A DNA stretch of 64,000 bases, from positions 248,001 through 312,000 of the forward strand of contig NZ_PYVW01000002.1 in NCBI RefSeq assembly GCF_003056355.1, read 5' to 3'. Every line of letters begins with the position of its first letter. Within the stretch, counting starts at the first letter, position 1. The notes beneath the pieces were generated by a model, which worked only from the letters and a program-made list of their open reading frames with translations, made no database searches and was not told the origin of the DNA. A program made the position numbers and the translations under genes. Positions 1 through 64,000 of the stretch are shown here, in pieces. Source of the stretch: Devosia naphthalenivorans. Its GTDB lineage: Bacteria; Pseudomonadota; Alphaproteobacteria; Rhizobiales; Devosiaceae.

Positions 1-376
1 AAAGCCAGAGCAACGCAGTCGTCAGCAGAGACGTAACCAGGAGAAAACCCAGCGACGGTAACAGCGCGGCGGCGGCCAGAAGGCAGCCAACCGTGACTGC
101 GATCATCATCGCCGCATTGGTGGGCCGCGCGGGCTTGCCCACCTCTTCAGCAAGGTCTTCGGTCGCCTCTGGCTGCGAAGGGAAGACTAGAAGGAGCAAG
201 CCCAGCACCGCACCCAGGCCTCCGACCCAGACAGGAAAGAAGCCTGCTCCGGGACCGATACTGGTCATATATGGATAGCTGGCACCCTCAATGCAAAACA
301 GGGCGCTCACTACAGCGAATATAGCAGCGGCGATGCGACCGTTTGTCAGTTTGGAAGCGAGGGACGTGTTGTTCAT
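1..376 (-). CDS. TctB-family small membrane subunit of a tripartite tricarboxylate transporter (5' part)
   Basis: The reading frame opens at the ATG whose complement lies at 374-376 and runs off the window, giving about 125 residues. Visible are an N-terminal hydrophobic segment (about residues 14-30), then the sequence GPGAGFFPVWVGGLGAVLG, which resembles the conserved glycine-rich start of the second helix of TctB proteins. A charged Glu-rich linker and two further hydrophobic stretches follow. In TTT transporters TctB is the small four-helix subunit that works with the large TctA channel subunit and a periplasmic TctC binding protein on substrates such as citrate or other carboxylates. TctA would be expected beyond the left edge. 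No TctC gene lies upstream inside the window, which is unusual because tctC usually precedes tctB. Substrate cannot be told. Confidence 0.75.
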   Translation of the reverse strand, partial: MNNTSLASKLTNGRIAAAIFAVVSALFCIEGASYPYMTSIGPGAGFFPVWVGGLGAVLGLLLLVFPSQPEATEDLAEEVGKPARPTNAAMMIAVTVGCLLAAAALLPSLGFLLVTSLLTTALLWL

Positions 377-988
377 GTCGACACAATAGAGTTTCCGTTG
401 GAGAATCGTATTGCCGGGGTAAGCAACCGGTACGACCGCGGAGTCGATAGGTTCCGGTTCTTTAGGATGATGGCTTTGAGCCGCGCGCTCACATAAGCGA
501 CCAGCCTTGCCAAATATCCATGATAAGGATGGGATGAAATGAGAATGCGATTTAGCAGAAAGTACCTGCGTCAGCGTGGAACGGGCATGAAGCTATCCTT
601 GCAGGGCAGCAACCTTGGAGAAAGGGGTTAGGAGGATGTATGGATTACCGCCATCCCAATTGAATCGGAGGTCACAAGTAATCGTTTGGACTTCTGGCAA
701 GGCGAGTTGGCAGATGACGCCGAACCGTAGCCGAACGGCTGCTAGTTGAGTTCGGGCTCTGAAAGCGGACCGACCGCACACGGCCCATTCCCGTCGAATG
801 GGCAGGGGCATCGAACGAGCCAGCCCACTGGTGTTACGTCAGGGCATACCCTGAGGCTGCGCAACGCTGATCGAAAAGCGCAGGTAACATCAGCATCACG
901 GTCCGCAGTTTGTTACAGGTTTCCGGCACCCTTAGGTTCTGATGTTACGTGGGCTGGCGTGACCCCGCCTGCATAAATGCAATCGCGC
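377..988. other. Gene-free stretch with nested inverted repeats
   Basis: I see no convincing gene in these 612 bases: the open frames are short, lack good ribosome sites and resemble nothing I know. The notable content is a pair of nested inverted repeats. GCCAGCCCAC (819-828) matches GTGGGCTGGC (949-958), and GTAACATCAG (884-893) matches CTGATGTTAC (939-948). A third related string, TGTTACGTCAG, lies near 832-842. The stretch also contains the promoter region of the TctB-type gene. Confidence 0.5.
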
Positions 989-1285
989 TCATAGTCGGCT
1001 GGGGCTGGCCGATGGCTTCTGCTGGGTTGAGGGTTCAGTGAGTGTCCCCCAATCAGCATTCCACAATTGCTCATCTTCAAGGATGACGCGTATGTTGGAC
1101 AGACCTTTTTCACGGCACCAAGTGGCAGCCTGATCGAGCGCGCGTGGAACCGACAGCGGAAAGTCGGCGATTTCAACCATCGCCGCAACATCCGCAACAG
1201 TCCTGCCCAACGACCGGCGTACAGTGACGATCACGGCATCCCATGGCATGCGCGCACCAAGAGGCATGCGTTCATGTGTAATCAT
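989..1285 (-). CDS. Small uncharacterised protein (98 aa)
   Basis: The start is placed at 1285 because GGGAG lies 8 bases upstream on the coding strand; a longer frame to 1369 has no such signal and begins with unrelated sequence. The product (MITHERMPLGARMPWDA...) is soluble and has no signal peptide. It carries a central alternating hydrophobic/acidic pattern (VADVAAMVEIADFPLSV; IRVILEDEQLWNADWG) and ends in a Ser/Pro/Gln-rich tail. I do not recognise the family. It stands alone on the minus strand, followed by the DUF3597 and 78-aa genes in the same orientation but with gaps too long for an obvious operon. Confidence 0.5.
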   Translation of the reverse strand: MITHERMPLGARMPWDAVIVTVRRSLGRTVADVAAMVEIADFPLSVPRALDQAATWCREKGLSNIRVILEDEQLWNADWGTLTEPSTQQKPSASPSRL

Positions 1286-1424
1286 TGGCGGTGCTCCCTC
1301 GACCGTGAAAACTACACATTGAATCAAAGTTGCATGCGCCGGGTAACATGTGGGTGTTAAACGAAACACAGCGACCGCGCTGCTCGCGAGGCACCGAGCC
1401 GGAGTAACCGGCTCGGTGTTGGCG

Positions 1425-1907
1425 TCAGTCTAACAAATCGGCAGGAACCGTGCCGCCGTTAGCGGCAAGTTTAGCAAGAACCTGCTTGTGCAGCCAAATG
1501 TTCATCGCTGCAGAGTCGTCTTTGTCACCTTTATATTCTAGCTCTTCCGCCAATGCTTTGCGGGAAGATAGGCTACTGTCGATGCCAATTGCCTTCATCA
1601 AATCAACAATCGACGTCCGCCAATTGAGCGTCTGCCCACTATCCGCGACAGCCTGATCAAGGATGGCTGCAACGTCCACGTCGCCATGTGCTGGAGCTGG
1701 AGAGCTCGCCACAGACTCGGGTGTTGCCGAAGTAGGCTTTGAGGATGGGGCGGTTCCTGTCGGGCTGGCAGCGGACGGAGCAGCCTGCGCGGGCTGCGGA
1801 GTTACGGGTGCAGTCTCGTGTACTGCTGGCTCCGTGTCAGGCATCGCGGATGTGCTTGCAGTATGCCGATTGAAGATCTTGTCTTTGATGTCGCTGAAAA
1901 AGCCCAT
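1425..1907 (-). CDS. DUF3597 domain protein (160 aa)
   Basis: The start at 1907 gives the N-terminus MGFFSDIKDKIFNRH, typical of DUF3597 proteins, and GGAGA lies 8 bases upstream on the coding strand. Residues about 18-80 form a low-complexity Ala/Pro/Ser/Thr-rich linker. The C-terminal half (about 84-160: DVDVAAILDQAVADSG, LNWRTSIVDLMKAIGID) is the conserved globular helical domain. The family is widespread in proteobacteria, has no assigned function and is often annotated as LysM-like or stress-related by neighbours only. A longer open frame to 2078 exists, but its extra residues are unrelated to the family and overlap the next gene. Confidence 0.75.
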   Translation of the reverse strand: MGFFSDIKDKIFNRHTASTSAMPDTEPAVHETAPVTPQPAQAAPSAASPTGTAPSSKPTSATPESVASSPAPAHGDVDVAAILDQAVADSGQTLNWRTSIVDLMKAIGIDSSLSSRKALAEELEYKGDKDDSAAMNIWLHKQVLAKLAANGGTVPADLLD

Positions 1908-1968
1908 CGATAGTCTCCTATGAAGATGAGCTAGAACGCCCACGAGACTCCGTTGTTCCGGCGCGGCA

Positions 1969-2205
1969 TCAAGGCTCCAAGGTGTCCGTGATACGGCGAT
2001 GGTCGTTGGTGATGTGAAAACCATGCATCTCGATGTCTTCCAAGCATGCTTGAGTATCAACGAGCGGTCGTGGATCATCGGACTTCGACATGTTCAAACG
2101 GTTTGTTAATTCCCATGGTCCCTGTGCTGACGGCAGGTTGTTGCCGTCGACATCTGCAGTGAAGCCCATGATGCGATCTGCTCCTTTGAACACGTAGACG
2201 TACAT
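1969..2205 (-). CDS. Small uncharacterised protein (78 aa)
   Basis: The start at 2205 is chosen for the GGAG 5 bases upstream and because residues 1-31 (MYVYVFKGADRIMGFTADVDG then NNLPSAQGPW) match a pattern I associate with small rhizobial hypothetical proteins: a hydrophobic start, an aromatic-Phe-Lys turn, a GFT.D..G.NLP motif and a following GPW. The C-terminus carries acidic segments (QACLEDIEMHGFHIT). No membrane segment or signal is present. Function is unknown. It sits between the DUF3597 gene and the truncated GGDEF gene, all on the minus strand. Confidence 0.55.
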   Translation of the reverse strand: MYVYVFKGADRIMGFTADVDGNNLPSAQGPWELTNRLNMSKSDDPRPLVDTQACLEDIEMHGFHITNDHRRITDTLEP

Positions 2206-2318
2206 TCCGACTCCGGCTGTTGACTGACTGAATACCGATGCGACTTGTTGCCGTCGGGAGGTCCAGAACGAGACAACGCGCGCGCTTAGGTTCAGTTTCG
2301 CACCAAGACGCTTGGACG

Positions 2319-2791
2319 TCATATAGCCGGGGGGGCTTTCTTGCGCCGCTTCGCCTCATACATTCGCGCGTCCGCGACGCTGTATAAGTCAGTCATGGAG
2401 TCGGCATCCTCCGGATAGTAGGCGATCCCCACGCTCACACTTATCGGGATCTCTGCGGCCCCAACATTGACGGGCCGCTCAAGCACCGCCTCCCGAAGCC
2501 GCTTTGCCGCAGTGTCCACGTCACCACGGGAGGTGGGGTGGCGTACGATCACCGCGAACTCGTCTCCACCCCAACGAGACACGCAGTCGCCAGAGCGGAA
2601 AGTTGTGCGCATTAGTTTGGCGAAATGCTTGAGCACTATGTCGCCAGCAACGTGCCCGTGATTGTCGTTGATGGCCTTAAACGCATCGATGTCCATGACA
2701 AGGACGCCGAAAGACTGGCCTGGAAAGCTCTGGCTGACGGTCTGTGCAAGTTCAAGATCAAACAGCCGCCGATTGACCAAACCGGTCAACT
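2319..2791 (-). pseudogene. Diguanylate cyclase GGDEF domain, 5' end removed by an IS
   Basis: About 156 residues of a GGDEF domain remain, beginning at LTGLVNRRLFD, which is normally preceded by a sensory region and an Asp-x-Leu helix. The nucleotide-binding stretch (DIDAFKAINDNHGHVAGD), the active-site signature RWGGDEF and the later SVGIAYYPEDA strand are intact, so the catalytic core itself is not obviously damaged. Upstream the frame passes directly into IS sequence (from 2792) and reaches a stop at 2829-2831, so there is no native start. GGDEF enzymes make cyclic di-GMP from two GTP. This copy could only be expressed by re-initiation at TTG 2789 from IS-derived transcription, and I treat it as broken. 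Confidence 0.8.
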
Positions 2792-3653
<862 letters not shown>

Positions 3654-3803
3654 TCAAGAAGTCGGAGACTTTCTGACTTGATTGCCATATGGATGACTTC
3701 GTAACCATAGCGCAACGCGTTAATACTCTTCTCGCTCGTTCCGACTATCGTGCTGCCGACTATTTCAAGAGCTAGCGATGGCTCTTAAAACTACGAGAGC
3801 ACT

Positions 3804-5189
3804 GTGAACGTTTCGGGCGCCCAGAAGAGGTTGGCTGGCAAGGCAGGTCCCGATGCCTTCCGGCGCATGGCTGCCAGCTTGCCACAACTGGCCAGCCCAT
3901 CCCTGCACGTCATGGGTATACGGATTGCGGGTGCCGGTATTGCGCTGGGGGCCCAGGTCTTTGCATCGCAGATCATGGGGGCAGAGGAGTTCGGGCGCTA
4001 TGCGCTGGTTCTGGTTTACCTGCTGCTCCTGGGGCATTTCGGCACGTTTGGTACGGCCCAGCTGCTCTGCAGATTGCTGGCGGATTATCTTGAACGCGGC
4101 GAGCGGGGCAAGGCGCGTGGCCTGTTGCATTTTGCGCTTGCCTCCACGGCCGGTGTGTCGCTGGCCGTTCTTGCGGTAGCCGCGGTGCTGATACATGGCC
4201 CGGTTTCCTGGCTCGAACCCGAATATGTGCTGCTGGCCAGCCTGGCGCTGGCGGGGATACCCCTGCTTGCGTTGCAGGACTTTCTGGAGGCGATTGCGCG
4301 AGGGCTGGATCGACCAAATCTGGGGATTGGACCGGCCTATATGCTGCGGCATCTGGTCATTGTCTGCGGCCTGGCTGCGTCCGTCATGTTGGGGCTGGAA
4401 GCGAATGCGAGCAGCGTCGTTGTGCTCACCATCGCCGGGCTCGTGCTGAGCGTTGGCATTCAATTCATGCTGTTGCTGCGGCACCTGCGCGATGCGCTGG
4501 CGGGCGCGAAGCCTCAATACATGGCGGTGGCATGGATCAGGTCTGCTGTGCCGATCGCCGGCGTCGATGTCGCTGAAGTTCTGTTCTTCAATGCCGACAT
4601 CCTGATCCTGGGCTTCTTCGCGCCGCCTGAAGTGGTGGCGCTGTATTTTGCGGCTTCGCGCATATCCCAGATCCTGGCCTATGTGCCCTATGGCGTAACG
4701 GCAGTCACTGCCCAGAAATATGCCAGGCTCTTCGCTGCAAACAAGCTGGGAGAGCTGCAGGCCCTGATCCGGCGGTCCGCCTTGCTTTCCACGAGCGTCG
4801 CAATTGCTGGGGCAATCGTGCTTTCGCTGTTTGGCGGCATGCTGCTCAACCTCTTCGGTTCCGACTATGCGAATGCGCATTACCTGGTGCCGGTGCTTTG
4901 CCTGGGCATTGTCGTCGCGTGCGCCATGGGCCCCGGTGAAGACGTGCTGACCATGCTGGGCGAAGAGCGCGTGTGCTCACTGTCCTTCTTTGCAGCGCTG
5001 TTGGTGAATGTGGGCACGGCAATCAGCCTGATACCTTTGCTTGGTACCCTGGGAGCGGCGCTGGCGGGGGTGGCCGGACTGACCGTCCGAGGTATTCTGC
5101 TGGCCTGGTTCGCGCATCGACGGCTTGGCCTGGTCCTGCCTGTATTTGCCGGGGCGAGGATGTTTGTTGGGAGGGAAATGCGATCATGA
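3804..5189 (+). CDS. Polysaccharide flippase-like membrane protein (Wzx/MATE type)
   Basis: A 461-residue protein with about twelve predicted hydrophobic segments and the layout of oligosaccharide flippases of the MVF/MATE superfamily. Helix 1 carries GIRIAGAGIALGAQVFASQ, helix 2 ends in the MGAEEFGRYALVLVYL motif typical of Wzx-like proteins, and paired helices continue to the C-terminus. Such proteins move lipid-linked sugar units across the inner membrane. GTG at 3804 is the furthest supported start, with GAGAG upstream; an ATG near codon 28 is possible. The stop overlaps the next gene's ATG (ATGA), so the two are translationally coupled and probably share a role in surface or capsular polysaccharide. 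No glycosyltransferases are nearby. Confidence 0.75.
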   Translation: MNVSGAQKRLAGKAGPDAFRRMAASLPQLASPSLHVMGIRIAGAGIALGAQVFASQIMGAEEFGRYALVLVYLLLLGHFGTFGTAQLLCRLLADYLERGERGKARGLLHFALASTAGVSLAVLAVAAVLIHGPVSWLEPEYVLLASLALAGIPLLALQDFLEAIARGLDRPNLGIGPAYMLRHLVIVCGLAASVMLGLEANASSVVVLTIAGLVLSVGIQFMLLLRHLRDALAGAKPQYMAVAWIRSAVPIAGVDVAEVLFFNADILILGFFAPPEVVALYFAASRISQILAYVPYGVTAVTAQKYARLFAANKLGELQALIRRSALLSTSVAIAGAIVLSLFGGMLLNLFGSDYANAHYLVPVLCLGIVVACAMGPGEDVLTMLGEERVCSLSFFAALLVNVGTAISLIPLLGTLGAALAGVAGLTVRGILLAWFAHRRLGLVLPVFAGARMFVGREMRS

Positions 5190-6436
5190 AGCCGGAGGCA
5201 ATTGCGCCAAACTTGATTGTCGAAGTTCTCGACGAGACAGGCATCCGCCATATTGATGCAGCTCAATGGGATGAGCTGGCGCGCAATGGGCTCGACAATA
5301 ATCCCTTTTACGCACGCTCCTATGTTCTGGCCGGACTGAACACCATCGATCGAGCGTCGGGGCTTCGTGCCGTCGTGATTCAAAGCCGGGACAGGAGCCA
5401 GCTGCTTGGCATTTTCCCGTTCCGCTACAAGCGGTTCCCGCTGCCACGAGCGATCGCAGCCACGAACCTTTATCAGTTCTGCGGCCAGCCGCTGATCAGC
5501 AAGGAACACGCGGACGCGGTGATCGCCGCCTGGGTGAATGCCATCAAGACGAGGCAAATCCCGAGGCGCTGGAGTTTCCCGCATCTGGACTTGTCGAGCC
5601 ATTTCGCCAAGCGACTGAACCTGCTGGCCGGTGATGAAGCCCTGCGCTGCCTGCCGCTCGTCAATTACCAGCGCGCCCGGCTTGCCCGCACATCGCGCGA
5701 CTTTGCCGAGCATTTGAGCTCGGCTGTGTCCAAGAGCCGGGTGAAAGACATCCAGCGCACCCTGCGCCGGCTTGAGGGATTGGGCGAGCTGCGCTTCGAG
5801 CGAGCCACGGAACCTGCGCTCGTCGCGCAGCGCATCGAGCAGTTTCTTGCCGTTGAACATGCCGGCTGGAAGGGCAAGGCCAGTACCTCGTTCCTTGCCG
5901 ACCCCGAGCATGCACGCTTTGCCCGTCAGGCCTTCTGCCCCCATCAAGGGCTCACATCGGTCGACAGCTTGCTGCTGGATGGCGTGCCCATTGCCCTGAG
6001 CGTCAACATCCGCTCGGGCGATACGATCTTCACGCCCAAATGCGCCTATGACGAGACTTACCGCAAATACAGTCCTGGCCTCGCGCTTGAGTATCTGGTG
6101 GTGGAGGCCTTCTACGGCAGCGATGACTGCAGGGACATGGATTCGTCGACTACGGTGGATGGGCATGTCGTGCAAAGCCTGTGGAACTGTGGCGCCCCGA
6201 TGGGCACTTTTGTGGTTGGTCCGCAGAACTGGGGAACCGATTTCCTCGCGCAACTCCACACCATGAGCCGGGCCGCAAGGCAGCGGGCCAAAACCTTGAA
6301 CACGGGCGTGGCCGGGCAGGCTTTCATCTTCGTTCGGGCATGGCGCCAGCGCGTACAGCGGCTCAACAGCGACATCGTCATGGGCGGCACATGCCTGCTC
6401 CATACCGTGGAGAACGTGCTTCCACAGGTTCTTTGA
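5186..6436 (+). CDS. CelD/FemAB-like GNAT-fold acyltransferase
   Basis: The start at 5186 overlaps the flippase stop by four bases (ATGA). The 416-residue product has the split-GNAT layout of the CelD/BcsL and FemAB families. An N-terminal GNAT half (about 20-160) contains 'FYARSYVLAGL' and 'LLGIFPFRYKRF'. A basic helix follows (KSRVKDIQRTLRRLEGLGE, about 176-195), then the second half with FLAVEHAGWKGKASTSFLAD and a segment near DGVPIALSVNIRSGDTIFTPK. Known relatives acylate polysaccharide or peptidoglycan precursors, or extend exported glycans. Coupling to a flippase suggests modification of an exported polysaccharide, but the acyl donor and acceptor are not known. Confidence 0.7.
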   Translation: MKPEAIAPNLIVEVLDETGIRHIDAAQWDELARNGLDNNPFYARSYVLAGLNTIDRASGLRAVVIQSRDRSQLLGIFPFRYKRFPLPRAIAATNLYQFCGQPLISKEHADAVIAAWVNAIKTRQIPRRWSFPHLDLSSHFAKRLNLLAGDEALRCLPLVNYQRARLARTSRDFAEHLSSAVSKSRVKDIQRTLRRLEGLGELRFERATEPALVAQRIEQFLAVEHAGWKGKASTSFLADPEHARFARQAFCPHQGLTSVDSLLLDGVPIALSVNIRSGDTIFTPKCAYDETYRKYSPGLALEYLVVEAFYGSDDCRDMDSSTTVDGHVVQSLWNCGAPMGTFVVGPQNWGTDFLAQLHTMSRAARQRAKTLNTGVAGQAFIFVRAWRQRVQRLNSDIVMGGTCLLHTVENVLPQVL

Positions 6437-6579
6437 TCGGTTGGGGCGCTGCGAGAGCTGGCGCGCCAAACTGCACTTAGAAAATTGTATGTCGAAAATG
6501 TCGGGCGTCACTCGTCGGTGCAAGTGAATAGGGGTGACAGCCCTTCAGACCAGAGTCGGTTCATATCGAGGAAATACCA

Positions 6580-6987
6580 ATGCCTATACAGATTTTCGTC
6601 AACCTGCCTATCAGCGACCTTGCGGCCTCGATGGCTTACTACAAGGCGCTGGGCTTTGATCATAATCCCCAATTCACCGACGAGACAGCCGCCTGCATCG
6701 TTATCAGCGACACCATCTATGTGATGGTTCTCACCCACGAAAAATTCGCCCAGTTTTCCGATCTGCCGATCCCCGACGCAAAGCAGCAGCGCCAGGCGCT
6801 CTATGCCCTGTCGCGCGATAACCGCGAGGCCGTCGACCAGATCGCCGAAGCCGGTGTCGCTGCGGGCGGCAAGGAAACCCGTGAGCGCCAGGACTACGGC
6901 TTCATGTATTCCCGCGCCATTGCCGATCCCGATGGCCATACCTGGGAATATATGTGGATGGACATGAGCCAGATGCCCACGGAATAA
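6580..6987 (+). CDS. VOC-family (glyoxalase/bleomycin-resistance fold) protein
   Basis: 135 residues in the two-module vicinal-oxygen-chelate layout. The first beta-alpha-beta unit is IQIFVNLPISDLAASMAYYK, and the second ends in the characteristic DPDGHTWEYMWMDMSQM, where the Glu of WEY sits at the usual metal-ligand position. The N-terminus NLPISDLAASMAYYKALGF is typical of the PhnB/YaeR-like single-domain subgroup. VOC proteins bind a divalent metal and catalyse varied reactions or bind antibiotics; the subgroup does not fix the substrate. The gene stands alone with an AGG-rich leader (gaggaaataccaATG) and converges on the FtsX-type permease gene. Confidence 0.85.
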   Translation: MPIQIFVNLPISDLAASMAYYKALGFDHNPQFTDETAACIVISDTIYVMVLTHEKFAQFSDLPIPDAKQQRQALYALSRDNREAVDQIAEAGVAAGGKETRERQDYGFMYSRAIADPDGHTWEYMWMDMSQMPTE

Positions 6988-7020
6988 ACGGGTCGCTTGC
7001 GCTAGTCCTACCGGGTCACT

Positions 7021-7050
7021 GCAGCGAAGGCGGGATCTCGCTTTCGCTGC
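7021..7050. terminator. Hairpin between convergent genes
   Basis: GCAGCGAA (7021-7028) is exactly complementary to TTCGCTGC (7043-7050), separated by 14 bases. It sits midway between the VOC gene and the convergent permease gene. There is no T-run on either side, so it may act as a bidirectional stabilising or pausing hairpin and not as a classical intrinsic terminator. Confidence 0.4.
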
Positions 7051-7078
7051 AATGTCGCTTCGGTTAACGCGGCCGTCG

Positions 7079-9625
7079 CTACAGGTCGCGCAAGAGGCGG
7101 GCGGGGCGGGCGGAGGCGGCGCGCAGGATGGTCATGGAGCCGAGCAGGGCCGTGATCAGCGTCGCGACCCCCAGGACAACCAGCAGGCTGCGCAGATCGA
7201 GGGTGAAATCGACCTGGAGCATGATGAAGCTGATCAGCCAGCCCAGTCCTATGCCCAGAAAGATCGCCGGCACCGCAGCGAGCAGGCCCAGCACCAGATA
7301 TTGCGCGAAGGCCGAGAGCATCAGTTCGCCGCGGGTTGCACCCAGCACTTTGGTGATGACGGCGTCGGCCTCGCGCTGGCGGCGGCCGGTGGCGAGACTG
7401 CCGATCAGCACCAGCAGGCCATTGCCCACGGCGAGGCCGCCGATCAGGGTGGCTGCAAAAGACAATTGGCTGAGGGCATTGGTGACCTGCTTCAGCGTAT
7501 CGCCGATGGCGATGAAGCTGATGAAGGGCAGGGCGGTGGCGAGTTCGCGCTCCACTGCTTCCTCGCGGCCGGGCGCAGTGGTGACGGCGGCGAACAGGGT
7601 CGTGGGATAAGCTTCCAGAACGCCCGGGGAGAAGGTTGCTAGGAAATCGATGCCGCCCTGCCAGGAATAATCGCGGAAATTGGTGATCTCGGCGGTGATG
7701 TCTTCGCCAAAGATCTGGAAGGTCAGGGTGTCGCCGATATCGACGCCCAGACCCGAACGCAGGCTCTGGTGCAGGGAAACCAAGCCGGGACCAGTGTAGC
7801 CAGCTAGCCACCAATCGCCACCGGTCAGCTTGGAGGTGGCCGGCATCTGGTCGCGGTAGGTCAGCGGAACTTCGCCCGAAAGGAGGAAGGTCGCCTCGGG
7901 GCCGCGCGTTTCAACATCGGCGGCGGGTACGCCATTGATCGCTGTCAGGGCGCCGCGCAGCATGGGTGTGGCAACGAACAGGGGAATGTCGGTGCCGGGG
8001 CCGGACATGGCCTCAAGCGTTTCGACCTCATCGGGGAAGAGATCGGAAGCGACCAGCGTAGGAGCGCCAAAGGCGGAGGCGCCAAAGAACTCCTGGCGCA
8101 GATTGGCCTGCAGAACCAGCACGACGATCAGCATGGTGAGGGCCATGCCAGCCGAAACCACGACGGAGGCTGCATTGCCGCCGCCGGTCGAGATGTAACG
8201 CTTGGCATGACGCAAAAGGCGGGCCGGCGGGTCGGGCAGATGGCGCAGAGCGCTTTGCACCAAAGCGATGAAGGCCTCGAAAAACAGAGCGGTGATGGCG
8301 CTGGCCACGGCGAAAGCGGCCACCAGCATGGCATCCTCGGTCATGGCATAAGCCAGCAGGAGGAAGGCGATGATGGCTGCCAGCAGCGGGAGGATGCGGG
8401 TGGAAAGGAGCAGGCTGCCCCATTCCAGCGGCGGCGCCGCAAGACCCTTGGAGCGGAACAGGTGGACCGGGCGAATGGTCTGGGCCTGTTGCAGGGGCAG
8501 ATAGGAGAAGGCAAACGCGGTAACGAAGCCGGCGCCGGCGGCAACCAGCAGAGGCTGCAGATGAAGCGAGGATGGCAGGGCGATGCCGACCGCCTGGCCA
8601 ACAAAGGGCAGGACCAGATAGGCGGCACCGCCCCCGATTAGCAGGCCAATTCCAACGCCGATCGCGGCCAGAGCCACCACCTGCGAGAAGAAGTGTACGA
8701 AGACGCGCGAGCGGTCGGCGCCCATGCTGCGCAGGATAGCGATAACGTTGGAGCGCTCGGCAATATAGGCCTGCATGCCGCTCCAGACGCTGACGCCACC
8801 GATCAGCAGCGAGCCAAGACCCACGATCACGAGGAAGCGCATGAACAGATCATAGTAACGCACCATGGGGCCCAGCCCGTCCCGGGCGGAGCGCACGGTC
8901 CAGCCGCTATCGGCCAAGGCTGCCGCGACCTTGGCCTTTGCGTCCTCGGCGTCCCGCCCGTCGAGCAGGATCTTGTAGCGGAACCAACTGCCCAGACCCG
9001 GCAGCGGCGAGGTGCGGTCGGAGATGGTGGCGAAGCCGTCAAGCGTGATGAGCGTAGTCAGGCCGAGGCGGAAGCCGCGCACGGCGGCATCGGGAAGCTT
9101 GGAGAGGGTTCCGCGCGCTTCGAATTCCGTCCCGCCCAGTTGGAAGCGATCGCCAACGGCAATGCCGAGCTGATCGAGCATGAGCGGATCGAGCAGGGCG
9201 CCGAATACCTCGCTGCGGGGCGCGAGGAAATCAGCCAGGGCGGTGCCTGCGGGCAGTTGCGGGCTCTCGACGGTGCCGGCCAGTGGATAGGTGTTGCCGA
9301 CGGCGGTGAGGTCGACGAAGGCATCGGAGGTGGGTGATTGTGCCCGCACATTGGTGTCGACGACAGCCGAAACGGCCCCGAAACTTTGCAGGATCGGCAA
9401 CTCGTCCGGATTGGCGGGGCGGTCGGCACGCGAGAGTTCCAGATCGCCGCCCATCAGGATAGCAGCGTTGGCGTCGATCGAGGCAGCGATGCTCGCCCCA
9501 ACGGAGCTGACGCCGGCGATCAGGGCCGTACCAACTGCAAGGCAGACCACGAGGAGGACGAAGCGGCGCAGGTCGCCGCGCAGATCCAACAGGCCGACAC
9601 GGACAGCCGCGAGGAACCCAGCCAT
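7079..9625 (-). CDS. FtsX-family ABC transporter permease (YbbP-like)
   Basis: 848 residues with the arrangement of large MacB/FtsX-type permeases of the YbbP class. Transmembrane helix 1 is at about 20-45 (FVLLVVCLAVGTALIAGVS). A large extracytoplasmic domain follows, then three helices (VIVGLGSLLIGGVSVWSGM onward), central helices, a second periplasmic domain and three C-terminal helices ending in the FtsX signature. YbbA-YbbP systems are thought to act as mechanotransmitters or lipid/lipoprotein handlers, not importers, and physiological substrates are unclear. The start ATG overlaps the stop of the upstream ATPase gene by one base (TGATG), so the two form a coupled operon. Confidence 0.85.
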   Translation of the reverse strand: MAGFLAAVRVGLLDLRGDLRRFVLLVVCLAVGTALIAGVSSVGASIAASIDANAAILMGGDLELSRADRPANPDELPILQSFGAVSAVVDTNVRAQSPTSDAFVDLTAVGNTYPLAGTVESPQLPAGTALADFLAPRSEVFGALLDPLMLDQLGIAVGDRFQLGGTEFEARGTLSKLPDAAVRGFRLGLTTLITLDGFATISDRTSPLPGLGSWFRYKILLDGRDAEDAKAKVAAALADSGWTVRSARDGLGPMVRYYDLFMRFLVIVGLGSLLIGGVSVWSGMQAYIAERSNVIAILRSMGADRSRVFVHFFSQVVALAAIGVGIGLLIGGGAAYLVLPFVGQAVGIALPSSLHLQPLLVAAGAGFVTAFAFSYLPLQQAQTIRPVHLFRSKGLAAPPLEWGSLLLSTRILPLLAAIIAFLLLAYAMTEDAMLVAAFAVASAITALFFEAFIALVQSALRHLPDPPARLLRHAKRYISTGGGNAASVVVSAGMALTMLIVVLVLQANLRQEFFGASAFGAPTLVASDLFPDEVETLEAMSGPGTDIPLFVATPMLRGALTAINGVPAADVETRGPEATFLLSGEVPLTYRDQMPATSKLTGGDWWLAGYTGPGLVSLHQSLRSGLGVDIGDTLTFQIFGEDITAEITNFRDYSWQGGIDFLATFSPGVLEAYPTTLFAAVTTAPGREEAVERELATALPFISFIAIGDTLKQVTNALSQLSFAATLIGGLAVGNGLLVLIGSLATGRRQREADAVITKVLGATRGELMLSAFAQYLVLGLLAAVPAIFLGIGLGWLISFIMLQVDFTLDLRSLLVVLGVATLITALLGSMTILRAASARPARLLRDL

Positions 9626-10332
9626 CAGCTTACGACCGTGGATTCGGTCAACTCGCCCTGCGTCATGGTGAAGACGCGGTCGGCGCGGGCTGCAAGGGCC
9701 GGATCATGGGTAATCAGAACCACCGCAGTGCCGTTCTTGCGCGCGAGATCGAACATCAGCTCGACCACGACGGCGCCAGTAGTCTGGTCGAGATTGCCGG
9801 TGGGCTCGTCGGCCAGCAGCAATGGCGGGTTGGCGACCATGGCGCGGGCCAGGCCAACGCGCTGCTGCTCGCCTCCGGAAAGGGCGGTGGGGCGATGCTC
9901 AAGGCGTTGCCCAAGTCCGACGGCGGTAAGGGCGTCGGCGGCCTTGGCGCGTATTTTGTGCATGGGCAGCTCGGGCGCGGCGATTTCAAGCGCCAGGGCC
10001 ACATTGTCGAGCGCGGTCAGCGAGGGGATGAGGTGAAAGCTCTGGAACACGATGCCCAGCGACTTGCGGCGGAAGCGCGCGAGGTCATCTTCACTCAACG
10101 CCGACAATTCCTGGCCGCGCACCTTGACCTGACCGGAGGTGGCGCGTTCGAGGCCTGCCAACAACATCAGTAGCGATGTCTTGCCGCTGCCGGAAGGTCC
10201 GACGATGGCAACCACTTCGGCAGGCGCCACGCGCAACGATACGCCTTTGAGTATGTGAAGGGGGCGGGACGCTACCTCAAGAGAGTAGACTACTTCCCTA
10301 GCGTCGATGATCGCAGCGTCAGTCGTGTGCAA
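9625..10332 (-). CDS. ABC transporter ATP-binding protein (YbbA/LolD-like)
   Basis: 235 residues with a complete nucleotide-binding domain: Walker A GPSGSGKTSLL (about 45-55), Q-loop in VFQSFHLIPSLTALDNVALAL, ABC signature LSGGEQQRVGLARAM, Walker B LLLADEPTGNLD and H-loop ITHDPALAARAD. The combination 'FQSFHLIPSLTALDNV' and 'EPTGNLD' is typical of the MacB/LolD/YbbA branch that powers FtsX-fold permeases. It precedes and overlaps the permease gene, which completes the transporter. Its promoter must lie in 10333-10570, the divergent space shared with the exported protein gene. Confidence 0.9.
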   Translation of the reverse strand: MHTTDAAIIDAREVVYSLEVASRPLHILKGVSLRVAPAEVVAIVGPSGSGKTSLLMLLAGLERATSGQVKVRGQELSALSEDDLARFRRKSLGIVFQSFHLIPSLTALDNVALALEIAAPELPMHKIRAKAADALTAVGLGQRLEHRPTALSGGEQQRVGLARAMVANPPLLLADEPTGNLDQTTGAVVVELMFDLARKNGTAVVLITHDPALAARADRVFTMTQGELTESTVVS

Positions 10333-10570
10333 GAGCCAAACCCGGTTTCGTGTTTTTGTTTGTTCGCGCGACGGCGGGACATTTATGACACGCCATGGGT
10401 AAACTATTGTTGTGCAAGCGACTAGATCGCCAGCGAAGCGTTCATAGCCTGTCCAGGGGGCGAATGGCGATGTCGATCAACAAAGACGTGCTCCGCGCGC
10501 TCTCGACATTATGCAAAGCTCGGACAATATATCTTACCGTTCACGTCCTACCGCTGGAAACAAAGTTCAT

Positions 10571-11089
10571 ATGAGTAAACGATCAAAGTTGCTGGCCGCC
10601 CTGGTAGCACCCTTGGCGCTGTTTAGCATGGCGCCGGCGATGGCGGGCCCCCAGGAATTGGCGGTCCTGACCTCCTATATCGGCGATTGGCGCGGCTCCA
10701 GCGCTCTGGTGGGCGGTGGCAAATCGGAGCCGTTTACCTGCCGCTTGAGCGTTGCTAAGGGCAACCAGGAGAAGGTCAACTATACCGGCCGCTGCAGCCT
10801 GGTCAGCGCCAATTTGTCGATCAGCGGCACCATCGCGTTCAACGATAGCCAGCAGCGCTACGAAGCGGCCATGAGCTCCAACGCCGGGTTCACCGGCCTC
10901 GCCATCGGGCGGCTGCAAGGGCAGAGGATCAGCTTCGATTTGCAGGAGCGGGACAAGGACAAGAGCGGCAGCGACGTCCGCATCGGCTCGAGGATCCTCC
11001 TGGTGAACGGCGACATCACCGTGGACTTCGAAGTCGAGTTCAACGACTCCGGCGAGGTGCTGCGCGCTTCGGTGCCGTTCGCGCGATAG
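10571..11089 (+). CDS. Exported protein of unknown function (172 aa)
   Basis: The start at 10571 gives a clean signal peptide: basic MSKRSK, hydrophobic LLAALVAPLALF, and an AMA-G-like cleavage site near residue 25. The mature part begins with a motif reading YIGDWRGSSALVGGGKSEPF and continues as beta-rich sequence (LSISGTIAFND, RISFDLQERD, ITVDFEVEFND). This resembles small lipocalin-like or calycin-type periplasmic proteins of alphaproteobacteria, but I cannot name the family. Two cysteines (TCRL, GRCSL) could form a disulfide in the periplasm. It lies divergent to the YbbA/YbbP operon and 90 bases upstream of the esterase gene. Confidence 0.65.
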   Translation: MSKRSKLLAALVAPLALFSMAPAMAGPQELAVLTSYIGDWRGSSALVGGGKSEPFTCRLSVAKGNQEKVNYTGRCSLVSANLSISGTIAFNDSQQRYEAAMSSNAGFTGLAIGRLQGQRISFDLQERDKDKSGSDVRIGSRILLVNGDITVDFEVEFNDSGEVLRASVPFAR

Positions 11090-11179
11090 AAGCACGCTTT
11101 TAGCTGTGAGAAGGGGCTGCCAGCCATCTGGCATGGCGGCCTTTGCCGGTGCATGGTCGGGCAAGAACTGGAGAATCCC

Positions 11180-12145
11180 ATGCCCTTCCCCGACCTCATT
11201 CAGCCCGAACTCGGAGCCTATCGCAGCGCTGTCGTTACCCCGGACGACTTCTCGGATTTTTGGGAGCGCACCATTGCAGAGGCGCGTGCTGCTGGCGGGG
11301 CGGCCAGCATGGTGCCGGCAGCAACCACGCTGAAGACGGTCGAAGTTTTCGACGTTACGTTTCCCGGCTTTGGAGGTCATCCGATCAAGGGCTGGCTGGT
11401 CTTGCCCAAGACGCGCGAGGGGCGGTTGCCGCTCGTGGTGCAGTATCTAGGCTATGGCGGCGGGCGCGGCTTTCCCCATGAGAACCTGCATTGGGCATCG
11501 TGCGGCTATGCCTATTTCCGCATGGATACGCGCGGGCAGGGCAGCGGCTGGAGCATGGGCGCGACTGCCGATCCGGTCGGCACGACGCCATCGGGGCCGG
11601 GCATGTTGACAAAGGGCATCCTCGACAGGGACGACTACTACTATCGCCGCGTTTTCACCGACGGAGTTCGGGCCATCGACATGCTAGTGGAACTGGAATT
11701 CGTTGATGCTGAGCGGATTGCGGTTTGTGGCGGCAGCCAGGGTGGTGGCATTTCGCTGGCGGTCGCTGGGATCGACAGGCGCGTAAAGGCCGTCATGCCT
11801 GATGTGCCGTTTCTGTGCGACTTTCGGCGGGCGGTACAGAAGGCAGTGCGTGATCCGTATGGCGAAATCGTGCGGTTCCTGGCGCAGCATAGGGACAAGA
11901 AGACTCAAGTGTTCGACACGCTGCGCTATTTCGATGGCGTGTGCTTTGCCCGGCAATCCAGGGCCAAGGCGCTGTTTTCGGTGGCTTTGATGGACGATGT
12001 ATGCCCGCCATCCACCGTCTATGGTGCGTTCAATGCCTATGGCGGTGAAAAGACGATGGTGGAATACGAGTTCAATAATCACGAGGGCGGCGGACCATTC
12101 CAGGACCGCGAACAGATGGCCTGGCTCGGTAAACTCTGGGGCTAA
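11180..12145 (+). CDS. AXE1-family acetyl esterase (acetylxylan esterase / cephalosporin-C deacetylase type)
   Basis: 321 residues, the usual AXE1 length, with no signal peptide, so it is cytoplasmic. The alpha/beta-hydrolase triad is readable: Ser186 in CGGSQGGG, Asp272 in MDDVCPPSTVY and His301 in NNHEGGG. The oxyanion Tyr lies in QYLGYGGGRG, and the family motif DTRGQGSGWSMG is present. The ATG at 11180 has GGAG about 10 bases upstream. Members remove acetyl groups from xylo-oligosaccharides and similar sugars. The neighbouring LacI regulator, peptide-family ABC importer and other carbohydrate genes suggest it deacetylates an imported oligosaccharide. Confidence 0.85.
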   Translation: MPFPDLIQPELGAYRSAVVTPDDFSDFWERTIAEARAAGGAASMVPAATTLKTVEVFDVTFPGFGGHPIKGWLVLPKTREGRLPLVVQYLGYGGGRGFPHENLHWASCGYAYFRMDTRGQGSGWSMGATADPVGTTPSGPGMLTKGILDRDDYYYRRVFTDGVRAIDMLVELEFVDAERIAVCGGSQGGGISLAVAGIDRRVKAVMPDVPFLCDFRRAVQKAVRDPYGEIVRFLAQHRDKKTQVFDTLRYFDGVCFARQSRAKALFSVALMDDVCPPSTVYGAFNAYGGEKTMVEYEFNNHEGGGPFQDREQMAWLGKLWG

Positions 12146-12175
12146 GCGCATCGACAGGGCTTGCTTTACTCAAAA

Positions 12176-12192
12176 AACGCAAATATTGCGTT
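12176..12192. promoter_or_regulatory. Candidate LacI-family operator upstream of the repressor gene
   Basis: A 7-bp perfect inverted repeat AACGCAA-ATA-TTGCGTT is centred 31 bases before the repressor start. Its core GCAAATATTGC shares the GCAA/TTGC half-site with the palindromes in front of the binding-protein gene (13351-13401), so auto-regulation by the same repressor is plausible. Confidence 0.5.
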
Positions 12193-12214
12193 AGTGAGGA
12201 TGAAGGGCTAGTTG

Positions 12215-13231
12215 ATGCAGAAGCGGGCTAACCAGGCTGATATTGCGGAGCGGTTGGGGGTGTCGGTCAGCACGGTGTCGCGTGCGCTGGCGAACGAAAT
12301 CGGGATCAGCGAAGCTGTGCGGCGGGATGTGCAGCGGATGGCGCGGACGCTGGGGTATCGGTCCAAGCACATTATCGGCATGCCGGCGGGCGACAAGCGG
12401 GCGGTGGCGCTGGTGCCTCTGGGTGGCGCGACGAGCGGGTTGTCGGGGTTCTATTCGGGCATTGTCGAGGGCATGCGCGCGCAGGCGGCGGAGGCCGGGA
12501 TGGTCCTCGATGTGCGGCTGGTGAACGAGTCCGTGGTGACGCTCGAGATGATCCGCAAGCAGATCACCCAGGCCGATGCCGGTGGTGTGTTGCTGGCGGG
12601 GATCGATGCGTGGGACGAGCTGACGCAGTGGTGCGGGCAAGAGAATATCCCGGTCGTGCTGGTCAATGGCAGTGACCCCAAGATGCGGTTCAGCTCGGTT
12701 TCGCCGGCCAATTTTTATGGCGCGTACCAGGCCACGCAAAGGCTGCTGGACGCCGGCCACAGGCGGATTTTGCACTATACGCACCGCTATCGGCCGACCA
12801 TTTTGCAGCGGCAACGCGGGTTCGAGGCGGCGATTGCGGCAACGCCGGGCGCGGTGGGAACGATCGTCAATACGGTGGAGCGCAAGACCAGCGAATTGCT
12901 GGCTGATCTGCTGGATGGCAAGCACAACGTCACGGCGCTGTTCTGCTGGAACGACATCGCGGCGGTGGAGATGCTGGAGGGGCTCTATGGGCCCGACAGC
13001 ACCTTGCCGCCGAGCTTTTCCATAGTCGGGTTCGACGACCTGCCGATCGCCGGAATGGCGACGCCGCGGCTGAGTACGGTGCGGGTGGATCGCGAGGCTA
13101 TCGGGCGCGGGGCCGTGCGTTTGCTGGCGCTGCATATGGAGGGCGAGGCGGCCATCCTGCAGTTGGAGACAGGGGTGACGCAGGTTGCCGGCGAGACGGT
13201 CGCTACCGGGCAAGCCTTCGCTTACCGCTGA
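12215..13231 (+). CDS. LacI/GalR-family transcriptional regulator
   Basis: 338 residues. The N-terminal helix-turn-helix reads QADIAERLGVSVSTVSRALA (about 7-26), followed by the hinge helix region VQRMARTLGYR. The effector domain has the periplasmic-binding-protein fold, with the usual FYSGIVEGMRAQAAEAGM start, NGSDPKMRFSSVSPANFYGAYQATQ and the C-terminal FSIVGFDDLPIAGMATPRLSTVRVD signature. Most family members are repressors released by a sugar or sugar acid. The gene lies between the esterase and the ABC importer genes in the same direction. TTG at 12212 immediately before the ATG is an alternative start and makes no practical difference. Confidence 0.9.
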   Translation: MQKRANQADIAERLGVSVSTVSRALANEIGISEAVRRDVQRMARTLGYRSKHIIGMPAGDKRAVALVPLGGATSGLSGFYSGIVEGMRAQAAEAGMVLDVRLVNESVVTLEMIRKQITQADAGGVLLAGIDAWDELTQWCGQENIPVVLVNGSDPKMRFSSVSPANFYGAYQATQRLLDAGHRRILHYTHRYRPTILQRQRGFEAAIAATPGAVGTIVNTVERKTSELLADLLDGKHNVTALFCWNDIAAVEMLEGLYGPDSTLPPSFSIVGFDDLPIAGMATPRLSTVRVDREAIGRGAVRLLALHMEGEAAILQLETGVTQVAGETVATGQAFAYR

Positions 13232-13350
13232 GCTTTTGCCTCGGAAAAGCAGCAAGCATGCTTCCAAAAATTTCAATTCTGCCTCGGCATTGCTGCATTA
13301 TTTCTCCCCTTTTCCCGGGCCTATCCATCTGCGCTACCAACATAATCTCA

Positions 13351-13401
13351 GCAAATTTGCATTTGTTGCGTGAATTGCGCAAAATACTTGCGCTGGTGCA
13401 A
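13351..13401. promoter_or_regulatory. Cluster of palindromes in front of the importer operon
   Basis: Three palindromes with GCAA/TTGC half-sites lie within 51 bases: GCAAATTTGC (13351-13360), TTGCGCAA (13375-13382) and TTGCGCTGGTGCAA (13388-13401, one mismatch in the arms). They sit 76-126 bases before the binding-protein start, where a promoter should be, and share half-sites with the inverted repeat in front of the LacI-type gene. They are likely operators for that regulator; the promoter boxes themselves are not clear. Confidence 0.5.
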
Positions 13402-13476
13402 AAACTGCCCTAGCCTTCCCCAGCGTCACGAGGCGCCGGGCCGGAAAAGCAGACGGCCGCTAGGGAGAGCAGATTC

Positions 13477-15408
13477 ATGGATAACACCCGAGGAGGGCCG
13501 GGCAACCGAACCGGCCGTATCGTTTCCGGCGCACTGACCGCCATGCTGATGATGAGCAGCGCCGCGCTGGCGCAGCAACAGGCGCCGATGCTGGACGAAC
13601 TTGTATCGAGCGGCGCATTGCCGCCGCTGGAGGAGCGGCTGCCGGCCAATCCGTTGGTCGTGGAGCCGGTGGAAAGCGTCGGCGTTTATGGCGGCACGTG
13701 GCGCTCGGCGCTGCGCGGCGGACTGGACAATGCATGGATCGCCCGTACCGTCGCCTATGACGGCCTCGTGCGATATGACCGCGAGTGGAAGGAAATCGTT
13801 CCCAATCTGGCGGAAAGCTGGGAGGTCAGCGAGGACGCGCGCACCTATACCTTCAAGCTGCGCGAAGGGCTCAAGTGGAACAATGGCACCCCGTTTACCT
13901 CGGCTGATATCGAGTTTGCGGTACAGCTGCACAAGGAACCCACCTATGTCGGGCCGGGTGGATTTCTGCGAAATCCAGATAATCCGGTCAATATAGAGGT
14001 CGTGGACGAGACCACATTCCGTTTCGTATTCGAGAACCCCACGGGCGTACTGATGGACGAGTTGGCCAGCGTCAACGGTCTCACCATCGTATCGCTCAGC
14101 AAAGAGTATTGCGGACAGTTCTATCCTCCGCTCAACCCCAATGCATCTGAGGAGGCAAAGGCGGCAGGTTTCGAAACTTGGGAAGCCATGATGCTTAATC
14201 GCTGCGCCTGGGCAACGGAAACCATCCGCTTTGCCAATCCGGACCTGCCGTTCATGAATGCATGGATGGTTGAGGAGCCGCTGACGGGCAATGCGAGCCG
14301 GGTAACCTTCGTGCGTAATCCTTATTACTGGAAGGTCGATACCGAAGGGAATCAATTGCCCTATATCGACCGGCTCGACATGCGCGTTTCGGATTCGCTG
14401 GAAGAGTTGACCCTGATGGCGCTCAATGGCGAGATCGACTTTCAGGATCGTCATATCGCGACCGTCGCCAACCAGCCGCTGTTCTTTGACGGACAGGAAG
14501 CGGGGGACTACCGGCTGGGCGAAAACATCCCGTCCAGCATGAACACGATGACGATCCAGTTCAACATGAACCATGTTGATCCGGTGCGTCGCGAGCTGTT
14601 CGCCAACAGGGATTTCCGCATCGGCATTAGTCATCTCTTGGATCGGCAGGAAATTATCGACGTGGTGTTTACCGGTCAGGGCGAACCCTTCCAGGCGGCA
14701 CCGCGGCCCGAATCCCCGTTCTATGACGAAGAAATGGCCAAGCAATATACCGAGTTTGATCCCGAAGCCGCCGATGCGGCCTTCAAGGCCGCGGGCCTGG
14801 GCGAGAAGAATGGCGATGGTTTTTACACCATGCCCGACGGTTCACCGCTCCAGATCACGATCGACACGATTTCCGCTTTCCGTACCGAATGGACGGATAT
14901 GATGGAACTGATCCAACTGCAGCTGGAAGCCGGTGGCATCGACGTCGAGCTCAACAACATCGATCGTACGCTCTATTACGACAAGCGTCCGCTGGGCGAC
15001 TATGACGCGCAGATCTGGCAGGGCGATGGTGGCCTCGATGTGATCCAGGAGCCGCGCTACTACATGCCGTCCGGTCCCGAGAGCGTGTGGGCCTTCCGCT
15101 GGCAGGCCTGGTTCAATGGCACAACTCCCGACGTTGCCGAAGAGCCGGCCCCCTGGGCCAAGCAGCAGATGGACCTCTACAACCAGTTGCGCGAGGAAGG
15201 CGATGCGGCCAAGCGCGACGAGCTGATGAAGCAGATCCTGCAGCTTGCCAAGGAGAACTTCCCGGTGATCGGGGTGAGCTTGCCGGGCAATGGCTACTTC
15301 ATTGCCAAGAACAATATGCGCAACATCCCCGAACCGATGCTGCACGCCTATCTGTTCCCGACCCCGGCTCCCTATGATCCGTTCCAGTGGTATTTCGCCG
15401 CCGAGTGA
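13477..15408 (+). CDS. Periplasmic binding protein of a peptide/oligosaccharide ABC importer (SBP_bac_5)
   Basis: 643 residues with a signal peptide (RIVSGALTAMLMMSSAALA, cleavage before QQQ). The mature protein has the family-5 layout: early YDGLVRYDREWKEIVPNLAESW, then TYTFKLREGLKWNNGTPFTSADI, and later DFRIGISHLLDRQEIIDVVF and a C-terminal YFIAKNNMRNIPEP. It is longer than typical OppA/DppA (about 540), as often seen in the rhizobial subgroup that binds oligosaccharides. It would deliver ligand in the periplasm to the two permeases downstream. AGGGAGAG precedes the ATG. Context (LacI regulator, esterase, DUF2264) argues for a sugar ligand over a peptide. Confidence 0.88.
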   Translation: MDNTRGGPGNRTGRIVSGALTAMLMMSSAALAQQQAPMLDELVSSGALPPLEERLPANPLVVEPVESVGVYGGTWRSALRGGLDNAWIARTVAYDGLVRYDREWKEIVPNLAESWEVSEDARTYTFKLREGLKWNNGTPFTSADIEFAVQLHKEPTYVGPGGFLRNPDNPVNIEVVDETTFRFVFENPTGVLMDELASVNGLTIVSLSKEYCGQFYPPLNPNASEEAKAAGFETWEAMMLNRCAWATETIRFANPDLPFMNAWMVEEPLTGNASRVTFVRNPYYWKVDTEGNQLPYIDRLDMRVSDSLEELTLMALNGEIDFQDRHIATVANQPLFFDGQEAGDYRLGENIPSSMNTMTIQFNMNHVDPVRRELFANRDFRIGISHLLDRQEIIDVVFTGQGEPFQAAPRPESPFYDEEMAKQYTEFDPEAADAAFKAAGLGEKNGDGFYTMPDGSPLQITIDTISAFRTEWTDMMELIQLQLEAGGIDVELNNIDRTLYYDKRPLGDYDAQIWQGDGGLDVIQEPRYYMPSGPESVWAFRWQAWFNGTTPDVAEEPAPWAKQQMDLYNQLREEGDAAKRDELMKQILQLAKENFPVIGVSLPGNGYFIAKNNMRNIPEPMLHAYLFPTPAPYDPFQWYFAAE

Positions 15409-15690
15409 AGGATCCCTCCCGCCCCTCGCGGCTCTCTCCGGTCGCGAGGGGAAGGGGAGAATGAGGCCAGGTTCTTGTGGAGAGGACCCCCACCTAACCT
15501 CCCCTGGTAGGGGGAGGGACGGACCGGGGTTCGGGCGAGATGTTGTGCCCCAAGAGCAGGATTGTTCCTCCCCCTAGGAGGGGAGGCTAGGTGGGGGTGC
15601 GACAGCCCCGATAGCCGGGCCAACCACCTCCCACCCTTGATCCCTCCCCGCAAGGGGGAGGGTGTCGACTGAGCCTTTAGTTACAGGAGA
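15409..15690. repeat. Block of palindromic intergenic repeats
   Basis: The 287-base gap between the binding protein and the first permease is filled with hairpin-forming repeats and has no gene. It holds CCCCTCGCG/CGCGAGGGG arms (15422-15451), two CCTCCCC-type palindromes in the middle, and a family-A unit at 15640-15671 (core CCTCCCCGCAAGGGGGAGG, then GTGTCGACTG). In an operon such repeats commonly stabilise the upstream mRNA and lower downstream expression, which would fit the need for more binding protein than permease. Confidence 0.75.
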
Positions 15691-15695
15691 CGCCC

Positions 15696-16688
15696 ATGTT
15701 GGGTTTCATTGGCAAACGTTTGATCGCGATGATCCTGACCATGTGGGCGGTGAGCTTTGTGGCTTTCGCCATCATCCAGCTGCCACCGGGCGACTATCTG
15801 ACGACCTATATCGCGACCCTTGCCGCGAATGGTGACCGGGTGGACCCGGCGACCATCGAGGCGCTGCGGCGGCAATATGGGTTCGGCGAGCCCTATATGA
15901 TCCAGTACTGGAAATGGGTTTCCGGCATCATTTTCCGAGGCGATTTCGGGCAGAGCTTTGAATGGGAGGCGCCGGTGACGACGCTGATCTGGGGCCGGCT
16001 GGGCAATTCCATTCTGCTCGAAGGCCTGGCCGTGATCGTGATGTGGTTGGTCGCTCTGCCGATCGGCATCTATGCGGCGGTGCGCAAATATTCGCTGGGC
16101 GATTACCTCGCGACGATTGGCGGCTTCATCGGCCTCGCCATTCCCAATTTCTTCTTCGCGCTGATCCTGATGTATCTTTCCTTTATCTGGTTTGGGGAAA
16201 CCATTGGCGGGCTGTTTTCGCCCGGAATGGAGAATGCTCGCTGGAGCCCGGCGCGGGTGTGGGACTTTCTGAGCCACGCCTGGGCACCGATCCTGGTGCT
16301 GTCGATGGCGGGGACGGCGGAACTGATCCGCATCCTGCGCGCCAATTTGCTGGATGAACTCAAGAAGCCTTATGTGACGACGGCGCGAGCCAAGGGCCTG
16401 AGTGAATTCCGCACCATCATGAAATATCCGGTGCGGGTCGCGCTTAATCCGCTGGTGTCCACCATTGGCTGGTTGCTGCCGGCGCTGGTGTCCAGTTCGG
16501 TGATCGTCTCGGTGGTGCTCAACCTGCCGACGGCAGGGCCGCTGCTGCTGCGCTCGCTGACGTCGCAGGACATGTTCCTGGCCGGTGCGATCATCATGCT
16601 CCTGGGGATGCTCACGGTGATCGGCACACTGATTAGCGATCTGCTGCTCGCCTGGATTGATCCGCGTATTCGCTATGGGAGCAAGTAG
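15696..16688 (+). CDS. ABC importer permease 1 (DppB/OppB type)
   Basis: 330 residues. The N-terminus MLGFIGKRLIAMILTMWAVS with the following ATVSF-like helix and a large first periplasmic loop (GDYLTTYIATLAANG...) is typical of DppB/OppB subunits. The binding-protein-dependent transport signature (EAA loop) appears as VTTARAKGLSEFRTIMKYPV near residue 227, and the C-terminus ends in DLLLAWIDPRIRYG. Six membrane helices are predicted. ACAGGAGA lies 8 bases before the start. The stop TAG is directly followed by the ATG of permease 2, so the two are co-translated. Confidence 0.92.
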   Translation: MLGFIGKRLIAMILTMWAVSFVAFAIIQLPPGDYLTTYIATLAANGDRVDPATIEALRRQYGFGEPYMIQYWKWVSGIIFRGDFGQSFEWEAPVTTLIWGRLGNSILLEGLAVIVMWLVALPIGIYAAVRKYSLGDYLATIGGFIGLAIPNFFFALILMYLSFIWFGETIGGLFSPGMENARWSPARVWDFLSHAWAPILVLSMAGTAELIRILRANLLDELKKPYVTTARAKGLSEFRTIMKYPVRVALNPLVSTIGWLLPALVSSSVIVSVVLNLPTAGPLLLRSLTSQDMFLAGAIIMLLGMLTVIGTLISDLLLAWIDPRIRYGSK

Positions 16689-17828
16689 ATGGCGGTGGAA
16701 ACCATGACCGATATTCCTGTCTCCACCCCAATCAAGCGCGCCAAGCGCGAGAGCCAGACGGCGTTGATGTGGCGCCGGTTCAAGCGGCATCGGCTGGCGC
16801 TGGTGAGCTTGTGGATTGTGGCGTTGTTTTACCTGATCGCCATTTTGGCGGAGTTTCTCGCGCCGCATGATCCGGGCGCCTATAGCGCGCGCTATACCTA
16901 TGCGCCGCCGCAAGGCCTGCAGCTGTTTTCGACGGATGAAAACGGCGGGTGGCGCTTTTTCCCGCATGTGAACGGCTATTCCACCGAGGTGGACCGCGAG
17001 GCAATGCGGCGCATCTTCGTGGTCGATCCCGAGATCGAAATCCCGGTGCAGTTTCTTGCGCCGAGCGATCCGTATCTGCTGGCGGGGGTGATCCCGATGT
17101 CGGTCAAGCTGATAGGCGTGACCGAGGCGCGCGCGCCATTCTACATCCTTGGAGCAGATCGGCTGGGCCGCGACCTGCTGAGCCGGCTGATCCATGGCAC
17201 GCGTATTTCGCTCTCCATCGGTCTTGCCGGGGTGACGCTGAGCCTGTTCTTCGGGATCATCATCGGCGGCTTCGCCGGTTATTATGGCGGCTGGTTCGAT
17301 AGCGCGGTGATGCGCGTGATCGAATTTATTCGCTCGATGCCCACCATCCCGCTGTGGCTGGGGCTGGCGGCGGCCATGCCCAAGGACTGGTCGGCGCTGC
17401 AGACCTACTTCGCCATCACTATCATCCTGTCGTTGATCGGGTGGACGGAACTGGCGCGCGTGGTGCGGGGGCGGTTCCTGAGTTTGCGCACCGAGGACTT
17501 CGTCACGGCGGCGCAGCTTGATGGGGCGAGTGACTGGCGCATCATCACGCGGCACATGGTGCCCAGTTTCATGAGCCACATCATCGCGGCGGCGACGCTG
17601 GCTATTCCGGGTATGATCCTGGCGGAAACGGCGCTGAGCTTCCTGGGGCTTGGGTTGCAGGCGCCGATCGTCAGCTGGGGCACGCTGCTGCAGGACGCGC
17701 AGAATATCAGGACCCTCGCGAGTGCGCCGTGGTTGCTGGCGCCGGGTGTGTGCGTGGTGATCATCATTCTTTCGATGAACTTTTTTGGCGATGGGCTGCG
17801 TGATGCGGCTGATCCCCATGGGCGGTAA
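16689..17828 (+). CDS. ABC importer permease 2 (DppC/OppC type)
   Basis: 379 residues. The N-terminal cytoplasmic tail leads into helix 1 (LALVSLWIVALFYLIAILAEF). A long periplasmic insertion of about 130 residues then follows before the ADRLGRDLLSRLIHGTRISL motif; typical OppC/DppC proteins (about 300 residues) lack an insertion of this size. The same enlarged loop occurs in oligosaccharide-linked subgroups of this family. The EAA loop is DFVTAAQLDGASDWRIITRH, and the C-terminus ends in SMNFFGDGLRDAADP. It pairs with permease 1 as the membrane heterodimer. Confidence 0.9.
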   Translation: MAVETMTDIPVSTPIKRAKRESQTALMWRRFKRHRLALVSLWIVALFYLIAILAEFLAPHDPGAYSARYTYAPPQGLQLFSTDENGGWRFFPHVNGYSTEVDREAMRRIFVVDPEIEIPVQFLAPSDPYLLAGVIPMSVKLIGVTEARAPFYILGADRLGRDLLSRLIHGTRISLSIGLAGVTLSLFFGIIIGGFAGYYGGWFDSAVMRVIEFIRSMPTIPLWLGLAAAMPKDWSALQTYFAITIILSLIGWTELARVVRGRFLSLRTEDFVTAAQLDGASDWRIITRHMVPSFMSHIIAAATLAIPGMILAETALSFLGLGLQAPIVSWGTLLQDAQNIRTLASAPWLLAPGVCVVIIILSMNFFGDGLRDAADPHGR

Positions 17829-17832
17829 AAAC

Positions 17833-18855
17833 ATGACCCAAAAACCAATCCTTTCCATTGCCGATATGTCGATTGTGTTTTCCTCGCCCGACGAGGCCGA
17901 CATCGAGGCCGTGCGGCAGGTCGATCTCACGCTGACGCCGGGCAAGACGCTGGCGCTGGTGGGGGAGAGCGGATGCGGCAAGTCGGTGACGGCTCGGGCC
18001 GTGCTGCGGCTGCTCGACAAGAATGCGTTGATCCAGCGCGGGTCGATCACCTTTGAACCCAAAGGGGAAAAGCCGGTCGACATTGCCAAGCTCAAGCAGG
18101 ACAGCCTGCCGCTGCGGGCCATTCGCGGCAACCAGATTTCCATGATCTTCCAGGAGCCGATGAGCTCACTGTCGCCAGTGCATACGATCGGCGACCAGAT
18201 CGACGAGATGATGACGATCCACGAAGGGCTCAAGCCAAAGCAGGCGCGGGAAAGGACCGTGGCGCTGCTGGACCAGGTGGGCATTCCCGGCGCGCGGGAG
18301 CGGGCTGATGCCTATCCGTTCCAGCTATCGGGCGGCTTGCGGCAGCGCGCGATGATTGCCATGGCGCTGGCGTGCAAGCCGCAGGTGTTGATTGCGGACG
18401 AGCCGACCACGGCGCTGGATGTGACGACGCAGGCGCAGATCCTCGATCTCCTGCGGCAGTTGCAGGCCGATTTTGGCATGGCGATGCTGTTTATCACGCA
18501 TGACCTCGGCGTGGTGGCGGAGATCGCTGACGAAGTCGCGGTGATGTATCTGGGCGATGTGGTGGAGCAGGGAAGCGTGTTCGACGTTTTTGCCGCGCCC
18601 AAGCACCCCTATACGCAGGCGCTGATGAGCTCCATTCCCAAGATGGCGCGGAAGGCCGATCGCGTGCGGCTATCGCCGATCAAGGGGACAGTGCCGGCGC
18701 CCAAGGACCGGCCGGAGGGATGCGCCTTTACCAGCCGTTGCCCGCATGCCTTCGAGCCATGCCCGACGATCCGGCCGGCGCGGACGGATCTGGGGAATGG
18801 GCATCATGCGCGGTGTCATTTGTTGACGCGCGTTCCCGTGGAGGAGCCGGCATGA
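17833..18855 (+). CDS. ABC importer ATPase 1 (OppD/DppD type)
   Basis: 340 residues. Walker A is [10 protein letters not shown], the Q-loop [14 protein letters not shown], Walker [14 protein letters not shown], and the switch His lies in [14 protein letters not shown]. The signature is [10 protein letters not shown], with Leu where Gln is usual. The C-terminal extension ends in the 4Fe-4S-type cysteine motif of OppD-like ATPases ([16 protein letters not shown]), giving the oligopeptide-transporter C-terminal domain. The start at 17833 follows the permease stop by 4 bases; an upstream in-frame ATG would overlap the permease. The stop overlaps the second ATPase start (ATGA). Confidence 0.9.
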
Positions 18856-19886
18856 GCACGCTGCTGAGCGTTCAGAACCTGTCCAAGCATTATACGCTGA
18901 GCGGTGGCCTGTTTGGTGCCGAACGGCGGCTCGATGCGCTGACCGACATCAACCTCGAAGTGGAAGCGGGGGAAACGCTGGCCATCGTGGGCGAGAGCGG
19001 GTGCGGGAAGACGACCTTGGGGCGCTGCATTATTCAGGCGCAGCCGTCGTCGGCGGGCAAGGTGGTTTATCATCCCAAGAGCGGCGGTGACGTTGAGCTG
19101 ACGGCGCTCAACAAGCGGCAGATCAAGCCGTGGCGGCAGGATATCCGCATGATCTTCCAAGACCCGATGAGTTCGCTCAACCCCAATATGCGGGTGTTCG
19201 ATATAGTCGCGGAGCCCTTGCGCATCCACAAGATCTGCAAGGGACGGGAGCTGGAGGACCGGGTGATCGGCACGCTCGCCAAGGTGGGCATTCCGGCCGA
19301 AGCGGTGGGGCGGTATCCGCATGCGTTTTCGGGCGGGCAGCGGCAGCGCATCGGCATTGCGCGGGCGCTGGTGCTCGACCCCAAGCTGGTGATTGCTGAT
19401 GAAGCCGTGTCGGCGCTGGACGTTTCGATCCAGGCGCAGGTGCTGAACCTGCTGGAGGATCTCAAGGCGGAGTTCGGGCTGACGTATATTTTCATCAGCC
19501 ACGATCTGGGGGTGGTCAACTACATCGCGGACCGGGTTGTGGCGATGTATCTCGGGCATGTGGTGGAGAATGCGCCCACCGAAATGCTGTTCGAGCGGCC
19601 GCGCCATCCCTACACCGAACTGCTGCTCGAGGCGCTGCCGATTGCGGATCCGACCCGGCGGAAGGGGCGCAAGGCCGAGGTGCGGGGGGAAATTCCGTAT
19701 CTGGGCAATCGGCCGGTGGGGTGCCCGTTCCACACGCGTTGCCGGTATGCGCAGGATGTTTGCCGGGCGGAGAAGCCGGCGCTGCGGCCCATCAACGGGA
19801 CGGCGCAGGAGGCTGCGTGCCATTTCGCCGAAGAGCTTGATTTGAAGGGTGCTTATGATGACGCGCCTGCGAGGGAATTTGCCTGA
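18852..19886 (+). CDS. ABC importer ATPase 2 (OppF/DppF type)
   Basis: 344 residues. The start at 18852 overlaps the preceding stop by four bases. Motifs are Walker A GESGCGKTTLG, Q-loop MIFQDPMSSLNPNM, signature [15 protein letters not shown], Walker B LVIADEAVSALDVS and switch ISHDLGVVNYIAD. The C-terminal oligopeptide-transporter domain has a cysteine cluster (GCPFHTRCRYAQDVC). The first 15 residues ([15 protein letters not shown]) and the inserted GGLFGAERRLDALTDINL are typical of OppF. It forms the nucleotide-binding heterodimer with ATPase 1. The 3' end lies very close to, and may overlap, the DUF2264 start. Confidence 0.9.
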   Translation: MSTLLSVQNLSKHYTLSGGLFGAERRLDALTDINLEVEAGETLAIVGESGCGKTTLGRCIIQAQPSSAGKVVYHPKSGGDVELTALNKRQIKPWRQDIRMIFQDPMSSLNPNMRVFDIVAEPLRIHKICKGRELEDRVIGTLAKVGIPAEAVGRYPHAFSGGQRQRIGIARALVLDPKLVIADEAVSALDVSIQAQVLNLLEDLKAEFGLTYIFISHDLGVVNYIADRVVAMYLGHVVENAPTEMLFERPRHPYTELLLEALPIADPTRRKGRKAEVRGEIPYLGNRPVGCPFHTRCRYAQDVCRAEKPALRPINGTAQEAACHFAEELDLKGAYDDAPAREFA

Positions 19887-19887
19887 G

Positions 19888-21741
19888 ATGATTTATGACC
19901 CTGTGACCGCCAATCCGCTGCATGGCAATCCGCTGAGGACGCGGGCTGATGTGGAGAAGGCGCTGCGTGATTTGTTCAATCCGGTGTTGCCGTATTTTTC
20001 CGAAGGTGGCGCGCGGGTGCGGCTGGATGCGGCGGCGGCGCATTTTGATCGGGCGGCGGCTGATCTTGAAGGGTTTGCGCGGCCGCTGTGGGGGCTGACG
20101 CCGCTGGCGGCGGGTGGTGGTGAATTCGATCATTGGGAGTTGTATCGGCGCGGGTTGGCGAACGGGACCGATCCGGAGCATCCGGAATATTGGGGGACGG
20201 TGAACTCCACCGACCAGCGGATGGTGGAGCTGGCGGCGATCGGGTTCACCATGCGGTTGTTGCCGCATCTGGTGTGGGAGCCGCTGGAGCAGAAGGCGAA
20301 GGATAACCTGGCGGCGTATCTGAAGCATGCGCGGCAGTTCGATTATGCGGATAATAACTGGAAGTTCTTCCGGGTGCTGGTCGATCTGGGGCTGGAGGAA
20401 TGTGGGGTCGAATTCGACCGGTCGCTGACTGAGAAGTATCTGGACGAACTGGACGGGTTTTACCTCGGCGATGGCTGGTATCGCGATGGCAATATCCGGC
20501 GGATCGACCATTACATCCCGTTTGCCATGCACTTTTATGGACTGATCTATGCCAAGCTGGCGCGGGGGGATGAGAAGCGCGTTGCGGCCTATAAGGAGCG
20601 GGCGGAGCTTTTCGCTCGGGATATTCGGCACTGGTTCGACGATGAGGGCGGCACGCTGGCGTTTGGGCGGAGCCTGACTTACCGGTTTGCCTGTGGCGGC
20701 ATCTGGGGGGCGCTGGCGTTTGCCGATGTGGAGGCGCTGCCCTGGGGCGAGATCAAGGGGCAGTTCTTGCGGCATCTGCGCTGGTGGGCGGACAAGCCGA
20801 TCGCCAACCGGGATGGCGTGCTGTCCATCGGCTATGGCTATCCCAACCTGTTCATGAGCGAGAGTTATAATTCGGCGGGCTCGCCCTATTGGGCGCTGAA
20901 GGCGTTTTTGCCGCTGGCGCTGCCGGAGGATCATCCGTTCTGGACGGCGGAGGAGACCGAGGCTGTTACGGACGAAGCGCCGGTGCCGCTCAAGCATCCC
21001 GGCATGGTGATGATGCACACGCCGGGCAATGTGGTGGCACTGTCGAGCGGGCAGCAGAACTGGCAGATGCGGGCGGGCACGGAGAAATACGCCAAGTTCG
21101 TTTATTCGTCGCGCTACGGTTTTTCCGTAGAGGTGGACGAGCGCGCCTACCCAATGGGGGTGTTCGACGGCGCGCTGGCGCTGTCGGATGATGGACGCCA
21201 CTACCGGGTGCGCGAAGCCAATGAGGCCGCGCAGATCGCGGGGGATACGCTCTATTCGCGCTGGAAGCCGTGGGGCGATGTCGAGATCGAGACGTGGCTG
21301 TTGCCGGCCAATCCCTGGCATATTCGGGTGCACCGGATCAAAACGCCGCGTGCGCTGCATGCGACCGAAGGTGGCTTTGCCATCGAGCGGGCCGATTTGA
21401 ACGCCGATGAACTGCTTGAAGAGGCCGGGCGGGCGGTGGCGCGTAGCCGGACGGATTTGAGCGCCATCGTCGATCTCTCCGGCCAGCGAGCCGGACGGGC
21501 GCATAAGCCGTTCCCCAATACCAACCTGATTGTAGCCAAGACCATCGTACCGCAATTGCGCGGCGAGATCCCCGCGGGAACGACGGTGTTGGTGACGGCG
21601 GCGATGGCCTTGCCGGCCGGCGATAATGCTGAGGCGGCGCTGGGGCGGGTGCCGCAAGCGCCTGACTTGGGCGAGCTTGAACGGCTGTTTGCCCGCGAGG
21701 GTGTTGATGTCAGCGCCATTCTGGTGCCGGAGCGCTTCTGA
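19888..21741 (+). CDS. DUF2264 domain protein
   Basis: 617 residues. The N-terminal half has the DUF2264 pattern: NPLRTRADVEKALRDLFNPV, FARPLWGLTPLAAGG, YWGTVNSTDQRMVELAAIGF, DNNWKFFRVLVDLGLEECG and LGDGWYRDGNIRRIDHYIPF. This looks like an (alpha/alpha)6 barrel similar to unsaturated-uronyl and related glycoside hydrolases or lyases; the C-terminal third is beta-rich. No signal peptide is visible, so it should act in the cytoplasm. No catalytic activity is established for DUF2264. I chose ATG 19888, one base after the ATPase stop. ATG 19855, with GAAGGG 5 bases upstream, is an equally good alternative adding 11 residues. The 3' end overlaps the dehydrogenase start (TGATG). Confidence 0.8.
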   Translation: MIYDPVTANPLHGNPLRTRADVEKALRDLFNPVLPYFSEGGARVRLDAAAAHFDRAAADLEGFARPLWGLTPLAAGGGEFDHWELYRRGLANGTDPEHPEYWGTVNSTDQRMVELAAIGFTMRLLPHLVWEPLEQKAKDNLAAYLKHARQFDYADNNWKFFRVLVDLGLEECGVEFDRSLTEKYLDELDGFYLGDGWYRDGNIRRIDHYIPFAMHFYGLIYAKLARGDEKRVAAYKERAELFARDIRHWFDDEGGTLAFGRSLTYRFACGGIWGALAFADVEALPWGEIKGQFLRHLRWWADKPIANRDGVLSIGYGYPNLFMSESYNSAGSPYWALKAFLPLALPEDHPFWTAEETEAVTDEAPVPLKHPGMVMMHTPGNVVALSSGQQNWQMRAGTEKYAKFVYSSRYGFSVEVDERAYPMGVFDGALALSDDGRHYRVREANEAAQIAGDTLYSRWKPWGDVEIETWLLPANPWHIRVHRIKTPRALHATEGGFAIERADLNADELLEEAGRAVARSRTDLSAIVDLSGQRAGRAHKPFPNTNLIVAKTIVPQLRGEIPAGTTVLVTAAMALPAGDNAEAALGRVPQAPDLGELERLFAREGVDVSAILVPERF

Positions 21742-22748
21742 TGCGACCAAAACTGGCCTTCGCGATGGCCGCAGACAAAACCAAATTCGTGTTTGATGCC
21801 GCTGCGCTCGGGCGCCTCGCTCAATGCTGCGAGGTGCTGCAGACGACCCCGCTCGAGGAATTTTCCAGCGCAGAGGCGCGTGCCGTATTGGGCGAGGCAG
21901 AGATTCTGGTGACGGGCTGGGGCTGTCCCAATGTCAATGCCGAGGTGCTGCGAGCGGCTCCCAGGCTGAAGCTGATTGCCCATGCCGCGGGGACGGTCAA
22001 ATACACGCTGGATGACGCGGTCTACCAGCGGGACATTCGCGTGACCCATGCGGCAGACGCCAATGCGGTGCCGGTGGCGGAGTTTACGCTGGCCTCGATC
22101 ATCTTTTCCAACAAGCGCGCGTTCGAACTGCGTGATCGCTACCGCGCGGACCCGATGCGGCGCACGAGCTACTCGCTGATGAACGAACCGATCGGCAATT
22201 ACCGGCGGATTGTCGGGCTGATCGGTGCGTCGCGTATCGGGCGCAAGGTGGCAAAGCTGCTCGAGGCGTTCGATTTCACGGTGCTGCTGTGTGACCCGTT
22301 CGTGCATCCGGGCGATCCAATCCTGCAGCATTGCGAACTGGTTGAGCTCGATACGCTGCTGGCGCGCTCGGATGTGGTGTCGCTGCATGCGCCATCGCTG
22401 CCATCGACGCGGCACATGATCGGGGCGCGGGAATTGGCACTGATGGGGGATGGTGCGGCATTCATCAACACGGCGCGGGGCGCGCTGGTGGATGAGGCGG
22501 CGCTGATCGCGGAGCTGCAGACCGGGCGCATCCATGCGGTGATCGATGTGACCGATCCGGAAATCCCGGCGACGGGGTCGCCGTTGTATTCGCTGCCCAA
22601 TGTGTTCTTGACGCCGCATGTGGCGGGGGCGGTGGGGACGGAGCGGTTGCGGCTTGGGGAGATGGCGGTGACGGAAGTGGAGCGGTTTGTGCGTGGGCAG
22701 GCGCTGGAGTTCGAGATTGAGCCGGCGTTGCTGGAGCGGTTGGCGTGA
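21741..22748 (+). CDS. D-2-hydroxyacid dehydrogenase family protein
   Basis: 335 residues with the layout of NAD-dependent D-2-hydroxyacid dehydrogenases. The substrate-domain half reads LVTGWGCPNVNAEVLRAAPRLKLI. A Rossmann motif GLIGASRIGRKVAKLL follows, in which the usual second Gly of GxGxxG is Ser, and an Asp-containing strand VLLCDPFVHPG. The catalytic Arg lies in NTARGALVDEAAL, a Glu in DVTDPEIPA, and the His in FLTPHVAGAVG. The start overlaps the DUF2264 stop by one base, so it belongs to the same transcript. It probably oxidises or reduces a sugar-acid intermediate of the pathway; the substrate is not predictable. Confidence 0.82.
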   Translation: MRPKLAFAMAADKTKFVFDAAALGRLAQCCEVLQTTPLEEFSSAEARAVLGEAEILVTGWGCPNVNAEVLRAAPRLKLIAHAAGTVKYTLDDAVYQRDIRVTHAADANAVPVAEFTLASIIFSNKRAFELRDRYRADPMRRTSYSLMNEPIGNYRRIVGLIGASRIGRKVAKLLEAFDFTVLLCDPFVHPGDPILQHCELVELDTLLARSDVVSLHAPSLPSTRHMIGARELALMGDGAAFINTARGALVDEAALIAELQTGRIHAVIDVTDPEIPATGSPLYSLPNVFLTPHVAGAVGTERLRLGEMAVTEVERFVRGQALEFEIEPALLERLA

Positions 22749-22776
22749 GGGGGATTGGGGTTTGGTGTGGGGTTTG

Positions 22777-22983
22777 TCCCCTCACCCTAGCCCTCTCCCC
22801 GGAGGGGCGAGGGGATTTGGCCGGTGGGAGGCACAGATCAAGCTACATTCTCGATCTGGTCCCCTCGCCCCTCAGGGGAGAGGGCTAGGGTGAGGGGTGC
22901 GATGCTGGGACATTACAGATGTGGAAACATCGCACCCCTCACCCGGCGCTGCGCGCCGACCTCTCCCCTGAGGGGCGAGGTGA
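22777..22983. repeat. Palindromic repeat block (CCCCTCACCCTAGCCCTCTC family)
   Basis: Two copies of a CCCCTCACCCTAGCCCTCTC-type repeat face each other (22778-22812 and 22861-22898). A third related copy (about 22931-22983) has GGCGCTGCGCGCC inserted. Together they can form large hairpins. They separate the dehydrogenase gene from the acyltransferase gene and contain no coding sequence. The end of the block runs up to the ribosome site of the acyltransferase. Confidence 0.75.
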
Positions 22984-23005
22984 CCCGGTGTTAGTAGGAG
23001 CAATA

Positions 23006-24631
23006 GTGGACAGTTATCCAGAGGCTTCCGAGCACGAAGCTCGGCTGCAATTCCTGACGTGGGACCGGACGCAAGGCGATATCGACGCGCCGGAGCATCG
23101 GGCGCGGCAGGCGCATTTGGCTGAGGTGGCGGGGGCGAGTTTTGCTGATACGGCGTATGTTGCGGCGGAGGCGGCGGTTTTTACGAGCCATCTGGTGCTG
23201 GGGGAGCAGTCCTGGATTGCCGGGCATGCCCTGGTGCGCGGCGATGTGGAATTCGGCGCCCATTGCACCGTCAATCCCTATGCCATGATTTCTGGGAAGG
23301 TGCGGTGTGGCGATGGGGTGCGGATTGCCAGCCATGTGTCGATCGTGGGGTTCAACCATGGGTTTGATGACCCGAGCGTGCCCATCCACACGCAAAAGCA
23401 TGAGAGCCGGGGGATCATCATCGGGGACGATGTGTGGATCGGGGCCAATGCGGTGGTGCTCGATGGCGTGCGGGTCGGACGGGGGGCGGTGATTGCGGCG
23501 GGGGCGGTGGTCAGCAAGGACGTGCCGCCGCTGGCCATTGTTGGTGGGGTGCCGGCCAAGGTGGTGCGGTTTCGCGGGCAGAGCGGCAAGGGTGATGCGG
23601 TGAGTGCGCTCGGGAGATTGGGGAGCGCTGCCAGGACGCAATTGCCCGAAGTGTTGGGCCATTATCGTGAAAATGGCGAGTATGTTTCGCGGGAGGCGGA
23701 TGGGCAGGTGCGGCGCAGCGCGCGGCACCTCAACGATGCGATCGAGTTGTCGGCGGGTTTCGACAGCCTGCCGGAAGGGCTCGATGTCGCCGCCACGTTG
23801 GCACAATTGCAGGGGTTGCAGGACCCCGAAACCGGGCTGTTCCCCGATCCTCATCAGACGCCGGCGCCGGGGCAAGCGATGCGCGACAATGGGCTGGCGC
23901 TCTACAATGTTCTGTCGGTTGGCTATGCCATCGAGGTGCTGGGCGGGCAGCCGCTGCATCGGATTGCGGCGGTCGAACTGGATGCCGGGGCTTTGTGCGA
24001 TTGGCTCGAAGGGCTTTCGTGGCGCGAGCGGGCATGGGGCGCTGGCGCGGCAGTCGATGCGATTGGTACGGCGCTCTATTTCAACGCGCGGTATTTTTCG
24101 ACCGGGCGGGCACGCGAGACGCTGTTTGGCTGGCTGGCGCTGAAACAGGATCGTGGGACAGGGCTCTGGGGATCGCCAACGGCAGCGGAAGGGCTGTTGC
24201 AGCCGGTGAATGGATTTTACCGGCTGACGCGGGGCACTTATGCGCAGTTCGGACTGCCCGTGCCCAATCCGGAGCGGGCGATCGATAGCGTGCTGCTCAA
24301 CTATCGCAATTATGGCGGGTTTTCGGGGCCGACCTATACGGCGTGCAATCTGCTGGACACTATCCATCCATTGCTGCTGTGCCTGCGGCAGACGGATCAT
24401 CGGCGTGCGGAGGCCGAGGCGATTGCGCGCGTGGTGATCGGCACGGCGGGGAAGCGCTGGGCCGGCGGGCAGGGGTTTGCGTTTGCCGATGGGCAGGCGC
24501 CGAGTTTGCAGGGCACGGAGATGTGGCTTTCGGTGTTGCACCTGGCGGCGGAACTGCTGGGGATTGAAGGGGAGTTCGCGTTTGTGCCCAAGGGGGTGCA
24601 TCGGACGCGGGCGGTGGGGCTGGGATTGTGA
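23006..24631 (+). CDS. Hexapeptide-repeat acyltransferase fused to an alpha/alpha-toroid-like domain
   Basis: The start is GTG 23006, chosen because AGGAG ends 5 bases before it; an upstream in-frame ATG (22919) would only translate repeat DNA. The product has 541 residues. Residues about 60-190 form a left-handed beta-helix acyltransferase: [20 protein letters not shown], a candidate catalytic His118 in GFNHGF, then [19 protein letters not shown] and the [20 protein letters not shown] end typical of maltose/galactoside acetyltransferases. Residues about 235-530 are helical with recurrent QDPETGLF / QDRGTGLW motifs, as in terpenoid-cyclase/prenyltransferase-type toroids. The fusion is unusual. 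Context suggests acylation of a sugar intermediate. Confidence 0.75.
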
Positions 24632-24657
24632 TTCATTATCCCTGCTTCATCCACGGC

Positions 24658-24735
24658 GTCATTCCCGCGAAAGAGGGAATCCCCCTATGCGCGATGTAGC
24701 CGATGAAGGGAGATTCCCGCGTTCGCGGGAATGAC
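24658..24735. repeat. Paired inverted REP, family B
   Basis: Two TTCCCGCG...CGGGAA hairpin units face each other: GTCATTCCCGCGAAAGAGGG at the left (24658 on) and the mirror ending CGCGGGAATGAC at 24735. The pair lies between the acyltransferase gene and the ThuA-like gene. The same pair recurs at 25447, 46398 and 52509. Confidence 0.85.
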
Positions 24736-24761
24736 ACGGTGGTTGGAATGGAGTTTCGAGC

Positions 24762-25406
24762 ATGAGCAGAGCCAGAAAAGCCCTCGTGGTGTGGGGCGGG
24801 ATGGAGCTGCATACGCCTGAGCGCGGGGCGCATGTGGTGCGGGAATTGCTCGAAGCGGAAGGCTTTGCCGTCACGGTGACGGGCGACTATGAGGCGCTCG
24901 GGGCCGATGATGTCGGCAGCAACGATCTGGTGGTGCCGGTTATCACCGATGGCACGCTGGCGCCGGAGAAGATGGCGAGGCTGATAGAGGCGGTCCGTGC
25001 GGGGACGGGGCTGGCCGGCTATCACATGGGACTGGCGACGAGCTTTCGCAGCTCGGTGCCGTTCCGGTATGCGGCAAGCTGCTATTGGGTGCAGCATCCG
25101 GGCAATATCATCACTTACCGGGTGGATATGCGCGATCATCCGCTGATGGCGGGGATCGAGAGTTTCGAGCACACATCCGAGCAGTATTATCTGAACTACG
25201 ATCCGGCGGTTGAGGTGCTGGCGACGACGGTTTTTTCGGGGGAGTTTCATCCCTGGAGGAAGGACGTGGTGATGCCGGTGGTGTTTACGACCATGCACGA
25301 TCAGGGACGGGTGTTTTATTCCTCGCTCGGGCATACGGCGGACGAGCTGGCCGGTGGGCCGGTGCGGGAGATCTTGCGGCGCGGGCTGTTGTGGGCGGCA
25401 CGGTGA
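24762..25406 (+). CDS. ThuA-like domain protein
   Basis: 214 residues with the class-I glutamine-amidotransferase-like fold of ThuA proteins. The first strand and helix are KALVVWGGMELHTPERGAHV, the middle contains AGTGLAGYHMGLATSFRSS, where ThuA has a GGGLV.LH element, and HTSEQYYLNYDP and the C-terminal VFYSSLGHTADEL motifs are characteristic. ThuA was named for trehalose/maltose/sucrose utilisation in Sinorhizobium, where ThuB is a 3-keto-forming dehydrogenase and the exact role of ThuA is unsettled. The gene is the last of the row that starts at the importer operon, set apart by repeat pairs on both sides, and probably belongs to the same sugar pathway. Confidence 0.85.
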   Translation: MSRARKALVVWGGMELHTPERGAHVVRELLEAEGFAVTVTGDYEALGADDVGSNDLVVPVITDGTLAPEKMARLIEAVRAGTGLAGYHMGLATSFRSSVPFRYAASCYWVQHPGNIITYRVDMRDHPLMAGIESFEHTSEQYYLNYDPAVEVLATTVFSGEFHPWRKDVVMPVVFTTMHDQGRVFYSSLGHTADELAGGPVREILRRGLLWAAR

Positions 25407-25446
25407 GGTAAGTGGTTACTTCGTTTGGATGACGTATCATCACAAC

Positions 25447-25524
25447 GTCATTCCCGCGAAAGCGGGAACCTCTGTTTTCCTTGCAACCATCGCCAACGGA
25501 GGTTCCCGCTTTCGCGGGAATGAC
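25447..25524. repeat. Paired inverted REP, family B
   Basis: GTCATTCCCGCGAAAGCGGG at the left and the mirror CCCGCTTTCGCGGGAATGAC at the right, 38 bases apart. It lies at the 3' end of the ThuA-like gene, facing the convergent methyltransferase gene, and could serve as a transcript end on either strand. Confidence 0.85.
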
Positions 25525-25625
25525 CTGGTGGGAAAAGCGCGCGGAGTGAACATTCCCCGCAAGAGGGCGGATGGGGTGCTGTAGGATGGGGTGCTTTTGG
25601 GTTGGGTTTGCTGTGCGACGGCCCC

Positions 25626-25666
25626 CCACCCTTGATCCCTCCCCGCAGGGGGGAGGGTGTCGACTG
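25626..25666. repeat. Family-A palindromic repeat
   Basis: CACCCTTGATCCCTCCCCGC, a G-run and GTGTCGACTG, with the CCTCCCC/GGGGAGG arms forming a short hairpin. It is the second of four copies (15640, 25626, 34208, 46558) and ends 10 bases before the methyltransferase stop codon. Confidence 0.85.
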
Positions 25667-25676
25667 CATGTTCGGG

Positions 25677-26387
25677 CTATTGCTGCGCCTGGCGGCGCTG
25701 GACTTCTGACTCCGGGAGGGCGTTGGCGTAGTGGAGTTCGCGGTTGGCGCGTTCCCAGAAGCTGGGGTGGACCGTGTCGAGCAGGCTTGGGTCGGTGGGC
25801 TCAAGGTTGACGCGGGTGCGGGTGGGCTCGTCGAAATAGAGCACGGTGTTTTGCCGGTACCAGGCGGGGATGGCGTCATCGGCCCAGATGGCGGGGCGGA
25901 TGATGTCGTGGGCCGTGTAGCCGTGTTCGGCGAAGAGGGCGGCCCAATAGCTTTGCCAGCGTTCGTTGCGATGGCCGACGCCGCCCTGGCCGGGGATGGC
26001 GGCGCTGAACAGGATCGCGGGGGCAGAAGCGATGAGGTCGGCGACGAAGCTTTGGGCGCGTTCGGGCGACAGGTGCTCGGCGACTTCGAGCGAGATGGCC
26101 AGATCGACGCGCGGGCTGGTGAAGCGCTGTTCGAGATCGTGCGGGGCGAAATCGATGCGGGGGTCGTCGAGCATGTCGGGGGTGACCCAGTTTCCTTCGA
26201 TGCCAAAGGCCGATTGACTGCCGCTTTGGAGGGCCGCGGCGAGCCATGTGCCGGTGCCGCAGCCGATATCGGCAACGCTACGACGCGGCAATTGCGGCGG
26301 CAGGGCAGAGAGCAGCCGGCTGGCCGCGTGGGCCGTGTAGGCGCGGCGATTTTCGTAGAACCCATGTGGGTAGAGCGAAGCGGTCAT
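25677..26387 (-). CDS. SAM-dependent methyltransferase (class I)
   Basis: 236 residues. Motif I for SAM binding is VADIGCGTGTWLAAAL (about 38-53), followed by an acidic end of strand 2 in GIEGNW, a motif DLAISLEVAEHL for strand 4, and a later APAILFSAAIPGQGG strand 5 region. The 'SLEVAEHL' and 'SAAIPGQGGVGHRNE' wording is typical of small Methyltransf_11/23 proteins found beside polysaccharide or nodulation genes, whose acceptor is often unknown. It stands alone on the minus strand, divergent from the YciF-like gene by 137 bases. Confidence 0.8.
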   Translation of the reverse strand: MTASLYPHGFYENRRAYTAHAASRLLSALPPQLPRRSVADIGCGTGTWLAAALQSGSQSAFGIEGNWVTPDMLDDPRIDFAPHDLEQRFTSPRVDLAISLEVAEHLSPERAQSFVADLIASAPAILFSAAIPGQGGVGHRNERWQSYWAALFAEHGYTAHDIIRPAIWADDAIPAWYRQNTVLYFDEPTRTRVNLEPTDPSLLDTVHPSFWERANRELHYANALPESEVQRRQAQQ

Positions 26388-26524
26388 GATGGGGCCGAGG
26401 CGTGGAAAGGATGAGAGCCTATGCCGGGTGGACGGGTTGCGCCAGAAGCATAAATTTGTGCCGGAACTCGGTGGCGGGGAGCGCCGTTGAGGGCTCAGTT
26501 ACCATCCATCACTGGAGACGATCA

Positions 26525-27013
26525 ATGGCCGAAAAGACCCTGAACGACCTGTTCCTCGATACGCTCAAGGACATCTATTATGCTGAAAAGCAGATCGTGA
26601 AGACACTGCCGAAAATGGCCAAGGCCGCCACCTCGGCTGAGCTGAAGGCCGGCTTCGAGCAGCACCTGGAAGAAAGCGAAGGTCACGTCGAGCGGCTGGA
26701 GCAGGTGTTCGAACTGATCGGCAAGCCGGCCCGCGGCAAGACCTGCGAGGCGATCCTCGGCATCATCGAGGAAGGCAAATCGATCATGGATGAATTCAAG
26801 GGCACCGAGGCGCTGGATGCCGGGCTCGTATCCGCGGCACAGGCGGTCGAGCATTACGAAATCGCCCGCTACGGTACGCTCAAGACCTGGGCCGGCCAGC
26901 TGGGCCTGACCGAGGCGGTATCCCTGCTCGATGCGACGCTGCAGGAAGAAATCGCCACCGACAAGAAGCTCACCCAGGTCGCCGAGGCCAAGGTGAACCG
27001 GAAAGCGGCGTAA
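26525..27013 (+). CDS. YciE/YciF-like ferritin-fold protein (DUF892)
   Basis: 162 residues, all helical, with the DUF892 start TLNDLFLDTLKDIYYAEKQI and Glu/His-rich helices carrying ferritin-like metal ligands (EQHLEESEGHVERLEQVF; SAAQAVEHYEIARYGTLKTW; LLDATLQEEIATDKKLTQ). Family members such as YciF are small dimeric ferritin-like proteins induced by osmotic or general stress, with iron chemistry suspected but not settled. The start at 26525 is preceded by GGAGA; a longer frame from 26402 lacks support. A strong intrinsic terminator follows at 27035. Confidence 0.88.
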   Translation: MAEKTLNDLFLDTLKDIYYAEKQIVKTLPKMAKAATSAELKAGFEQHLEESEGHVERLEQVFELIGKPARGKTCEAILGIIEEGKSIMDEFKGTEALDAGLVSAAQAVEHYEIARYGTLKTWAGQLGLTEAVSLLDATLQEEIATDKKLTQVAEAKVNRKAA

Positions 27014-27034
27014 GCGATTGCTGCGCTAAATGAG

Positions 27035-27057
27035 ACGGGCCCGAAAGGGCCCGTTTT
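27035..27057 (+). terminator. Intrinsic terminator after the YciF-like gene
   Basis: Perfect stem ACGGGCCC - GAAA - GGGCCCGT (27035-27054) followed by TTT. The stem can also be read from the other side, so it may additionally end the efp transcript that converges from the right. Confidence 0.85.
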
Positions 27058-27087
27058 CGTTGTGCCGATGAACGCGTTTTTGCGCGA

Positions 27088-27657
27088 TCAGTCCTTAGCG
27101 CGCTCGACGTAGGAATTGTCTTCGGTCAGGATGACGATGCGGGTGCCGGCGCCGATATGGGGAGGGACCATGACGCGCAGGCCGTTGTTGAGGACGGCGG
27201 GCTTGTAGGACGAGGATGCGGTCTGGCCCTTGACCACCGGTTCGGTCTCGACGATCTCGAAGCTGAGGCGCTGGGGCAGTTCCATGGAGAGGGCGGTGCC
27301 TTCGAAGGTCTTGAGGTGGACCTTCATGCCATCGGTGAGATAGGCGCGCTGGTCGCCGATCACGTCATCGGCCACGGTGATCTGCTCGTAGGTGACGGGC
27401 TCCATGAAGTGGTGGCCTTCGCCGTCCGAATAAAGATAATCATATTCGCGGTCATCGACGTCGGCCTTTTCGACCATCTCAACGGTGCGCCAGCGGCCGA
27501 CGACCTTCACGCCGTCCGAGATGCGGCGCATGTTGACGTTGGTGATGGAATTGCCCTTGCCGGGGTGGACGTTTTCGGCGGTCAGGATGACGTGCAGATT
27601 GCCGTCCTGCTCGACGACATTGCCCTTGCGCAGCGAGGAGGCGATGACTTTGACCAT
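27088..27657 (-). CDS. efp: Translation elongation factor P
   Basis: 189 residues starting [20 protein letters not shown] at 27657, the normal EF-P start; an open frame extends 81 bases further but is not part of the family. The KOW-like domain I has the modified-loop sequence [17 protein letters not shown] with Lys34, the residue beta-lysylated in E. coli EF-P. OB domains II and III end in the typical [24 protein letters not shown] binds the ribosomal E/P site and rescues stalling at proline stretches. The two genes for its lysine modification, epmA and epmB, lie divergently just to the right. Confidence 0.95.
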
Positions 27658-27786
27658 TATTCTTCCTTGTTCGTTTCTGTAGCGCGGCGTAGAGGCAGGG
27701 CCGTCTGGCGCTTGCAAAAAGAGTTTTCGTTGCGCCAACTATCCTATCTCGGCGAAAATCGCCAGCCTGCCCGTGATAAAGGTCGC

Positions 27787-28842
27787 ATGAGCCAGCATAT
27801 CGACAAGCCTTCCCCATGGTGGACGCCGAGCGTGCATGAAGACCGCCGGCCGATCCTTTTGGCGCGGGGGCGGATAGAGGCTGCGGTGCGCGGGTATCTG
27901 GCGCAGCGCGATTTTTTGATGGTCGATCCGCCGGGGTTGCAGCGCTCGCCGGGCAATGAAACGCATCTGCATGCGTTTGGCACGACCATGATCGGGAACG
28001 ATGGTGTGGGCAGGCCGATGTATCTGCACACCTCGCCCGAATTTACGATGAAGAAGCTGCTGGCGGCGGGGGAGCGGCGGATTGCGAGCCTGGGGCATGT
28101 GTGGCGCAACCGGGAGCGGAGCGCGCTGCATCATCCGGAGTTCACCATGCTGGAATGGTATCGGGCGGGTGAGGCGTATGATGCGGTGATCGCGGACTGC
28201 GTCGCGATGTTGCGGCTGGCGGCGGAGGCGAGTGGGGCGACGGTTTTGCGGTTCCGGGAGCGGGAGTGCGATCCGTTCGTCGAGCCGGAGCGGTTGAGCG
28301 TGGTGGACGCGTTCAGGCGCTATGCGGGGATTGATCTGTTTGCCAGCATGGATGGCGAGGGGGTGACGGACGGCGAGGCGCTGGCGGAGCAGATGCTGGC
28401 TGTGGGAATGGCTGTGCCGGAGGATCGCAGCTGGAGCTATCTGTTCAGCCTGATCCTGACCGAGAAGGTCGAGCCGCAATTGGGGAATGGGCGCATCACG
28501 GTGCTGGACCGCTATCCGGCAGCGGAGGCGGCGTTGGCACGGCGGGCGGCGGATGACCGGCGGGTATCGGAGCGGTTTGAGCTTTATGCTTGCGGGGTGG
28601 AGCTGGCGAACGGGTTTGGCGAACTGACCGATGCAGAGGAGCAGCGGCGGCGGTTTGCTGCCGAGATGGCCGAGAAGGAGCGCATTTATGGAGAACGCTA
28701 TCCGGTGGATGAGGATTTTCTGGGGGCTCTGGCGTTGATGCCGGAGGCGAGTGGGGTGGCGCTGGGGTTTGACAGGTTGGTGATGCTGGCGACGGGCGCC
28801 CCACGGATCGAGGCGGTGCTTTGGGCGCCGGTGGCGGAGTGA
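27787..28842 (+). CDS. epmA: EF-P lysine ligase (LysRS-like)
   Basis: 351 residues, a class-II lysyl-tRNA-synthetase catalytic core without the anticodon-binding domain. Motif 2 is GHVWRNRERSALHHPEFTML, motif 3 GVALGFDRLVML, and the typical GNETHLHAFGT and LHTSPEFTMKKLLAAG of EpmA (PoxA/GenX/YjeA) are present. It activates (R)-beta-lysine with ATP and attaches it to Lys34 of EF-P. The ATG at 27787 is chosen because the longer frame upstream overlaps efp on the opposite strand. The start is 129 bases from the efp start, so the divergent space holds both promoters. Confidence 0.93.
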   Translation: MSQHIDKPSPWWTPSVHEDRRPILLARGRIEAAVRGYLAQRDFLMVDPPGLQRSPGNETHLHAFGTTMIGNDGVGRPMYLHTSPEFTMKKLLAAGERRIASLGHVWRNRERSALHHPEFTMLEWYRAGEAYDAVIADCVAMLRLAAEASGATVLRFRERECDPFVEPERLSVVDAFRRYAGIDLFASMDGEGVTDGEALAEQMLAVGMAVPEDRSWSYLFSLILTEKVEPQLGNGRITVLDRYPAAEAALARRAADDRRVSERFELYACGVELANGFGELTDAEEQRRRFAAEMAEKERIYGERYPVDEDFLGALALMPEASGVALGFDRLVMLATGAPRIEAVLWAPVAE

Positions 28843-28860
28843 GATTTTCAAACCGGCCAT

Positions 28861-28942
28861 CACCCTCGGGCTTGACCCGAGGGGTTTATACTTGCGGTGC
28901 GACGGTCCAGTGCAGAGCCCTCGGGTCAAGCCCGAGGGTGAC
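28861..28942. repeat. Inverted repeat pair, family C
   Basis: CACCCTCGGGCTTGACCCGA at the left and the mirror TCGGGTCAAGCCCGAGGGTG at the right, 40-odd bases apart, sitting between epmA and epmB. Each half is itself a hairpin with CCTCGGG/CCCGAGG arms. A close relative lies at 30040-30123. Confidence 0.85.
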
Positions 28943-28960
28943 GATCTGTGGTGAGGAGGC

Positions 28961-29992
28961 ATGATGCTTATCAAGACTGCAGATGCGCTTGTCGCGACCG
29001 GGCTCGTGGAGGATGCGAGCGGGCTTGAAGCCGTTGCCGCTAAGTATGCCATTGGGATTACGCCGGCTGTTGTTGCGCTGATCGAGGCGGGCGAGCCCGA
29101 TGATCCGATTGCTCGGCAATTCGTGCCGACTGCGGCAGAGTTGGTGACGACGCCGGAAGAGCGGGTGGACCCGATTGGGGATTTGAGCCATTCGCCGGTG
29201 GAGGGGGTCGTGCATCGGTATCCGGACCGGGTGCTGCTCAAGGCGGTGCATGTTTGTCCGGTCTATTGCCGGTTCTGTTTTCGGCGGGAGATGGTGGGGC
29301 CGCAGGGGCTGGGGACGCTGACGGCGGCAGAGCTGGATGCGGCGATTGCCTACATCGCGGGGCATACCGAAATCTGGGAGGTGATCCTGACGGGTGGCGA
29401 TCCACTGGTGCTGTCACCGCGGCGGTTGCGCGAGATTACCGCAAGGCTGGCTGGAATCAGCCACGTCAAAATCGTGCGGTTTCATACGCGGCTGCCAGTG
29501 GTAGAGCCACAGCGGGTGGATGAGGCGCTAGTGGAGGCGCTGAAAGCCAGCGGCAAGACGACTTACCTGGCTGTTCATGCCAACCATCCGCGGGAGTTTT
29601 CGCCTGAGGCGAAGGCGGCGATGGGGCGGCTGGTGGATGGTGGGATCGTGCTGGTGAGCCAGTCGGTGCTGTTGCGCGGGGTCAATGACAGCGTGGAAAC
29701 GCTAGCCGAATTGATGCGGTGTTTCGTCGAGAACCGGGTGAAGCCGTATTATCTGCATCATCCGGATCTGGCGCCGGGGACGAGCCATTTCCGGCTGAGT
29801 ATCGAGGAGGGGCAGGCGCTCGTCGCGGGTCTGCGCGGGCGGATTTCGGGTTTGGCGCAGCCGACTTATATTCTGGATATTCCCGGGGGGCATGGGAAGG
29901 CGGATATCGGGGCGGCGGAGATTTCGGGCGGGGATGGGTGTTTTACGGTGCGGGATTATCGGGGTGGGGAGCACCGGTATCCGCCGGAGTAG
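28961..29992 (+). CDS. epmB: Lysine 2,3-aminomutase of the EF-P pathway
   Basis: 343 residues, a radical-SAM enzyme of the KamA/EpmB family. The iron-sulfur ligands are Cys99, Cys103 and Cys106 in CPVYCRFCF, LTGGDPLVLSPRRL is the usual post-strand motif, and Lys313 in ILDIPGGHGKADIG is the likely PLP-binding lysine. EpmB converts (S)-alpha-lysine to (R)-beta-lysine for EpmA. The length fits the short EpmB class and not fermentative KamA (about 415). GAGGAGGC lies just before the ATG. The tandem position after epmA and opposite efp makes the assignment firm. Confidence 0.93.
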   Translation: MMLIKTADALVATGLVEDASGLEAVAAKYAIGITPAVVALIEAGEPDDPIARQFVPTAAELVTTPEERVDPIGDLSHSPVEGVVHRYPDRVLLKAVHVCPVYCRFCFRREMVGPQGLGTLTAAELDAAIAYIAGHTEIWEVILTGGDPLVLSPRRLREITARLAGISHVKIVRFHTRLPVVEPQRVDEALVEALKASGKTTYLAVHANHPREFSPEAKAAMGRLVDGGIVLVSQSVLLRGVNDSVETLAELMRCFVENRVKPYYLHHPDLAPGTSHFRLSIEEGQALVAGLRGRISGLAQPTYILDIPGGHGKADIGAAEISGGDGCFTVRDYRGGEHRYPPE

Positions 29993-30000
29993 CGCTCTTC

Positions 30001-30197
30001 CTTCTCCCCTTTGGGAGAAGGTGGATGCCCCGCTGGATGGTCACCCTTGGGCTTGATCCAAGGGATCTTCACTTCCGTTATCCAGAACAAGTGCAGGACC
30101 CTCGGGTCAGGCCCGAGGGTGACGATCGGAGTTTGAAAGGTGCGCCCCGTATCACTTGCCATCTCAGGATGGATCCCGGGTCAGGCCCGGGATGACA
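30001..30197. repeat. Repeat block, families C and D
   Basis: Three hairpin-forming units fill the space between epmB and the convergent fabV: CTTCTCCCCTTTGGGAGAAG (30001-30020), a family-C inverted pair (30040-30123, CACCCTTGGG... and ...CCCGAGGGTGAC), and a family-D unit ATCTCAGGATGGATCCCGGG plus mirror (30161-30197). The D unit recurs at 35223. Confidence 0.8.
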
Positions 30198-30236
30198 TCG
30201 TGGGGGGGGAGGCCGTGGTGATTGAGCAGTGAAGCC

Positions 30237-31406
30237 CTAGTTCACCAATTGCGGATCGACGTCTGCCGAATAGTCGACGCCGCCGAAGCCGAAGCCGAAG
30301 AGTTTCAGGAACTCGGTGCGGTATTTGGGCAGGTCGGCGAGGGCGGGTAGACTCTCGGTGGTGAGGGCGGCCCAGCGCTTTTTGAGTTCGGCCTGGACGG
30401 GCTCGGAGAGTTCCCAATCGTCGACGCGGATGCGGTTTTCGTCGTCGAGGGCTGGGGTGTCCTGGAGCTTGTCGCGGAAGAGGCGGTCGATCTGTTCGAT
30501 GGTGCCTTCGCCGATGCCCATCTCGTCCATGACCTTGATCAGCAGCGTGCCGTAAAGCGGCACGACGGGGATGGCGGAGCTGGCCTGGGTTACCACGGCC
30601 TTGAGCGCCACGACGTTGGCGGCGTTCTCGCCGAAGCGGGAGCGGATGGCGCTGGCGGCACGGTCGAGGTCGCCCTTGGCCTTGCCGAGAGTGCCCTTGT
30701 GGTAGATCGGCCAGGTCAGCTCGCTGCCGAGATAGGTGTAGTTGAGGGTGAGGAAACCATCGGCCAGCACGCCCGCGTCGGCGAGGGCGGCGATCCAGAG
30801 TTCCCAATCTTCGCCGCCCATGACCTTGACGGTGGCAGCGGCTTCTTCTTCTGTCGCGGGTTCAACCGAGATTTCGGAGACTTCGCCGGTGGTGGTGTTC
30901 AGCGTCTTGGAGGTGACCGAGGTGCCGTAGGGCTTGATGGCCGAGCGATAAGTTTCGCCGGTTTTTGGGTCGGTGCGGACGGGGGAGGCGAGGGAATAAA
31001 CGATCAGGTCGACCTGGCCGAGGTTCGCCTTGATGGCCTCGATGGTTTCGGCCTTGATGGCGTCGGAGAAGGCATCGCCCTCGACCGTGACGGCTTTGCG
31101 GCCGGCCGCCTTGGCGCGGTTCTCGAAGGCGCGGTTATTGTACCAGCCGGCGGAGGCGGGCTTGTTTTCGGCGGGGGGGCGCTCGAAGGAGACGCCCACC
31201 GTATCGGCATCACTGCCGAAGGTGTTGACGATGCGGGAGGCGAGGCCATAGCCGGTCGAGCAGCCGAGGACGAGGACGCGTTTCCGCCCAGAGGGGATGG
31301 GGCCCTTGACCACGACATGATCGATCTGGCGCTGCACATTGGTGGCGCAGCCGACGGGATGGGCCGTGGTGCAGATGAAGCCGCGAATCTTGGGCTCGAT
31401 GATCAT
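30237..31406 (-). CDS. fabV: Enoyl-ACP reductase, FabV type
   Basis: 389 residues, the FabV length. It begins MIIEPKIRGFICTTAHPVGC, the family signature, has the long-spaced NADH motif VLVLGCSTGYGLASRI, the VDLIVYSLASPVRTDPKTGE strand, and the active-site stretch YTYLGSELTWPIYHKGTLGKAK with the Tyr and Lys of the FabV active site. FabV reduces trans-2-enoyl-ACP in the last step of fatty-acid elongation and is naturally tolerant to triclosan, unlike FabI. It is on the minus strand after a run of minus-strand genes (SDR, oxygenase, reductase, GST) but separated from the GST gene by a repeat pair. Confidence 0.93.
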   Translation of the reverse strand: MIIEPKIRGFICTTAHPVGCATNVQRQIDHVVVKGPIPSGRKRVLVLGCSTGYGLASRIVNTFGSDADTVGVSFERPPAENKPASAGWYNNRAFENRAKAAGRKAVTVEGDAFSDAIKAETIEAIKANLGQVDLIVYSLASPVRTDPKTGETYRSAIKPYGTSVTSKTLNTTTGEVSEISVEPATEEEAAATVKVMGGEDWELWIAALADAGVLADGFLTLNYTYLGSELTWPIYHKGTLGKAKGDLDRAASAIRSRFGENAANVVALKAVVTQASSAIPVVPLYGTLLIKVMDEMGIGEGTIEQIDRLFRDKLQDTPALDDENRIRVDDWELSEPVQAELKKRWAALTTESLPALADLPKYRTEFLKLFGFGFGGVDYSADVDPQLVN

Positions 31407-31474
31407 GGGAACACTCCGAAGGTTTTGCCAGGGGAATAGCGGGAATGGGGGCGCGGGGCTAGGGGCACTGTGGT

Positions 31475-31585
31475 ACGCCCTCGTGGTTCGACAGGCTCAC
31501 CATGAGGGCTGTTGCTACATCGCGCCATAAGCAGACCTCATGGTGAGTGCGAGTTCTTGCGAGCCTCGAACCACGAGGGCGTGGC
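31475..31585. repeat. Inverted repeat pair, family E
   Basis: ACGCCCTCGTGGTTCGACAG at the left and a mirror ending CGAACCACGAGGGCGTGG at the right. When read through, one strand encodes the tell-tale string VRQAHHE. The pair lies directly behind the GST stop codon and in front of fabV, so it may end the GST transcript. Confidence 0.8.
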
Positions 31586-31586
31586 A

Positions 31587-32234
31587 CTAAGCCTGCTCCA
31601 GTGCACGGCCAGCCGGGAAGATGCCGGACATGATTGTAAACCCTGGGATGCGGCGGACGCGGTCGGACCAGCGGCGGAGGGCGGGGTAGTCCTGGCGGCC
31701 GATGCCGCCTTCTTCGGACAGCATCACATAGGGGAAGCAGGCGATGTCGGCGGTGGTGGGGTGCGGCGGCGTGCAGAGCCAGTCGCGGCCTTCGCGTTCG
31801 CCGAACCAGAGGTGTTCGTCCATGAGGCGGAAAATGCGGTGGGCGCCGGCCTGGGCTTTGGGGACGTCGAAGTCATAATCGAAGCCCAGGGCGAGGCGGG
31901 CGGCTGAGGCCGTTGAGGTGATGTCATCGGCAATGGCGTGCCAGCGCAGGATTTCTGCGGTGATGGCGGGGTCATTGGGGAACCATTGGCCGGTTTCGTC
32001 GTATTTTTTGGCGAGATAGGCGAGGATGGCGCCGGAGTCGGACAGGACCAGGTCATCGTCCTTGAGCACGGGGAGCTGGCCGAAAGGGTTAAGCTTCAAA
32101 AACCAGTCGGATTTGTGCTGGCGGCCGGGGAAGAAATCGACCGGGATGATGTCGTAGCGCAGGCGCAGGATGCTCATCAGCAGGCGCAGCTTGTAGCAAT
32201 TGCCGGAGAGTTCGAAGTCGTAAAGGGTGATCAT
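31587..32234 (-). CDS. Glutathione S-transferase family protein
   Basis: 215 residues. The thioredoxin-like N-terminal domain reads MITLYDFELSGNCYKLRLLM with the Ser/Cys region at the active site, then NPFGQLPVLKDDDLVLSDSGAILAYLAKKY with the glutathione-binding cis-Pro and the Glu/Asp-Ser pair. The C-terminal helical domain has HPTTADIACFPYVMLSEEGG, the N-capping motif. Start 32234 is the family start; the longer frame begins with repeat-derived MVRQAHHE. It follows the Rieske reductase gene in the same direction, which may indicate a role in dealing with reactive products, but the two are separated by repeats. Confidence 0.87.
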   Translation of the reverse strand: MITLYDFELSGNCYKLRLLMSILRLRYDIIPVDFFPGRQHKSDWFLKLNPFGQLPVLKDDDLVLSDSGAILAYLAKKYDETGQWFPNDPAITAEILRWHAIADDITSTASAARLALGFDYDFDVPKAQAGAHRIFRLMDEHLWFGEREGRDWLCTPPHPTTADIACFPYVMLSEEGGIGRQDYPALRRWSDRVRRIPGFTIMSGIFPAGRALEQA

Positions 32235-32261
32235 TTGTCGTTGTACTCGCGCATTCCATGA

Positions 32262-32351
32262 GAGCTCATGGTGAGCTTGTCGAACCACGAGGTCGGGAAC
32301 TCCGATCTCGCCACGCCCTCGTCCTTCGACAGGCTCAGGATGAGGGCTACT
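32262..32351. repeat. Family-E repeat units
   Basis: Two imperfect facing units, GAGCTCATGGTGAGCTTGTC-GAACCACGAG and CCACGCCCTCGTCCTTCGAC-AGGCTCAGGATGAGG, lie between the reductase and GST genes. The second overlaps the last bases before the reductase stop. Confidence 0.75.
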
Positions 32352-32357
32352 GAAATT

Positions 32358-34064
32358 CTAGATATCCAGCACCAGGCGCGCTGACTTGGCGCGGGAGACG
32401 CAGGTGAGGATGGCGGTGTTGGCGCGTTTTTCGCTGTCGTTGAGATAGACGTCCTGGTGGTCGCATTCGCCTTCGATAACGCCGGTGAGGCAGGTGCCGC
32501 AGGCGCCTTGTTCGCAGGAGCTGGGGACGGAAAGGCCGGCTTCGCGCATGACTTCCATGATGGTCTTGCCGGCGGGAATTTGGAGCGTCATGGCGGAGCG
32601 GGCGAGTTCGACTTCGAAGGTCGAGCTGTCGTCGATGACCTTGTCGTTCTTGAAGTATTCGAAGTGGATGGACTCTTCGGGCCAGCCTTGCGTCGCGGCG
32701 GTGACACGGACGGATTCGAGCATCGCAGAGGGGCCGCAAACATAGACGTGCTGGGCGTGGCTCCATTCGCCTAGAGCCTGCGAGATGGTCTGGCCGATCT
32801 CGGTGCGGGCAAGGCCCGTGTGCAGGATCACCTTGCCATGCAGGCTTTCCAGATCGGCGCGGAAGGCGACTTGCTCGCCCACGCGGGTGAAATAGTGCAG
32901 CTCGTACGGCAGGCGCGACTTGTCGAGGAAGCGCGCCATGGAGAGGAGCGGCGTGATGCCGATGCCGCCGGCGATCAAGACCGTGCGGACGGCATCGCGG
33001 CGCAGCGGGAAATTGTTGCGCGGCTCGGAGATGGAGAGCAGGTCGCCTTCGCGGACGGACTCGACCAGAATTTTGCTGCCGCCTTTGCTGGCGCTCTCGG
33101 CCTTGACGCCGATGATATAGCTCAGCAGATCGCCGGGGCCGTTGGTGATGGAATATTGCCGGATCAGGCCATTGGGCAGGTGCAGGTCGATATGGGCGCC
33201 CGGCTGGAAGGTCGGCAGATGGCCCTCGCGCGGGGCGAGCTCGAAGCCGATGACGCCGTCGGCGCTGGTCCATTTGCGCTTGACCACGACGGTGGTGGTA
33301 TTGCCGCGCGGAATGGCGATATCGGGCATGGTGGCGAGGTCCACCGAAACCTTCTCGAAGGCCGGCTCCAACGGGGCGGGGGCAGGCTTCTTGCGGGCGG
33401 CGCGCTCGAGGCGGTCACGGAGCTTGGTCAGGGTTTCGTTGTAGTGGCGGAGGATCGCAATCGCGTCCTCGGGCTGGCCGGCAAGCACGCCGCGAATGAC
33501 GGCGCGGCCGCTATCGACGGGCTGGACGAAATAATGGGCATGGCCCAGCCGCACGGCGAGGCCGGGCAGGATGTCCGCCGGCTGGTCATCGGGGGCAAGG
33601 CCGATCAGGCCGGCGAGCACGTCTTCGGGCGCGGCATTGACTGGGATGGGACGGAGCGGGAACCAGTCGCCGGTTTCGGCGCCGGGAAAAGGCTGGAAGG
33701 CCTGATCGTCATTGGCGGCTGACCAGACGAGGCCAAAGGCTTCGCGGACCGGATAGGTGCGGTTCTGGATGCGGCGGGCGGGGGCGTCGGCGGGGTGGGC
33801 GGGGATATAGGTGCAGCCGGCAGAGCGGTTGGCGTAGCGCCAGCCATGGTATTGGCATTTGAGCTCGCCGCCCTCGTTGATGCCGATGGAAAGGCGCACG
33901 CCGCGATGGAGGCAGCGGTTTTCCCAGACATTGACGTTGCCGTCATCGGCGCGCCAGACGGCGAGTTCGCGGCCGAGGAGCTGGCCCTGGTAGACGTGGC
34001 GGAACGGCAGGTCGTCGGAGCTGGCGATGGGGTACCAGGTGGAATCGGAGAGGGAGAGGGTCAT
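32358..34064 (-). CDS. Oxygenase reductase with an N-terminal Rieske domain and C-terminal ferredoxin domain
   Basis: 568 residues in three parts. Residues about 8-125 form a complete Rieske [2Fe-2S] domain with Cys51/His53 (CLHRG) and Cys70/His73 (CQYHGW). After a linker that resembles the end of an oxygenase, residues about 250-470 are a flavin/NAD reductase with the FMN motif RQYSITNG and the nucleotide motif VLIAGGIGITPLLSMA. Residues 485-568 are a plant-type ferredoxin with Cys517, Cys522, Cys525 and Cys555. VanB-type reductases have only the last two parts. The adjacent oxygenase gene lacks Rieske ligands, so this protein probably supplies the Rieske centre in trans. Both genes are on the same strand, 202 bases apart. 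Confidence 0.85.
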   Translation of the reverse strand: MTLSLSDSTWYPIASSDDLPFRHVYQGQLLGRELAVWRADDGNVNVWENRCLHRGVRLSIGINEGGELKCQYHGWRYANRSAGCTYIPAHPADAPARRIQNRTYPVREAFGLVWSAANDDQAFQPFPGAETGDWFPLRPIPVNAAPEDVLAGLIGLAPDDQPADILPGLAVRLGHAHYFVQPVDSGRAVIRGVLAGQPEDAIAILRHYNETLTKLRDRLERAARKKPAPAPLEPAFEKVSVDLATMPDIAIPRGNTTTVVVKRKWTSADGVIGFELAPREGHLPTFQPGAHIDLHLPNGLIRQYSITNGPGDLLSYIIGVKAESASKGGSKILVESVREGDLLSISEPRNNFPLRRDAVRTVLIAGGIGITPLLSMARFLDKSRLPYELHYFTRVGEQVAFRADLESLHGKVILHTGLARTEIGQTISQALGEWSHAQHVYVCGPSAMLESVRVTAATQGWPEESIHFEYFKNDKVIDDSSTFEVELARSAMTLQIPAGKTIMEVMREAGLSVPSSCEQGACGTCLTGVIEGECDHQDVYLNDSEKRANTAILTCVSRAKSARLVLDI

Positions 34065-34207
34065 GGTGCGGTACTGGTCGGGATCGCGCCACGATCGTTC
34101 TGTAAGTTTGTCGCAGTCCTGGCGTACGGGACTCGATTTGGTTCCTTGCCGAAGTAAGGAAGGGTGGGGCGTGGTTTAAAGGCCCGCGATATCGTGGCTC
34201 TCCTACC

Positions 34208-34249
34208 CCCACCCTTGATCCCTCCCCGCAAGGGGGAGGGGGTCGACTG
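34208..34249. repeat. Family-A palindromic repeat
   Basis: Third copy of CACCCTTGATCCCTCCCCGC plus G-run and GTCGACTG, between the oxygenase and reductase genes. Confidence 0.85.
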
Positions 34250-34266
34250 TGAAATCCTGGCCATCT

Positions 34267-35160
34267 CTAACCCGCGGCGGGGATGACCCCGTAGGTAACG
34301 CCCTTTTGCGACAGCCACCGGCGATAAGCAATGGCGGATTTGTCGGCGCGGATGGGGGTTTCCGAGCGAGGATCGAGGGGCAGTCGCTTGGGGTACTGGT
34401 TTTCGAGGATCGGCTTGTCCTGGCCGAAGATCGTCTGCTGGAAGCGGCGCAGCTCGGTAATGGTGGAGGTAGAGTCGATCATCGACTGCAGCAGGTGGGC
34501 GCGGCAGCGGTCCTCGGAAACCGGCTGCAGGAAAATGGCGATGACGTCGCGCCGCTCGGGAGCCTCGGGCGAGGATTTATAGAGCACCGAGCAATAGGGG
34601 TGCGGCACGCGATAGACGTATTCGACTTCCATGCCGTCGGTGGCCGACAGGGCCGCGCGGGGCTGGAAGAAGCGGCAGCGGGTGGCGAGGACCTCGTCGC
34701 GTTCCTCGGAAACTTCGACGTCGTATTCCTTGACCTCGGTGTGGGGTTCGGCGCCCAGGATATCGGTGTGGACGTAAGGGAAGTGGCCCATGTCGAGGAA
34801 GTTTTCGACGGCGCGGGGCGCCGAGACGTGAATGCCGATGGAGCCGCAACTCATGTTGACCCGGTCGGGTTCGGCGTATTCGGTAATGGAGAACAATTCC
34901 TTGGGCGGGGTGCCGAGGGACGTCCAGACGAAGCCGTAGCCGGTGGTGACGGGAAGGCGATCGAGGATGGTTTCGGGATCGATCTCGTCGCCGGGCTCTT
35001 CATCGGTGCAGCGCCAGACAACCGGCACGCCATCACGGTCGCGGGTGAGTGCGAGGGGCGTGTCGAGCAGGGTCGTGCGCGTGATGCTGCCGACCGGGAT
35101 CTCGTCCGTTGCGGCGATCACCTGCCAGGAATTGAGCGTCAGGGTGTCTGGTGTGGTCAT
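34267..35160 (-). CDS. Rieske-type oxygenase catalytic subunit lacking the Rieske cluster loop
   Basis: 297 residues, short for the VanA/dicamba-monooxygenase class (340-370). The start at 35160 is preferred; 57 more bases are open. The N-terminus has the first strands of a Rieske domain (SWQVIAATDEIPVGSITRTT, then DTPLALTRDRDGVPVVWRC) and its last strand (LPVTTGYGFVWTSLG), but the roughly 45 residues with CxH...CxxH are missing. The catalytic domain is intact: NFLDMGHFPYVH gives iron ligands His126 and His131 and the bridging Asp123, and GQDKPILENQ gives Asp248. The partner reductase downstream has a complete Rieske domain. The substrate is unknown; a demethylase-like reaction is possible from family resemblance only. 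Confidence 0.8.
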   Translation of the reverse strand: MTTPDTLTLNSWQVIAATDEIPVGSITRTTLLDTPLALTRDRDGVPVVWRCTDEEPGDEIDPETILDRLPVTTGYGFVWTSLGTPPKELFSITEYAEPDRVNMSCGSIGIHVSAPRAVENFLDMGHFPYVHTDILGAEPHTEVKEYDVEVSEERDEVLATRCRFFQPRAALSATDGMEVEYVYRVPHPYCSVLYKSSPEAPERRDVIAIFLQPVSEDRCRAHLLQSMIDSTSTITELRRFQQTIFGQDKPILENQYPKRLPLDPRSETPIRADKSAIAYRRWLSQKGVTYGVIPAAG

Positions 35161-35222
35161 GGTGGTGAGATTACTGCGTGAGAGGCGGAAGGGAAATGGG
35201 GAAGTTGGGTGGCACATCCAAC

Positions 35223-35263
35223 CATCTCAGGATGGATCCCGGCTCAAGGCCGGGATGACATTG
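35223..35263. repeat. Family-D palindromic repeat
   Basis: CATCTCAGGATGGATCCCGG followed by CTCAAGGCCGGGATGACA: a hairpin with ATCCCGGC/GCCGGGAT arms, between the SDR and oxygenase genes. It matches 30161-30197. Confidence 0.85.
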
Positions 35264-35287
35264 TGGGTGGGATGAGACCGGGCCCTG

Positions 35288-36061
35288 CTAGCCGCGATAG
35301 ATGTCGAAGGGGCCGAAGGCCTGGGTCGTGGCCATGACCTGGAGGCGGTTGACGTTGACGTGCTCGGGCAGGAGCGTCGACCACATTATGGTTTCGGCGA
35401 TGTCTTCGGCGTTCATCGCCTTGGTGCCTTGATAGGGCTTGGCGGCTTTGGATTCGTCGCCCTTGAAGCGGACCAGGGAGAATTCGGTTTCGGTCAGGCC
35501 GGGCTCGATATTGGTGACGCGGATGTTCTTGCCTTGCACATCGGAGCGCAGGTTGAGAGCGAACTGTTTTACGAAGGCCTTGGTGGCGCCATAGACCGAG
35601 CCGCCGGGATAGGGGTAGTCGCCGGCGACGGAGCCCAGCGTTACCACATGGCCGCCACCGCGCGCGATCATGCCGGGGAGCAGGGCGCGGACGGTGTAGG
35701 CGAGACCCGTGATGTTGGTCGCGATCATGGTCTCCCAATCGGTGATGTCGGTTTCGGCGGCGGGCTGCAGGCCCAGGGCGAGGCCGGCATTGGCGAGAAC
35801 GACGTTGATGCCGGCGAATGCTGGGGGCAGCGCTGCAATGGCAGCGTCGATGGCGGCGCGGTCGCGCACGTCGAGTTCGATGATGTGGCAGTTCTCGCGG
35901 CCCAATTCGTTCTGCAGTTCGACCAGCCGATCATGGCGGCGGCCGGTTGCGATCACCTTGCCGCCGGCCGCAACATAGCGGCGGGCAGCGGCGGCGCCGA
36001 AGCCCGAGGTGGCGCCGGTGATGAAGACGACGAAGCGGCTGGGATCGAGCAACTGGTACAT
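35288..36061 (-). CDS. Short-chain dehydrogenase (YdfG-like)
   Basis: 257 residues, classical SDR. The nucleotide motif TGxxxGxG is ITGATSGFGAAAARRYV, VLANAGLALG is the NAG motif, the catalytic Ser lies in LGSVAGDYPYPGG, and YxxxK in VYGATKAFVKQF. Arg in ATGRRHDRL suggests NADP(H). The C-terminal region (IEPGLTETEFSLVRFKGDE) is like YdfG, which oxidises L-serine, L-allo-threonine and 3-hydroxy acids and reduces malonic semialdehyde. The start at 36061 has GGAAG 5 bases upstream. It is first in a same-strand row with the oxygenase, reductase and GST, with repeats between each, so a functional link is possible but not certain. Confidence 0.87.
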   Translation of the reverse strand: MYQLLDPSRFVVFITGATSGFGAAAARRYVAAGGKVIATGRRHDRLVELQNELGRENCHIIELDVRDRAAIDAAIAALPPAFAGINVVLANAGLALGLQPAAETDITDWETMIATNITGLAYTVRALLPGMIARGGGHVVTLGSVAGDYPYPGGSVYGATKAFVKQFALNLRSDVQGKNIRVTNIEPGLTETEFSLVRFKGDESKAAKPYQGTKAMNAEDIAETIMWSTLLPEHVNVNRLQVMATTQAFGPFDIYRG

Positions 36062-36125
36062 GCGGACTTCCGTGAGGTGAGGCAAAGACGCGCCAGTTGA
36101 ACCAGTGGTGCCGGTACGGTCAACA

Positions 36126-36141
36126 GCCGTTGCGCAACGGC
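36126..36141. promoter_or_regulatory. Perfect 16-bp palindrome, candidate operator
   Basis: GCCGTTGCGCAACGGC reads identically on both strands and lies 65 bases before the SDR start, in the leader or promoter of the minus-strand row. Length and symmetry suit a dimeric repressor. Its core TTGCGCAA equals one of the palindromes before the importer operon (13375-13382). A transcript hairpin is an alternative role. Confidence 0.45.
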
Positions 36142-36154
36142 CACGCTGGACCGA

Positions 36155-36217
36155 TCAAATTTGATGCAAGCGGACAAATGGTTGTTTGTTGGCCGCAAGC
36201 AGCCCTAAACTCGCCAT
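36155..36217 (-). CDS. Possible 20-residue leader peptide
   Basis: The frame MASLGLLAANKQPFVRLHQI ends with TGA 93 bases upstream of the SDR start. A near-perfect ribosome site AGGAGGT sits 7 bases before its ATG, far better than those of most genes here. Between this frame and the SDR gene lies the 16-bp palindrome, so a leader-peptide or coupling arrangement is conceivable. No codon run points to attenuation by one amino acid. It could also be a degenerate gene start. Translation is unproven. Confidence 0.35.
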   Translation of the reverse strand: MASLGLLAANKQPFVRLHQI

Positions 36218-36220
36218 GAA

Positions 36221-38293
36221 ATGACCTCCTGTTGGGCGAAAGCCCAGCGTTACAGGGGTATGCGGCAGGGATTTAACGGAATCTTGTTGTCCCGGAGGGA
36301 AATTGAGCTTCTGCCTTGGGGATCGGTGCTCTCGCAGCGGCCCCAGTCTGGTTTGAAGTACAAAGGCGGGGTTGGTCCACTGCAAGTCGCGCGGTTAGTA
36401 ACGAGTATTGGCGCATTGTGTGTTGCGGCAGCGGGCCTGAGCCTTGCGGCTCCGGCCAGTGCATTTGAAATTTTCGGGCTCAAGCTGTTCGAGGACCAGA
36501 GCGAAGCGGATGCGGAAGCCGTTATCGCCGATCCGCAGCCTTACTCCGTTTCGGTCGTGGTCAATGCCGCGGGTGAGCTGGAAAATGTCGTGCGCAACGC
36601 ATCCGCGCTGGTGGCCGACGAGGAGGAGCCTGCCTCCGGCGCGGCCGGGCTTCTGGCCAAGGCGCGTGGCGATTACCGGCGCATCGTGGCGGCACTTTAT
36701 GACGAAGGCCATTATGGCGGGGTCGTCAGCATCCGGGTGGGCGCCAGCGAGGTCACGAGCCTGCCGCCGGACGTGGAACTGCCCGATCCGGTGCTGGTGA
36801 CCATCGTGGTCGATCCCGGGCCGCTGTTCAATTTCAACCGCGTCGATATCGTCAATCAGGCGCCGGCGACCAGTGATGTGTTCGACCAGGTCGACCTGCC
36901 ATCCAACAAGGGGTTTGGCGTGGGTGAAGTCGCCCGGTCCAGCGTGATCCTGCGCGCCGAGAACCTGGCGCTCGAGGCGTGGCGGCAGCAGGGTTATGCC
37001 AAGGCGGTGATCGCCAGCAGGGACGTGGTGGCCGACCATGCGAGCAACCTTGTCGATGTGACGATCACGGTCAATCCGGGGCAAAAGGCGGCCTTTGGCG
37101 AGGTGACGGTGAGCGGCACGGAGCGCATGGACCCCGCGTTCGTGCGGCGCCAGACGGGACTGACGCCCGGCGAAGAGTTCGACCCCGATGAGGTGGATCG
37201 GGCGCAGAAGCGGCTCGACCGGCTCGAAGTGTTTCGCGCGGCTCGGCTCGAAGCCGCTGAGTCCATCGGGCTCGATGGGCTGCTGCCCTATGATCTGATC
37301 GTGCAGGAACTGCCCGGAGCCCGCTTCGGCGTCGGCGCGACGTATTCGACAATCGATGGGTTGGGCGTCGAAGCGTTCCATCTGTGGCGGAACCTGTTCG
37401 GACAGGCGGAGCGCCTGCGGCTCGATGCGCGTATCGCCGGCATAGGCTTTCCGGTGGAAACCGAGGAATTCGACTATTTCTTTGGCGGTACCTTCACCAA
37501 GCCGGGCGTCTTTACGCCTGATACCGATCTGGTGGCCGCGATTTCGGCGGAACGCACGGTTTATCCTACCTATACGGAAACCTCAGCGCTGGGCCGGGTT
37601 GGCTTGACGCACATTTTTTCGGACCAGATTACCTTTGAAGGCGGCACACAATTCGAACGCAGTGAGTTCGAGGATGTGTTCGGCACGCGCGATTTTGCTG
37701 TGGCCAGTCTTTACGGTGCGGCGACGCTCGATTTCCGCAACGACAAGGTGGATGCCACCAGCGGCTGGTACATGCGGGCCGATATCGAGCCGTTCTATGA
37801 ATTCAACTACGGCAATGCGGCGGGCCGCGTGACGGTGGAAGGCCGCACCTATTTCGGCTTTGGCGAGGACGATCCGTTCGTGCTGGCTGGCCGGATCAAG
37901 GCCGGTGCGGTGATTGGAGCGGACCTCAACGAAATCCCACCCGACCGGCTATTCTTTGCCGGCGGCGGCGGATCGGTGCGCGGGTACGGACACCGCTCGA
38001 TCGGGGTGGATGACGGCTTCGGCAATATCATCGGCGGACGCTATCTGCTGGAAGGTTCGCTCGAGGCCAGGGCCAAGGTGACCGAGAGCATTGGCGTGGT
38101 TGGCTTTCTCGATGGCGGCTATGTTGCCGGCGATGAATTCCCGGGGATCGATGATTTGCGGCTCGGAGCGGGCGTGGGCCTGCGGTATTACACGGGGCTT
38201 GGGCCGTTGCGGGCTGACCTTGCCATCCCGCTCAACAAGCAGGACGGCGACCCCGACTATGCGCTGTATGTTGGCATAGGGCAGGCATTCTGA
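36221..38293 (+). CDS. tamA: TamA-like outer-membrane assembly factor (Omp85 family)
   Basis: Up to 690 residues. A signal peptide is visible only internally (VTSIGALCVAAAGLSLAAPA then SAFEIFGL), about 58 residues into the longest frame, so the true start is probably later than 36221. No good ribosome site decides it; TTG 36353 and GTG 36326 are candidates. POTRA-like modules follow (FNFNRVDIVNQ, ALEAWRQQGYAKAVI, AAFGEVTVSGTERMDPAFVR), then a 16-strand barrel with the Omp85 loop-6 motif SVRGYGHRSIG and a C-terminal Phe (GIGQAF). TamA and TamB help insert autotransporters and maintain the outer membrane. The stop overlaps tamB by one base. Confidence 0.88.
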   Translation: MTSCWAKAQRYRGMRQGFNGILLSRREIELLPWGSVLSQRPQSGLKYKGGVGPLQVARLVTSIGALCVAAAGLSLAAPASAFEIFGLKLFEDQSEADAEAVIADPQPYSVSVVVNAAGELENVVRNASALVADEEEPASGAAGLLAKARGDYRRIVAALYDEGHYGGVVSIRVGASEVTSLPPDVELPDPVLVTIVVDPGPLFNFNRVDIVNQAPATSDVFDQVDLPSNKGFGVGEVARSSVILRAENLALEAWRQQGYAKAVIASRDVVADHASNLVDVTITVNPGQKAAFGEVTVSGTERMDPAFVRRQTGLTPGEEFDPDEVDRAQKRLDRLEVFRAARLEAAESIGLDGLLPYDLIVQELPGARFGVGATYSTIDGLGVEAFHLWRNLFGQAERLRLDARIAGIGFPVETEEFDYFFGGTFTKPGVFTPDTDLVAAISAERTVYPTYTETSALGRVGLTHIFSDQITFEGGTQFERSEFEDVFGTRDFAVASLYGAATLDFRNDKVDATSGWYMRADIEPFYEFNYGNAAGRVTVEGRTYFGFGEDDPFVLAGRIKAGAVIGADLNEIPPDRLFFAGGGGSVRGYGHRSIGVDDGFGNIIGGRYLLEGSLEARAKVTESIGVVGFLDGGYVAGDEFPGIDDLRLGAGVGLRYYTGLGPLRADLAIPLNKQDGDPDYALYVGIGQAF

Positions 38294-41200
38294 TGGCGCG
38301 GTTGTTCAACATGCCAAAGCGGCTCGCCTTTTTGATTCTGATGTTGTGCGGGCTGGGCCTTGGCGTGCCTGCTGCCATCGTGGCGCAGGATGTGCTCACG
38401 ATGGACAATGAAGAGCAGAAGGATTTCCTGACCAATTTCGTGCAGGACCGGCTCTCGACGCCCGAGCGGCAGATCCGGATTTCCAACATCGAGGGAATCC
38501 TGGGCTCTGATGTTTCGGTGCGCGAGATCACCATCTCGGACCAGGAAGGTGTGTGGCTGCGCATCAACAATGCCCGGCTGACCTGGAACCAGGGCGCGCT
38601 ATTGTTTGGTCGGCTGGAAGTGAGCGCGCTTACCGCCGATTCCATCGACTATATTCGCAATGCCGTTCCGGCCGAAGGCGTGGACCTGCCGCCGGCTGAA
38701 GCCGGGACGTTGCAGATTCCCGATTTCCCGGTCGCGATCATCCTGCAGCAGCTGAGCGTGCCGAGCGTGACATTTGGGGAAAATGTCTTCGGCCTGGGTT
38801 CGCAGATTTCGCTGGCTGGCGGGTTTACGCTCGACAATGGCAACCTGACGACGAACCTTGACGTGGTGCGGCTCGACGGGCCGGGTGGTACGCTCGATCT
38901 CGATCTGGCTTATACCGGCGGTGACAATTCGATCGATCTGGGCCTGTCGCTGGTCGAGCCCGAAGATGGCGTGATCGCCAATTTGCTCAACATCGAAAAC
39001 CGTCCAGCGGTGACGCTGACGCTCAATGGCACGGGGCCGGTGGCGGATCTGCGAACCGAACTGGTGTTGCAGGCCAATGGCCAGACTGCGCTTTCGGGCG
39101 TGGCCACCATCCAGCAGCAGGCCGCAGGCTTTGCTGTCGATGCAGATCTGCGCGGGCCGTTGTCGACGCTCGTGGCAGAGCCTTATCGCCCGTTCTTCGG
39201 GCCGGAGACGTCGCTAACGGCCAATGCACTGGTGCGTTCAGAGGGCGGGTTTTCCATCTCCGGGCTCCGGCTCAGTGGCGGCCAGCTTTCGCTCGAGGCG
39301 GCGGTGGAAACGACGCCGGATAATTTCCTGCGCACGCTGGCGCTCAACGCCGTCATTGCCGATCCGAGTGGCGGCCAGGTGACGCTGCCGGTGCCCGGCA
39401 GTGCGACGCGGGTTGATTCAGCCCAACTCGCGATAGCGTTCGGCGGCGAAGGCAGCGAGGACTGGAATTCCACGCTCAGCGTTGCTGGCTATGAAACGGA
39501 CGGCTTTGCAGCCGAGACGGTTGCGCTGACGGTGGGTGGTGTTGCGACGAATTTGAGCGATCCGGCAACGCGCCGCGTGACGTTCAATGGCGATGGCAGC
39601 CTTTCGGGGATCACGGCTTCGGAGGAAGTCGAAGCAGCGCTGGGCGACGGGATCGGCATCGGTATCGCAGGGCTCTGGAACGCGGGCGAGCCGGTGGAAC
39701 TGGCAGAATTCCGCGTGGTGGGGAACGCGTTGACAGCCATGCTGACGGGCCAGCTCGATGGCCTGGATTTCAGGGGCGACATCGGCCTCGAAACCGCCAG
39801 CATTGCGCCATTCTCGGGCCTGGCCGGGCGCGAGCTCAATGGCGCGCTGTCGCTGAACGCAAGCGGCTCGATCATGCCGGTGGTGGGCGGGTTCGATTTG
39901 ACGCTCGATGGTACGGGCACCGATCTTGCCGTCGGCGACGAGGTTGCGGACCGGCTGCTGGCCGGAACCGTGTCCCTTGGCGGGCGGGTGGCGCGCAACA
40001 CCAACGGGTTGATGGCTGAGAACTTCCGCATCGAGAACCCGCAAGTGCAGGTGCTGGCCGACGGTTCTTATTCGAGCGAGGTTGCGGATTTCACCTTCAA
40101 CCTGGATCTGAGTGATCTGGCGCTGCTGTCCGGTCAGGCATCGGGTGCGCTCCAGGTGGTGGGAACGGCCAAGGGCGCCGAGAATATTATCGATCTCAAC
40201 CTCGATGCGAGTGTGCCGACCGGCACTCTGGCCGATCGACAACTGCGCGAGGCCCGCGTTGGTTTTGCCGGGCAGTATAACGTCGACACCCTCACGGGAA
40301 CTATCGATGGATCGGGCGCACTGGATGGTTTCCGTACCACGCTTGCAGCGGGGGTGAATGTCACTCCAGACCAGCAGGCGCTGCGCGATATTGCGTTCCA
40401 GGCCGCGGGGACGCGGATCACCGGTGAGTTGGTCCGTGTCGTAGAGACGGGCTTGATCGATGGCGGGCTGAACATGGTTTCGCCCGATGTGTCGGTGCCG
40501 GCGGCGCTGGCGCTGCTCGAGGCATCTGGCGCCGTGAACGCCGATGTGACGCTGCAGCCGGCCGATGGCAAGCAGGGCGCAGCGGTGCGCGGCGATGTGC
40601 GGGACCTTTCGGTCAATGCCATTCGCGTGGGCGCTGCGGATGTGTCGGCGACGATCGGCGATCTGTTCGGCGTGCCGATGATCGATGGCTCGCTCAATGG
40701 CCGCGATATCGCGGCGGCTGGCGTCGATGTCCGCACCTTGCGTGCAACCGCGACGCAGAGCGGCACCACAACCTCGTTCGATGGGCAGGCGTCGCTGGCA
40801 ACGGGCACCGATGTGGATATTGCCGGCTCCCTGACCCCGGTGGAAGCGGGCTACAGGCTGGCACTCGACCGGGCGGAACTTGTGCAGGGGCAATTGTCGG
40901 CGCGGCTTGCTCGGCCGACCGTGTTGCAGGTGGCTGGCTCCAGCGTGTCGCTGGATGCGGTGCGGTTTGACGTGGGCTCCGGCTCGATCACCGCCACCGG
41001 TTCGGCGGGTGAGGCACTCGATATCGTGCTCGACATCAATGCCCTGCCGCTATCGATTGCCAACACCGTGTCGCCTGATCTGGGGCTTTCCGGAACGCTC
41101 AACGGGCGGGCTACCATCGGCGGCACAGGCACCGATCCGCGCGTGCAGTTTCAAGCGGAGGCCCAAGGGATCAATGCGGCGGCGATCGGCGAATTCGGCA

Positions 41201-42630
41201 TCGCGCCGCTGAGTGTTTCGGCCAATGGCAGCTTCGCCGGCAACGTCGTGACGCTGGCGGCGCTGCGAGCGAACGGCTCGGGCGGCTTGACGCTGCAAGG
41301 TTCTGGCAGGGTGCCGCTGAGCGGAGGCGGGCTCAATGTGAGCGTCAATGGCTCGGCGCCACTGGCGCTGGGCAACAGGTTCGTCGCTGATCGCGGCGGG
41401 CAGTTGAGCGGGGTCGTGACGCTGGACGCCCGCGCAACCGGGAGCCTTGCCGCGCCGCAGTTCGGCGGACGCGTGGCGACGAGTGGCGCCGGTTACGTTG
41501 ACCCGGAGTTGAACCTGCGGCTGCAGGGCATTGCCGGTTCGGCGAGCCTCAATGGCACCAATCTGACTATCGATGCGCTCTCGGCAAATCTTGCCACCGG
41601 TGGCTCGGTCTCCGCTTCCGGTTCGATCGGGTTGACCGGGGGCCTGCCGGCCAATGTGCGGCTGGCCCTCAATTCGGCGCGCTACGCCGATGGCCATTTG
41701 TTTGTCGCCACCGCATCAGGCAATCTGGCGCTGACGGGTAATTTGACGGGCTCGCCGCTGTTGAGCGGAGACGTGTTTGTCGAAGAGGCCAATATCACCG
41801 TGCCGCAGAGCTTTGGCGGCGGCACGGAGCTGATCGACGTCGAACATGTGCGCATTCCGCCGGCCGTCGAGCAAACTCTGGTGCGGGCCCGCATCGATGA
41901 ATCCGGCGCCCCAGTGCCGCAGTCGCGGCCGGGCGGGGTGTTACTCGATATCAACGTCAATGCGCCCAATCAGATCTTCATCCGCGGCCGCGGACTGGAC
42001 GCCGAGGTGGGCGGCACGGTCCGGATCACTGGGCCGATAGGGGATATCCAGCCGGTGGGCGCGTTTGAATTGACGCGGGGGCGGCTCGACATTCTCGGTG
42101 AGCGGGTGACCTTCGACAGCGGCACGGTGACGCTTGTGGGTGATCTCGACCCGCAGTTGAATCTGGTGGCCAGTGTCGAGGGCGACGATATCACGGTGTT
42201 CGTGACCGTGTCCGGGCGCGCTTCGGACATCGAAGTGAGCTTCTCTTCGGCCCCCATGCTGCCGCAGGATGAAGTGCTGAGCCGGCTGATCTTCGGCCGC
42301 TCGATGGGCGAACTGTCGCCGCTGCAATTGGCCAAGCTTGCCGCTGCGGCAGGGGAGCTGGTCGGCGGCGGTGGGGGCGGGCTGGTCGACAGCCTGCGCG
42401 GTGCGGCGGGGCTGGATGACCTCGATATCGTTACGGACGACCAAGGCAATGTCGCGGTGCAGGCGGGGACTTATATTCAGGACAACGTGTATCTGGGTGT
42501 GCAGGCCGGTGCCGGCGGGCAGAGCCGGGTGACCATCAATCTCGATGTGACGAAGGATCTGAAGGTGACGGGCGCGGCCGGGCAGAATGGGGATTCCAGC
42601 TTGGGCGTGTTTTATGAGCGGGACTATTGA
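38293..42630 (+). CDS. tamB: TamB-like translocation and assembly module protein
   Basis: 1445 residues. An N-terminal signal anchor (LAFLILMLCGLGLGVPAAIV) is followed by a very long repetitive beta-rich region of AsmA/TamB type, and the DUF490 C-terminal domain ends in LKVTGAAGQNGDSSLGVFYE then RDY, the usual TamB ending. The C-terminal segment contains the conserved GTVTLVGDLDPQLNLVASVE and DEVLSRLIFGRSMGELSPLQ blocks. TamB spans the periplasm as a hydrophobic groove, interacts with TamA and is implicated in phospholipid transport. Its ATG overlaps the tamA stop (TGATG), so the two are one coupled operon. Confidence 0.95.
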   Translation: MARLFNMPKRLAFLILMLCGLGLGVPAAIVAQDVLTMDNEEQKDFLTNFVQDRLSTPERQIRISNIEGILGSDVSVREITISDQEGVWLRINNARLTWNQGALLFGRLEVSALTADSIDYIRNAVPAEGVDLPPAEAGTLQIPDFPVAIILQQLSVPSVTFGENVFGLGSQISLAGGFTLDNGNLTTNLDVVRLDGPGGTLDLDLAYTGGDNSIDLGLSLVEPEDGVIANLLNIENRPAVTLTLNGTGPVADLRTELVLQANGQTALSGVATIQQQAAGFAVDADLRGPLSTLVAEPYRPFFGPETSLTANALVRSEGGFSISGLRLSGGQLSLEAAVETTPDNFLRTLALNAVIADPSGGQVTLPVPGSATRVDSAQLAIAFGGEGSEDWNSTLSVAGYETDGFAAETVALTVGGVATNLSDPATRRVTFNGDGSLSGITASEEVEAALGDGIGIGIAGLWNAGEPVELAEFRVVGNALTAMLTGQLDGLDFRGDIGLETASIAPFSGLAGRELNGALSLNASGSIMPVVGGFDLTLDGTGTDLAVGDEVADRLLAGTVSLGGRVARNTNGLMAENFRIENPQVQVLADGSYSSEVADFTFNLDLSDLALLSGQASGALQVVGTAKGAENIIDLNLDASVPTGTLADRQLREARVGFAGQYNVDTLTGTIDGSGALDGFRTTLAAGVNVTPDQQALRDIAFQAAGTRITGELVRVVETGLIDGGLNMVSPDVSVPAALALLEASGAVNADVTLQPADGKQGAAVRGDVRDLSVNAIRVGAADVSATIGDLFGVPMIDGSLNGRDIAAAGVDVRTLRATATQSGTTTSFDGQASLATGTDVDIAGSLTPVEAGYRLALDRAELVQGQLSARLARPTVLQVAGSSVSLDAVRFDVGSGSITATGSAGEALDIVLDINALPLSIANTVSPDLGLSGTLNGRATIGGTGTDPRVQFQAEAQGINAAAIGEFGIAPLSVSANGSFAGNVVTLAALRANGSGGLTLQGSGRVPLSGGGLNVSVNGSAPLALGNRFVADRGGQLSGVVTLDARATGSLAAPQFGGRVATSGAGYVDPELNLRLQGIAGSASLNGTNLTIDALSANLATGGSVSASGSIGLTGGLPANVRLALNSARYADGHLFVATASGNLALTGNLTGSPLLSGDVFVEEANITVPQSFGGGTELIDVEHVRIPPAVEQTLVRARIDESGAPVPQSRPGGVLLDINVNAPNQIFIRGRGLDAEVGGTVRITGPIGDIQPVGAFELTRGRLDILGERVTFDSGTVTLVGDLDPQLNLVASVEGDDITVFVTVSGRASDIEVSFSSAPMLPQDEVLSRLIFGRSMGELSPLQLAKLAAAAGELVGGGGGGLVDSLRGAAGLDDLDIVTDDQGNVAVQAGTYIQDNVYLGVQAGAGGQSRVTINLDVTKDLKVTGAAGQNGDSSLGVFYERDY

Positions 42631-42644
42631 GGGCTTGCCCAAAG

Positions 42645-42764
42645 TTCTCGTAATGAGCCTGTCGAACCATTGGAGATTGCCCGGGTGCAACCCGCGCTCA
42701 AGCGAGTGGAGGACGGCCAACGCCACGACCTCGTCCTTCGACAGGCTCAGGATGAGGTCTACTG
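42645..42764. repeat. Family-E repeat units
   Basis: GAGCCTGTCGAACCATTGGA at the left and CGACCTCGTCCTTCGACAGG plus CTCAGGATGAGG at the right lie between convergent tamB and yejA. No gene is seen in this gap of about 170 bases. Confidence 0.75.
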
Positions 42765-42804
42765 AAGGGGCCCAGACATCCTGACTTTCGGTCTTGTACC
42801 GTGC

Positions 42805-44655
42805 CTACCGCGCCCCACCCGTCGCGGCCGCCTTGGCTTCGTCGTACCACCAGATGGTTGGGAAGCCGCTGGAGAATTCGGGGAGCGGGTCGGGATGGCT
42901 GAAGCGGTTCCAGCGGGCGATGCGGGATTGGCGCAGGGAATAGCTGGGGACCATGAAGTGATGGTGCAGCAGGGTGCGGTCCAGCGCCTTGGTGGCGGCC
43001 TCCTGGGTGGCGCGGTCGTCGGCTACGATCAGCTTGTCGATGAGCGCGTCGATGCCCGGATCGGCGATGCCGATATAGTTCTGCGAGCCTTCCTCATCGG
43101 CGCTGGAGGAGCCGAAGAAATAGCGCTGCTCATTGCCGGGCGAGAAGGACTGGCCCCAGCCGGAATAGATCATGTCGTAGTCGAAGCTGCGCAGGCGGTT
43201 GATGTATTGCGGGCTGTCGACGGAGCGTAGCGAGACGGCAATACCGATCTTGGCGAGATTGGTAACGAGGTTCTGCGCGACCGGCTCGATGGTTGGGCCG
43301 TTGAGCAGGATTTCGAAGGTGAAGGGTTTGCCGTTCGGGTCGAGCAGTTGGCTGCCCTGGAGGGTGTAGCCGGCTTCGGTCAATAGCTGGAGGGCGGTGC
43401 GCAGGTTTTCGCGCAGCTTCTGCGGATCGCCGCTGACGGGGTTGGTGTATTCTTCAGTGAAGACCGAGGGCGGGACGAGCTCCTTGACCGAGTTGAGGAT
43501 TTCGAGCTCTTCGCCCTCCGGCAGGCCGCTGGAGCGGAAGGGGAGCCCAAAGAAATAGCTGTCGATGCGCTCGTACTGGCCGAAGAACAGCGTGCTGCTG
43601 AGCTGCTCGAAATCGAAGGCGTAGTTGAGCGCTTCGCGAACGCGTTGATCCTGGAATTTCTCGCGGCGTGTGTTGGGAATGAAACCCAACATCAGGCCTG
43701 AATTGGCGTAGTCCTGCGGGAAGAGCTCCTGGACGATGCGGCCTTCGTTTACGGCCGGGAAATCGTAGGCAGTGGCCCAGCGGCGGGCCTGGTTTTCCCA
43801 CCACCAATCGAACTGGTCGCCCTTGAAGGCTTCGAATTGCACGGTGAGGTCGAGGAAATATTCGATGCGGTATTCGTCGAAATTGTTGGTGCCGATGTGG
43901 GTGGGGTGATCGGCGCCCCAGTAATCGGCTACGCGCTTGTAGGTGACCGTACTGCCCGCGTCGAGGCCGGCGAGTTCATAGGGTCCTGAGCCCATTGGGG
44001 CTTCCAGGGTGGAGTCACCGATATTGCGCTGCCTGCCCCTGGCGTCGCTGCCCTCCCACCAGTGCTGGGGCAATACCAGTAACTGGCCCAGGATCAGTGG
44101 CAGTTCGCGATTGCCGGTTTGGTCGAAGGTGAAGGTGACTTCGCCGGGCGCCGTGACTTCGGCGCTGACCACGTTCTTGTAGTATTGCGCCTGGTTGGGA
44201 TTGAGTTCCTTGGCCTTGTTGAATGACCAGACGACGTCCTCGGCGGTGACGGGCTCGCCATCGTGCCATTTCGCGGCGGGGTTCATGCGGAAGGTCACGG
44301 CGCCGTAATCCGGGGCGATGCGCAGGCTTTCGGCCAGCAATCCGTAATAGGAGTTCACCTCGTCGAGCGATGGCGTGAGCAGCGTTTCGTAGACGAGGCC
44401 GATGCCACCCGCGACTTCGCCCTTGGGCAGGATGGGGTTGAAGGTGTCGAAGCCCCCCATTTGACCCAGGCGGACGACGCCGCCCTTGGGCGCATCGACG
44501 TTCACATAGTCGAAATGGGGGAAGCCTTCAGGGTATTTCGGGTCCTCGCTCATGTTGAAGGCGTGAACCCAGGTGTCGGTTGGCGTTTGAGCGCGGGCGG
44601 GGGTGCCAACGCCCAGCGCCATGAGGGCGGTCATGAGGAGAGGGGCGAACTTCAT
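42805..44655 (-). CDS. yejA: Periplasmic binding protein of a Yej-type ABC importer
   Basis: 616 residues. The start at 44655 gives a signal peptide (KFAPLLMTALMALGVGTPARA, cleaved before QTPTD). Family-5 features include HAFNMSEDPKYPEGFPHFDY VNVDAPKGG (the block typical of YejA), RMNPAAKWHDGEPVTAEDVVW and ADPGIDALIDKLI. YejA-like proteins bind microcin C or peptide-like ligands, and in rhizobia antimicrobial peptides. The gene is the last of the yejB-E-F-A row on the minus strand, 47 bases after yejF. In E. coli yejA comes first, so the order differs. Confidence 0.87.
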   Translation of the reverse strand: MKFAPLLMTALMALGVGTPARAQTPTDTWVHAFNMSEDPKYPEGFPHFDYVNVDAPKGGVVRLGQMGGFDTFNPILPKGEVAGGIGLVYETLLTPSLDEVNSYYGLLAESLRIAPDYGAVTFRMNPAAKWHDGEPVTAEDVVWSFNKAKELNPNQAQYYKNVVSAEVTAPGEVTFTFDQTGNRELPLILGQLLVLPQHWWEGSDARGRQRNIGDSTLEAPMGSGPYELAGLDAGSTVTYKRVADYWGADHPTHIGTNNFDEYRIEYFLDLTVQFEAFKGDQFDWWWENQARRWATAYDFPAVNEGRIVQELFPQDYANSGLMLGFIPNTRREKFQDQRVREALNYAFDFEQLSSTLFFGQYERIDSYFFGLPFRSSGLPEGEELEILNSVKELVPPSVFTEEYTNPVSGDPQKLRENLRTALQLLTEAGYTLQGSQLLDPNGKPFTFEILLNGPTIEPVAQNLVTNLAKIGIAVSLRSVDSPQYINRLRSFDYDMIYSGWGQSFSPGNEQRYFFGSSSADEEGSQNYIGIADPGIDALIDKLIVADDRATQEAATKALDRTLLHHHFMVPSYSLRQSRIARWNRFSHPDPLPEFSSGFPTIWWYDEAKAAATGGAR

Positions 44656-44702
44656 CAGACAGCTCCGGTTTTGCGGATGTTGGGTCAGACTAGGGGCAAA
44701 AT

Positions 44703-46325
44703 TCATGGCGCGACAGGGGGATCCAACGATGTTGTGCCGATCTCTGCCACGTCGAAGGCCGCTGCCATCAGGGCCTTTGTGTAGTCCGATCGGGGCGCCA
44801 GGAAGATGTCATTGGCGGGGCCGTGTTCGACGATTTTGCCATTGCGCATGACGATCAACTGGTTGGCGAGCGCCCGAACCACCTTGAGGTCATGAGAGAT
44901 GAACATGTAGGTCAGCCCATGGCTCTGCTGGATATCGCGTAGCAGATCGACGACCTGGGCCTGAATGGAGACATCCAGCGCCGATGTGGGTTCGTCCAGC
45001 ACGACGAATTTGGGCTCCAGCACCAGGGCGCGGGCTATGGCAATGCGCTGGCGCTGGCCGCCGGAGAATTCATGCGGATAGCGGAAGCGCGCTTCGGGCG
45101 GCAGGCCCACTTCTCCGAGCGCCTTGACGACGCGTTCGTCGCGTTGGGCAGCGGTGAGCCGGGGCATGTGGACGGCAAGGCCCTCACCGATGATGCGGTC
45201 GACCGACAGGCGCGGGCTGAGCGAGCCGAAGGGGTCCTGAAAAACGATCTGCATATCGGCGCGCAAGGGGCGCATGGCTTTCCAGGAGCGGCCCTGAACC
45301 TCGTTGCCCAGGACGACGATGCGGCCATCGGAGGGGATGAGGCGGAGGAGGGCGTAGCCGAGCGTCGACTTGCCCGAGCCGCTTTCGCCGACGACGCCGA
45401 GCGTTTCGCCGCGGCGGATGGAGAGGTCGATGCCGTCGACGGCCTTGATGTGGCCCACCGTGCGGCGGAACAGGCCGCGCTTGATGGGGAACCATACCTT
45501 GAGGTCAGCGACGTCGACGATGGAGGGGGCCGATGGGTCGGAAGCCGGTGGCGTGCCGCGCGGCTCGGCGGCGAGGAGGTGGCGGGTATAGGCGTGTTGC
45601 GGATTGGCAAAGAGCGGTGCGACGGGGCCGGTTTCGACGATCTCCCCCTTGGTCATGACGCAGACCCGGTCGGCGATCTTTTGCACTATGCCCAGATCAT
45701 GGGTGATGAAGAGCATGGCCATGCCCATGCTCTGCTGCAGGCTTTTGAGCAGGCTCAGGATTTGTGCCTGAACGGTGACGTCTAGGGCGGTGGTGGGCTC
45801 GTCGGCGATCAGCAGGTCCGGCTCGTTGGCGAGCGCCATGGCGATCATGACGCGCTGGCGCTGGCCGCCGGAAAGCTGGTGCGGGTAGGCGCCGAGGCGG
45901 CTGGCAGGATCGGGAATGCCGACTGCGTCGAGCAGTTCGATGGTGCGAGCGCGGGCGGCGGTGGTGCGCATGCCCCGGTGGATGGCCAGCACTTCGCCAA
46001 TCTGGCGCTCGACCGTGTGGACCGGATTGAGCGAGCTCATCGGCTCCTGAAAGATCATCGAAATGTCGTTGCCGCGAACGGCACGTAGCTCTGCCGGCGA
46101 AGCGGTGATGAGGTCCTGGCCCTTGAACAGGATCTGGCCGGAGAACTGTGCAGAGGGCGGGAGCAGTTTGAGGACGGACAGGGCGGTGACGGATTTGCCG
46201 GAGCCGCTTTCGCCAACGAGCGCGACGGTTTCACCCGGGGCAACGTCGAAGGAGAGGTTTTTCGTCGCGTCGTTGGCGCCGAAGCGAATGGTGAGGTCGC
46301 GAATGGAGAGGAGGGGGGTGGTCAT
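44703..46325 (-). CDS. yejF: Dual ATP-binding protein of the Yej importer
   Basis: 540 residues with two complete nucleotide-binding domains. The first has Walker [16 protein letters not shown], signature [16 protein letters not shown] and Walker [15 protein letters not shown]. The second has [31 protein letters not shown] and [14 protein letters not shown]. The fused layout and the wording [24 protein letters not shown] are typical of YejF. It is separated from yejE by 319 bases filled with repeats, which breaks the usual tight B-E-F spacing. Confidence 0.92.
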
Positions 46326-46397
46326 TTGCGTTCACCCGCGATTTTGTGCCCGCACCGATCTGGTCCCCCCAGAGGGAAGGTCCTTGTCAGCCACGTC

Positions 46398-46599
46398 GTC
46401 ATTCCCGCGAAAGCGGGAATCCCACTTCCTTTCGGCACAAAAGTGAGATTCCCGCCTTCGCGGGAATGACGCGGTGGACTGGCATGACGACGTGGACGGG
46501 AATGACGCGGTGGAATTGAAAGGGACGGCAAAAGTCTGAGATCCGGGCCAGTCGGCCCCCACCCTTGATCCCTCCCCGCGAGGGGGAGGGTGTCGACTG
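46398..46599. repeat. Repeat block inside the yej operon (families B and A)
   Basis: The 319-base gap between yejE and yejF (46326-46644) holds no gene. It contains a family-B inverted pair (46398-46470), two degenerate GGGAATGACGCGGTGG-like follow-ups near 46463-46515, and the fourth family-A copy (46558-46599). Hairpins here would lie in the middle of the yejBEFA transcript and could lower or end expression before yejF. Confidence 0.85.
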
Positions 46600-46644
46600 C
46601 GAGCGTGGTGATAGCCCGATCTACATTTAGGGAAACGCTCCGGT

Positions 46645-47787
46645 TCATCCCATCGACTTTCTGGGGTCGAACGCATCGCGGACGGCTTCGCCGATGAAGA
46701 CCAGGAGGGTCATCATGATGGCGATGGTGAAAAAACCGGTGAGGCCGAGCCAGGGCGCCTGCAGATCGTTTTTGCCTTGGGCGAGGAGTTCGCCGAGCGA
46801 GGGAGAGCCGGGCGGCAGGCCGAAGCCCAGGAGATCGAGCGAGGTGAGCGTCACCACCGAGCCCGACAGGATGAAGGGCATGAAGGTGAGGGTCGCGACC
46901 ATCGCATTGGGCAAAAGGTGGCGAAACATGATGGTGAGATTGGAAACGCCGAGCGCGCGGGCGGCGGCGATGTATTCGAAATTGCGGCCGCGCAGGAATT
47001 CCGCGCGTACGATGCCCACCAGCGCAACCCAGGAGAAGAGCAGGAGGATGCCCAGGAGCACCCAGAAGCTCGGGGCGATCACCGAGGAGATGATCAGCAG
47101 CAGGTAGAGCGCCGGAATGGAGGTCCAGATTTCGATGAAGCGCTGAAACAGCAGATCCACCCAGCCGCCGAAATAGCCCTGCACGGCACCGGCGAAAACG
47201 CCGATGACGGATGAGAAAATGGTCAGTGTAAGGCCGAACAGGACGGAGATGCGGAATCCGTAGAGCAGGCGGGCTAGGACGTCGCGGCCGCGCTCGTCGG
47301 TGCCCAGCCAATGGTAATTGCCCCAATGGCAGTTTGGGTCCGCCGTCTGCTGGGGATAGCGGGCGCAGTTTTCTTCCCAGCTCATGAGCCAGCTCGGCGC
47401 AACCGATCCGGAATACGGCAGGTTGGTATCGACCGTCTGGTAGTTGAAGCGCACTGGCGGCCAAAGCGCCCAGCCATTGGCAGCGATATCGGAGGCGATG
47501 AAATCGTCCCGGTAGTTGGTGACGGCGAGAAAACCGCCGAATTTAGATTCGGGGTAGTCCACAAAGGCGGGGAACAACAGTTCGCCCTTGTAGGACACAA
47601 GAATTGGCCGGTCATTGGCGATGAACTCGGAGCCAAGCGTCGCCAGAAACAGCACAAGGAAAATCCAGAGCGACCACCAGCCGCGCCGGTTGGCCTTGAA
47701 ATTGGCCCAACGGCGCTGATTAAGCGGGGAAAGGAAGCGGTTGCGCGGCGTTTCGACGACGGCCGCTTCTTGCGTCATCTCCGTCAT
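46645..47787 (-). CDS. yejE: Yej importer permease E
   Basis: 380 residues. A cytoplasmic tail FLSPLNQRRWANFKANRRGW leads to helix 1 (WWSLWIFLVLFLATLGSEFI). The YejE-specific large periplasmic loop follows (NDRPILVSYKGELLFPAFVD, CARYPQQTADPNCHWGNYHW), then LGTDERGRDVLARLLYGFRI and the EAA loop YIAAARALGVSNLTIMFRHL. The C-terminus ends FIGEAVRDAFDPRKSMG. It forms the permease pair with YejB; the start overlaps the yejB stop by four bases (ATGA). Confidence 0.93.
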   Translation of the reverse strand: MTEMTQEAAVVETPRNRFLSPLNQRRWANFKANRRGWWSLWIFLVLFLATLGSEFIANDRPILVSYKGELLFPAFVDYPESKFGGFLAVTNYRDDFIASDIAANGWALWPPVRFNYQTVDTNLPYSGSVAPSWLMSWEENCARYPQQTADPNCHWGNYHWLGTDERGRDVLARLLYGFRISVLFGLTLTIFSSVIGVFAGAVQGYFGGWVDLLFQRFIEIWTSIPALYLLLIISSVIAPSFWVLLGILLLFSWVALVGIVRAEFLRGRNFEYIAAARALGVSNLTIMFRHLLPNAMVATLTFMPFILSGSVVTLTSLDLLGFGLPPGSPSLGELLAQGKNDLQAPWLGLTGFFTIAIMMTLLVFIGEAVRDAFDPRKSMG

Positions 47788-48881
47788 ACTTCGCGGCTTT
47801 CGAAATCAAGACGCGGATCGACCCACATATAGGCCAGGTCCGAGATCAGCGAAATGGCGAGGCCGAGCAGGCTGAAGATGTAGAGCGTGGCAAAGACCAC
47901 CGGATAATCGCGGTTGGAAACCGATTCCAGACCCAGCAGGCCAAGGCCATCAAGCGAGAAGATGGTCTCGATGAGCAGGGAGCCCGAGAAGAACGCCGAG
48001 ATGAAAGCGGCCGGGAAGCTGGCGATGATCAGCATCATGGCGTTGCGGAAGACGTGGCCATAGAGCACCTGGCGCTCGGTCAGGCCCTTGGCGCGTGCGG
48101 TGGTGACATATTGCTTGCCGATCTCGTCGATGAAGGAATTCTTGGTCAGCAGCGTCGTGGTGGCGAAGGCGCCCAGGCCCATGGCGATGATGGGCAGCGT
48201 CATATGCCAGAAATAGTCGAGGATCTGCCGCCACCAGGGGAAGCTGTCGAACCCGGGCGAGGTGAGCCCCCGCAGGGGAAAAATCGACCAGAAGCTGCCG
48301 CCGGCAAACAGCACGATCAGCATGATGCCGATGAGAAAGCCGGGAATGGCATAGCCGATGATGACGATGGTGGACGTCCATACATCGAAGCGGGAGCCAT
48401 CGGTCACGGCCTTCTTGATGCCCAGGGGTATCGAGATGCCGTAGGCGATCAGCGTCATCCACAGCCCCAGAGAGATGGAGACCGGCATTTTCTCCTTGAT
48501 GAGGTCGATAACGGAGATGTCGCGATAGTAGCTGTCGCCAAAGTCGAAGCGGACATAGTTCCACAGCATCAGCCCAAAGCGCTCCAGCGGGGGCTTGTCG
48601 AAGCCGAACTGCTTTTCGATGCGGGCGACGAGATCGGGAGAGAGGCCCTGGCTGCCGCGATAACTGCCGCCGGAGCCGCCTTGCGCCGGCTGGCCAGCGA
48701 AATCCCCCTCCGCGCTGCCGGTAATGCGCTCCGTGATGGACTGGTTTTGCCCGGAAAGATTGGCCAGCGCCTGCTCGACGGGCCCGCCCGGGGCAAACTG
48801 GGTGATCAGGAAGGAGATCGCCATGATGCCGAAGACGGTCGGGATCATCAGCAGCAGGCGGCGAAGAATATAGGCGCCCAT
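47784..48881 (-). CDS. yejB: Yej importer permease B
   Basis: 365 residues. The N-terminus MGAYILRRLLLMIPTVFGIM, the FLITQFAPGGPVEQALANLS motif and a Gln/Gly-rich periplasmic insert (ITGSAEGDFAGQPAQGGSGG) characterise YejB. The EAA loop is YVTTARAKGLTERQVLYGHV, and the C-terminus ends DLAYMWVDPRLDFESREV. It heads the minus-strand yejB-E-F-A row; its promoter should lie in 48882-49080, divergent from the small gene at 49081. Confidence 0.93.
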   Translation of the reverse strand: MGAYILRRLLLMIPTVFGIMAISFLITQFAPGGPVEQALANLSGQNQSITERITGSAEGDFAGQPAQGGSGGSYRGSQGLSPDLVARIEKQFGFDKPPLERFGLMLWNYVRFDFGDSYYRDISVIDLIKEKMPVSISLGLWMTLIAYGISIPLGIKKAVTDGSRFDVWTSTIVIIGYAIPGFLIGIMLIVLFAGGSFWSIFPLRGLTSPGFDSFPWWRQILDYFWHMTLPIIAMGLGAFATTTLLTKNSFIDEIGKQYVTTARAKGLTERQVLYGHVFRNAMMLIIASFPAAFISAFFSGSLLIETIFSLDGLGLLGLESVSNRDYPVVFATLYIFSLLGLAISLISDLAYMWVDPRLDFESREV

Positions 48882-49080
48882 TCAATCCCCAAGGCAGACA
48901 CTTGTCCGATGCGAGCTAAGTCCGGCTCTCTTGTAGCGGCAAATCACCTTACAGTGAAACAGCTTACGCCGGATTGCAGCATTTTGCGGGTCAATTGGCA
49001 ATGCGAAGAGGGCGGAAGCCGTTTTGTTCTTGCTCCAGTTTGAGCCAGGCTTCAGGATCACGCCGTGATCGGAGAACATG

Positions 49081-49308
49081 ATGAGCTACCAGACCATCGT
49101 TCATGTGAAGGACCCCTCGGCCGCCCGTATATTGGTGGTTGCCCTGCGGGCGCACGGGTTTCACCCGCTCGAACAGGGCGAAGGCGGATTCCCGGGCGTG
49201 CCGAATCTCTTTGGGCAGGAGGGTGTGCCGGTGCAGGTTCCCGAAGACGAAGTGCGTGATGCAACCCTTCTGGCCGAAGATCTGTTGCGAGACATGGCGG
49301 CCTCATAA
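49081..49308 (+). CDS. Small DUF2007-like protein (75 aa)
   Basis: The start at the second of two adjacent ATGs (49081) is chosen because CGGAGAAC places GGAG 6 bases upstream. The product MSYQTIVHVKDPSAARILVV has the alternating strand-helix pattern of DUF2007 (putative signal-transducing) domains. A following turn resembles the conserved GGFPGVPNLFGQEGVPVQVP segment, where members usually have a 'gg.pg.fg..pv.V.v.e.d...A' pattern, and the last helix is ATLLAEDLLRDM. Function is unknown. It is divergent from yejB. Confidence 0.6.
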   Translation: MSYQTIVHVKDPSAARILVVALRAHGFHPLEQGEGGFPGVPNLFGQEGVPVQVPEDEVRDATLLAEDLLRDMAAS

Positions 49309-49435
49309 TTCGTAATGCCGCCATATTACTGTGCCTTGGCTCAGATGCGGACCGGGCGGTTGTATGCAGTTGTGGGTTTAGCTATAAGGCGGCACAGCTG
49401 TTAACCTTTTTTAAGCCTTCGGGCAGGAGCGAACC

Positions 49436-50080
49436 ATGAGGGTCTGGATGCGCGGAACGATGTCGGCTGCAGGAATTGGAGCGATGGCGCTGGTGCTGGC
49501 AGCGTGCCAGTCGACGGGGTCCAATACGGCCAATCTGAATACGATCGGCGCGCCGTCGCAAATTACGCCGGTGCAAAGCTCGACCGTGCAGCAGGGCACG
49601 CTACCCGCAATCGGCGCGACCGGTACTCCCGCTCCTGGCCTGGGTGGCCAGCCCGTCTTGGGCGGCGTTTCGACCACTCCGCAGATGGCCTCCGTCAGCC
49701 CCGGCATGACCGCGCCCGTCGCAACCACCACCACGCCTGGCACCCAGCCCGGCGGTTCGATGGTGTCGCTGGCCCCTCTTGCCCAGCCCAGCGCTGGCGG
49801 CATGAGCGCGGGCCCCGAAGGGGTGTGGAACGTGGTTGCGGGTTCGGACCAGTGCCGTCTCAATCTGCCCATGACTGCGAAGGCCGGCACCAGCTACTAT
49901 CGCGCCTCGGCTCCGGGCTGCAGTGTGCCCGGCCTGGCGTCGGTCAGCGGCTGGCAGCAGGTGGGCAGCCAGTTGCAGCTTTATGATGACAACGGCAACA
50001 TCGCGGCCTTCCTCGCACCAAGCGGCGGCCGTTACATAGGGACGATGGGTGGCGGCCAAGCCATCTCCATGGCCCGATAG
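49436..50080 (+). CDS. Inh/AprI-family protease-inhibitor lipoprotein
   Basis: 214 residues. The signal peptide ends in a lipobox (ALVLAAC), with lipidated Cys24. A Thr/Pro/Gly/Gln-rich linker covers about 25-125. The C-terminal domain has the beta-barrel pattern of the AprI/Inh inhibitors of serralysin-type metalloproteases: GPEGVWNVVAGSDQCRLNLP, YYRASAPGCSVPGLASVSGW and GGRYIGTMGGGQAISMAR, with two cysteines for the conserved disulfide. In alphaproteobacteria many such lipoproteins have no cognate protease nearby, and none is seen here; a role at the outer membrane is possible. An inverted repeat follows at 50104. Confidence 0.8.
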   Translation: MRVWMRGTMSAAGIGAMALVLAACQSTGSNTANLNTIGAPSQITPVQSSTVQQGTLPAIGATGTPAPGLGGQPVLGGVSTTPQMASVSPGMTAPVATTTTPGTQPGGSMVSLAPLAQPSAGGMSAGPEGVWNVVAGSDQCRLNLPMTAKAGTSYYRASAPGCSVPGLASVSGWQQVGSQLQLYDDNGNIAAFLAPSGGRYIGTMGGGQAISMAR

Positions 50081-50103
50081 CCGTCGGGTGATGCCGGTCT
50101 GCA

Positions 50104-50176
50104 AATTGTAGTCAGCTGCGCTTCCGGTGCTCACGTACTCAAGTACGCTGCGCTCCGGTTCTCGAAGACTACAATT
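50104..50176. repeat. Long inverted repeat after the Inh-like gene
   Basis: AATTGTAGTC (50104-50113) is complementary to GACTACAATT (50167-50176). Between them are the smaller palindrome CGTAC-TCAA-GTACG and two GCTGCGCT(T)CCGGT(G/T)CTC strings in direct orientation. The structure can fold into one large stem and probably ends transcription ahead of zapE. Confidence 0.7.
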
Positions 50177-50219
50177 TTCGACTCGGCCTGACCCGACTAC
50201 CGAGAGTTCGGCGTCCTAG

Positions 50220-51392
50220 TTGTCCGTTAAGCCCACAAATTTATCAGCTACCGGCCCCGTCAGTGCTGCCTACGCAGAGCTGGCGGGCAAGGGGGTTTTG
50301 AGTGCCGATCCGGCGCAGGTGGATGCGGCGCGTTTGCTGGATGGGGTGTTGGTGGGGCTGGTGGCGGGCCGGCCCAAGGGGCTTTTTGCTAAGCTGTTCG
50401 ACAAGCCGGAGCCGGTGCAGGGACTCTATCTTCATGGCGAGGTCGGGCGCGGCAAGACCATGCTGATGGATCTGTTCTATGCAGTTGTGCCCATCGCCGA
50501 AAAGCGGCGGGTGCATTTCCATGAGTTCATGGACGAAGTGCATGTTGGGATGGCGGCGTTTCGCAAGAGCGACAAGGGTCGCGATGCCGATCCGGTCGAG
50601 GCGGTGGTGCGGCCAATCGTCAAATCCGGGCTGCGGCTGCTGTGCCTCGATGAATTCCATGTGCACGACATTACCAATGCCATGCTGCTCTACCGGTTGT
50701 TCGAAAAGCTTTTCGCGCAGGGCGTGACGCTGGTCGCGACCTCCAATGTGGTGCCCGACGAGCTTTACAAGGATGGGCTCAACCGGCAGTTGTTCCTGCC
50801 TTTCATCGAGCTGTTGAAGCGGCACGTGACGGTCGCGTCGCTGCCGGCGGCGCAGGATTACCGGCGGCTCAAGTTCTCTGGACAGCAGGTCTATGCCTTT
50901 GGGAGCGGCCCCGAGGTGCGGGCGGCGATGGACCGGCTATGGCTTCGAATCACGGGTGGGGCCGCTGGCAAGCCGGACGTGGTGGAAAGCATCGGCCGGC
51001 AGATCGTGGTGCCGTTGGCGGCGATGGGCGCGGCGCGGTTCGGATTTTCAGACCTGTGCGAGAAGCCGCTTGGATCGCGCGATTTCGTGCGCATCGCCCA
51101 TGCCTTCGATTCCATCGTCATCGACAACGTGCCGCAAATGGATCGAACCCGGTCCAACGCGGCGAAGCGCTTTATCCTGCTGATCGACAATCTTTATGAC
51201 CGCGGCGTCAAGCTGGGCGCCAGCTTCGACGTTCCGCTCGAGCAATTGGGCAAGGACGACCGCACAGCGTTCGAGTTCCAGCGCACGGTGTCGCGACTGA
51301 TCGAAATGCAGTCCGAGGATTACCTGGCCAAGGGTCTGCGCGACGCGGATGAAGGCGCGGGCTCCCCCGCCGAAGCACAAGAGCAAAACTGA
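50220..51392 (+). CDS. zapE: Cell-division ATPase ZapE (AFG1-like)
   Basis: 390 residues from TTG 50220; no ATG start is available near the family start. The AAA+ domain has Walker A GEVGRGKTM (73-81), Walker B RLLCLDEFHVHD with Asp144-Glu145, and the family-specific VHFHEFMDEVHVGM after Walker A. Sensor regions include VTLVATSNVVPDELY KDGLNRQ and the C-terminal RDFVRIAHAFDSIVIDNVPQ. ZapE/AFG1 proteins associate with the Z-ring in enterobacteria; the mitochondrial homologues act in protein quality control. The position just before mdh is common in Rhizobiales. Confidence 0.92.
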   Translation: MSVKPTNLSATGPVSAAYAELAGKGVLSADPAQVDAARLLDGVLVGLVAGRPKGLFAKLFDKPEPVQGLYLHGEVGRGKTMLMDLFYAVVPIAEKRRVHFHEFMDEVHVGMAAFRKSDKGRDADPVEAVVRPIVKSGLRLLCLDEFHVHDITNAMLLYRLFEKLFAQGVTLVATSNVVPDELYKDGLNRQLFLPFIELLKRHVTVASLPAAQDYRRLKFSGQQVYAFGSGPEVRAAMDRLWLRITGGAAGKPDVVESIGRQIVVPLAAMGAARFGFSDLCEKPLGSRDFVRIAHAFDSIVIDNVPQMDRTRSNAAKRFILLIDNLYDRGVKLGASFDVPLEQLGKDDRTAFEFQRTVSRLIEMQSEDYLAKGLRDADEGAGSPAEAQEQN

Positions 51393-51529
51393 CGCGCGGC
51401 ACCTTGCCTTTCCGGCACGACCCCTTCGCCCATCAGCAAGGCCCGATCGCTGCTTTAGACGAAGGGTTCACTTGCCCCTCCCGGCGCGGAGGGTTAAGAG
51501 GTGCGCCAATTCAACGCAGACTGGGATGA

Positions 51530-52498
<969 letters not shown>

Positions 52499-52508
52499 CA
52501 GTCACGGA

Positions 52509-52586
52509 GTCATTCCCGCGAAAGCGGGGACCTCCGTTTCTCTCTATGGCATGGCCAATAGAGGTTCCCGCTTTCGCGGGAATGAC
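52509..52586. repeat. Paired inverted REP, family B
   Basis: GTCATTCCCGCGAAAGCGGG at the left and CCCGCTTTCGCGGGAATGAC at the right, between mdh and sucC. It may set apart mdh mRNA from the sucCD message. Confidence 0.85.
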
Positions 52587-52660
52587 GCAGTGGACTGAAA
52601 TAGTTGTGCGGTGCGTTGAGATTGATCCGGCGCCGTCCTGCCCACCCAAGGGGACTTTGA

Positions 52661-53860
52661 ATGAACATCCATGAACACCAGGCCAAAGAGCTTTTGAAGT
52701 CCTACGGTGCGCCGGTTGCGGCGGGCGTGGCGATTTTTTCGGCTGACGAGGCCGAGGCCGCGGCGCGCCAGCTTCCTGGCCCGCTTTATGTGGTCAAGAG
52801 CCAGATCCATGCGGGTGGCCGCGGCAAGGGCAAGTTTAGGGAACTCGGCCCCGATGCCAAGGGCGGTGTGCGCCTGGCCAAGACGATCGATGAAGTCGTC
52901 GCCTTCTCCAAGGAGATGCTGGGCAACACGCTGGTTACCAAGCAGACTGGCGACGCCGGCAAGCAGGTCAACCGCCTCTATATCGAAGACGGTGCCGATA
53001 TTGCCCGTGAGCTTTATTGCTCGCTGCTCGTCGATCGCAGCACCGGCCGCGTTTCCTTCGTGGTGTCCACCGAAGGCGGCATGGATATCGAAGCGGTGGC
53101 GCATGATACGCCCGAAAAGATCATCGCCGTCGATATCGACCCAACTACCGGCGTGACCGAGGCCAACGTTTCCGAGATCGTTACGGCGCTCAAGCTCGAT
53201 GGCGATGCCAAGGCCGACGCGGCCAAGCTGTTCCCGATCCTCTACAAGGCCTTCACCGAAACCGACATGAGCCTGTTGGAAGTGAACCCGCTGATCGTGA
53301 TGACCGACGGGCATTTGCGGGTCCTGGACGCCAAGGTGAGCTTCGACAACAATGCCGCGTTCCGCCACGAAGAGCTCAAGACGCTGCGTGATCTTTCCGA
53401 GGAAGACGCCAAGGAAATCGAGGCGTCCAAGTTCGACCTCGCCTATGTGGCGCTCGATGGCAATATCGGTTGCATGGTCAATGGCGCGGGTCTGGCCATG
53501 TCGACCATGGACATCATCAAGTTCTATGGCGCCGAGCCAGCCAACTTCCTCGACGTGGGTGGTGGCGCTTCCAAGGAGAAGGTGACGGCGGCGTTCAAGA
53601 TCATCACGGCCGATCCGGCGGTGAAGGGCATTCTCGTCAACATCTTCGGCGGTATCATGCGCTGCGACGTCATCGCCGAAGGCGTGATCGCTGCAGTCAA
53701 GGAAGTCGGGTTGCAGGTGCCGCTGGTGGTTCGTCTCGAAGGCACCAACGTCAAGGAAGGCAAGGCTATCCTCGATCAGTCCGGCCTCAACGTCATTTCC
53801 GCCGATGACCTCGATGACGCGGCGCAGAAGATCGTCACTGCCGTCAAGTCCGCTGCCTAA
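52661..53860 (+). CDS. sucC: Succinyl-CoA synthetase beta subunit
   Basis: 399 residues, an ATP-grasp enzyme. It begins [20 protein letters not shown], has [14 protein letters not shown] in the nucleotide-grasp region, [20 protein letters not shown] with the magnesium-binding Glu and Asp, and [20 protein letters not shown] and [16 protein letters not shown] from the CoA/phosphate domain. With SucD it makes ATP or GTP from succinyl-CoA. GGGGAC precedes the ATG; sucD follows after 24 bases with its own ribosome site. Confidence 0.97.
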
Positions 53861-53884
53861 CGCCCTGCAAGAGAGACCAAACCA

Positions 53885-54790
53885 ATGTCGATTCTCGTCA
53901 ATAAAGACACCAAGGTTCTCGTTCAGGGCCTGACCGGCAAGACCGGAACGTTCCACACCGAACAGGCTCTGGCCTATTACGGCACCAAGATGGTCGGTGG
54001 CACCCATCCCAAGAAGGGTGGCGAATCCTGGTCGTCGGGTGTCGATGGAACCCAGTTGCCGATTTTCACCACCGTGGCCGAAGGCAAGGAGCGCACCGGC
54101 GCCAATGCCTCGGTAATCTATGTGCCGCCTCCGGGTGCCGCTGCTGCCATCGAGGAAGCCATCGACGCGGAAATCCCGCTGATCGTGTGCATCACCGAAG
54201 GCGTGCCGGTTCTCGACATGGTGCGGGTCAAGGCCAAGCTGGCAAAGAGCAAGTCGCGCCTGATCGGGCCGAACTGCCCCGGCGTGCTGACGCCGGAAGA
54301 ATGCAAGATCGGCATCATGCCCGGCTCCATCTTCTCCAAGGGCTCGGTGGGCATTGTTTCCCGCTCGGGCACGCTTACGTATGAAGCAGTGTTCCAGACA
54401 ACCAATGAAGGTCTTGGCCAGACCACTGCTGTCGGTATCGGCGGCGATCCGGTCAAGGGCACCGAATTCATCGATATGCTCGAAATGTTCCTCGCCGACG
54501 AAGCGACCAAGTCGATCATCATGATCGGCGAAATCGGTGGCTCGGCCGAGGAAGAGGCCGCGCAGTTCCTGATCGACGAAGCCAAGAAGGGCCGCAAGAA
54601 GCCAATGGCCGGTTTCATCGCTGGTTTGACGGCTCCTGCCGGTCGTACCATGGGCCATGCTGGCGCCGTAATTTCGGGCGGCAAGGGCGGCGCGGAAGAC
54701 AAGATTGCGGCGATGGAGGCAGCGGGTATCCGCGTGTCGAAATCACCGGCGCGGATCGGCCGGACGCTGGCTGAAGTATTGAAGGGCTAG
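53885..54790 (+). CDS. sucD: Succinyl-CoA synthetase alpha subunit
   Basis: 301 residues. The CoA-binding N-terminal domain has [20 protein letters not shown] and [40 protein letters not shown] and [17 protein letters not shown] are the ligase motifs, and the phosphorylated His258 lies in [31 protein letters not shown] precedes the ATG. A repeat-rich gap of about 300 bases separates it from sucA. Confidence 0.97.
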
Positions 54791-54799
54791 ATTGTGCCA

Positions 54800-54852
54800 A
54801 CGCCCTCGTGGTGAGGTGCGCTTCTTCAGCGCCTCGAACCAGGAGGGCGTGG
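54800..54852. repeat. Family-E repeat unit
   Basis: AACGCCCTCGTGG at the left and CCAGGAGGGCGTGG at the right form a stem just behind the sucD stop. This is a shortened version of the family-E pair. Confidence 0.7.
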
Positions 54853-54878
54853 AGCAAAGATGCGACCAATGTCGGTCG

Positions 54879-55041
54879 CGCTTCGGACACAGAACGGTGT
54901 TAGCCGTGGTGGTGCCCGAAGCGGTAAACGTGAATTGAGCCGTGGCCCTGCTCAGGGGTTGCTACACTTAACAGGATACTAAGGATAAGCGGTCAGTATC
55001 CGCACAAATCAGGGACCGCATGAAACCGGCCTCGGCCGGTT
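54879..55041 (+). promoter_or_regulatory. Structured leader region upstream of sucA
   Basis: No gene lies between sucD and sucA. The region holds two clear stems: CGCTTCGG (54879-54886) with CCGAAGCG (54916-54923), and AACCGGCC-TC-GGCCGGTT (55024-55041), the latter ending 43 bases before the sucA start. They may be part of a promoter/leader that controls the oxoglutarate dehydrogenase genes separately from sucCD. I recognise no known riboswitch class. Confidence 0.4.
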
Positions 55042-55084
55042 CGTTGAGAAGGATGGCGGGGCGTGGGCCTCGCGACAAAAAGCG

Positions 55085-58000
55085 ATGACACGACAGGAAA
55101 AGAACGACACGTTCTTGCTGACTTCGTTCCTCTATGGTGGGAACGCCGACTACATCGAACAGCTTTATTCCCGCTACAAGACCGATCCATCCAGCGTCGA
55201 CGACACCTGGAAAAGCTTTTTCGGCAAGCTGGATGACGCAGAAGGCGTCGCCCAGCAGAATGCCGAGGGCCCCAGCTGGAGCCGCAAGGACTGGCCGCAG
55301 AGCGCCACAAGCGAGCTGGTTAGTGCGCTGGACGGCAATTGGGGTGACATCGCGGTCAAGACCGAAAAGGCCGTCGCCAAGAAGGCCGAAGCCCTGGGTG
55401 TCGCCAAGGGCAGCGTTTCCGATGTGCTGCAGGCCACGCGTGACTCCATTCGCGCCATCATGATGATCCGTGCCTATCGCATGCGCGGACATCTGCATGC
55501 AGATCTCGATCCGCTCAAGATGAAGGCCGATGAGCCGGCGCCCGAACTCGACCCCAAGAGCTATGGGTTTACCGAGGCGGACTACAGCCGCAAGATCTTC
55601 ATCGATAACTATCTCGGGCTGGAATACGCCACGATCCCGGAAATGCTGGCGATCCTGAGCCGTACCTATTGCGGCACGGTCGGCATCGAATTCATGCACA
55701 TCTCCGATCCTGAAGCCAAGCAGTGGATCCAGGAGCGCATCGAAGGGCCGGACAAGGAAATCACCTTTACCGGTGAAGGCAAGAAGGCGATCCTGAACAA
55801 GCTGATCGAAGCCGAAGGCTTCGAAAAGTTCATCGATGTCAAATATACCGGCACCAAGCGCTTTGGTCTCGACGGCGCGGAATCGACCATTCCCGCGCTT
55901 GAGCAGATCATCAAGCGCGGCGGCGCGCTTGGCATCAAGGATATCGTGCTGGGCATGGCTCACCGCGGTCGCCTGAACGTTCTGACGCAGGTGATGGCCA
56001 AGCCGCACCGCGCGCTGTTCCACGAGTTCAAGGGCGGCGCCTTCTACCCCGACGATGTCGAAGGTTCAGGCGACGTGAAGTACCATCTGGGTGCTTCCTC
56101 GGACCGTGAGTTCGATGGCAACAAGGTCCACCTGTCGCTGACGGCCAACCCATCCCACCTCGAGATCGTCGATCCCGTCGTGCTGGGCAAGTCACGCGCC
56201 AAGCAGGACCAGCACATTGCCCCCGATGGCAAGCTGGTCAATATCGCAGTGGACGGCAAGCCCGATCGCTCCATGGTGCTGCCGCTGCTGATCCATGGTG
56301 ATGCGGCGTTTGCCGGGCAAGGCGTGATCGCCGAGTGCCTGGGCCTATCGGGCCTCAAGGGACACCGCACGGGCGGCTCGATCCACTTCGTGATCAACAA
56401 CCAGATCGGGTTCACCACGAGCCCGATGTATTCGCGCTCTTCGCCGTATCCGACCGACGTCGCCAAGATGATTGAGGCGCCGGTGCTGCACGTGAATGGC
56501 GACGATCCGGAAGCCGTGGTGTTCGCGGCCAAAGTCGCCGTCGAATATCGCCAGAAGTTCGGCAAACCTGTCGTCATCGACATGTTCTGCTATCGCCGGT
56601 TTGGGCACAACGAGGGCGATGAGCCAAGTTTTACCCAGCCGCTGATGTATTCCAAGATCCGCTCGCACAAGACGACGCTGGAGCTCTATTCGGACAAGCT
56701 CGTTGCCGAGGGCCTGTTGACGGCCGAGGAAATCGACAAGCTCAAGGCCGAATGGCGCGCCAAGCTGGAAAGTGAGTTCGAGGCTGGACAGGACTATCGC
56801 CCCAACAAGGCCGATTGGCTCGATGGCGCGTGGAAGGACTTCCGGCCGGCCGACCAGGACGGCCCGCGCCGTGGCCAGTCCGGTGTCGAGATGGACCGCC
56901 TGACCAATATTGGCACGGCGCTGACGCGCATTCCCGAAGGCTTCAACGTTCACAAGACGGTCAAGCGTTTCATGGACAATCGTCTTGCGACGATCCAGTC
57001 AGGCGAGGGGATCGACTGGTCGACCGCCGAAGCTTTGGCTTTCGGTACGCTGGTGACCGACGGTCATCCGGTGCGTCTTTCCGGCCAGGATGTCGAGCGT
57101 GGCACGTTCAGCCAGCGCCATTCGGTGCTGAACGACCAGAAGGTCGACAACAAGAGCTATACGCCGCTCAACAATCTCGACCCCGAGCAGAGCCGCTACG
57201 AGGTCATCAATTCGATGCTCTCGGAAGAAGCCGTGCTTGGTTTCGAGTATGGTTATTCGCTGGCCGAGCCCAAGGCGCTGACGATCTGGGAAGCCCAGTT
57301 TGGTGACTTCGTGAACGGCGCGCAGGTGGTGATCGACCAGTTCATCTCCTCGGGCGAGCGCAAGTGGTTCCGCATGTCGGGCCTCGTGATGCTGTTGCCG
57401 CATGGCTATGAAGGGCAGGGCCCGGAGCATTCCTCCGCGCGTCCCGAGCGCTTCCTGCAGCTTTGCGCAGAAGACAATATGCAGGTTGCCAATTGCACGA
57501 CGCCGGCCAACTACTTCCACGCCCTGCGCCGGCAGGTAACCCGCGACTTCCGCAAGCCGCTGATCCTGATGACGCCCAAGTCGCTGCTGCGCCACAAGCG
57601 TGCGGTGTCGGGCCTGGTCGAGATGGGACCCGATTCCTGCTTCCATCGTCTGCTCTGGGACGATGCCGAAGCACCCGGCGTGCCCAAGACGAGCGTTAGG
57701 CTTGCAAGCGACGACCAGATTCGCCGCGTGGTGCTGTGCACCGGCAAGGTTTATTACGACCTTCTGGAAGAGCGCGAGAAGCGCGGGCTGAACGATGTGT
57801 ACCTGCTGCGCATTGAACAACTCTATCCGTTTCCGGCCAAGGCGCTGCTGGACGAGCTTAACCGCTTCCGCAATGCCGAGATCATCTGGTGCCAGGAAGA
57901 GCCCAAGAACATGGGCGCCTGGGCGTTCATCCAGCCTTATGTGGAATGGGTGTTCGATCAGATGGGACGGAGTGGACAGCGCGTGCGCTATATTGGCCGG

Positions 58001-58087
58001 CCGGCTTCGGCCTCCACCGCCACGGGTCTGATGCGGACCCATCTTGCCCAATTGCAGGCCTTCCTCGACGAAGCCTTCGCTCAATAA
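55085..58087 (+). CDS. sucA: 2-oxoglutarate dehydrogenase E1 component
   Basis: 1000 residues, normal for SucA/OdhA. The N-terminal helix binding the E2 core includes [40 protein letters not shown] and [20 protein letters not shown] are thiamine-diphosphate-binding motifs, [20 protein letters not shown] binds substrate, and [20 protein letters not shown] is the transketolase-like pyrimidine-domain motif. It decarboxylates 2-oxoglutarate and passes the succinyl group to SucB. The start has only a weak ribosome site (GACAAAAAGCG). sucB follows after 13 bases. Confidence 0.97.
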
Positions 58088-58100
58088 AGGACAGCAAACA

Positions 58101-59399
58101 ATGTCGACAGAAATCCGCGTTCCAACGCTGGGCGAGAGTGTTACCGAGGCCACTATCGGCCAGTGGTTCAAGAAGATCGGCGACACGGTGAATGCCGACG
58201 AGCCCATCGTCGAACTTGAAACCGACAAGGTGACCATCGAAGTGCCGGCGCCGGCCGCCGGTGTGCTCGAAGCCATTGCCGCCCAGCCGGGCGAAACAGT
58301 GGATGTGGGCGCGCTGCTTGGCGCCATCGGCGGGGCAGGGGCCGCGGTTGCTGCGCCCAAAGCCGAAGCAAAGGCCGAAGCACCCGCCAACAATGCCGCC
58401 GGTCCTGAAGAGATCAAGCCGGAGCCTGCTGCACAGCCGGTGACCGCGACCGATCGCGCTCCGGCGCCTTCAGCGCAGAAGCTGATCAACGAAAACGGTC
58501 TTTCGGCCGGCAATATTTCCGGCTCGGGCAAGCACGGCCAGGTGCTCAAGGAGGATGTGCTTTCAGCCATCAACAAGCCGGCCGCTGCCGCAGCGCCTGC
58601 AGTTGCCCAGGCCGCTCCGGCTGCAGCACCTGCCGCCAAGCCGGCCGAGGCGTCCAAGGCTCCGGCCGCACCGCGCGCTCCAGTCGCTGCCGATGATGCT
58701 TCACGCGAAGAGCGGGTCAGGATGACCCGCCTGCGCCAGACCATCGCGCGGCGCCTCAAGGATGCGCAGAACACGGCGGCCATGCTGACCACCTTCAACG
58801 AGGTGGACATGAAGCCGGTGATGGATTTGCGCGCCTCCTACAAGGAGCTGTTCGAGAAGAAGCATGGTGTCAAGCTGGGCTTCATGGGCTTTTTCACCAA
58901 GGCCGTGATCCACGCCCTCAAGGAAATCCCCTCGGTCAATGCCGAAATCGACGGCGATGACCTAGTCTACAAGAACTACGCGCACATTGGGGTGGCCGTG
59001 GGCACAGACAAGGGGCTCGTGGTCCCGGTAGTGCGCGATGCCGACCAGATGTCGATTGCCGAGATCGAGAAGTCGATCAACACGCTGGGCAAGAAGGCGC
59101 GCGACGGTCAGCTTTCGATGGCCGACATGCAGGGCGGCACCTTCACCATCTCCAATGGTGGTGTTTATGGTTCGCTGATGTCGACCCCGATCCTCAATGC
59201 GCCGCAGTCCGGCATTCTGGGCATGCACAAGATCCAGGAGCGGCCAGTGGTGGTCGGCGGGCAGATCGTGATCCGTCCAATGATGTACCTGGCGCTGAGC
59301 TATGATCACCGGATCGTGGACGGCAAGGAAGCCGTGACGTTCCTCGTGCGCGTCAAGGAAAGCCTCGAGGCACCCGAGCGGCTCGTGCTCGATCTCTAA
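58101..59399 (+). CDS. sucB: 2-oxoglutarate dehydrogenase E2 (dihydrolipoyl succinyltransferase)
   Basis: 432 residues. One lipoyl domain (1-80) carries Lys43 in [15 protein letters not shown]. An Ala/Pro/Lys-rich linker surrounds the E1/E3-binding domain ([20 protein letters not shown]). The catalytic domain has [11 protein letters not shown]-like [40 protein letters not shown] and the active-site His403-x-x-x-Asp407-Gly in [13 protein letters not shown]. The start at 58101 fits the family; a longer frame overlaps sucA. AAGGACAG precedes the ATG. A terminator follows, so lpdA probably has further promoters. Confidence 0.97.
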
Positions 59400-59423
59400 A
59401 AAACGAAACCAGCTTGTGGAAGG

Positions 59424-59448
59424 GCCGGGGCGCTGCTCCGGCTTTTTT
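59424..59448 (+). terminator. Intrinsic terminator after sucB
   Basis: GCCGG (59424-59428) pairs with CCGGC (59438-59442), followed by TTTTTT (59443-59448). It lies 25 bases behind the sucB stop. Confidence 0.8.
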
Positions 59449-59629
59449 GTGTCTGGGGCAGCGGCAGAAAACCTGTCTCTGCTCGTCCCCTACATTCACC
59501 GCATTGCAGCGCGATAGAGAGTGGCGGAACTTCGCCTCGCTCACGATGCCGTGCGGCAGGTGCACTCTTAAGACATTGCTAGTTGTTTGGGCCTTTTAGA
59601 AGGGCCTCCGAAACTGTGCCGGAGTTGGA

Positions 59630-60073
59630 TTGTTGAAACGTTTGTTGCCCCTCGTGCTTTGTCTCGCCGTGCCGCAGGTTCATGCGCAGGAGGTGGCAGA
59701 CCCCGAACTGGTGGGTGAGTTGATGGCGTTTCATGGCTCCAAGACCATTGTCTCGGCGATGACCACTCACTGCTACGAGACCACCGGGCTCGATAGCGCC
59801 TACAAGACTGCTTATGACAACTGGCATTTGCGCAATGTGGGGTTCCTGGACTTGGCCAAGCGGGTTGCGGAGAAGCTGGGTGGTGGCTCGCCGGAGGCTG
59901 TGGCGGCGGCGGAAACCTATGGCGGCAGCCAGATCATGAGCGCCTATAACCAGGCGGAAAACAAAGAGATTTTCTGCCGCAGCTTCCTGGAGCAGGTAAA
60001 CAGCGGCGCGCTGGACATCGACAAACAGCTGCCTGGTCCGCTGAGCAGGGCGCAGAATATCTCCGTGCAATAG
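59630..60073 (+). CDS. Exported protein of unknown function (147 aa)
   Basis: It starts at TTG 59630 with GGAG 5 bases upstream (the following codon is a second TTG). The signal peptide MLKRLLPLVLCLAVPQVHA is cleaved before QEVADPEL. The mature part of about 128 residues is helical and has two cysteines (TTHCYETT, EIFCRSFL) that could pair in the periplasm. I recognise no family. It lies between the sucB terminator and the LysE-type gene, in the same direction, in a spot where other alphaproteobacteria may carry unrelated small genes. Confidence 0.6.
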   Translation: MLKRLLPLVLCLAVPQVHAQEVADPELVGELMAFHGSKTIVSAMTTHCYETTGLDSAYKTAYDNWHLRNVGFLDLAKRVAEKLGGGSPEAVAAAETYGGSQIMSAYNQAENKEIFCRSFLEQVNSGALDIDKQLPGPLSRAQNISVQ

Positions 60074-60189
60074 GGGTGCATGCTTCGGTTTGTCTTCCGC
60101 TTTGATGCGTTTTTGCTTCCAGTTTTCGCACCAAGGCTTGCCAGCGCTGCTGGCTGGGCTAAACAGGGTGGCAAACCCTGGTGCGCCCG

Positions 60190-60822
60190 ATGACATTTCC
60201 CTGGCTCGAATTCGCTGCCCTGATGCTGGCCTTCGGCATAAATGCCATTATTCCGGGCGCGGACTTCGCCATGGTGCTGCGGCAATCAATAGCGCATGGC
60301 CGGAGGGCAGCGCTGTTCACCTCCGCTGGCGTCGCGACATCCATTCTGGTCCATGGCAGCTATACGTTGCTGGGGATCGGGGTGCTCGTCGGGCAGTCGC
60401 TAATGCTGTTCAACATCATCAATTGGCTGGGCGCTGCTTATTTGGTGTGGCTGGCTATCTCCGCCTTGCGCAGCCCGCCGCCACAGCCGCCCGAAGAAGG
60501 GGAACTTGCCGGCGCCCGGCGCGGCGATTGGGCCGCGTTCGCGCTGGGGTTCCTCACCAATCTGCTTAATCCAAAGGCGGTGCTGTTCTTCCTGGCGCTG
60601 TTCACGACGCTGGTGTCAGCTCACACTGCGGGCGATGCCAAGGTCATCTATGTGGCGTGCATGAGTATCATGCTTTTTGCCTGGTTTGCACTGGTGTCGG
60701 TTTTCTTTACGACCCCTGCTGTGCGGCAGGGCTTTTTCCGGTTCGGCCGGTGGTTTAATCGGGTCACCGGCATTACATTCATTGTGCTCGCCATTCGAGT
60801 GGCGCTGGCGCAGCAGCACTAA
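60190..60822 (+). CDS. LysE/RhtB-family exporter
   Basis: 210 residues with six predicted helices. The N-terminal signature FALMLAFGINAII-like LMLAFGINAIIPGADFAMVL RQSIAHGRRAAL corresponds to the 'tPGPd...v...s...G...G' motif of LysE/RhtB, though here it reads PGADFAMV. The central NLLNPKAVLFFLALFTTL motif is the second family hallmark. These proteins export amino acids such as lysine, homoserine or threonine. ATG 60190 is preferred over GTG 60181, 9 bases earlier. It sits 24 bases before lpdA and may be co-transcribed with it. Confidence 0.85.
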   Translation: MTFPWLEFAALMLAFGINAIIPGADFAMVLRQSIAHGRRAALFTSAGVATSILVHGSYTLLGIGVLVGQSLMLFNIINWLGAAYLVWLAISALRSPPPQPPEEGELAGARRGDWAAFALGFLTNLLNPKAVLFFLALFTTLVSAHTAGDAKVIYVACMSIMLFAWFALVSVFFTTPAVRQGFFRFGRWFNRVTGITFIVLAIRVALAQQH

Positions 60823-60846
60823 AACACGGTTCAGGGCTAGGTAATC

Positions 60847-62256
60847 ATGGCAGACGCGTTCGATCTCATCATCATCGGCTCGGGTCCAGGGGGCTATGTC
60901 GCGGCGATCCGCGCAGCGCAACTGGGGATGAAAGTCGGGGTGGTGGAGAAGTGGCCAACGCTGGGCGGCACATGCCTGAACATCGGCTGCATCCCCTCCA
61001 AGGCGCTGCTGCATGCGTCCGAACTGTTCGAAGAGGCGACGCACGGCTTCAAGGCACTGGGTATCGATATTCCCAGCCCCGTGCTCAACCTGCCCCAGAT
61101 GATGAACCACAAGACCCAGACGGTGGCGGGCAATGTGGGCGGGGTGGATTACCTGTTCAAGAAGAACAAGATTACCGTGCTGCGCGGCATCGGCACCATT
61201 GCCGGCCCCGGCAAGGTGCGCGTGACGCCGCAGAACGGCGCCAGTACGGAATACGACACCAAGAATATCGTGATCGCCACGGGTTCGGTTTCGGCCAGCC
61301 TGCCGGGCATCGAGATCGACGAGAAGACGATCGTTACATCCACCGGCGCGCTGACGCTGGAGAGCGTGCCGCGCCAGCTGGTGGTGATCGGCGCGGGCGT
61401 GATCGGGCTTGAGCTTGGTTCGGTCTGGGCGCGGCTGGGCAGCCAGGTGACGGTGGTAGAATATTTCGACCGCATCCTGCCGGGCATGGACAGCGAAGTG
61501 GCGCGCCAGTTTCAGCGCATGCTGCAAAAGCAGGGCATGGAGTTCAAGCTTTCCAGCAAGGTTGCGGGGATCGACAAGCAGGAGAACGGTTCGCTCAAGG
61601 TTCGGGTCGAGCCGGCCAAGGGCGGCGAAGCCGAAGTGCTGGATGCTGATGTCGCGCTGGTCTCCATCGGCCGCAAGCCGTACACGGAAGGGCTGGGCCT
61701 CGAGATCGTTGGCGTGGCGCTGGACGAGCGTGGCCGGGTGCGGGTCGATGGCCAGTACAAGAGCTCGGTCGACGGAATCTATGCCATTGGCGACGTGATT
61801 GCCGGGCCGATGCTGGCGCACAAGGCCGAGGATGAAGGCATTGCCGTCGCCGAGATCCTGAGCGGGCAGGCGGGCCATGTGAACTATGCGGCCATTCCGG
61901 CGGTGGTCTACACCAATCCAGAAGTGGCTTCGGTGGGCAAGACCGAGGACGAACTCAAGGCCGAGGGCATCGAGTACAAGATCGGCAAGTTCCCGTTCAC
62001 AGCCAATGGTCGCGCTAAGGCGATGCTGGCGACGCAGGGGTTCGTCAAGATCCTGAGCGACGTCAACACCGACCGGGTGCTGGGCGCGCATATCGTGGGC
62101 AAGAATGCCGGCGAGATGATCCACGAGCTGGTGGTGCTGATGGAATTCTCGGGTTCGTCCGAGGACCTGGCACGCTCGACCCATGCGCATCCGACGCTGT
62201 CGGAGGCCATTCGCGAGGCGGCGCTGTCGCTGGGCGATGGCGCGATCCATATCTGA
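60847..62256 (+). CDS. lpdA: Dihydrolipoyl dehydrogenase (E3)
   Basis: 469 residues. FAD motif [20 protein letters not shown], redox disulfide Cys43/Cys48 in [20 protein letters not shown] motif [20 protein letters not shown], second FAD motif [24 protein letters not shown], and the C-terminal catalytic pair His-x4-Glu in [13 protein letters not shown]. It reoxidises the lipoyl groups of SucB and other 2-oxoacid dehydrogenases. GGGCTAGGTAATC precedes the ATG. Confidence 0.97.
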
Positions 62257-62303
62257 TTGGATTGGGCGGGCGCCGCGTTTGATGGACATCAGGTGAATGG
62301 TCC

Positions 62304-62464
62304 TGAGAGCTCATGGCGATCCTTCGACAAGCTCAGGATGTCGAACCATGGGGGCGAGTGAGTGGAGGTTTTGTGCCACGACCTCGTCCTTCGACAGGCT
62401 CAGGATGAGGTCTACTGCAGGCCCAGGATGAGGTCTGCTGCAGGCTCAGGATGAGGTCTGCTGC
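62304..62464. repeat. Family-E repeats with a 23-bp tandem expansion
   Basis: Inverted family-E units (GAGCTCATGGCGATCCTTCG..., CGACCTCGTCCTTCGACAGG...) are followed by a tandem array of a 23-bp unit that begins CAGGATGAGGTCT and contains CTGCAGGC. Nearly three copies run from 62401 to 62464, the first differing by one base in the centre. The array lies between lpdA and the convergent M15-like gene. Confidence 0.8.
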
Positions 62465-62511
62465 GTGAATTCCATTCTATGCGATGACATCGGGTTTGTT
62501 GGGGGCTCGGG

Positions 62512-63132
62512 TTATTCGAGTTCCGCCAGCAAGGCCGCGTAGGATTGTTTGTGTCTTCCGGCCCAATTGTCTTGTCCCGGCGCGGTCAGCAGGCCCATGC
62601 GGGGTGGGATGTAGCTGCGGATGCGGCGGACGGGTTGTTCGCGCCATTGCAGATTGAAGGCGGCGTAGCGGGGAAAGAACTCCATCTCGGAATAGGGAAG
62701 GTTGTCGTGGACCCACCAGGCAATCGCCTCCCAATCGCCGGTCCGTTCGAAATAAGGAATGACGCTGTTGACCACGATGCAGGCGGTGGCGCCCATGCGT
62801 CCCTCGGCATCGCGGCGGTCCCAGATATGGCTGGCGTAGTTCGTTTCGTTGCGGCCACAATTGAGCTTGTGCAGATTGCCGAACGCGTTGACCTGGCTTG
62901 ATCGATAGGCCGAACGGATCGAGAGCCTGCCGAAGCGCGCCTGAAGCGGTTCGAGCAGGCTTTCGCAGAGGCGCTTGCCGGCGGCGATGGTCAGATCGGG
63001 ATCGTCGGGAATATTGGCGAACCCGTTGATAACAGCGATTTCGGAATAGAGGAAATCGCGCAGGAAGAAGTTGTCGCTCAGGCGCACACGGCCGAGTTCT
63101 TCAAGGGCTTTGACGGATTTGGGCTGTCGCAT
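62512..63132 (-). CDS. Peptidase M15-like protein
   Basis: 206 residues from 63132, with GGAG 8 bases upstream. The product belongs to a rhizobial family with the layout of small zinc-dependent D,D-peptidases (M15A): LSDNFFLRDFLYSEIAVING, a SIRSAYRSSQVNAFGN strand like the SGYRS motif of M15, then NYASHIWDRRDAEG and GATACIVV where active enzymes have SxHxxGxAxDI, and WVHDNLPYSEMEFF. The His is present, but the Asp position of the motif reads Cys, so activity is uncertain. No signal peptide is seen. The gene is divergent from the UPF0126 gene by 73 bases. Confidence 0.6.
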   Translation of the reverse strand: MRQPKSVKALEELGRVRLSDNFFLRDFLYSEIAVINGFANIPDDPDLTIAAGKRLCESLLEPLQARFGRLSIRSAYRSSQVNAFGNLHKLNCGRNETNYASHIWDRRDAEGRMGATACIVVNSVIPYFERTGDWEAIAWWVHDNLPYSEMEFFPRYAAFNLQWREQPVRRIRSYIPPRMGLLTAPGQDNWAGRHKQSYAALLAELE

Positions 63133-63205
63133 GATGGCTCCGGCTGGACGCAGCACTCTCTTGCGATAGGTTGAGGCCGACAACCCGGTTCTGACAGGAT
63201 GCACA

Positions 63206-63817
63206 ATGCTGCAAATGTTATTTTACGTCGCTATCGCTGTGGAGGCGATGACGGCTGCATTGGCCGCCGGCCGGCGCAAGATGGACTGGTTCGGCGTGTG
63301 CCTGCTTGCCTGCGTGACGGCGCTGGGTGGGGGCACGATGCGGGACACTTTCCTGGGACATTATCCGCTCTATTGGGTGGGGAACCCCTACATCCTGCTG
63401 CTGGTATGCGGGGCCGCGCTCTTTACCATTGCCATTGCGCGGGTTGTCGACAAGCTCAGATGGACCTTTCTGGTGCTGGACGCCCTGGGGCTGGTTGTCC
63501 TCACAATCGTTGGGTGCAACGTGGCGATGGAAGTTGACGCCCATCCGCTGATCGTCATCGTTTCGGGCATGGTAACAGGCATTGTCGGCGGCATATTGCG
63601 AGATGTGCTGTGCAATGACGTGCCGCTGGTGTTCCGCAGCGAGCTTTATGCCACGGTTTCGATCGTTACCGCAGCGGTCTACTATTTTGGCGTTGCGGCT
63701 GATCTCAATCGGGACATCGTCATCATCGTTGCCATTGCGGTTGGCTTCCCCCTGCGCATCCTTGCTCTGGTCAAGAAATGGGAAATGCCGAAATTCGTCT
63801 ATGACAAGGACCTCTAG
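63206..63817 (+). CDS. UPF0126 / TRIC-like membrane protein (YicG type)
   Basis: 203 residues with seven hydrophobic segments in two similar halves. The UPF0126 signature is present in both: AVTALGGGTMRDTFLGHYPL-like CVTALGGGTMRDTFLGHYPL and VTGIVGGILRDVLCNDVPLV. Bacterial members have the fold of trimeric intracellular cation channels; their physiological ion in bacteria is not settled. AGGA lies 7 bases before the ATG. The mannonate dehydratase gene follows after 61 bases. Confidence 0.9.
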   Translation: MLQMLFYVAIAVEAMTAALAAGRRKMDWFGVCLLACVTALGGGTMRDTFLGHYPLYWVGNPYILLLVCGAALFTIAIARVVDKLRWTFLVLDALGLVVLTIVGCNVAMEVDAHPLIVIVSGMVTGIVGGILRDVLCNDVPLVFRSELYATVSIVTAAVYYFGVAADLNRDIVIIVAIAVGFPLRILALVKKWEMPKFVYDKDL

Positions 63818-63878
63818 GGCCTTCCCGTACGCGTCTTGTTGTGGCAAGCACTGCCATACAAGATGAAGGAGCGACGAC

Positions 63879-64000
63879 ATGCGGCAGACCTGGCGGTGGT
63901 TTGGACCCAAGGATTTGTGCAGCATCGATGACATCACGCAGGTGGGGGCCGAAGGCGTGGTGAGCGCACTGCACCATGTGCCCAATGGTGTGGTGTGGAC
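63879..64000 (+). CDS. uxuA: Mannonate dehydratase (5' part)
   Basis: The first 40 codons read [20 protein letters not shown] then [20 protein letters not shown], the typical UxuA N-terminus (WRWFGP, DxVxLxxIxQAGAxGIVTALHH). AAGGAG lies 7 bases before the ATG, and the gene continues beyond the window. UxuA removes water from D-mannonate to give 2-keto-3-deoxygluconate in glucuronate breakdown. It suggests that uronate catabolic genes continue to the right. Confidence 0.9.

Follow-up and report, generated by a model that had tools for sequence, protein, structure and literature searches.

Gene content of the locus

The window analysed here, a stretch of 64,000 nucleotides from Devosia naphthalenivorans, carries three genes that encode an oxygenase, a reductase and a GST-like protein (Table 1). 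A preliminary description of this DNA had placed the first two genes at the same positions and had proposed that a cluster-less oxygenase is paired with a reductase bearing its own Rieske centre, which the domain content bears out. Its two-gene picture was correct for the oxygenase and reductase but overlooked the third gene.

Table 1. Positions of the three genes and of the domains within them, numbered along the window.
Feature	Position	Strand	Description
NdmC-like oxygenase	34267..35160	-	297 aa, without Rieske cluster; VanA_C, non-heme iron site
Vestigial Rieske domain of oxygenase	34915..35160	-	residues 1-82; retains base strands, lacks cluster loop
NdmD-like reductase	32358..34064	-	568 aa; Rieske, NAD-binding and Fer2 domains
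Functional Rieske domain of reductase	33759..34064	-	residues 1-102; C51, H53, C70, H73
Miniature metal-less catalytic-domain remnant	33321..33758	-	reductase residues 103-248; hhalign, model
Flavin/NAD reductase and plant-type [2Fe-2S] ferredoxin module	32361..33320	-	residues 249-568; VIA-align, Fer2
NdmE-like GST-fold protein	31587..32234	-	215 aa; GST_N_3

Within the oxygenase, Pfam detected a VanA_C domain (residues 112-285, E 8e-24) and a partial, sub-threshold Rieske match (residues 11-48, E 0.064). The iron site follows the pattern N120-x-x-D123-x-x-H126-x4-H131 ... D248, in which the ligand numbering given earlier (H126, H131, D248) was confirmed, and the D123-x-x-H126 spacing, as judged from sequence, corresponds to the bridging Asp180/His183 of carbazole dioxygenase. 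PMC5033481 describes this bridging Asp as essential in other dioxygenases. E119, N120, D123, H126, H131 and D248 occurred in 89 of 89 aligned oxygenases, the window's included; because the scan behind 80 of these loci used the patterns [AV][VI]ENFLD and HFP[FY]VH and so preselected the other residues, only D248 is free of this bias.

The loop for the cluster is missing, as had been proposed, although the gap comes to about 36-41 residues rather than 45; phmmer pairs the step from residue 50 to 74 of the oxygenase with that from 52 to 112 of SxtT. A CxH-(10 to 25)-CxxH motif was absent from 90 of 91 oxygenase domains, comprising the window's and those of 89 relatives, some of them nearly identical and a few truncated by the end of a contig (L083 is without its N-terminus). 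The one domain with the motif is L033, an intact oxygenase kept as an outgroup. The motif flagged for L039 falls outside the oxygenase domain. The Rieske domain of the reductase aligned to oxygenase residues 1-82 (hhalign Prob 96.6, 44 columns), and the oxygenase model has strands at residues 13-17, 27-31, 34-40, 46-50, 71-74 and 77-80 (block pLDDT 91-98). As a whole, the predicted oxygenase matched SxtT with Z 30.3 and 2.5 A over 284 residues, spanning 2-293 against 2-334.

For the reductase, Pfam returned a Rieske domain (residues 9-92, E 2e-19) and Fer2 (488-560) together with an NAD-binding domain and, weakly, an FAD domain, which confirms the reported combination of flavin/NAD and plant-type ferredoxin domains with a complete N-terminal Rieske domain. 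The four Rieske ligands agree with the sequence and were present in 78 of 78 aligned reductases, again including the window's. Phthalate dioxygenase reductase (2pia) matched residues 268-568 (E 4e-66), and the NdmD ferredoxin domain (chain 6icm_D) matched residues 483-568 (E 2.7e-18). The predicted reductase (pTM 0.51) compared to 2pia with Z 32.0 and 4.2 A over 313 residues in VIA-align, a whole-protein comparison that the reductase module dominates and that says very little about the N-terminal half. Within that half, the model shows a b-b-a-b-b-b-b-a succession in the remnant at residues 134-224 (block pLDDT 88-97). The third protein matched GST_N_3 with E 1e-15.

In ordinary Rieske oxygenases, electron transfer already runs between neighbouring subunits, with the Rieske cluster of one supplying the iron of the other, and the N-terminal half of the reductase could thus stand in for such a neighbour. 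Electrons would pass from NADH through flavin and the plant-type [2Fe-2S] cluster to the Rieske cluster, all on the reductase, and would then cross the protein interface via Asp123 to the oxygenase and its non-heme iron, the site at which O2 would be activated. The GST-like protein may hold oxygenase and reductase together. A related assembly, NdmCDE, is described in part of PMC10380055 as a stable complex of ~360 kDa with 3:3:3 composition.

Conservation of the trio and its relation to NdmCDE

We examined how consistently the three genes travel together. Among 61 genomes of the genus, 48 encode the oxygenase, the source genome included, and both partners are present in 46 of these 48 compared with 0 of the 13 without oxygenase, in line with the co-occurrence suggested earlier as a check. 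GST homologues at E < 1e-90 gave the same 46/48 and 0/13, a tally read for the 61 genus genomes from a family-wide search of 136 genomes and recording presence, not adjacency; the GST matches contain a stop codon in G030, G043 and G045, and the reductase of G060 is split over two frames. At the level of loci, the best 80 of at least 514 relatives were compared, a set biased to close kin. Setting aside 8 with fewer than 2600 bases downstream, the GST-like gene followed downstream, and the trio was linked, in 69 of 72 named loci. Part of the trio was missing at L085, L106 and L114 despite enough DNA.

Trees were built from 34 and 44 chosen rows rather than from all loci (L147-L150 are in neither). 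The 34 Rieske-less rows formed one clade with support of 99/99, which includes L026 and the row from the ndm-like cluster of Paraburkholderia caffeinilytica, although the tree program warned of long branches and possible false joins. Support for the Rieske clade was moderate (89/83). Within these trees, the Devosia/rhizobial group forms a branch separate from that of the caffeine-cluster proteins, and the window oxygenase is 43-46% identical to the ndm-type L026, L027 and L034, which lie in a different clade.

We therefore consider it very probable that the window trio is an NdmCDE-type split Rieske oxygenase, since its domain architecture equals that described for NdmC, NdmD and NdmE, the trio is linked in nearly all loci and co-occurs across the genus, and the Rieske-less rows share a clade with the ndm-like cluster row. 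As in that system, a motif-less oxygenase that retains the 2-His-1-Asp site and, judging by spacing, the bridging Asp is accompanied by a Rieske-flavin/NAD-ferredoxin reductase and a GST-like third protein. CBB5 NdmC and NdmE were compared by published description, and the ferredoxin domain matched above is the sole piece of NdmD in the PDB. Gene order in the window is that of the P. caffeinilytica cluster. The claim that no system with this split had been described did not hold, as PMC4408171 and PMC10380055 already describe NdmCDE; the split is known from a caffeine-degrading complex and is here traced into further bacteria. Unlike the ndm cluster of CBB5, the window has no NdmA/NdmB-sized oxygenase or formaldehyde dehydrogenase beside the trio: a search of the own genome gave no further Rieske match near the trio, and no formaldehyde dehydrogenase match was found within window positions 20001-48000.

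Other systems resemble single parts of the trio. SxtT and GxtA are the best structural match of the modelled oxygenase (Z 30) and the best oxygenase sequence match to the reductase's Rieske domain, but their Rieske domain is intact, unlike that of the window oxygenase; their reductase is a separate protein. The VanA_C catalytic domain is shared with VanA/VanB, and phthalate dioxygenase reductase is the closest relative of the reductase module, whereas both of those systems carry the Rieske domain on the oxygenase and have a reductase without one. NdmA and NdmB of CBB5 also appear structurally related to the window oxygenase in model comparison (Z ~24-25), although they are complete two-domain subunits; both are N-demethylases according to passages of PMC4408171.

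Candidate substrates

NdmCDE of Pseudomonas putida CBB5 is described as a 7-methylxanthine N7-demethylase (PMC4408171 and PMC10380055, in part). For the window system, we slightly favour an N-methylated purine as substrate, and the most likely reaction would be oxidative N-demethylation, for example of 7-methylxanthine or 7-methylguanine, with release of formaldehyde. A limited literature search found no paper on a Rieske demethylase for 7-methylguanine. In some relatives the neighbouring genes suggest N-methylated purines, and nothing linked to the Devosia genes does so. Among the best 80 of at least 514 relatives, BMP-type proteins occurred in 34 of 56 non-Devosia loci and formaldehyde dehydrogenase beside 12 of 80 loci, the latter also beside L026; nucleobase symporters were among the neighbours in some relatives, and in Mesorhizobium AR02 a guanine deaminase and a molybdopterin protein are annotated beside the trio. 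By comparison, the 25 loci of the Devosia group, some of them short (the window, L035-L057 and L083, with L036 and L045, which carry other names, placed by identity), yielded neither a BMP nor a formaldehyde dehydrogenase gene, and the substrate may therefore differ in this group.

Somewhat less probable, though a serious contender, is that the same complex oxidises another N-methyl or heteroaromatic compound in the Devosia/rhizobial group. This would fit the separation of its clade from the ndm-type proteins, the 25 loci just described, and SxtT and GxtA, which are saxitoxin hydroxylases, as the nearest solved structures. It would also fit two neighbours in S. meliloti: a BMP protein that matched only a putative vitamin B6 transporter model and an aminotransferase that matched aspartate-glyoxylate, phosphonate and pyridoxamine models, all far below cut-off, so that purines are not singled out. 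Against a non-purine substrate stand the neighbours in Mesorhizobium AR02 and, in the own genome, a guanine deaminase, a xanthine dehydrogenase and a BMP protein within ~11 kb on the same contig. Conservation in Devosia without a surrounding caffeine-type cluster suggests a substrate beyond caffeine. For the ndmC, ndmD and ndmE homologues that it lists in coffee-borer bacteria, PMC8055839 cautions that caffeine need not be their substrate. A link to riboflavin breakdown was rejected, as PMC12746152 concerns an alpha/beta Rieske dioxygenase served by a separate ferredoxin and a separate reductase and mentions Devosia in nothing but a reference.

We also weighed whether the GST-like protein may capture formaldehyde. 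Its Ser10 is kept in 77 of 77 sequences, but position 67, which we take to be the usual site of the glutathione-binding Ser in GSTs, is Ser in only 32 of 77 and Ala in 43. The protein is moreover present in actinobacterial loci, and actinobacteria generally lack glutathione.

Origin and maintenance of the split

The linker between the Rieske domain and the reductase module bears on how the split arose. Residues 103-248 aligned to the oxygenase profile with hhalign Prob 96.4 (E 1.4e-9) and follow the catalytic domain collinearly through to its last helix; controls with the reversed profile (Prob 0.1), 50 column shuffles (best 1.4) and other modules all fell within Prob 0.1-1.4. The entire N-terminal half aligned to the oxygenase with Prob 98.1, a value that, unlike the linker match, stands without controls. 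Since degenerate forms occur on both sides, of the catalytic domain in the reductase and of the Rieske domain in the oxygenase, two complete subunits have probably degenerated reciprocally, one losing its catalytic site and its sister copy the cluster. The preliminary description had read the arrangement as a domain relocation, which is right in that the Rieske domain is on the reductase and probably wrong as history.

In a true relocation, the Rieske domain alone would have moved from oxygenase to reductase and the linker would be new or unrelated. Review wording (PMC4408171, in part) and the mere 17% identity between linker and catalytic domain speak for this, but the controlled, collinear linker match makes it unlikely. 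A similar tail was seen by eye on the Rieske proteins that occur free in Rhizobium, Agrobacterium, Variovorax and Paracoccus, and in Foldseek the model of the reductase and SxtT aligned over 300 columns (E 1.7e-13), albeit with an rmsd of 11.6 A.

The Rieske half was found in four gene arrangements. It is a free protein in Rhizobium, Agrobacterium, Paracoccus, Komagataeibacter and Variovorax and is fused to the reductase in the window and the NdmD lineage; in Variovorax the oxygenase is fused to the reductase instead. Following reciprocal loss, the Rieske-bearing copy would later have been fused to a module of the phthalate dioxygenase reductase type. With about even confidence, we propose that an ancestral subunit was duplicated and that each copy then retained a single metal centre, the iron site in one case and the Rieske cluster in the other, forming an obligate donor/acceptor pair with a GST-fold adaptor, the cluster copy being free at first before these fusions. 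The family, spanning Alpha-, Beta- and Gammaproteobacteria and Actinomycetota, would on the same proposal serve mainly to salvage N-methylated purines, which may come from RNA turnover, and the use of caffeine would have been a late specialisation. Neither reciprocal degeneration nor the four arrangements and the separate Devosia/rhizobial branch were found in print in a limited literature search, with most subscription papers outside its reach.

With donor and acceptor on different polypeptides, the two metal sites can be altered, removed or swapped independently, unlike in ordinary Rieske oxygenases, and the four natural arrangements offer ready-made parts for self-sufficient designs. The Variovorax fusion is short of self-sufficiency only by the Rieske protein. 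According to a 2025 review (PMC12445004), a self-sufficient Rieske oxygenase system is yet to be identified.

Across four Devosia comparisons, dN/dS was below 0.4 in every part of all three genes. Values for the reductase Rieske domain (0.01-0.07) and the oxygenase catalytic domain (0.03-0.13) were lower than those of their vestigial counterparts in 4 of 4 comparisons, the vestigial Rieske domain reaching 0.19-0.39. The catalytic remnant (0.08-0.29) and the working reductase module (0.10-0.21) have overlapping values, and it is solely by comparison with the Rieske domain that the remnant can be called relaxed. It is very improbable that the oxygenase has become a non-functional relic while the reductase works for a different enzyme, a reading rejected on gene co-occurrence and dN/dS: NdmD does also serve NdmA and NdmB (PMC4408171, in part), but the oxygenase ligands are conserved, its catalytic domain is under the constraint just given, and of the four Rieske-domain places in the own genome (E <= 0.001), the three apart from the one in the reductase sit within open frames of 127, 283 and 179 aa. 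A sequencing or assembly error that deleted the cluster loop is next to inconceivable, as no CxH...CxxH motif, whose recovery by error correction had been raised before, occurs in any of the six frames of 34065-35700, and the loss is common to the 89 relatives. A second oxygenase gene accompanies the first in 29 of the 80 loci, a count that leaves out L057, where the second match is a fragment of the same gene in another frame.

The oxygenase-reductase-GST trio and its described counterpart

The window carries an oxygenase in which a VanA_C catalytic domain is preceded by no more than the start of a Rieske domain, a reductase in which NAD/flavin and plant-type ferredoxin modules follow a complete Rieske domain (both by Pfam), and a GST-like protein. 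The preliminary description had reported the first two genes, with ligand residues that are correct in the window sequence, and left the third unmentioned. Its observation of a cluster-less oxygenase paired with a Rieske-bearing reductase is confirmed, and the pair is real and conserved across relatives. Its claim that no system with such a split had been described is refuted, as NdmCDE-type systems are presented in excerpts of PMC4408171 and PMC10380055; the window trio belongs to this already described kind.

Coordinates of the trio and adjoining features in the window
Feature	Position	Strand	Remarks
Oxygenase	34267-35160	minus	297 aa; first in transcription order
Reductase	32358-34064	minus	568 aa; second in transcription order
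GST-like protein	31587-32234	minus	215 aa; third in transcription order
Intergenic gap, oxygenase to reductase	34065-34266		repeat-like appearance by eye
Intergenic gap, reductase to GST-like gene	32235-32357		repeat-like appearance by eye
YdfG-like short-chain dehydrogenase	35288-36085	minus	upstream of the trio

The same trio is found on a Paraburkholderia caffeinilytica plasmid, where it adjoins two oxygenases (356 and 358 aa) and formaldehyde genes. The NdmD ferredoxin domain, the sole NdmD piece returned by a PDB search, matches window reductase residues 483-568 (E 2.7e-18). Excerpts of the literature describe NdmCDE as a 360 kDa complex of 3:3:3 composition (PMC10380055), its structure being unsolved according to a 2026 paper (PMC13237722, in part). 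Homologous clusters of unknown function are reported in 18 further organisms, the closest in Janthinobacter, Klebsiella and Pseudomonas and the remainder mainly in Sinorhizobium and Mesorhizobium (PMC4408171, in part), so the wide distribution is partly known already.

By their coordinates, the window genes leave gaps of 202 and 123 bases, unlike those of many rhizobial relatives, which almost abut. The YdfG-like gene has relatives ahead of the trio in 24 Devosia-group loci; its membership of the operon is doubtful because an opposite-strand gene intervenes in 17 of them.

Conservation and gene arrangements

Within the genus, the oxygenase is present in 48 of 61 genomes, source genome counted, and the reductase (E <= 1e-100) and GST (E < 1e-90) each accompany it in 46, both missing from the same two genomes (G035 and G056). 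At these thresholds neither partner was detected in the 13 oxygenase-less genomes, four of which are less than 90% complete. A stop codon lies inside the GST match of three genomes (G030, G043 and G045), and the G060 reductase is split over two frames. Among the retained loci, Devosia submarina is the closest named relative (oxygenase 93% identical). Wider samples placed the oxygenase in 46 of 297 genomes and 18 of 122 genera of the order (E <= 1e-50), and in 16 of 398 genomes and 12 of 213 genera of the phylum (E <= 1e-60).

An alignment of diverse relatives yielded 80 named loci, the best 80 of at least 514 relatives, with hosts including rhizobia, Pseudonocardia, Nocardioides, Acidimicrobiia and Granulosicoccus. 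Among the 72 of these best 80 with at least 2600 bases downstream, a Rieske-reductase fusion and a GST-like gene follow the oxygenase in 69. Two of the exceptions, both Acidimicrobiia (L106 and L114), gave no Rieske, reductase or GST match within ~8 kb either side of the oxygenase gene; in the third, L085 of Pseudonocardia dioxanivorans, a Rieske domain does follow, with no reductase module or GST match downstream.

The Rieske half occurs in four arrangements. It is fused to the reductase in the window and nearly all 72 testable loci from the best 80 of at least 514 relatives. In Rhizobium leguminosarum and Agrobacterium, a free Rieske protein of ~220 aa accompanies oxygenase and GST, and no reductase gene was found near these sets. 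A separate reductase gene joins free Rieske, oxygenase and GST in Paracoccus alcaliphilus and one Komagataeibacter nataicola set, and in Variovorax the Rieske protein is free and the oxygenase itself is fused to the reductase. The Variovorax paradoxus fusion (L030:8004-9818) joins a Rieske-less oxygenase to a flavin/NAD/ferredoxin reductase, its Rieske domain being on a separate 228-aa protein. K. nataicola from a kombucha tea culture (L148:4986-10476) has two neighbouring sets, each of Rieske-less oxygenase, free Rieske protein and GST; the first Rieske protein has lost its second Cys ligand (motif ...GVYHGW) and is thus down to three. In Rhizobium rhododendri (L032), a distance of ~5 kb and a change of strand separate the oxygenase gene from those for the free Rieske protein and GST. 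Three free-Rieske loci have an annotated acylphosphatase gene near the trio-like cluster (L029:6917-7186, L031:6897-7154 and L147:12240-12474).

Probable remnant domains and descent

Reductase residues 103-248, which connect the Rieske module to the flavin module, had the look of a catalytic domain reduced in size. When this region was profiled from 78 reductases, the profile aligned collinearly with that of the oxygenases over 117 columns (Prob 96.4, E 1.4e-9); control Prob values were 0.1 for the reversed oxygenase profile, 1.4 for the best of 50 column shuffles, 0.5 for the reductase module and 0.2 for the Rieske module. The alignment includes the first strand and helix, the 'FVQPVD' strand and the final helix, where the oxygenase has Asp248; the remnant lacks the section bearing the two iron His. 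Conversely, the oxygenase N-terminus matched the reductase Rieske domain with the cluster loop absent (Prob 96.6), and the entire reductase N-terminal half matched the entire oxygenase (Prob 98.1), both comparisons being made without shuffles. The predicted oxygenase model (pLDDT 87, pTM 0.88) retains the Rieske base strands. In the reductase model (pLDDT 83, pTM 0.51), residues 134-224 form two groups of strands, the first followed by a helix and the second by a long helix (block pLDDT 88-97); Foldseek aligned 300 columns of this model with the intact oxygenase SxtT at E 1.7e-13, but the rmsd was 11.6 A.

These matches point to a probable history of reciprocal degeneration, in which two complete subunits each lost the opposite half. 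In four Devosia comparisons, simple pairwise dN/dS estimates, some with high dS, were 0.01-0.07 for the reductase Rieske domain and 0.03-0.13 for the oxygenase catalytic domain, against 0.19-0.39 for the oxygenase N-terminus and 0.08-0.29 for the remnant. They back this history only in part, since the working reductase module itself ranges over 0.10-0.21 and in one of the four comparisons (L035, 0.079 vs 0.097) the remnant is no more relaxed than the module. Reciprocal degeneration and the four arrangements, the points of possible specialist interest, were not found in print in a limited search of open-licence papers.

All 34 Rieske-less oxygenase rows formed one clade (99/99), as did the 24 Rieske-partner rows (89/83), in trees of chosen rows with a midpoint as drawn root, several long branches and a program warning of possible false joins. 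The four free proteins branch first among the Rieske partners and the fused ones are nested (91/85), which favours, with moderate support, a single split followed by fusions. Separate from the window's clade (98/97), the ndm-type oxygenases (L026, L027 and L034) group in one of their own (100/99). Directly upstream in tandem, 29 of the best 80 of at least 514 relatives have a second Rieske-less oxygenase gene (L058, L061, L069 and L096, for example); the product is ~282 aa, eight such rows form a clade (90/83), and none was seen among Devosia-group loci. Such a gene suggests that oxygenases combine in mixed complexes or that there is a second substrate. In Leptolyngbya boryana, an intact Rieske oxygenase (L033:4995-5969) adjoins a BMP-type transporter; of the intact enzymes found here, it is one of those most closely related to the split family.

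Proposed electron transfer and candidate substrate

In ordinary Rieske oxygenases, the cluster of one subunit donates the electron to another subunit's iron (PMC12445004, in part); the route runs through a bridging Asp, essential in several enzymes, which links Rieske His to iron His (PMC5033481, in part). D123 and H126 of the window oxygenase have the same D-x-x-H spacing, and D123 is invariant in 89 aligned sequences, 80 of them from loci found with scan patterns that favoured it. Because transfer crosses subunits and the bridging Asp is conserved, the reductase N-terminal half could plausibly take the place of the neighbouring subunit. For the GST-like protein we favour a role as adaptor, as proposed for NdmE.

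An N-methylated purine is our best guess for the substrate, one we hold only slightly more readily than we doubt it. BMP-type proteins lie beside the trio in 34 of the 56 non-Devosia loci, and formaldehyde dehydrogenase in 12 of all 80 (best 80 of at least 514 relatives) and in L026, an ndm-type locus. Relatives' trios also neighbour nucleobase symporters, an amidohydrolase whose best model, below its cut-off, is 8-oxoguanine deaminase and, in Mesorhizobium AR02, guanine deaminase and a molybdopterin protein. Against these purine neighbours, two genes by the trio in S. meliloti, for a BMP protein and an aminotransferase, give weak matches to vitamin-B6-type and other models that fail to point to purines specifically. 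At none of the 25 Devosia-group loci, some of them short, was a gene for a BMP protein or formaldehyde dehydrogenase found next to the trio. In the source genome, ~140 kb from the trio on the same contig, a span of ~11 kb encodes a BMP protein, guanine deaminase and xanthine dehydrogenase.
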